DNA from: an uncultured Methylophilaceae bacterium
GTDB lineage: Bacteria > Pseudomonadota > Gammaproteobacteria > Burkholderiales > Methylophilaceae
Reading direction: 5' to 3'
Length of the DNA stretch: 32,995 bases
NCBI GenBank assembly: GCA_903849185.1
Contig: CAINIH010000080.1
Location: forward strand, 1-32,995
Part shown: piece by piece, positions 1 through 32,995 of the stretch
Layout of the letters: every line of letters starts with the position of its first letter
Numbering within the stretch: position 1 is the first letter of the stretch
Translations under genes and position numbers: made by a program
The notes under the pieces: generated by a model
Database searches by the model: none
What the model saw: only the letters and a program-made list of their open reading frames with translations
Told to the model about the DNA's origin: nothing

Positions 1-305
1 AAAATAATAGCAATTTTATTTGGCTGAGTGCCTAGATGTTTATCAAGACAGTTATAAGAAACATTTAATTCGCCATCTTCAAACCATTTGTAAAAAGGCG
101 CATTAGAATCATTGAGTGTTTTAGTGAAGGGTTTTTTCCAGATAATTAATTCGCGAGCGAGATCAGCCCAGAACTTCTCGTAATTATCGTTTGCAGCGGC
201 ACATAATTTTTCGTAAGCAGCCATGCCAGATACATTGGCATTTTCTACAAACGCTTGATCCGGATGAAATGTTCTGTGTTCGCTTAAGACTGACTCGATA
301 CCCAT
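1..305 (-). CDS. acs: Acetyl-CoA synthetase (AMP-forming), N-terminal part; gene runs off the left edge
   Basis: Reverse complement translates from ATG at 305 as [101 protein letters not shown]. The [19 protein letters not shown]-type block is typical of the Acs N-terminus. Confidence 0.93.
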
Positions 306-474
306 ATACTTTAATTTAAATCCAACTTAAAAAACTAAACCTAATTATTAGTAGTAATTTATTTTATGTAAAGCAAAAAAATTGTACTTCAATAATTTTC
401 ATTATTTAACGCTTGTGACTAAAGCTTTATCTGTGGTAAAAGTCTTTCATCATAATGATTAATGCCAATACATC

Positions 475-2184
475 ATGAATTTAAGAGTCAGATTAAATCT
501 TTTGATTACATTGATTTTGTTGATCTTTTTCGTTTCAATGGGTTACACCATTATGAAAGGGTCAAAAGAATCTATTCAAGAAGGTGTAGAGTCGGCTAAT
601 CGCGTGACTATGCAATTATTGGATACAGTCATCATAAGTTCTGCCCAAAATCCTGAATGGGGATATACCCATGAAGTATTAAAAAGATTTTTAGAGGAAT
701 TGGGCCATGTAAGAAGTAGTGATATTTACTTATATACCCTTCAAGGCGAACTTCTCTATCGTTCACCACCTTCTAAATATCGTTCAGATGATTCACCACC
801 TCCTAAATGGTTTGAGAATTCCTTAACACCCAAAGAGCAAATTGACACGAGAGCCATAAGATTTGGGAAGCTTATTGTAAAGACAAATCCAACAGGCGCT
901 ATAAGAGAGTCATGGTCCAAAATGCATCATTTCTTTTGGATCGCTTTTGTATTTTTTGTATTTTTAAATATCTTAGTTTACTGGATGCTTGGTTTTTGGT
1001 TGCGTCCATTAAAACCTATGGTAGATGCAATTAACAAAATGGGTGAGGGTGATTTTTCAGCAAGACTTCCTAATTTTAATTTGCCTGAATTTGCAGCTAT
1101 TGCGACAAATTTTAATCGTATGGGTAATTCCCTTCAATCTAACATTCGAGAAAACCAAAGACTCGCTTTAATTGCACAACAAACCGCAGATGCGATTGTG
1201 ATTCATGATCTTCAATCTAAAATTTCTTTCTGCAATGCTTCTGCTGAAAAAATCTTTGGCTATACATCAAAAGAAATATTAGGAAAATCAGCTTATGTAC
1301 TTACAGCGAAAGCGCAAGAAAGTGAATTAAGAAAAAACTTTCAATTAATTCATAAGGGTAAAAATATTCATAATATAGAAACTCAAAGAATTAAGAAAAA
1401 TGGCGAAATAGTCGATGTTGCCATTTCATCTTCACCTCTTGTGGACCCTATTACTCATGAGATTATTGGTGACATTTGTAGTATGAGAGATATAAGTGAA
1501 AAGAAAATTGCAGAAGAATCGAAATTAAAACTTGAAGAAAATAGAAAATTCACTCAACTCATTCAAAGTCATATTGAAGATGAGAGAAGAAGTCTAGCAA
1601 GAGAGCTTCATGATGAACTAGGGCAGTATGTTTCTGCTATTAAAATATTTGCATCTAATATATCGAATAAAGCTAAAAAATTATCACCCGAAATAGAAAA
1701 AAATGCTGACTCTGTGATCTCTGCAGCAAATCAGATATATGACGGCATGCACAGCATTATTAAGCAATTAAGACCAAGCTCGCTTGATAACTTAGGGTTG
1801 GCTGAAACTCTAAAAGATACCGTGAACACCTGGCAAAAACAATATCAAGATTTAGAAATTCATTTGTCGATTAAAGGCGATCTTAGCCATTTAAACGAAA
1901 CTTTAAATATAAATATTTATCGAATTATTCAAGAAGCAATGAATAATGTATTGAAACATTCAAAAGCTAAAGCTATTAAAATTAATTTAGTATTAAATAA
2001 AAAAGGACTTTTGGAATTAAACTTTAGTGATGATGGGCAAGGCATGGATCTTAAAAAAGTAGATCAAACAAAAAATTTTGGTATTTTAGGTATGCAAGAG
2101 CGCATTCAATCTCTAAATGGTTCGTTTGAGTTAATTTCTAAAAAGAATCAAGGCACACAGATTTTAATATCTGTGCCCACTTAA
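475..2184 (+). CDS. Membrane sensor histidine kinase: N-terminal TM, periplasmic domain (LapD/MoxY-like), TM, HAMP, PAS, HisKA_3, HATPase
   Basis: ORF of 569 aa. Two hydrophobic segments flank a ~120-aa extracytoplasmic region. HAMP-like (LRPLKPMVDAINKMGEGDFSARLP), PAS, dimerisation/phosphoacceptor box (DERRSLARELHDELGQYVSAIK) and HATPase (NIYRIIQEAMNNVLKHSKA, FGILGMQERI) motifs of the NarX/DegS-type family. Confidence 0.93.
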   Translation: MNLRVRLNLLITLILLIFFVSMGYTIMKGSKESIQEGVESANRVTMQLLDTVIISSAQNPEWGYTHEVLKRFLEELGHVRSSDIYLYTLQGELLYRSPPSKYRSDDSPPPKWFENSLTPKEQIDTRAIRFGKLIVKTNPTGAIRESWSKMHHFFWIAFVFFVFLNILVYWMLGFWLRPLKPMVDAINKMGEGDFSARLPNFNLPEFAAIATNFNRMGNSLQSNIRENQRLALIAQQTADAIVIHDLQSKISFCNASAEKIFGYTSKEILGKSAYVLTAKAQESELRKNFQLIHKGKNIHNIETQRIKKNGEIVDVAISSSPLVDPITHEIIGDICSMRDISEKKIAEESKLKLEENRKFTQLIQSHIEDERRSLARELHDELGQYVSAIKIFASNISNKAKKLSPEIEKNADSVISAANQIYDGMHSIIKQLRPSSLDNLGLAETLKDTVNTWQKQYQDLEIHLSIKGDLSHLNETLNINIYRIIQEAMNNVLKHSKAKAIKINLVLNKKGLLELNFSDDGQGMDLKKVDQTKNFGILGMQERIQSLNGSFELISKKNQGTQILISVPT

Positions 2185-2197
2185 AAAAGGATATAGA

Positions 2198-2836
2198 TTG
2201 AGTCAAATTAAAATATTGCTTGTTGATGATCATGCTGTAGTTCGCATGGGTTTCAAGATGCTTATTGAAGCTGAGGCAGATATTAAAGTTATCGGTGAAG
2301 CCGAAAGTGGAGAAGTAGCAGTTAAACTTTTTCAAGAACTGAAGCCCGATATTATTGTGATGGATATTACGATGCCTGGTATAGGCGGCCTTGAAGCCAT
2401 TGATCGAATTATGGCGAAAGATAAAAATACCAAGATTCTTGTTTTATCAGCACATGAAGATTCGGTGCATCCTAAACGTGTTCTTAATGCAGGTGCGATG
2501 GGCTATTTAACAAAAAGAAGTGCGGCAGAAGAGTTAATTAAAGCAATCAAATCTATACATCAAGGAAAACGTTATCTAGAGCCCAATATTGCTCAACAAA
2601 TGGCGATTACACAGTTATCTGGTGAAACAAATCCTGTAGAGATTCTTTCAGATCGAGAGTTTGAAGTTTTTATGGCTTTAGCTAAAGGTAAAAGTACGAA
2701 TGATATCGCAGATACTTTATGTTTAAGTCCTCGAACAGTAGGCACTCATTTATATAATATTAAGCAGAAATTAAATGCCAATAATTCTGCAGAGATTGCT
2801 CTGATTGCTATTCGCTGCGGTTTAATTGACCCTTGA
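2198..2836 (+). CDS. NarL/FixJ-family response regulator with LuxR-type HTH
   Basis: ORF of 212 aa with TTG start and SD AAAAAAGGA. REC domain (LLVDDHAVVRMG, DIIVMDITMPGIGG, LTKRS) and LuxR HTH (LSDREFEVFMALAKGKSTNDIADTLCLSPRTVGTHLYNIKQKL). Directly downstream of the kinase. Confidence 0.95.
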   Translation: MSQIKILLVDDHAVVRMGFKMLIEAEADIKVIGEAESGEVAVKLFQELKPDIIVMDITMPGIGGLEAIDRIMAKDKNTKILVLSAHEDSVHPKRVLNAGAMGYLTKRSAAEELIKAIKSIHQGKRYLEPNIAQQMAITQLSGETNPVEILSDREFEVFMALAKGKSTNDIADTLCLSPRTVGTHLYNIKQKLNANNSAEIALIAIRCGLIDP

Positions 2837-3685
2837 TTTTAAGCTAATGTTTGACGCGATAGCGCCACTCGCAATAATAAGAATTGCGCCTAATACATCC
2901 TCCATTCGCATCGTCTCATTAAAATAAAGAAGACTGATGACACCTGAAAAAACAATCGTCAGATAAGACAACGCTCCAATCACGAGCGAATTCCCAAGCC
3001 TATACGCCCGTGTCATTGCAATTTGAGCAATAGTCGCTGATAAACCAAGTGGAATAAGTATCCAGACATCATCCCATATTAATCTTTGATAATCGGTAAA
3101 GCTAATCCACAATCCTGAACCTAATGTTGATACCAGTGTGAAATAAAAAACAGTTCGCCAATCAGGCTCATTAAGTTTGCTAAGTTGAATGACATGAATG
3201 TAAGCTAGAGCGGCACCAATGCCTGATATCAAACCTATTAAACCTGCAAACCAACTTTGCCATTCACCATGCGGATCAAGAATAAATAAAGTACCGATAA
3301 AGCCAGTGATAGTGCATAGCAAAATAGATTTTTTTATTTTTTGATGTGAAGTGAGAGGTAGGAAAAATCCAAGAAATATCGGCGAGGTGTAATTGAGTGT
3401 CATCGCAGAACCTAAATTGAGGTGTGCGATAGCATAAAAAAAGAAAGCTAAAGATAAAAAGCCTACAACACCGCGGTCAATTTGTTTTCTCAGGTGAGGC
3501 GTTTTTATTTCTTTTTGACTTATCACAATGTAGATTAAAAGAAATAATAAACTTATAAATGATCGGTAGAAAACAAGCTCTAAACTTGAAAAGTGAGTAG
3601 CACCTAGCTTTACAAATGAACCCATGAGTGAAAAAAAGAAGGTCGCTACGATAATCCATAGCATGCCTTTTTTCTGATTCGTCAT
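2822..3685 (-). CDS. DMT-superfamily EamA transporter
   Basis: Multi-TM protein of two EamA repeats. The ORF track starts at 3715, but ATG at 3685 (MTNQKKGMLWIIVATFFFSLMGS) overlaps the upstream stop as ATGA and is the more likely start. Confidence 0.88.
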   Translation of the reverse strand: MTNQKKGMLWIIVATFFFSLMGSFVKLGATHFSSLELVFYRSFISLLFLLIYIVISQKEIKTPHLRKQIDRGVVGFLSLAFFFYAIAHLNLGSAMTLNYTSPIFLGFFLPLTSHQKIKKSILLCTITGFIGTLFILDPHGEWQSWFAGLIGLISGIGAALAYIHVIQLSKLNEPDWRTVFYFTLVSTLGSGLWISFTDYQRLIWDDVWILIPLGLSATIAQIAMTRAYRLGNSLVIGALSYLTIVFSGVISLLYFNETMRMEDVLGAILIIASGAIASNISLKSRVN

Positions 3686-4800
3686 AGATGCGCAGACATT
3701 TCTGTTTGGTACCATTGATGAAAATGCTTTAACCCATCTTCCAATGGTTCGTGATATGGACCCATATCTTCTTGTTTGTTCTTAAAGAGTAGACGTCTTC
3801 CTTCGTGCATTTTTTCACAAATGATTTTGTCTTCAAGAGCTGTTTCGTTGTAAGCGGCTTGTTGCGCGGCAATATAGTCTTGATCAAAAAGAATCGTTTC
3901 TTCTGGGTAATAAAATTCAATAATATTTCTGCAATGATCTGCATCATCGGGAATGAGATGAGAAACGACAATCACATTGGGATACCATTCGATCATAAAG
4001 AAAGGGTAAATTGTGAGCCAAATTGCCCCAAATGGTGGTTTTGAGTCGCCACTTTGTTCGTTAATCTTGGATTTCCAATGATCATAGATTGGAGAGCTCT
4101 GTGAATGATCTTTTTCCCTAAAAGGTACTTTTTGAATAGATGAAAATGATTTAAATTCCCAAGTTAAATCATCACAGTTCACGATATTGTTAAGACCGGG
4201 ATGAAACGCCCATACATGATAATCTTCAAGATAAACTTCAATGAATGTTTTCCAATTAAAATTGTAATGATCAATTTTGATGGTATGTAATTTGTAAGAT
4301 TCAAAATTTAACAATTGATTTAATTGTTTAAACTCCATCGCGTCCTTGATATTCTTCGACGGTTGCTTTTGTGTTTGTTTAAAAATGAGATCGTGGATTT
4401 CCTCCACCGGAAATGATTCTAAATTTAGACATGGATTTTCTTTAAAGTAAGGCGCGCCTTCCAATTTTCCATCAAGACTATATGTCCAACGATGAAGCGG
4501 GCAGACGATATGTGACGTTGAACCTTTGTTTTCAAGCATAAGTGCTTGCCTATGACGGCAAATATTACTTAATACATTAATTTTTGCATGATTATTTACA
4601 AGAACTGCGGATTGATTAAGCGCATCCAAAACTTGGTAATTACCGTGTTCTGGCGCCATTAAGCGGTGACCTAAATATTTTGGATATTTATCGAAAATCG
4701 CCTTTTTTTCTACCTCGAAAATATGCGGATCGATATAGCTATGGACAGGTAGCTGACTAAAAATCTTAGCTTGGGAATCAACCGATTTGAGTGTCAACAT
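3682..4800 (-). CDS. Aromatic-ring-hydroxylating / Rieske non-heme iron oxygenase alpha-subunit family protein
   Basis: Rieske motif CRHRQALMLENKGSTSHIVCPLHRW (C-x-H...C-x2-H) and mononuclear iron motif EDYHVWAFHPGL. Confidence 0.9.
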   Translation of the reverse strand: MLTLKSVDSQAKIFSQLPVHSYIDPHIFEVEKKAIFDKYPKYLGHRLMAPEHGNYQVLDALNQSAVLVNNHAKINVLSNICRHRQALMLENKGSTSHIVCPLHRWTYSLDGKLEGAPYFKENPCLNLESFPVEEIHDLIFKQTQKQPSKNIKDAMEFKQLNQLLNFESYKLHTIKIDHYNFNWKTFIEVYLEDYHVWAFHPGLNNIVNCDDLTWEFKSFSSIQKVPFREKDHSQSSPIYDHWKSKINEQSGDSKPPFGAIWLTIYPFFMIEWYPNVIVVSHLIPDDADHCRNIIEFYYPEETILFDQDYIAAQQAAYNETALEDKIICEKMHEGRRLLFKNKQEDMGPYHEPLEDGLKHFHQWYQTEMSAHL

Positions 4801-4972
4801 ACGTGATTATTAACTATTGGGAAATGTTTTTTAAAATCTAGGGCAATTTTGCCTTAAATCAGTTTTTTTGCAAACTTAATTTACCTTTTAAGCCCGCTAT
4901 CTTGCTTAAATCGGCTATTTGAGCTACTCTCAATCTTTGAATATTTATGCATTTTTTTAGAGGAGTTTTTAG

Positions 4973-5068
4973 ATGAAAAATCCACTTGATTCAATCTTGG
5001 GAACAATCATTTCAGGCTTAGTTCTAACTTTAGTACTTTACGTTTTTCTTAAAAACTTTATTTTGTAG
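4973..5068 (+). CDS. 31-aa single-TM microprotein (MKNPLDSILGTIISGLVLTLVLYVFLKNFIL)
   Basis: ATG preceded by AGAGGAG (good SD) about 8 nt upstream. Ends at TAG, followed immediately by GGAG, the SD of the next gene. Below the ORF-track length cutoff. Confidence 0.65.
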   Translation: MKNPLDSILGTIISGLVLTLVLYVFLKNFIL

Positions 5069-5079
5069 GAGTTTAAATA

Positions 5080-5571
5080 ATGGAATTTATACCTGGACTT
5101 GCTAGATGGCTTCATATTGTGGCTGGTATTACATGGATTGGTTTACTTTATTACTTTAACTTAGTGCAAATTCCTGCATTAAAAGATGCTGCTGCAGATG
5201 GTTCAGCAGGCGGTATTACAAAGCATGTCGCACCTCGCGCTTTATTATGGTTTAGATGGGCTGCTGTTGCGACTTGGCTTGCAGGCGCTGCAATCTTACA
5301 AGAAAATTTTATTAGCGCATTCACTTTACAAACTGGATATGAAGGCATTGGCATCGGTGCTTGGTTAGGCACAATTATGCTATTTAATGTCTGGGTTCTT
5401 ATTTGGCCAAATCAACAAAAGATTTTAGGCATGGTTCAGGCTTCGGACGATGAAAAAGCTAAAGCCCGCAGAGTCGCTTTCTTAGCTTCAAGAACAAATT
5501 TAATGCTTTCTCTCCCAATGCTTTTCTTTATGGCTAATGGATTGAGTCACCGCGCATTAATCGGTCTTTAA
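5080..5571 (+). CDS. PuuD-like (urate oxidase N-terminal domain family) integral membrane protein, no cytochrome c domain
   Basis: 163-aa hydrophobic protein; RWLHIVAGITWIGLLYYFNLVQIPALK and KHVAPRALLWFRWAA resemble the membrane domain of the PuuD family. Confidence 0.75.
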   Translation: MEFIPGLARWLHIVAGITWIGLLYYFNLVQIPALKDAAADGSAGGITKHVAPRALLWFRWAAVATWLAGAAILQENFISAFTLQTGYEGIGIGAWLGTIMLFNVWVLIWPNQQKILGMVQASDDEKAKARRVAFLASRTNLMLSLPMLFFMANGLSHRALIGL

Positions 5572-5589
5572 TTTAATTTAAGCTGAAAT

Positions 5590-5613
5590 AAACGGAGGCT
5601 TAAGCCTCCGTTT
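5590..5613 (+). terminator. Perfect palindrome AAACGGAGGCTTAAGCCTCCGTTT, probable intrinsic terminator of the PuuD-like gene
   Basis: Perfect 24-nt inverted repeat 18 bp after the stop codon, GC-rich stem with A/T flanks (weak T-tract TTTGTGTTT). Confidence 0.75.
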
Positions 5614-5637
5614 GTGTTTATAAGTACGGAAAATTGT

Positions 5638-6816
5638 ATGTCAAAAATGATGGATACCTATGCTAGACAACCCGTAACCTTTGAAAAAGGCGAAGGCGTT
5701 TGGCTATGGGCTAAAGATGGTAAAAAATATTTGGATGCGTTATCTGGAGTAGCCGTCAATGGGTTGGGCCATACACATCCAAAACTAATCAAAGCTATTA
5801 ATGAGCAAATATCACGATTGATTCACGTATCGAATGTATATCATATTGCTGAACAAGAAAAATTGGCTGAAAAGCTCACTTCCATTGCTCATATGGATAA
5901 TGTCTTTTTCTGTAATTCTGGTTGTGAGGCAAACGAAGCGGCTATCAAATTAGCAAGACTTTATGGGCATCAAAATGGCATTGATACGCCAGAAATTATC
6001 GTCATGGAAAAAGCTTTTCATGGCCGCACGATGGCAACATTATCTGCTACGGGTAATCGAAAAACACAAGCCGGTTTTGAGCCGCTTGTAGGTGGATTTA
6101 TTCGAGTTGCATTCGATGACTTGGAGGCTATTCAACAAATCGCATCAAGAAAAAATAATGTCGTAGCGATTCTTGTAGAGCCTATCCAAGGAGAGGGTGG
6201 TATTAATATTCCAAGCAATATTCAAAATTACCTCAAAGGCTTAAGAGAGATTTGTGATCAACATCATTGGCTTTTAATGTTAGATGAAGTGCAATCCGGC
6301 ATTGGCAGAACAGGAAAATGGTTTGCGCATCAACATACCGCTATTCAACCTGATGTCATGACCCTTGCGAAAGGCTTAGGCTCTGGTGTTCCGATCGGCG
6401 CTTGTTTAGCTAGAGGTAAGGCAAGTCAAGTATTTACTCCGGGCAAACATGGGTCGACTTTTGGCGGCAATCCACTAGCGACCGCAGCCGGTTATGCAAC
6501 ACTTAATATCATTGAAGAAGATAAGCTTTGCAGTCATGCATCAAAAATGGGTGCGTTGATTAATGAGGAATTTACAAAACACTTAAAAGATTGTCCTCAA
6601 GTTAAAGTGATTCGCAATTTGGGTCTCATGATAGGGATTGAGCTTGATCAGCCATGTGGAGATTTAACCAAATTAGCACTAGATGCTGGTCTTCTTATTA
6701 ATGTAACAGCAGATAAAGTTATTCGTCTTCTCCCGCCGCTTGTTATTAATGAGGCGGAAGCAAAAGAACTAGTCGAAAGATTATCTCAAGTGATTAAAAA
6801 TTTTTTAGCGAAGTAG
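5638..6816 (+). CDS. argD: Acetylornithine aminotransferase
   Basis: Class III aminotransferase (LMLDEVQSGIGRTGKWFAHQH, TLAKGLGSGVPIGA). ORF track begins at GTG 5614 inside the terminator flank; ATG at 5638 with SD ACGGA is more likely. Confidence 0.95.
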   Translation: MSKMMDTYARQPVTFEKGEGVWLWAKDGKKYLDALSGVAVNGLGHTHPKLIKAINEQISRLIHVSNVYHIAEQEKLAEKLTSIAHMDNVFFCNSGCEANEAAIKLARLYGHQNGIDTPEIIVMEKAFHGRTMATLSATGNRKTQAGFEPLVGGFIRVAFDDLEAIQQIASRKNNVVAILVEPIQGEGGINIPSNIQNYLKGLREICDQHHWLLMLDEVQSGIGRTGKWFAHQHTAIQPDVMTLAKGLGSGVPIGACLARGKASQVFTPGKHGSTFGGNPLATAAGYATLNIIEEDKLCSHASKMGALINEEFTKHLKDCPQVKVIRNLGLMIGIELDQPCGDLTKLALDAGLLINVTADKVIRLLPPLVINEAEAKELVERLSQVIKNFLAK

Positions 6817-6822
6817 CATTTT

Positions 6823-7746
6823 ATGAAAACAAAACATTTTTTAAGATTTAATGATCTCAAGCGAGATGAGTTTGAATATATTTTTGCGAGAGCAAGTTGG
6901 ATTAAAAAACAATTTAAAGAATACAAACAGTATTGGCCGCTTGTCGATAGAACTTTGGTAATGATCTTCGAGAAAGCAAGCACTCGAACAAGATTATCTT
7001 TTGAAGCGGGTATTCAGCAATTGGGTGGCTCCGCGATTTATTTAAATACAAGAGATTCACAATTAGGTAGAGGTGAGCCGGTGGAAGATGCGGGGCAAGT
7101 AATTTCACGTATGTGTGACCTTGTAATGATCCGAACATTTGAACAAGACATCATTGATCGTTTTGCACAAAACTCAAGAGTGCCTGTGATTAATGGATTA
7201 ACTAACGAATATCATCCATGTCAAATTCTGGCTGATATTTTTACTTACATTGAACACAAAGGTTCTATTCAGGGTAAAACGGTTGCCTGGATTGGCGACT
7301 CCAATAATGTATGTAATACATGGCTTCAAGCTGCTGAAGTTTTAGATTTCAATGTACATGTTTCAACACCGAAAGGTTATGAAGTTGAAGTTGAGCGTGC
7401 AGGCTTATATGGCGACAAACATTTTGAAGAATTTGAAGACCCTATGGACGCTGCAAAAGATGCTGATATTGTCACAACTGATGTATGGACAAGCATGGGT
7501 TTTGAATCTGAAAATGAAGAGCGTTTAAAAGACTTTGCAGATTGGCAGGTGGACCAAGAAATGATGTCAGTGGCATCATCAGATGCTTTGTTTATGCACT
7601 GCCTTCCAGCACACCGAGGCGAAGAAGTGACTGCTGAAGTAATTGACGGCCCTCAAAGTGTTGTATGGGATGAGGCTGAGAATCGTCTTCATGTTCAAAA
7701 GGCATTGATGGAATACCTATTATTAGGAAAAATGAAAAATGAGTGA
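6823..7746 (+). CDS. argF: Ornithine carbamoyltransferase
   Basis: [15 protein letters not shown] carbamoyl-phosphate motif and [13 protein letters not shown] ornithine-binding motif. Confidence 0.97.
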
Positions 7747-8953
7747 TATTAAAAAAGTTGTTTTAGCTTATTCAGGTGGATTAGACACGTCTGTGATTTT
7801 GAAGTGGCTACAAGAAACCTATCAATGCGAAGTGGTTACTTTTACAGCCGACTTGGGGCAGGGTGATGAATTAGAACCTGCAAGAGAAAAAGCGAAGGCA
7901 GCGGGCGTTAAAGAAATATTTATTGAGGATTTAAAAGAAGAATTTGTGCGAGATTTTGTATTCCCTATGTTTAGAGCGAATACAATTTATGAAGGCGAGT
8001 ATTTGCTCGGCACTTCAATTGCGAGACCACTTATTGCTAAGCGCTTAATTGAGCTTGCTAAAAAAACTAACGCAGATGCTATTTCTCATGGCGCTACTGG
8101 CAAAGGCAATGATCAAGTTCGTTTTGAATTAGGTGCGTATGCACTTAATCCTGATATCAAGATTATTGCGCCATGGCGCGAGTGGGATTTACTGAGCCGA
8201 GAAAAATTACTTCAGTACGCTGAAAAAAATAATATTCCAGTTGAGATGAAACATAAAAAAGGCGGCAGTCCATATAGTATGGATGCCAACTTATTGCATA
8301 TTTCTTATGAAGGACGTCATTTAGAAAATCCCGGAGCTGCACCTGAAGAAGATATGTGGCGTTGGACTGTCAGTCCTGAAAAGGCACCAAATGAATCTGA
8401 AACTATTGAGATTCAATTCAAAAAAGGTGATCCAGTAAGTCTTAATGGCAAAGCTATGAAGGCGCATGAATTGTTAGCCGCACTTAATCAATTAGGTGGA
8501 AAGCATGGTATAGGTCGATTAGATCTTGTAGAAAATCGATATGTCGGTATGAAATCACGAGGTTGTTATGAAACACCTGGCGGTACTATTTTATTAAAAG
8601 CACATCGAGCAATTGAGTCTATTACATTAGATCGTGAAGTAGCTCATCTTAAAGATGACTTGATGCCAAGATTTGCTTCTCTAATTTACAACGGCTATTG
8701 GTGGAGCCCTGAAAGATATGCATTGCAAACTTTAATTGACCATACACAAATGAATGTCAATGGTTGGGTTAAATTGAAACTCTATAAAGGCAATGTCAGT
8801 GTAATAGGAAGAGATAGCGCTACAGACTCTCTTTTCGATACTTCAATTGCAACATTTGAAGATGATCAAGGCGCATACGATCAAAAAGATGCAGCAGGTT
8901 TTATTAAGCTCAATGCTTTAAGAATGAGAATCGCAGCAAAAATTAAAAAATAA
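7739..8953 (+). CDS. argG: Argininosuccinate synthase
   Basis: [15 protein letters not shown] and [13 protein letters not shown] motifs; overlaps argF end by 8 bp. Confidence 0.98.
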
Positions 8954-8964
8954 GGTGAATTTAA

Positions 8965-9276
8965 ATGGCTCAATTTGACAATGTAAGTGTAAAGAAAAAA
9001 GCAAATATTTATTTTGATGGGAAATGCGTGAGTCATACTATCCTTCTTCCAAACGGAACAAGAAGTACAATCGGTGTCATTTTTCCAAGTACATTAACTT
9101 TCAATACGCAAGCAGCTGAAATTATGGAAATTCTTGCTGGACACTGCCGTGTAAAATTACAAGGCGCTTCTGACTGGAGCGAATATAAAGAAGATCAAAA
9201 ATTTTCTGTGCCTGCAAACTCATCGTTTGAAATCGAGACAACAGAGACGCTTCACTACGTTTGTCATTTCGAATAA
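8965..9276 (+). CDS. ppnP: Pyrimidine/purine nucleoside phosphorylase (DUF1255/PpnP family)
   Basis: 103-aa cupin-like protein; [44 protein letters not shown]...W matches the family pattern. Confidence 0.9.
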
Positions 9277-9304
9277 ATATATTTATTAAGTAAGGAGATT
9301 TCAT

Positions 9305-9799
9305 ATGCCATCTTTTGATATTTCGTCCGAAGTAAATATGGCTAATTTAACTAATTCTATCGATGTCGCATCTCGAATGATTATCAATCGATACGACTTT
9401 AAAGGTACAAGTGCGAAAGTTGAATTTTCAGAAAAGGAATTAACCATTACACTTTATGGCGATTCCGATTTTCAATTAGGTCAAATTAAAGATATTTTGC
9501 TGCCTGCTATGGAAAAGAAAGAGGCTGATAGCTCTAAAAGACTTGATCCTCAAGATATTCAAACTGTATCTGGAAATAAAGTAAAGCAGGTTTTGAAATT
9601 AAAATCAGGTATTGATAGTGAGCTTGCAAAAAAAATTGTGAAATTGCTGAAAGACAGCGGACTCAAGGTTCAGTCAGCTATTCAAGGCGAAAGCGTTCGT
9701 GTGTCTGGCGCTAAAAGAGACAACTTGCAAGATGCTATAGCATTCGTTAAAAAAAGTATTACTGACTTTCCGCTTCAATTTGGAAACTTTAGAGATTAG
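9305..9799 (+). CDS. yajQ: YajQ family nucleotide (c-di-GMP)-binding protein
   Basis: [37 protein letters not shown], ending with [10 protein letters not shown], typical YajQ. Confidence 0.95.
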
Positions 9800-9807
9800 T
9801 TAAGCGC

Positions 9808-11211
9808 ATGCAAGCTAAAACACTTTATGAAAAATTATTTGAGAGCCATATTGTTAGAGAAGAAGATGGCACTTATCTCATATACATTGATCGTCACCTT
9901 GTTCATGAAGTCACAAGCCCGCAAGCATTCGAAGGCCTAAGAATTAATCATAGGCCTGTATGGAGAAATAAATCCATCCTTGCAGTGCCTGATCATAACG
10001 TTCCGACAACCGATCGATCCCTTGGTATTTCTGATCCGATTTCAAAAATTCAAGTTGAAACGCTCGATGAAAATTGTAAGCATTTTGGATTGACTCAATT
10101 TCCCATGAATGACAGTCGTCAAGGTATTGTTCATGTGATTGGACCAGAGCAAGGTAGCACCTTACCAGGCATGACGATTGTATGTGGTGACTCACATACA
10201 AGTACGCATGGAGCATTTGGTGCGCTTGCGATGGGTATCGGCACTTCTGAAGTCGAGCATGTATTAGCTACACAATGCTTGATCTTAAAAAAATTTAAAA
10301 CAATGGAAGTGCGTGTAGAGGGAAAATTAAATAAAGGTATTACTGCAAAAGATATTGCTTTGGCCTTGATTGGAAAAATTGGAACAGCAGGTGGCACTGG
10401 TTATGCGATTGAATTTACCGGTGAATCTATTCGCTCCCTTTCCATGGAAGGCAGAATGACACTTTGTAATATGGCGATCGAAGCTGGCGCTAGAGCGGGC
10501 ATGGTAGCAGTAGATGATGTCACGATGTCTTATGTTGAAAATAGACCTTTTTCACCGAAAGGTGAAGCGCTTGAAAAAGCAAAAGCTTATTGGAAAACTT
10601 TACATAGCGATAAAGATGCAAAATTCGATAAAGTAGTTATGCTCAATGGAAGTGAAATCCTTCCACAAGTGACTTGGGGAACTTCTCCTGAAATGGTTGT
10701 AAGTATAGAAGGTATGACACCAGATCCAAAAAATGAAAACGATCCTTCAAAAAGAAAAAGTATTGAAGATGCGCTCACTTATATGGGTCTCGAACCCAAT
10801 CTTCCAATCAATCAAATTAAAATTGATAAAATTTTTATTGGGTCATGTACTAATTCACGCATTGAAGATTTGCGAGAAGCTGCCAACGTTCTTAAAGGGA
10901 AAAAAATTGCTCAAAACATTAAGTTGGCGCTAGCAGTTCCTGGATCAGGCCTTGTAAAACTTCAAGCTGAAAAAGAAGGTTTGGATCAAATCTTCATAGA
11001 AGCAGGCTTCGAATGGAGGGAGCCTGGCTGCTCCATGTGTTTAGCGATGAATGCTGACAGATTAAATCCAGGTGAGCGTTGCGCATCAACTTCAAATAGA
11101 AATTTTGAGGGCCGACAAGGTCAAGGTGGTAGAACACATCTTGTTAGTCCATCTATGGCAGCGGCAGCTGGTATACATGGCCATTTTGTAGACATAAGAT
11201 CTTTAAATTAA
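9808..11211 (+). CDS. leuC: 3-isopropylmalate dehydratase large subunit
   Basis: Aconitase-family Fe-S motifs [13 protein letters not shown] and [11 protein letters not shown]. Confidence 0.98.
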
Positions 11212-11214
11212 TTT

Positions 11215-11850
11215 ATGAATCCATTTATTACTCATACTGGTATTGTCGCCCCTCTTGATCGTGCGAATGTAGATACGGATGCAATTATTCCGAAACAATT
11301 TCTGAAGTCGATTAAGAAAACAGGTTTTGGTCCTCATCTGTTTGATGAGTGGCGATATCTTGATCACGGTGAGCCAGGCATGGATTTGACTCAAAGAAAA
11401 AAAAATCCGGAATTTGTTTTAAATCAGACCCAATATGAAAAGGCATCTATTTTGATTGCGCGAGAGAATTTTGGTTGTGGTTCAAGTCGAGAACATGCGC
11501 CATGGGCAATCGAAGACTTTGGGTTTAGGGCAATTTTAGCGCCTAGCTTTGCTGATATTTTCTTTAGTAATTGTTTTAAAAATGGTTTGTTACCCATCGT
11601 ATTGCCAAATGAAACAATCGATCTTTTATTTAAATCTATTTATGCAAATAAAGGTTATGCATTAACAATTGATTTAGAAAATCAATTTGTTGTGCTGCCT
11701 TCAAATGAAAAAATAAGTTTTCAAGTGGATGCATTTAGAAAGCATTGTTTAATACATGGATTAGATGATATTGGATTAACAATGCGGCATAGTGAGAGCA
11801 TTAAAGCATTTGAGCAAGATTATTACCAAAAAAATTCATGGCTACTTTAA
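11215..11850 (+). CDS. leuD: 3-isopropylmalate dehydratase small subunit
   Basis: [20 protein letters not shown] and [15 protein letters not shown] motifs; adjacent to leuC. Confidence 0.98.
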
Positions 11851-11873
11851 ATTAGAAAGATTTTTTAAATAAA

Positions 11874-12932
11874 ATGAAAATTGCAATATTACCTGGCGAT
11901 GGCATTGGCCCTGAGATTACAAAACAAGCGGTTGATGTATTAAAAGCGCTTAATGTAGGTGCAGAATTAGTGGAAGCGCCGATTGGTGGTGCTGGCTATG
12001 AAAAATTTGGCGACCCACTCCCTGATTCAACACTTGATTTAGCAATTAAATCTGATGCAGTTCTTTTGGGCGCTGTTGGCGACTGGAAATATGACACACT
12101 CCCTAGAGATAAAAGACCTGAGCGTGGATTACTTCGCATCAGAAAAGAACTTAACTTATTTGCTAATTTAAGACCTGCAATTTTATATCCCGAACTCGTC
12201 GGAGCTTCTACACTTAAAGCCGAGATTGTTTCTAATCTCGATATTATGATTGTAAGAGAACTGACAGGTGATATTTATTTTGGTCAGCCTCGTGGTATTC
12301 ATACAAATGAAAAAGGAGAGCGTGAAGGCTTCAATACGATGCGATATTCAGAATCTGAAATTAAACGCATCGCTCATGTTGCATTTCAGATCGCAATGAA
12401 ACGATCAAAAAAGCTATGTTCAGTAGACAAAGCAAATGTTTTGGAAACCACAGAATTGTGGCGTCAGATTATGATCGATCTTTCAAAAGAATATCCTGAA
12501 GTTGAGCTGACACATATGTATGTTGATAATGCAGCGATGCAGCTTATTAAAAATCCAAAACAATTTGATGTATTGGTGACGGGAAATATTTTTGGTGACA
12601 TTTTGTCTGATGAAGCTTCGATGTTAACAGGCTCAATCGGCATGCTTCCATCTGCATCACTTGATAGTAACAATAAGGGTATGTATGAACCTAGTCATGG
12701 TTCAGCGCCTGATATCGCAGGAAAAAATATTGCGAATCCACTTGCGACCATTTTATCTTTAGCCATGATGTTTAGATATACATTCAATGACGAAAAAAAT
12801 GCAAATAAAATTGAGACAGCCGTTAAAAAAGCATTGAGCCAAGGCTTCCGAACAGCAGATATTTATTCTGCTGGAGATAAAAAAGTAAGTTGTAGTGAAA
12901 TGGGTGAAGCAGTGATTGCATCACTTAATTAA
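11874..12932 (+). CDS. leuB: 3-isopropylmalate dehydrogenase
   Basis: [10 protein letters not shown] and [26 protein letters not shown] motifs. Confidence 0.98.
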
Positions 12933-12951
12933 TTAAAGAATAGGATATTTA

Positions 12952-14070
12952 ATGATTCGAGTGGGTTTTGTTGGCTGGAGAGGTATGGTGGGTTCAGTCC
13001 TTATGCAGAGAATGCAAGAGGAGCATGATTTTAAAGAGTTCGACTCAACTTTCTTCTCAACTTCTCAAACAGGGAATGCAGCACCATCTTTTTCTGGAAG
13101 TGATAGCACATTAAAAGATGCACATGACATTAAAGAGTTAGCAACCATGGACATTATTCTTTCATGTCAAGGTGGCGACTATACATCAGATATATATCCA
13201 AAATTAAGAGATTCGGGATGGCAGGGTCATTGGATCGATGCTGCATCTTCATTGAGAATGAAAAAAGATGCAGTAATTATTTTGGATCCATTGAATGGCG
13301 ACCTTATTGAAACTGCATTTAAAAAAGGCAATAAAAATTGGATTGGTGGTAACTGCACTGTATCACTCATGCTATTAGCACTCGACGGACTTTTTAAGAA
13401 AGATCTCGTTGAATGGGTTTCATCAATGACTTATCAAGCAGCTAGCGGCGCTGGAGCTCAGAATATGAGAGAGCTTATTTCTCAAATGGGCGTTGTTTAC
13501 AATCACGCAAAAGACTTAATTGAAGATCCTAAAACATCGATTTTAGATATTGATCGAAATGTTTCGTCTACGCTTAAATCTCAGGATTTTCCGATCGATA
13601 ACTTTGGCGTGCCTTTAGCAGGCAGTCTAATACCTTGGATTGATAAAGATCTAAATAATGGCCAAAGCAAAGAAGAATGGAAGGGCTCAGCTGAAACTAA
13701 TAAGATTCTCGGAAAAGAAAATAATCCTATTATCATAGAAGGATTATGTGTTCGTATCGGTGCAATGCGCTGCCACAGTCAGGCTTTAACAATTAAGTTA
13801 AAAAAGAATATTGCTTTAGAGGAAATTAATGAAACGATAAGCAATGCAAATGCATGGGTTAAATTTATACCGAATGAACGTGAAATCTCAATGAAAGAAT
13901 TAAGTCCAGCAGCAGTTTCAGGCAAGCTTTCTATTCCTGTCGGTAGAATTCGAAAACTTAATATGGGACCTGAATACATTTCAGCTTTCACAGTGGGAGA
14001 TCAATTGCTCTGGGGCGCTGCAGAACCGCTTAGACGTGTTTTAAGAATACTTATTAAATCTATTAAATGA
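12952..14070 (+). CDS. asd: Aspartate-semialdehyde dehydrogenase
   Basis: [18 protein letters not shown] and active-site [10 protein letters not shown]. Confidence 0.97.
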
Positions 14071-15683
14071 CATTTATGAATCAACAAATTAAAAAATTAT
14101 TTTTATTATTCGCACTCTTATTCCCACTGATGGGTCATGCGTTGCAATTAGGCAAAATTGTAGTGACATCATCACAAGGACAGCCATTAAACGCCGAAAT
14201 TGAATTGATGCTGACGCCAGGAGAGGATACATCAAAACTTCAAACATCTTTAGCTTCAAAAGAGAACTATGAATCGCAAGGTATTGAGCGACTCGCCATT
14301 CACAACAATATCTCTGTTGAATTACAAAAAAATGAAAAAGGGTTTACTGTTCTAAAATTGAAAAGTATTCAGCCTGTACCAGACCCATTTTTAGATTTAC
14401 TTATTCAAGTAGATTCTGCTAAAGGAAGAAATTACCGTGAATATACAGTACTTCTCGATCCACCAGAAACGCCTATAATTCAGCAAGAAAAAATTGTCGC
14501 TGTCGATAAGACAGAGCCACTTCCTGTGAGCGAAAAAAAGGAAGTGAGGGAGAGTGTCGATAAAAATAAAGTTGCTCTCGAAAAAGACACTAAAAATAAT
14601 CTTAAATCTTTAGATAAAAATAAATCATCTGATCTATCTTCAAAATCGATTACGGTTAAACCTACAGATACTATTTATAAAATTGCCCGTGAAAATAAAA
14701 TACCTGGCATTACCACTGAGCAGATGGTGATAGGTATTTTCAATCTTAATGAACTGGCTTTTACGAACAAAAATATTAATGGTTTAGAAGTTGGACAAAA
14801 GATTGTTTTGCCGGCAAAAGATGATTTTATGAATTTAAGTCATGCTAAAGCAATGGCTGAAATTAAAATTCAATCCGCACAATGGAATAAATTTAGTACA
14901 AAAGCTGCAGCAGCTGTTGCAGATAGCCCTAAAATAAGTACTCCCAAATCTGAAACACCATCCACACCAGCTACTGTTATTCAGACTCAATCAGCTTCAC
15001 CAGCACCTCGTATTAAATTGACAGGGGATACTTTAGGTAATGATAAGAATAGTAAAGAAGTTGTTCAAAAGGAAATTAATCAAATTAATGATGATAAAAC
15101 AGCATTAGAAAAAAATATTAAAGATGCTGAGCAAAAAATTGCCCTTTTAGAAAAAGAACTTGCAGATGCTAAAAAAATATTAGCTGTATCTAATCAAGCT
15201 TTATTTGAGCTTCAAGAAAAATCAAAGCAAGTTAATCAAACTAAAGACTCAGCTAGCAAAGCTCCAGTGGTTGAATCCAAACCAGATTTAAATTCACTGA
15301 TAAATAAATCTAACGATGTTGATGTCAATAAAAATGAGACTTCACCGCCTGCAGACAATTCTTTTAAATCCTCCATCTCAGATGGACCTATCGACGAAAA
15401 AGCAAATGCACAACTGGCTTCAGATAAGGAGGCTTCAACTGTCTCATCATCTAGTGGGTTATTTATCTTTCTAGGTGTTCTTTTTGCAATTTTAATTATG
15501 CTTTTTGTTCTTAAAACTAGAAGACAGCAAGAACAAAAGGAACTTATTGACTCTATGAATAAGGGTGAAGATAAACCTGAAGTCTCATCAATTAAAGAAG
15601 AGGGTGTAATAGAAGATATTGATTTATCAGGTATTGAAATTAATTTATCGGATAAAGATCAAAAGTCCACTCATCTTGATTAG
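14067..15683 (+). CDS. fimV: FimV-like protein (N-terminal FimV domain, LysM, coiled coil, TM, short acidic cytoplasmic tail)
   Basis: Signal peptide then [23 protein letters not shown] (FimV N-terminal signature), LysM-like [16 protein letters not shown]...[12 protein letters not shown] near the C-terminus. Start may be ATG 14067 (overlap with asd) or 14076. Confidence 0.85.
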
Positions 15684-15699
15684 ACAATTGAGCGATTAA

Positions 15700-16329
15700 A
15701 TGATCGTGCATGCATTAGTTAAATTAGTAGGGGTTATGTGTGCTTTATTGTTGATCAATAAATACAATTTTCATTTTAATCTTTTATTGCTTTTTTTTAT
15801 CTTAACCACTTCTTTTTTTATAAAACTCTCAATTCCTAAGCTTATTTTTAGACTAAAGTTTTTTCTCATTATTACTTTTTTGCTTTATGTGTTTAATACG
15901 CCGGGTGAATATATAGTTGTTTGGCCTTATTTTTCACCTTCCTATGAAGGTCTTGTATTAGGTGTCACTCAAATTATGCGCCTCATTAATTCGGTCGCTA
16001 TTATTACTATGATGATCTCTCTCATGAGTTACCAGACGTTAATTGAAACTTTCTATCTAATTTTTAAGCCATTAAAGCCACTTGGTATAGATGCAAAAAG
16101 TTTTGCTGTTCGTCTTTATTTAACCATGGAATATGTGAAAACTTTCCAATCAAAACGTAGATTGCGTTTTAATTTTAATGATTTATCTTCATTACTTTTA
16201 TATTCAAGCAATAAAGCTCATAGGAAACATACTTATATTGAAATTAAAGAGGAAAGAATTGATAGTTCATCTTTGCTTATGATTTTTGTAATGGTATCCA
16301 CCACCTTTCTTTTTATTTTTTACTTATAA
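15700..16329 (+). CDS. Integral membrane protein, possible EcfT/CbiQ-like transmembrane protein
   Basis: 209-aa multi-TM protein; position between fimV and truA and the pattern of hydrophobic helices suggest a CbiQ-like protein; no other ECF component nearby. Confidence 0.5.
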   Translation: MIVHALVKLVGVMCALLLINKYNFHFNLLLLFFILTTSFFIKLSIPKLIFRLKFFLIITFLLYVFNTPGEYIVVWPYFSPSYEGLVLGVTQIMRLINSVAIITMMISLMSYQTLIETFYLIFKPLKPLGIDAKSFAVRLYLTMEYVKTFQSKRRLRFNFNDLSSLLLYSSNKAHRKHTYIEIKEERIDSSSLLMIFVMVSTTFLFIFYL

Positions 16330-16335
16330 GCCTTT

Positions 16336-17142
16336 ATGAAAATTGCTTTGTGTATTGAATATGATGGTTCTAATTATTCTGGCTGGCAAAAGCAGAATGA
16401 TGTAGATTCTATTCAAGGTGAAATTGAAAAAGCGCTGGAAAGTATTGCCTTAGAAAAATTAGACACTTATGCATCAGGCCGCACTGATACAGGAGTTCAT
16501 GCGCTTATTCAGATTATTCATTTTGAAACTGAAATTGAAAGACCTTTGACAGCTTGGGTGCGAGGCGTCAATGCTTTCTTGCCATTATTCATTCGAGTGT
16601 TATGGGCGCAAGAAGTCGATGATACATTTCATGCCCGTTATTCAGCGACCCAACGCCATTATGAATATTTAGTTTATAACGCTTCTTTTCCATCTGCTTT
16701 ATGGGCTAATAAAGCAGGGTGGATTCACGATGAGCTTGATTTTAATAAGATGAAAGAGGCTCTTCAATATTTTGAAGGTGAGCATGATTTTAGTGCATTC
16801 CGATCTTCAGAATGCCAAGCTAAAAGTCCTGTGAGAACGATCACTCACACCTCAATTGAAAATTACTATCCGTTTTATCTCTTTAAGTTTTCAGCAAATG
16901 GTTTTTTACACCATCAAATAAGAAATATGATGGGAGCTATTCTCTATATTGGCAAAGGTAATTACCCAAGTGAATATATTAAAGAGCTTTTGTTATCAAA
17001 AGACAGAACAAAATCACCTCCTACATTTTCTCCTCATGGTCTTTATTTGTCTGGTGTTGATTATGATGCGCGCTATGCATTTCCTTTTATGCATCGAACC
17101 GTCAATATTTTTGACAATAATCATTTAAGCCAAGATCGTTAA
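16336..17142 (+). CDS. truA: tRNA pseudouridine(38-40) synthase
   Basis: IEYDGSNYSGWQKQ and catalytic ASGRTDTGVHA. Confidence 0.97.
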   Translation: MKIALCIEYDGSNYSGWQKQNDVDSIQGEIEKALESIALEKLDTYASGRTDTGVHALIQIIHFETEIERPLTAWVRGVNAFLPLFIRVLWAQEVDDTFHARYSATQRHYEYLVYNASFPSALWANKAGWIHDELDFNKMKEALQYFEGEHDFSAFRSSECQAKSPVRTITHTSIENYYPFYLFKFSANGFLHHQIRNMMGAILYIGKGNYPSEYIKELLLSKDRTKSPPTFSPHGLYLSGVDYDARYAFPFMHRTVNIFDNNHLSQDR

Positions 17143-17182
17143 TCCTTATAATGACTATCTTTCATCTCGAATTGATTTCACA

Positions 17183-17806
17183 TTGAGAACACGTACTAAA
17201 ATTTGTGGCATTACGCGCTTAGAAGATGCAAAAGCAGCTATCCATGCAGGATGTGATGCGCTTGGTTTTGTCTTTTATAAAGAAAGCCCACGTTATATTC
17301 CTTTAGATGCATTTAAAGGCCTCGCTAAAGAGCTCCCGCCATTTGTAACTAAAGTAGGCCTTTTTGTGAATGCGGATCCTGTTTATATTACAGAAGCTAT
17401 TCAATTAGGATTGGTAAATGTTTTGCAGTTTCATGGCGATGAAACCCCTGATTTCTGTAGGCAATTCAAATTTCCTTATATCAAAGCCGTTGCGGTTTCG
17501 TCTTCTGTAGATTTGTTACAATATGAGAAGGATTTTTATGATGCAGAAGCTCTATTGCTTGACGCTTCTCATGAATATCTCAAGGGTGGCACAGGGCAAA
17601 CATTTGATTGGAATTTAATTCCACTTTCGCTTTCCAAGCCTATTGTATTAGCAGGCGGCCTTAATGTAGATAATGTGAAAGAAGCCATAAAAAAAGTGAA
17701 GCCTTACGCAGTCGATGTGAGTGGCGGTGTTGAAGAATCAAAAGGCATTAAAAATTCTCTTAAAATTCAAGCATTTATAAAGGAAACTCAAGATGCAGCC
17801 GTATGA
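17183..17806 (+). CDS. trpF: Phosphoribosylanthranilate isomerase (TTG start)
   Basis: [28 protein letters not shown] and [15 protein letters not shown] motifs. Confidence 0.97.
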
Positions 17807-18995
17807 TATGCCAGATGAAAAAGGCCATTTTGGTCAATTTGGCGGTGTATTTGTCGCAGAAACTTTGATTGAAGCGCTCGATGAATTAAGGGTTATGTAT
17901 GAAAAATATCGTCATGACCCCGATTTTCTTGCTGAACTTCATTATGACTTAAAGCATTTTGTGGGTCGTCCAAGCCCTATTTATCACGCTAAAAGATGGT
18001 CTGATCGAGTAGGTGGAGCTCAAATTTATTTGAAGCGGGAAGACTTAAATCACACAGGCGCTCACAAAGTCAACAATACTGTAGGCCAGGCTTTGCTCGC
18101 GAAACGTATGGGTAAGCCACGCATCATAGCCGAGACGGGAGCAGGGCAACATGGGGTTGCAACAGCGACTATTTCAGCACGTTTAGGTCTTGAGTGTGTG
18201 GTTTATATGGGAGCCGAAGATGTCAAAAGACAAGCGCCTAATGTATACCGTATGAAACTTCTTGGTGCTACGGTTGTGCCTGTAGAAAGCGGCTCTAAAA
18301 CTCTAAAAGATGCGCTTAATGAAGCGATGAGAGATTGGGTCACTAACATCTCTACTACCTTTTACATCATTGGTACTGTGGCAGGACCTCACCCTTATCC
18401 TATGATGGTGCGTGATTTTAATTCTGTCGTAGGTGTTGAATGCAAAACGCAAATGAATGAAATGCTTGGCCGGCAACCCAATGCAGTGGTCGCATGTGTA
18501 GGTGGCGGTTCTAATGCGATGGGTATTTTTTATCCCTATATCGATTTACGCGAAGTTCGTTTGATTGGTGTGGAAGCTGCAGGGCATGGTATCGAAACAG
18601 GGAAGCACGCAGCACCGTTAACTGCCAATAGTCCTATAGGTGTATTGCATGGCAATCGAACTTACTTAATGCAAAATGAAGAAGGTCAAATTATTGAAAC
18701 ACATTCAATTTCAGCAGGCTTAGATTATCCGGGCGTTGGCCCTGAGCATGCTTGGTTAAAAGATATTAAGCGCGCTGAATATGTTGCTGTTACAGATACA
18801 GAGGCTTTAGATGCTTTTCATAGTTTATGTCTTACCGAAGGTATTATTCCAGCTCTCGAAACTAGCCATGCTTTAGCTTATGCAGAGAAGCTTGCAAAAA
18901 CTATGAAGCCTGACCAAGTTATTCTTGTTAATTTATCAGGCCGCGGGGATAAAGATATCAACACTGTGGCTAAAATTTCAAATATCAATTTATAA
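17793..18995 (+). CDS. trpB: Tryptophan synthase beta chain
   Basis: [28 protein letters not shown] and [10 protein letters not shown] motifs; overlaps trpF by 14 bp. Confidence 0.98.
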
Positions 18996-19002
18996 AATTT
19001 AT

Positions 19003-19797
19003 ATGTCGAGAATTGCAAATACATTTAAAGCGCTTAAAGAAAAAAATAAAAAAGCTTTAATTCCTTATATTACTGCAGGAGACCCACATCCTGATTTAAC
19101 CGTATCTATGTTGCATGCTTTAGTGGATGCAGGTGCTGACATGATTGAATTGGGCATCCCATTTTCAGATCCGATGGCAGATGGTCCGACTATTCAAAGG
19201 GCAAGTGAAAGAGCTTTAGCACATCACGTAGGTTTATCCCATGTATTTAAAATGGTGAAAGCTTTTAGAGAAAAGGATGATAAGACACCTATTATCTTGA
19301 TGGGTTATGCAAATCCTATTGAAGCGATTGGTGCTGAGACTTTTGTGGAAAGAGCTAAAAATTCTGATGTAGATGGCGTTATTACAGTCGATTATCCACC
19401 TGAAGAATGTATGCATTTTACAAAGCTTCTTAAAGAAAAAAACATAGATAGTATTTTTCTATTATCACCAACGACAGAATTGGATAGAGTAAAATTAATT
19501 ATCGAACAAGCTTCTGGATTTTTATATTACGTCTCACTAAAAGGTGTGACAGGCGCTGCCAATATTGATATTGAACAAGTAAAATCTAAAGTAAGTATTA
19601 TTCGTGAATTAACAAAACTTCCTATTGGTGTAGGTTTTGGTGTGAGAGATGCGGCAACAGCAAAAGAGGTTGCTAAAATTTCTGATGCGGTTGTAGTGGG
19701 TAGTCGTATGGTTCAGGAAATTGAGAATTCAAATAAAGATAATTTAATTTCAAATATTTCAAAGTTAATGCAAGAATTAAGAGAAGCAGTTAATTAA
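19003..19797 (+). CDS. trpA: Tryptophan synthase alpha chain
   Basis: [13 protein letters not shown] and [22 protein letters not shown] track starts at 18925 inside trpB; ATG at 19003 ([11 protein letters not shown]) fits the family. Confidence 0.97.
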
Positions 19798-19813
19798 TGA
19801 GTCGAGTGAATAT

Positions 19814-20671
19814 ATGAGCTGGTTAAAAAACGTCATACCTCCCAAAATAAAACGTATTGTTGGTAGCGTATCTAAAAAAAATATTCCTGAAGGATTGTGG
19901 TGTAAATGTCCTTCATGTCAAGCTGTGCTTTATCGAACAGACCTTGAGCAAAATATGGAAGTATGCCCAAAGTGTTCTTTTCATAACAGAATTTCAGCAC
20001 GTACTCGTATTGATACTTTATTAGATAAAGAAAAAAGAAAAGAAATCGGTGCGCAGATTCAACCTGTAGATTCTTTAAAGTTTAACGATACCCAAAGTTA
20101 TGCTGATCGAATTAAATCATCACAAAAAGACCTTAATGAAAAAGATGCGATGGTTGTGATGCAAGGCTTGATGGAAGGTAAACCTGTGGTGGTAGCTGCT
20201 TTTGAATTTAAATTCATGGGTGGATCCATGGGTTCTGTCGTAGGTGAAAAATTTGTACGTGGCATTCAAGCTGCCATTAAAGCTAAAGCAACATTCATTT
20301 GCGTCTCTGCAAGTGGCGGCGCTCGGATGCAAGAAGGCTTATTATCGCTAATGCAAATGGCAAAAACCAGTGCCGCATTAACCAAATTAAGTGAAGCTAA
20401 ATTACCTTACTTTTCAATCCTTACCGATCCTACTATGGGTGGTGTATCTGCTAGTTTTGCCATGTTAGGCGATGTCATTATTGCAGAACCTAAAGCATTG
20501 ATTGGTTTTGCTGGTCCTCGTGTGATTGAACAAACAGTAAGAGAAAAACTTCCCGAAGGATTTCAGCGTTCTGAATTTCTTTTAACACATGGTGCGATTG
20601 ATATGATTGTAGATCGCCGTGATATGAAGAAGAAGCTTATTAATTTAATATCTAAATTATCTAAAAATTAA
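19814..20671 (+). CDS. accD: Acetyl-CoA carboxylase carboxyltransferase subunit beta
   Basis: N-terminal zinc ribbon ([23 protein letters not shown]) and crotonase-like carboxyltransferase core [11 protein letters not shown]. Confidence 0.97.
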
Positions 20672-20705
20672 TTTAACCCCACTTCAGTTTTCCCATAAAA
20701 GCCCT

Positions 20706-21956
20706 ATGAATCTTAGTGATTGGCTAGGGTATATCGAATCGATTCATCCTTCTACTATCGATCTTACGTTAGAACGTATCAAAGTTGTTGTCGAACGTTT
20801 AAATCTAAATATTTCTTTTTCGATCATTACTGTGGGTGGTACAAATGGCAAAGGCTCTACTTGTGCCATTTTGGAATCGATTTATAAGGAAGCGGGCTAT
20901 AAAGTAGGTTGCTATACCTCGCCTCATTTTTTACATTTTAATGAGCGAATTAAAATTCATGCAGCTCCTGTTTCGGACGAGCTTATTTGTGAAGCTTTTA
21001 CAAAAATCGAATCAGTAAGAAAAGATGTATCACTTACTTATTTCGAATACGGTACGATCGCTGCCATGATTATTTTTGCGGATGCTGATTTAGATATTGC
21101 TATTCTTGAAGTAGGCTTAGGTGGCAGGTTAGATGCTGTGAATGTTTTTGATTCCGATTGTGCCATAGTTACAACTGTTGATCTTGATCATATGGATTAT
21201 TTGGGACATACAAGGGAAGCGATTGGTTTTGAAAAAGCAGGTATTTACCGCACTCATAAAAATGCAATATGTGGAGACTTCGCTCCACCTCAATCTTTAA
21301 TAAAACATTGTGAATCTATTGATGCTGAATTAAAAATAATAGGCAAAGATTTTGCGTATGAAGCGCATCATGATTCTTTTGATTTTTTAATTGATTCATC
21401 TTTTGTGATGAATGTTCCGTTACCTAAATTGCAAGGTGATTTTCAGTTAGCCAATGCATCAAATGCACTTATGGCAGTGAAAATAATAGAAGATCAGTTG
21501 CCTTTAACTGAAACTTCAATTCAACAAGGCATTGCTAAAGCTTTATTACCAGGAAGATTTGAGGAGGTGAAATTAAATCCTACTTTGATTTTAGATGTTG
21601 CGCATAATCCTCAAGCAGCTAAATCTTTAAGCCATAATTTAAGAGCACATCCCATTTCTGGAAAAACGATCGCAATATTTTCAATACTTAGAGATAAAGA
21701 TATTTTGGGTGTAATTCAAGCATTAAGTCTTGATATTGATAGTTGGTATATTGCAGAAATTCAAAATGAGCGGGCGGCAGATATTGAAACTATTTCTAAG
21801 GCTATACAAAAAGTTAATCCATCAGCGCATATCGTGCCATTTAAAAATATACAAGAAGCTTATCAATTTGGGTCCAAGGAAGTCACGAGAAATGATAGAA
21901 TAATCGTATTCGGTTCTTTTTTCACTGTAGCCGATATTATGAAACTTATTCCCTAG
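20706..21956 (+). CDS. folC: Bifunctional folylpolyglutamate / dihydrofolate synthase
   Basis: TVGGTNGKGSTCAILESI, EVGLGGRLDAVN, LDVAHNPQAA motifs. Confidence 0.95.
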   Translation: MNLSDWLGYIESIHPSTIDLTLERIKVVVERLNLNISFSIITVGGTNGKGSTCAILESIYKEAGYKVGCYTSPHFLHFNERIKIHAAPVSDELICEAFTKIESVRKDVSLTYFEYGTIAAMIIFADADLDIAILEVGLGGRLDAVNVFDSDCAIVTTVDLDHMDYLGHTREAIGFEKAGIYRTHKNAICGDFAPPQSLIKHCESIDAELKIIGKDFAYEAHHDSFDFLIDSSFVMNVPLPKLQGDFQLANASNALMAVKIIEDQLPLTETSIQQGIAKALLPGRFEEVKLNPTLILDVAHNPQAAKSLSHNLRAHPISGKTIAIFSILRDKDILGVIQALSLDIDSWYIAEIQNERAADIETISKAIQKVNPSAHIVPFKNIQEAYQFGSKEVTRNDRIIVFGSFFTVADIMKLIP

Positions 21957-21959
21957 GTT

Positions 21960-22517
21960 ATGAGCGAAGACAATTCAATACAGCCTCAAGAAGATAAACT
22001 GATTAGTCAGGCCAAAAAGAGACTTCTTGGTGCATGTGTCATTTTATTTATTCTTCTTATTTCAGCCCCTTTTGTTTTAAAGAATCGCAACGAGGAAGGA
22101 CCTACAGAACCCATTAAAATTTCAATGGAAAGTTCGCCTGTGATTGCTGACGCGAATGTGGAAAGCATAAAACCACTTGAACCAAAACCAGAGGCTCCAG
22201 AATTACCTAACCCTCAAAGTAAAAAAGAATTACCGCCTCCATCAACTGATGTAAAAGCAAAATCGGATTCAATCCCACCTTCAAATAGCGGTATATATAT
22301 TCAATTAGGTATTTTTTCAGACTCTGAAAAAATAAAACCACTACAACAAAAATTAAATCAATTGAGTATTCAAACTAAAATTGAAGCGATTAAAATTAAT
22401 GGTGTTGATAAAGTAAGATTAATTACGGGTGAATTTAAAACCGAAGCTTTAGCTAAAGAAACATTACTCAAAATTAAAAATGCAGGTATGTCTGGCATTA
22501 TCAAGAAGATTAACTGA
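21960..22517 (+). CDS. SPOR domain-containing membrane protein (DedD-like)
   Basis: One N-terminal TM, Pro-rich linker, C-terminal SPOR-like IYIQLGIFSDSEKIKPLQQKLNQL...VRLITGEF. Confidence 0.85.
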   Translation: MSEDNSIQPQEDKLISQAKKRLLGACVILFILLISAPFVLKNRNEEGPTEPIKISMESSPVIADANVESIKPLEPKPEAPELPNPQSKKELPPPSTDVKAKSDSIPPSNSGIYIQLGIFSDSEKIKPLQQKLNQLSIQTKIEAIKINGVDKVRLITGEFKTEALAKETLLKIKNAGMSGIIKKIN

Positions 22518-23020
22518 TGACATTTGTTGATTATGTTTTTTTTATCATCATCATCATTTCTACTCTTCTAGGCTGTTATCGTGGTTTCGTGCGTGAACTT
22601 CTTTCTATTATTGCTTGGTTTTTTGCATTTTATTTAGCGCAATCTTTTTCTTCTATTTTCGCTTCAAAACTTCATTGGATTGATACCGAGTCCATTCGGA
22701 ATTTAGTTGCTTACTTCTTAATTTTTATTGCTGTCCTTGTTGTTTCAATGGGTGTGATTACTATTTTGAACAAATTTATTAAATATACAGGTCTTTCATT
22801 TCCAAATATTTTATTGGGTGGCTTATTTGGTTTTGTTCGAGCAGTTTTTATTGTGCTGATTTGTCATTTTGTTATTCAATCAACTTCATTTGTAAATCAT
22901 TCCGCTTGGCAAGATGCTTTTATTAAACCTTATTTCGAATCTTTTACAGCTAAGGCAGATGTTTATTTGCCACTAGACATCCTTAAGCATGTAAAATATC
23001 CGCAACGAACATATTTTTAA
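22517..23020 (+). CDS. cvpA: CvpA family protein
   Basis: MTFVDYVFFIIIIISTLLGCYRGFVRELLSIIAWFFAFYLA; located just upstream of purF. Confidence 0.93.
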   Translation: MTFVDYVFFIIIIISTLLGCYRGFVRELLSIIAWFFAFYLAQSFSSIFASKLHWIDTESIRNLVAYFLIFIAVLVVSMGVITILNKFIKYTGLSFPNILLGGLFGFVRAVFIVLICHFVIQSTSFVNHSAWQDAFIKPYFESFTAKADVYLPLDILKHVKYPQRTYF

Positions 23021-23029
23021 GGCGCTGAA

Positions 23030-24559
23030 ATGTGTGGAATCCTTGGAATAGTCGGTAAAAATCCTGTTAATCAGCTACTTTATGATGGCTTATTAGTTCT
23101 TCAGCATCGCGGTCAAGACGCTGCTGGCATTGTTACCTGTGACGGTAATACTTTCTTCATGCACAAAAATAATGGCCTTGTGAAGGATGTCTTTCATACC
23201 CGCCATATGCGAAATCTTATCGGTAATGCTGGTATTGCGCATGTGCGTTATCCTACTGCTGGTTCATCCTCTGCTGCTGAAGCTCAACCTTTTTATGTGA
23301 ATTCACCTTTTGGTATTGTTTTAGGCCATAACGGAAATCTAACTAATGCCGAAAAACTTAAAGAAGATATCTTTAGGCAAGATCTTCGTCATATCAATAC
23401 CACATCAGATTCAGAAGTTTTGCTTAATGTGTTAGCGCACGAAATTGAAGAGTCTTCAAAAAGTAGCGTACTTAATAGTGATGTCGTTTTTGATGCTGTT
23501 ACTTCACTTCATAAGCGATGTAAAGGCGCATATGCTGTTGTATCAATGATTGCTAATTTCGGCCTGCTTGCATTTAGAGATCCTCATGGTATTCGCCCAC
23601 TTGTGATCGGTAAACACGAGACTTCACAAGGTGTTGAATATATGGTGGCGTCTGAGAGTGTAGCGCTTGATGTATTAGGATTTAAATTAGTAAGAGATGT
23701 CGAACCAGGTGAAGCAGTATTTATTGATATGAATGGTAATTTTTATTCTAAACAATGCGCAAAGCCTAATCATCATCCTTGTATATTTGAGTATGTATAT
23801 CTTGCAAGACCCGATTCTGTCATTGATGGTATTTCTGTGTATCAAACACGACTTAATATGGGCAAAACCTTAGCGCAAAAAATTAAGAAAGCTTGGGCAC
23901 ATTTAGATATCGATGTCGTTATTCCCATACCTGATACAAGTCGTCCTAGCGCATTACAACTTGCTCTGGAATTAGGCCTTGATTACCGCGAAGGCTTTAT
24001 TAAGAATCGTTATATTGGCCGTACTTTTATTATGCCTGGTCAAGCGCTGAGAAAAAAATCAGTGAGACAAAAATTAAATCCTATTAAGATTGAATTTCAA
24101 GATAAGAATGTGCTGTTAGTTGATGATTCAATTGTAAGAGGTACAACATCAAAAGAAATTGTTCAAATGGCAAGAGAGGCGGGCGCTAAAAAGGTTTATT
24201 TAGTCTCAGCCGCACCCCCTGTCAGATTTCCTAATGTGTATGGCATTGATATGCCTTCACGTACAGAATTATTGGCACCCAATAAAACAGATGAGGAAAT
24301 TCGAGAAGAGATCGGAGCGGATGAATTAATTTATCAAGATCTTGATGCGCTCATTGAGAATATTGCATCAATCAATCCAAAACTTAAAAAATTCGATGCT
24401 TCTTGTTTTGATGGCAAATACATTACAGGCGACATCGATGAATATTATTTAAAAAATATTGAAACGCTTCGTGCGGACTCTAATAAATCCGACAAGCCTT
24501 CAAATGCAAGTACGCAAATGGATTTAAATTTAATTAAAAATGAAGAGGAAGCTGCTTAA
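23030..24559 (+). CDS. purF: Amidophosphoribosyltransferase
   Basis: [10 protein letters not shown]-terminal Ntn hydrolase start and PRPP motif [18 protein letters not shown]. Confidence 0.98.
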
Positions 24560-24572
24560 CATTAAGCGTTTC

Positions 24573-24600
24573 TTGACGTATTTTTTTTATCGTGCATAAT
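24573..24600 (+). promoter_or_regulatory. Candidate sigma70 promoter TTGACG-N16-CATAAT driving the riboswitch/metZ transcript
   Basis: -35 TTGACG at 24573-24578, -10 CATAAT at 24595-24600, 16-nt spacer. Predicted start falls at the 5' edge of the aptamer. Confidence 0.7.
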
Positions 24601-24604
24601 TCAA

Positions 24605-24673
24605 AGTGCGCTGATTTGAGTGATAAGTTATTTCTCAGCTTGCGGGCGCGTTAAAAATACTGCTAAAGCGAGG
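24605..24673 (+). ncRNA. SAM-II (metA-type) riboswitch aptamer
   Basis: AGTGCGCTGATTTG...CTTGC..GGGCGCGTTAAAAATACTGCTAAAGCGAGG matches the remembered SAM-II pattern GCGCUGAUUU...UUGC..GCGCGUgAUAAAU..GCUAAA..GG. P1 pairs 24605-24611 with 24646-24652 (7 bp incl. GU). Pseudoknot P2 pairs CTC-A-GCTT (24634-24641) with AAGCGAG (24666-24672). Located directly upstream of metZ. Confidence 0.88.
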
Positions 24674-24678
24674 TCTGT

Positions 24679-24711
24679 CCCGTTTTAGCTTTTTGTGAAA
24701 CGGGTTTTTTT
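24679..24711 (+). terminator. Intrinsic terminator of the SAM-II attenuator
   Basis: CCCGTTT (24679-24685) pairs with AAACGGG (24698-24704), followed by TTTTTTT (24705-24711). Confidence 0.9.
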
Positions 24712-24735
24712 ATACCCAAAAAAAGGTAACAGACT

Positions 24736-25908
24736 ATGAATAACGACTCATGGAAATTTGATACACAAGCTATTCGAGCAGGCTCATTACAATCTGAGTT
24801 TGGTGAGAATTCTGAAGCTATCTTTTTAACTTCTAGCTATGTATTTGATTCATCTTCCCAGGCTGCCGCAAGATTTGCTGGTAATGAGCCTGGTAATATC
24901 TATTCTCGTTTTACAAATCCTACCGTCACCATGTTTCAAGATCGTCTTGCAGCTCTTGAAGGCAGTGAAGCATGTGTGGCAACTTCAAGCGGTATGTCAG
25001 CTATTTTGGCAACAATTATGGGCTTATGTTCTGCAGGCGACCATATCGTAGCATCGCGAAGTATTTTTGGCACGACCGTTCAACTCTTTAGCAATATTTT
25101 AAAGCGCTGGGGTTTGGAAGTGACTTTTGTGTCGCTTACTAATCTTAACGAATGGGAAGATGCCATACAAAAAAACACAAAACTTTTCTTTGTGGAGACC
25201 CCATCTAATCCATTAACTGAAGTAACTGACATCAAAGCACTCTCAAAAATTGCACATCAAAAAGATATTAAATTGGTGGTTGATAATTGTTTTTGTTCGC
25301 CTGCACTTCAAAGACCTTTGTTGTTTGGTGCCGACATCATTATTCATTCAGCCACTAAATATATTGATGGCCAAGGACGTTGTTTGGGCGGTGCTGTATT
25401 AGCAGATAAAAAAACGATAGAGCCGATTTATCAATTTTTACGAACAGCAGGCCCTACGATGAGCGCTTTCAATGCATGGGTCTTTTTGAAAGGCTTAGAA
25501 ACATTATCTATTCGTATGGACGCACATTCCAAGAACGCACTTCATTTGGCTTCATGGCTTGAATCTCAGTCTCAAGTAGATCGAGTTTACTATCCTGGAC
25601 TGGCTTCGCATCCACAGCATAAACTTGCTTTAACCCAGCAAAAAACTGGCGGTGCTATTGTGTCCTTTGAGGTAAAAGGCAGTCAAAAAGAGGCTTGGAG
25701 CTTAATTGATTCGACCCGTTTAATCTCTATTACGGCTAATTTAGGGGATGTGAAATCTACAATTACGCATCCTGCAACTACAACGCATTCAAGAGTAAGC
25801 CCTGAAGAACGTCAAAAAGCTGGCATTAAAGATAACCTCGTTAGAATCGCTGTAGGCCTTGAGGATATAGAGGACCTAAAAGCCGATTTGTCTAGTCTTT
25901 CGCGCTAA
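24736..25908 (+). CDS. metZ: O-succinylhomoserine sulfhydrylase
   Basis: Cys/Met metabolism PLP enzyme (ADIIIHSATKYIDGQGRCLGGAV). SD AAAAGG upstream. metZ rather than other family members is inferred from position after purF and from sequence character. Confidence 0.9.
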   Translation: MNNDSWKFDTQAIRAGSLQSEFGENSEAIFLTSSYVFDSSSQAAARFAGNEPGNIYSRFTNPTVTMFQDRLAALEGSEACVATSSGMSAILATIMGLCSAGDHIVASRSIFGTTVQLFSNILKRWGLEVTFVSLTNLNEWEDAIQKNTKLFFVETPSNPLTEVTDIKALSKIAHQKDIKLVVDNCFCSPALQRPLLFGADIIIHSATKYIDGQGRCLGGAVLADKKTIEPIYQFLRTAGPTMSAFNAWVFLKGLETLSIRMDAHSKNALHLASWLESQSQVDRVYYPGLASHPQHKLALTQQKTGGAIVSFEVKGSQKEAWSLIDSTRLISITANLGDVKSTITHPATTTHSRVSPEERQKAGIKDNLVRIAVGLEDIEDLKADLSSLSR

Positions 25909-25918
25909 AAAATACCTT

Positions 25919-25945
25919 TAGCAGGGCAAGAATACAGCCCTGCTA
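25919..25945. terminator. 9-bp inverted repeat TAGCAGGGC-N9-GCCCTGCTA after metZ
   Basis: Perfect 9-bp stem, 9-nt loop, but no T-tract on the + side; could be a 3' stabilising hairpin or non-canonical terminator. Confidence 0.5.
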
Positions 25946-25994
25946 CATGCTAAAATTTGGGTAGTTTTCTACTTAAATTATCGATCTAAATCCT

Positions 25995-28544
25995 ATGAAT
26001 CAATTTGCCAAAGAAACCATCCCAATCAGCCTTGAAGATGAGATGAAACGCTCTTACCTCGACTACGCGATGAGCGTGATTGTCGGGCGAGCGCTTCCTG
26101 ATGTAAGGGATGGATTAAAGCCTGTACATCGTCGTGTTCTTTTTGCGATGCATGAACTTAATAATGACTTTAATAAACCCTATAAAAAATCAGCACGTAT
26201 CGTCGGTGATGTGATCGGTAAATACCATCCTCATGGCGACACGGCGGTATACGACACAATCGTTCGTATGGCGCAAGATTTCAGCTTGCGATATATGTTA
26301 GTTGATGGTCAGGGTAACTTTGGTTCGGTGGATGGCGACAATGCTGCTGCTATGCGATATACGGAAATTCGTATGTCTAAAATTGCGCATGAACTTTTAG
26401 AAGATATCGATAAAGAAACTGTTGATTTTGGCCCCAATTATGACGGCTCCGAACAAGAACCTCTTATTATGCCAGCGCGCATTCCGAATCTTCTTATTAA
26501 TGGAAGCTCCGGTATTGCTGTGGGTATGGCGACCAATATCCCACCTCATAATTTAAATGAAGTTGTAGACGCTTGTCTATTGCTCCTTGAAAAACCTGAG
26601 TCTTCAATTGATGCGTTGATTAAATTAATACCAGCACCAGATTTTCCAACAGCTGGAATCATTCATGGTACTTCGGGCGTTAAAGAAGGATATAGAACGG
26701 GGCGCGGTCGCGTTGTGATGCGCGGTAGAACGCACGTTGAAAAACTAGATAAAGGTAATCGTGAAGCACTCATTGTTGATGAGCTTCCATATCAAGTAAA
26801 TAAAAAAACATTTATTGAAAAGATTGCTGAACTCGTAAATGATAAAAAGATTGAAGGCATCTCAGATTTACGAGATGAATCAGATAAATCAGGTATGCGC
26901 GTTGTGATTGAGTTAAAGCGTGGCGAAAATCCTGATGTCATTCTAAATAATCTTTATAAGCAAACACAACTTCAAGATAGCTTTGGTATGAACATGGTGG
27001 CGCTCATTGATGGCCAGCCAAAACTTCTGAACCTAAAACAAATTCTTGATGCTTTCTTAAGACATCGTCGTGAAGTTATTACAAGAAGAACAGTATTTGA
27101 ATTAAGAAAAGCACGCGAGCGTGGCCACATCTTGGAAGGTTTAGCAGTTGCATTAGCAAACGTTGACGAGATGATTAAGATTATTAAAGCGGCGCCGACA
27201 CCACCGGATGCTAAAAAAGAATTGATGGCGCGCACATGGAAATCTTCTGTTGTAGAAGGAATGCTCAATGGCGCTGCAATGGAATTTTCACGCCCTGAAG
27301 GCTTATCAAAAGAATTTGGATTGAGTGCATCAGGCTATAAGTTATCTGATGTTCAAGCACAAGAAATTCTTCAATTAAGATTACAACGCTTAACAGGTCT
27401 AGAACAAGAAAAAATTGTTAACGAATATAAAGAGATTATGAATGTCATCACAGATCTTCTTGATATTTTAGCAACGCCTGCAAGAGTCACAGCAATTATT
27501 GCCGATGAACTTAAAGCAATCAAAGAACAATATGGCGATAAACGTCGAAGTGAAATTGTTGAGAATGCATTAGATTTATCAACCGAAGATTTAATTACAC
27601 CTGAAGATGTAGTGGTGACACTTTCACATACAGGTTATATCAAATCACAAGCATTAGCTGAATATCGCGCGCAAAAACGTGGCGGAAGAGGCAAACAAGC
27701 AGCAACTACAAAAGATGATGACTTTATCGACAAAATGTTTGTAGCAAATACACACGACAACATTTTATGCTTCTCAAGTCGAGGACAAGTATATTGGTTA
27801 AAAGTATATGAAGTGCCTCAAGGAAGCCGCACAAGCCGTGGCAAACCTATCGTGAATTTATTCCCGCTGCAAGAAGGTGAAAAAATTAATGCGATTCTGC
27901 CTATTAAAGAATTTGATGATAAGCATTATATTTTTATGGCAACGGCGTTAGGTACAGTTAAAAAAACTCCGCTTACAGATTTTTCAAACCCACGTAAGTC
28001 AGGCATTATCGCGATCAATCTTGATGACAACGACTTCTTAATTGGCGCTGAAATTACGGATGGCTCCAACGATATTGTTTTAGTTTCAAATGGTGGCAAG
28101 GCTGTTTGGTTTGATGAAGAAGACGTAAGAAGTATGGGTCGAAATACACGCGGTGTTCGTGGGATGAAATTACAAGAAGATCAGCAAGTGCTATCACTCC
28201 TTATTGCAAGCGATGATCAACAGTCTATGCTTGTGGCCACTGAAAATGGTTATGGAAAACGAACTGTTCTCTCTGACTTTAGGCATTCAGGACGAGCTAC
28301 ACAAGGCGTTAAAGCTATACAAGTGAGTGAGCGTAATGGCCTTGTTGTAGCTGCAAAACTTGTGAGTGATGAAGATGAAATCATGTTAATTACAACAGGC
28401 GGTGTGCTTATTCGAACGCGCGTCAGTGAAATTCGTGAACTTGGTCGCGCAACGCAAGGCGTCACATTAATTAATTTAGGCGAAAACGAAAAATTATCAG
28501 GTCTCGAAAAGATTGTAGAAGCTGATGATGATTTAGAGGAATAG
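25995..28544 (+). CDS. gyrA: DNA gyrase subunit A
   Basis: [33 protein letters not shown], active-site RYTEIRM, GyrA-box-like QKRGGRGK. Confidence 0.98.
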
Positions 28545-28559
28545 TTTCTTAAGTTCATC

Positions 28560-29636
28560 ATGAAATGTACTTATAATTTTTCAGCAGGCCCGGCAGTACT
28601 TCCAAAGTCAGTCATGCTTCGTGCGCAAGCTGAGATGCTTGATTGGCATGGCTCAGGTATGTCTGTCATGGAAATGTCGCATCGTGGTAAACATTACATG
28701 TCCATTATTGAAAAAGTAGAAAGTGATTTTCGATCTCTTTTCAATGTGCCTAAAAATTACAAAGTGCTTTTTCTGCAAGGTGGTGCGATCGCTCAAAACT
28801 CCATGGTGCCTTTAAATCTTCTCAATGGTAAAAAAGCTAATTACGTAGTAAGTGGATATTGGTCTAAGCGCTCTTATCAAGACGCTTTACCTTTTGGAAA
28901 CATGACAATCGCGGCTTCTTCCGAAGCTATTGGTTATGCAAAAGCACCCGATCCTAAAGATTGGAAAATTGATCCATCTGCCGCTTACGTTCATTTTTGT
29001 TCGAATGAAACGATACATGGTGTTGAATACTTCGATATGCCTTCTATCAAAACAATTCCAGTTGTTGCTGATATGTCATCTCATATTCTTTCAAGACCAG
29101 TCGATATTAGTCAATTTGGTGTGATTTATGCTGGCGCACAAAAAAATATTGGGCCCGCAGGTTTAACGATTGTTATTGTGAGAGATGATCTGTTAGATGT
29201 TGCTTCACCATTAACACCCTCGGTATTTAATTGGAAAACACAAGTCGAAAATCAGTCCATGATTAATACACCTACAACTTATAGTATCTATATGGCAGGT
29301 CTTGTATTTGAATGGCTCATTGAGCTTGGTGGGCTTGAAGTTATTGAGAAACACAATATTAAAAAAGCTGAATTGTTATATGGTTATATTGATTCAACAG
29401 ACTTTTATTCAAATCCTATTGATATCAAAAATCGTTCACGCATGAATGTGCCTTTTAGAATTAAAAATGAAGATTTACATACATCTTTTGTAACAGGCGC
29501 TGAAAATTTAGGTATGATCGGTTTAAAAGGACATCGCCTTGTGGGCGGTATCAGGGCTTCAATCTACAATGCTATGCCTATCGAAGGTATTCAAGCTCTG
29601 GTTGATTACATGAAAGATTTTGAAAAGTCACATTAA
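28560..29636 (+). CDS. serC: Phosphoserine aminotransferase
   Basis: YNFSAGPAVLPKSVM and YAGAQKNIGPAG motifs. Confidence 0.97.
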   Translation: MKCTYNFSAGPAVLPKSVMLRAQAEMLDWHGSGMSVMEMSHRGKHYMSIIEKVESDFRSLFNVPKNYKVLFLQGGAIAQNSMVPLNLLNGKKANYVVSGYWSKRSYQDALPFGNMTIAASSEAIGYAKAPDPKDWKIDPSAAYVHFCSNETIHGVEYFDMPSIKTIPVVADMSSHILSRPVDISQFGVIYAGAQKNIGPAGLTIVIVRDDLLDVASPLTPSVFNWKTQVENQSMINTPTTYSIYMAGLVFEWLIELGGLEVIEKHNIKKAELLYGYIDSTDFYSNPIDIKNRSRMNVPFRIKNEDLHTSFVTGAENLGMIGLKGHRLVGGIRASIYNAMPIEGIQALVDYMKDFEKSH

Positions 29637-29640
29637 TCTT

Positions 29641-30711
29641 ATGACAGACGAATTAAAAAAATTAAGAGATGCTATCGATAAAATCGATAATGAACTTTTA
29701 GAACTCATTTCTAAAAGAGCATCATTAGCTTCAAATATTGGAAGTTTAAAAACAGATGGCGTTATCTATCGACCTGAACGAGAAGCGCAAGTCTTACGTC
29801 GTTTGGTTGAACAAAACCAAGGACCACTTTCAAATGAAAGTATTGAAAGTATCTATAAGAGCATTATGTCTAATTGTAGAGCCTTAGAAAAACAAATCAC
29901 TGTTGCTTTTTTAGGACCACTCGGAACATTCAGCGAAGAAGCTTCTATGAAGCAATTCGGTGAATCGATTGTGTCTATGCAAACTTCAAGCATTGATGAA
30001 GTATTTCATCTTGTGGAGTCACATAAAGCACACTATGGTGTAGTCCCTGTTGAAAATTCAACAGAAGGTGCTATTAACCGCACACTTGATTTGCTTCTTA
30101 CATCAAACGCATTAATATGTGCCGAGATTATTTTGCCAGTGCATCATAATTTGATTAGCAATGAAAAAGATTTATCGAGCATTAAAAAAATATACTCACA
30201 TGCTCAATCATTATCACAATGTCATCAGTGGCTTCTTAACCACGCTCCAGGCTTTGAATTACAGTCTGTTTCTAGCAATGCTGAAGCTGTGAAGATTGCA
30301 TCTAAAGAAAAGGGTGCTGCTGCTATTGCAAGTATGCGAGCTGCAGCATTATTTAATACCCCTGTATTAAATGAAAATATCGAGGATGACCCTAAAAATT
30401 CTACTCGATTTTTAGTGATTTCTAATCACGAAGTTAAACCTTCTGGATTGGATAAAACATCGATTATTGTGGCTGCAAAAAATCAACCAGGTGCTATTGC
30501 ATCTATGATTGAGCCTTTTGCAAAGAATAAAGTGAGTATGACTAAGCTTGAATCTCGACCCTCTAAGACTGGTTTATGGGAATATGTTTTCTTTGTTGAT
30601 GTTGAAGGGCATATGACAGACTCAAAAGTAGCTTTATCACTTAAAGAAATCGAATCTAAAGCTTCATTCTTAAAAGTCTTAGGATCCTATCCGCAATCTA
30701 ATTTGACTTAA
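29641..30711 (+). CDS. pheA: Bifunctional chorismate mutase / prephenate dehydratase
   Basis: Chorismate mutase N-terminus (LRDAIDKIDNELLELISKRA), PDT (FLGPLGTFSEEA, PVENSTEGAI) and ACT domain (SRPSKTGLWEYVFFVDVEGH). ORF track starts at 29620; ATG at 29641 is more likely. Confidence 0.97.
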   Translation: MTDELKKLRDAIDKIDNELLELISKRASLASNIGSLKTDGVIYRPEREAQVLRRLVEQNQGPLSNESIESIYKSIMSNCRALEKQITVAFLGPLGTFSEEASMKQFGESIVSMQTSSIDEVFHLVESHKAHYGVVPVENSTEGAINRTLDLLLTSNALICAEIILPVHHNLISNEKDLSSIKKIYSHAQSLSQCHQWLLNHAPGFELQSVSSNAEAVKIASKEKGAAAIASMRAAALFNTPVLNENIEDDPKNSTRFLVISNHEVKPSGLDKTSIIVAAKNQPGAIASMIEPFAKNKVSMTKLESRPSKTGLWEYVFFVDVEGHMTDSKVALSLKEIESKASFLKVLGSYPQSNLT

Positions 30712-30757
30712 TGGATTTATGCGCTAGCATGCCTTTAAGACTTTTTAATATTTGATT

Positions 30758-31852
30758 ATGTCTATTCAATCTCTCATTCCAAAGTATATTTGTGATATTG
30801 CCCCTTACCAAGGCGGCAAACCTATCTCCGAACTTGCTCGTGAATACAAACTAGAAGAGTCGTCTATTGTAAAGTTAGCTTCCAATGAAAACCCATTGGG
30901 AATGAGTCCAAAAGCTCGAGAAGTAATTTTAAAATCCATTGATGAAATTTATCGTTATCCTGATGGTAATGCTTTCAAATTAAAAACTGCTATCAGCCTT
31001 AAATTTAATTTAAATCCTGATGGTTTAATTTTTGGAAACGGATCAAATGATATCCTTGAATTAGCTGCACGCACATTTTTAAAAGTGGGTGATGAGGTTA
31101 TCTTTTCTCAACATGCTTTTGCTGTATACAGTCTTGTGACTCAAGCGATGGGCGCTGTTGGCGTTAAAGTGCCTGCTCATAATTTTTCACATGATCTTAC
31201 AAAAATGTTTGATGCAATCACTTCAAAAACGAAGATGATTTTTATTGCGAATCCGAATAACCCTACAGGCACACTTATCCCTAAAAATGAACTTAAAGGA
31301 TTCTTAAGTAAAATTCCTCAACATATTATTGTGGTCTTAGACGAAGCTTATGATGAGTATTTAAATGCTGAAGATAAATCGGTGAGTTTTTCTTGGCTTC
31401 ACGAATTTCCCAATCTAATTATTTCAAGAACTTTTTCAAAAGCTTACGGACTGGCTGGATTAAGAATAGGTTTCGGGGCATCTAATCCTGAAATTATTCA
31501 ATTTATGAATCGTGTAAGACAGCCTTTTAATGTGAACAGTCTTGCACAAGATGCTGCAGTTGCTGCATTAATGGATGATGCATTTGTCAGCGAGAGTAAA
31601 ATACTGAATAATAATGGAAAAAACCAATTAGAATCAGCATTTCAAAAGTTACATTTAGAGTTTATTCCTACTTTTGGTAACTTTATAAGTTTTAAAGTAG
31701 ATAAAGCCCCTCAAGTTTACGAGGCTTTATTGAAGGCGGGTGTTATTGTCCGTCCAATAGCTAATTATGAGATGCCTGATTATTTACGTGTCAGCATTGG
31801 TCTTAAAGAAGAAAATGAAAGATTTATTCAGGCACTAGAAACGATTATTTAA
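30758..31852 (+). CDS. hisC: Histidinol-phosphate aminotransferase
   Basis: KLASNENPLGMSPKA, NPNNPTGTLI, SRTFSKAYGLAGLRIGF. TTG at 30752 in the track; ATG 30758 preferred. Confidence 0.95.
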   Translation: MSIQSLIPKYICDIAPYQGGKPISELAREYKLEESSIVKLASNENPLGMSPKAREVILKSIDEIYRYPDGNAFKLKTAISLKFNLNPDGLIFGNGSNDILELAARTFLKVGDEVIFSQHAFAVYSLVTQAMGAVGVKVPAHNFSHDLTKMFDAITSKTKMIFIANPNNPTGTLIPKNELKGFLSKIPQHIIVVLDEAYDEYLNAEDKSVSFSWLHEFPNLIISRTFSKAYGLAGLRIGFGASNPEIIQFMNRVRQPFNVNSLAQDAAVAALMDDAFVSESKILNNNGKNQLESAFQKLHLEFIPTFGNFISFKVDKAPQVYEALLKAGVIVRPIANYEMPDYLRVSIGLKEENERFIQALETII

Positions 31853-31864
31853 ATAGGATTTAGC

Positions 31865-32884
31865 ATGATTATTGTAATGAGTAACGCTGCGACTGAAGAG
31901 CAAATTGAATCGGTTATTAAGCGTATTGAAGAAAAAGGACTTGAAGCCAATGTATCTCGAGGTACCGAGAGAACAGTCATTGGTGCAATTGGAGACGAAC
32001 GCAGTCTTGATCCAGAACTTTTAGAATCACTTCCTGGCGTTGAACAAGCGCTCCATATTGTTAAACCTTATAAAATCGTTGCGCGCGAATGGCACAAAGA
32101 AGATACCGTAATTGATATTAAAGGTAATCTTATAGGTGGGAAACAAATTCAAATTATCTCAGGTCCATGCTCAGTTGAGACGCCAGAGCAAATGGAGAAA
32201 TCAGCAAAAGCTGTGAAAGCTGCTGGTGTAAGACTCATGCGTGGTGGTGCATTCAAGCCTCGTACAAGTCCTTATACATTCCAAGGCACAGGCGTTGAAG
32301 GTCTAGAGATGTTCAGAAAAGCCGCTGATAAAGAAGGCTTACCGATTGTGACTGAACTCATGGATGCAAGACAGCTTGATACTTTCATGAAATATAAAGT
32401 AGATGTGATTCAAATTGGTACGCGAAGTATGCAAAATTTTGAGCTGCTTAAAGAAGTAGGTAAGGTTAATGTACCTGTTATTTTAAAACGTGGCATGTCA
32501 GCAACAATCTCAGAATGGTTAATGGCTGCTGAATATATTGCAGCAGGCGGTAATCATAATATTATTTTCTGTGAACGCGGTATTAGAACCTTTGAAACAT
32601 ATTATCGTAATGTTCTTGATGTCACAGCTATACCAGTATTGAAGAAAGAGACACATCTTCCTGTGATTGTTGATCCTTCTCATGCAGGTGGTAAAGCATG
32701 GATGGTAGCTGCATTATCTAGAGCAGCCATTGCTGCAGGTGCCGATGGCCTTTTAGTTGAAATGCATCCTAACCCATGTGAGGCATGGTGTGATGCGGAT
32801 CAAGCCATTAATCCTCAAGAACTTATTACACTTATGGGCGAATTAAGAGGTATTGCTAAGGTAATTGGCCGCGAAATTCTCTAA
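31865..32884 (+). CDS. aroF: 3-deoxy-7-phosphoheptulonate synthase (type I-beta, with N-terminal ferredoxin-like domain)
   Basis: IISGPCSVETPEQM, RGGAFKPRTSPYTFQG, VIVDPSHAGGKAWMV motifs. Confidence 0.95.
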   Translation: MIIVMSNAATEEQIESVIKRIEEKGLEANVSRGTERTVIGAIGDERSLDPELLESLPGVEQALHIVKPYKIVAREWHKEDTVIDIKGNLIGGKQIQIISGPCSVETPEQMEKSAKAVKAAGVRLMRGGAFKPRTSPYTFQGTGVEGLEMFRKAADKEGLPIVTELMDARQLDTFMKYKVDVIQIGTRSMQNFELLKEVGKVNVPVILKRGMSATISEWLMAAEYIAAGGNHNIIFCERGIRTFETYYRNVLDVTAIPVLKKETHLPVIVDPSHAGGKAWMVAALSRAAIAAGADGLLVEMHPNPCEAWCDADQAINPQELITLMGELRGIAKVIGREIL

Positions 32885-32909
32885 AGAACTCATGGATTTC
32901 ATGAGTTCT
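32885..32909. terminator. Hairpin after aroF (AGAACTCATG-GATTT-CATGAGTTCT), probable bidirectional terminator
   Basis: Perfect 10-bp stem with 5-nt loop starting at the stop codon, followed by CTTTAG and flanked by complementary CTAAAG. Confidence 0.75.
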
Positions 32910-32995
32910 CTTTAGCTAATTTCCACTATGGGATTAGGTGTTTTTCCCTCAGTATCATTCCATATTTAAATATTAATCTCATCGACCGGGTTCGA

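Follow-up and report, generated by a model that had tools for sequence, protein, structure and literature searches.

The gap between purF and metZ in this Methylophilaceae genome raises the question of whether metZ has a SAM-sensing switch of its own and, if so, how that switch would act. In the window, the whole 32,995-nucleotide stretch of DNA analysed, the purF stop (24559) and the metZ ATG (24736) enclose a promoter, an aptamer-like stretch, a terminator hairpin and a Shine-Dalgarno (SD)-like site, which the initial annotation had read as a SAM-II riboswitch. Our analysis makes it highly probable that a transcriptional SAM-II riboswitch controls metZ and is OFF with SAM. The identity of metZ is supported by two families, NCBIfam NF006003 (698.8 bits, cut-off 522) and TIGR01325 (587.1 bits, cut-off 510), and NCBIfam likewise confirmed the identities of purF, folC and gyrA (downstream of metZ). 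The features of the leader are as follows.

24573–24600, plus strand: sigma-70-type promoter, TTGACG-N16-CATAAT, 10/12 consensus matches
24607–24612, plus strand: P1 5′ strand, UGCGCU, partner 24645–24650
24613–24618, plus strand: L1, GAUUUG (alignment A1)
24618–24636, plus strand: hairpin inserted in L1, GAGUGAU-AAGUU-AUUUCUC
24634–24643, plus strand: P2 5′ strand, CUC(a)GC-UU-GC, pairs with 24662–24672
24644, plus strand: P1a nucleotide G24, partner C at 24660
24645–24650, plus strand: P1 3′ strand, GGCGCG, partner 24607–24612
24662–24672, plus strand: P2 3′ strand, GCUAAAGCGAG (alignment A1); 24662–24670 also antiterminator 5′ half
24679–24714, plus strand: intrinsic terminator, CCCGTTTTAGCTTTTTGTGAAACGGG plus U tract
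24681–24689, plus strand: CGUUUUAGC, switching segment common to the terminator 5′ arm/loop and the antiterminator
24718–24726, plus strand: SD-like AAAAAAAGG, read from the sequence, outside the aptamer
24736–25908, plus strand: metZ, O-succinylhomoserine sulfhydrylase

Aptamer structure and pocket

SAM-II was defined in 2005 by P1 and P2, with a promoter close by and frequent terminators (PMC1273637). Barrick and Breaker (2007) predicted the SAM-II-specific P1a pair and mentioned beta-proteobacterial SAM-II with terminators (PMC2258182). Every SAM-II structural feature that we tested, namely P1, the P2 pseudoknot, P1a and the pocket, was present in the metZ leader, where the aptamer spans about 24606–24674. 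All 13 of the pocket nucleotides listed as completely conserved in SAM-II (PMC3764141) were found: U10, U11 and U12, of the pocket base triples, at 24615–24617 in L1; U20, U21, G22 and C23 at 24640–24643 in the P2 5′ strand; and G42, C43, U44, A45, A46 and A47 at 24662–24667. The leader thus resembles SAM-II (RF00521 SAM_alpha; PDB 2QWY) in P1, the H-type P2, P1a, the pocket, the promoter just upstream and the terminator downstream, but differs from typical members in an L1 hairpin insertion of about 12 nt, a score below the family cut-off and a beta-proteobacterial lineage. The inserted hairpin has an MFE of −3.3 kcal/mol (z −3.1 versus shuffles), and the CUC at its 3′ end shares positions with the outer P2a strand; L1 inserts of unlike sequence occur in some other Methylophilaceae genera. 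SAM-V has a near-identical binding core and fold, but is translational and is found in marine alpha-proteobacteria and Bacteroidetes (PMC6061858).

The helices are maintained in relatives. Across 58 distinct sequences, which share ancestry and are not independent, P1, P1a and P2 together are 95.2% paired, and pairing falls to 28–54% when the 3′ partners are slid by 1–3 columns. P1 is paired in 97.1% of cells, with four of its six pairs changed on both sides, and P1a (24644–24660) is G-C in 52 sequences, A-U in five and something else in one. Doubly changed cells number 37 against 13.3 expected, a count that none of 500 shuffles reached. P2 has nine pairs in the window and is paired in 93.5% of cells in relatives, but its inner six pairs are invariant, partly because the search pattern enforces this, and they therefore lend no covariation support. 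The minimum-free-energy fold of the bare leader lacks P1, the nested folding program being unable to represent a pseudoknot, and the folding energy of the leader is unremarkable against shuffles (z −1.32).

Model scores, relatives and the metXZ RNA

A default Rfam scan of the window, at gathering thresholds, returned no match to any family. At relaxed thresholds RF00521 matched the metZ leader end to end (24598–24689) with 26 bits and E-values of 3.4e-4 (221 nt against all of Rfam) and 0.051 (window). This falls short of the 36-bit gathering cut-off, which is a score threshold and not a structural feature. Over the whole 1.3 Mb genome the leader was the best RF00521 match (E 4.7e-4), the runner-up scoring 13.7 bits (E 1.0). 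The SAM-II long-loop family RF01726, which shares the SAM-II core and has an enlarged L1, scored lower than RF00521 on the leader, with 19.4 bits against a cut-off of 44. Weak Rfam matches to anti-hemB, PyrR, mir-154 and HIV-1_SL4 were set aside as chance or terminator resemblance. The initial annotation had proposed a significant RF00521 hit with P1 and P2 as its check and covariation of both helices in homologous metZ leaders as a further one. Its SAM-II assignment holds, given the best match in the genome, the full set of pocket nucleotides and the covariation of P1 and P1a; the hit is full-length and contains both helices, but stays under the curated cut-off, and P1 covaries while the P2 pseudoknot is present but mostly invariant.

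The low RF00521 score probably results from the L1 hairpin insertion together with lineage divergence. The orthologous metZ leader of Novimethylophilus, of the same family (L010/L040), scores 36.9 bits, above the cut-off, and its short L1 is the obvious difference from the leader in the window. The same insertion and low score are signs of divergence that could point to a SAM-II-derived aptamer with a shifted ligand, such as SAH or another SAM analogue. Such a shift is very unlikely, since all reported SAM-contacting residues, U11 and U21 at the sulfonium among them, are unchanged, and the controlled gene belongs to methionine biosynthesis.

To search beyond the Rfam model we used two lineage-aware models: R1, whose training included Methylophilaceae members, and R2, built from 38 aligned elements, all from outside the family. 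In the window's genome R2 found the metZ leader with 52.8 bits (E 2.9e-12; runner-up 17.3 bits); the loci used to train both models had been located with a pattern derived from the motif of this family, which leaves RF00521 as the sole fully independent result. Among 150 Methylophilaceae genomes RF00521 gave matches at E ≤ 0.01 in 37, only two of them above the cut-off, and R1 found the element in 136; across the order R2 had matches in 86 of 120 genomes. The named relatives, Novimethylophilus, Methylotenera, Methylobacillus and HTCC2181, assign the window to this family. The gene 3′ of the element is metZ-like by BLAST in 66 of 144 cases, a family that also includes related sulfhydrylases, and at other loci it is metX, metH or metK, judged from N-terminal sequences. 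Six SAM-II-like elements (L075, L106, L112, L132, L147 and L194) lie directly before metK, as read from the N-terminal sequence.

An RNA of this kind has been described before. Leyn et al. (2014) reported a ‘metXZ’ RNA before metX or metZ in beta-proteobacteria, with six conserved regions, a pseudoknot, a terminator and a speculative antiterminator, at sites that include three Methylophilales and Nitrosospira metZ (PMC4239095). By its description it agrees with the window's element in taxa, genes and topology, and the two appear to be the same RNA. Its authors regarded one conserved region as unpaired and made no connection with SAM-II (PMC4239095); a search of the openly available literature found no paper linking the two. 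Their Rfam SAM_alpha scan was positive only in alpha-proteobacteria, and they termed metXZ novel, which would favour a separate RNA class. We consider this still less likely than a change of ligand, since the helix and pseudoknot topology, the pocket and the P1a pair are those of SAM-II and some beta-proteobacterial loci exceed the RF00521 cut-off, reaching up to 52 bits; a cut-off effect would account for the link having been missed in 2014. That the leader holds just an ordinary intergenic terminator of the purF unit, with a chance likeness to an aptamer, has a negligible probability: operon-end terminators are common and the folding energy is unremarkable, but the R2 E-value, the covariation and the presence of the element in most genomes of the family all speak against it.

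Promoter, terminator and antiterminator

The promoter boxes, TTGACG at 24573–24578 and CATAAT at 24595–24600, are separated by a 16-nt spacer. In relatives, TTGAC occurs within 60 nt upstream of the aptamer motif GATTTG at 112 of 143 loci, compared to 3.9% of background windows, and at a distance of 40–45 nt in most loci. This near-fixed spacing indicates that the aptamer begins where transcription should. Downstream, the terminator hairpin (24679–24704, 9 bp, −10.9 kcal/mol) is followed from 24705 by a tract of seven U/T, and it is the only terminator-like site in 24400–24900.

The P2 3′ strand contains GCUAAAGCG (24662–24670), which is complementary to CGUUUUAGC over 9 nt with one G-U. In folds of the growing transcript GCUAAAGCG pairs with CGUUUUAGC once the latter has been made. 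The resulting antiterminator, GCUAAAGCGAGGUCUGUCCCGUUUUAGC, has a folding energy of −12.8 kcal/mol versus −10.9 for the terminator, and over the full leader the two states are closely balanced (−29.9 versus −27.7). Both structures need 24681–24689, so they are mutually exclusive. We compared the 122 riboswitch loci whose terminator could be recognised, which are related and not independent events but include several proteobacterial lineages, to 837 unrelated terminators from the same records: when GCUAAAGCG was paired with the 5′ arm and loop of the terminator, the duplex energy had a median of −8.3 kcal/mol versus −4.0 in controls (p 5.8e-31), and the full 9-nt complement was found at 50 of the 122 but none of the 837. 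Pairing of GCUAAAGCG with the terminator 3′ arm was not enriched in the same comparison. A rival antiterminator between CAGCUUGCGGG (L1/P1 3′ strand) and the terminator is enriched too, yet controls also pair well; it stays an alternative, one that is likely important where the terminator loop has AAGCUG and not UUUUAGC (L011, L022). In the genus to which the window belongs, UUUUUGUG comes after the antiterminator hairpin (24662–24696 in the window), and this hairpin might itself work as a weak terminator.

Judged by sequence and energy, the leader thus has the two parts that define a transcriptional riboswitch, a terminator and a mutually exclusive antiterminator. The predicted antiterminator pairing, a mechanism absent from the initial annotation, is well supported. 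The annotated promoter and intrinsic terminator were found where it had placed them, the promoter at a position conserved in relatives, and the SD lies outside the aptamer, which ends at about 24674; the conserved antiterminator pairing supports its choice of termination over SD sequestration. The claim that metZ is independently SAM-responsive needs qualifying: metZ has its own promoter, but the stretch from the purF stop to the aptamer contains no terminator, and transcripts that run on from upstream genes would therefore cross the switch as well.

How the switch would bind SAM, in which direction it would act and where transcription would start and stop are inferred as follows. Transcription would begin near 24607. 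When SAM is scarce, GCUAAAGCG would pair with the emerging CGUUUUAGC, and the antiterminator would block the terminator and let metZ be transcribed. When SAM is plentiful, it would bind the H-type pseudoknot through U11, U21, U44, A47 and other residues and keep GCUAAAGCG in P2. Thus CGUUUUAGC would stay free and the terminator would form, stopping RNAP near 24711 and leaving a leader RNA of about 105 nt; a ligand that holds GCUAAAGCG in P2 would favour the terminator, as expected of an OFF switch. The metZ SAM-II of Sinorhizobium meliloti, an alpha-proteobacterium unlike the window's host, is similar in that the aptamer precedes metZ and termination is predicted; its RZ sRNA of about 100 nt increases under high SAM (PMC9373788).

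Related leaders and implications

Several related leaders depart from this layout. In genus g15, five metZ leaders (L185, L186, L187, L188 and L190) carry a diverged SAM-II without a recognisable terminator, and their P2 3′ strand, CUGAGGA, includes an SD-like GAGGA, a sequence feature suggesting that control has moved from transcription to translation. Three others of this genus (L189, L191 and L192) have diverged differently: they combine CAGATTGC with either GCTAAACCG or GCTAAATCG and keep a terminator with CGTTTTAGC; metZ starts about 200 nt downstream. In the window's genus, locus L193 has a second SAM-II-like element (418–467) with a much shortened loop from P1 to GCUAAA and its own terminator, before an ORF of about 109 residues that lacks an NCBIfam match. 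Tandem SAM-II elements occur at L049, L057, L063, L086 and L144 (Halomonas/Billgrantia) and at L058, L117 and L138; the first aptamer is mostly followed by a terminator, and the second (CGCCGA[T/G]TTAAG...) lies 99–147 nt downstream. At the Halomonas loci the leader past the second aptamer can pair with the GGAG SD. Tandem SAM-II with mixed mechanisms has been reported previously (PMC9481103).

We conclude that the metZ leader is a real but diverged SAM-II with a lineage-specific L1 insertion. A broader reading, towards which we lean only modestly, is that the metXZ RNA forms a large SAM-II branch largely under the Rfam cut-off, in which the SAM-binding strand serves as the antiterminator, that the Methylophilaceae gained the L1 hairpin, and that some OM43-type relatives appear to have lost the terminator and moved to control at the ribosome site. 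Default Rfam thresholds miss SAM-II in nearly the whole methylotroph family (2/150 genomes versus 136/150 with a lineage-aware model). A SAM-binding strand that doubles as a conserved antiterminator explains how a pseudoknot could govern termination, and for the methionine genes of beta-proteobacteria a so far orphan regulatory RNA gains a concrete and readily testable candidate ligand and mechanism.
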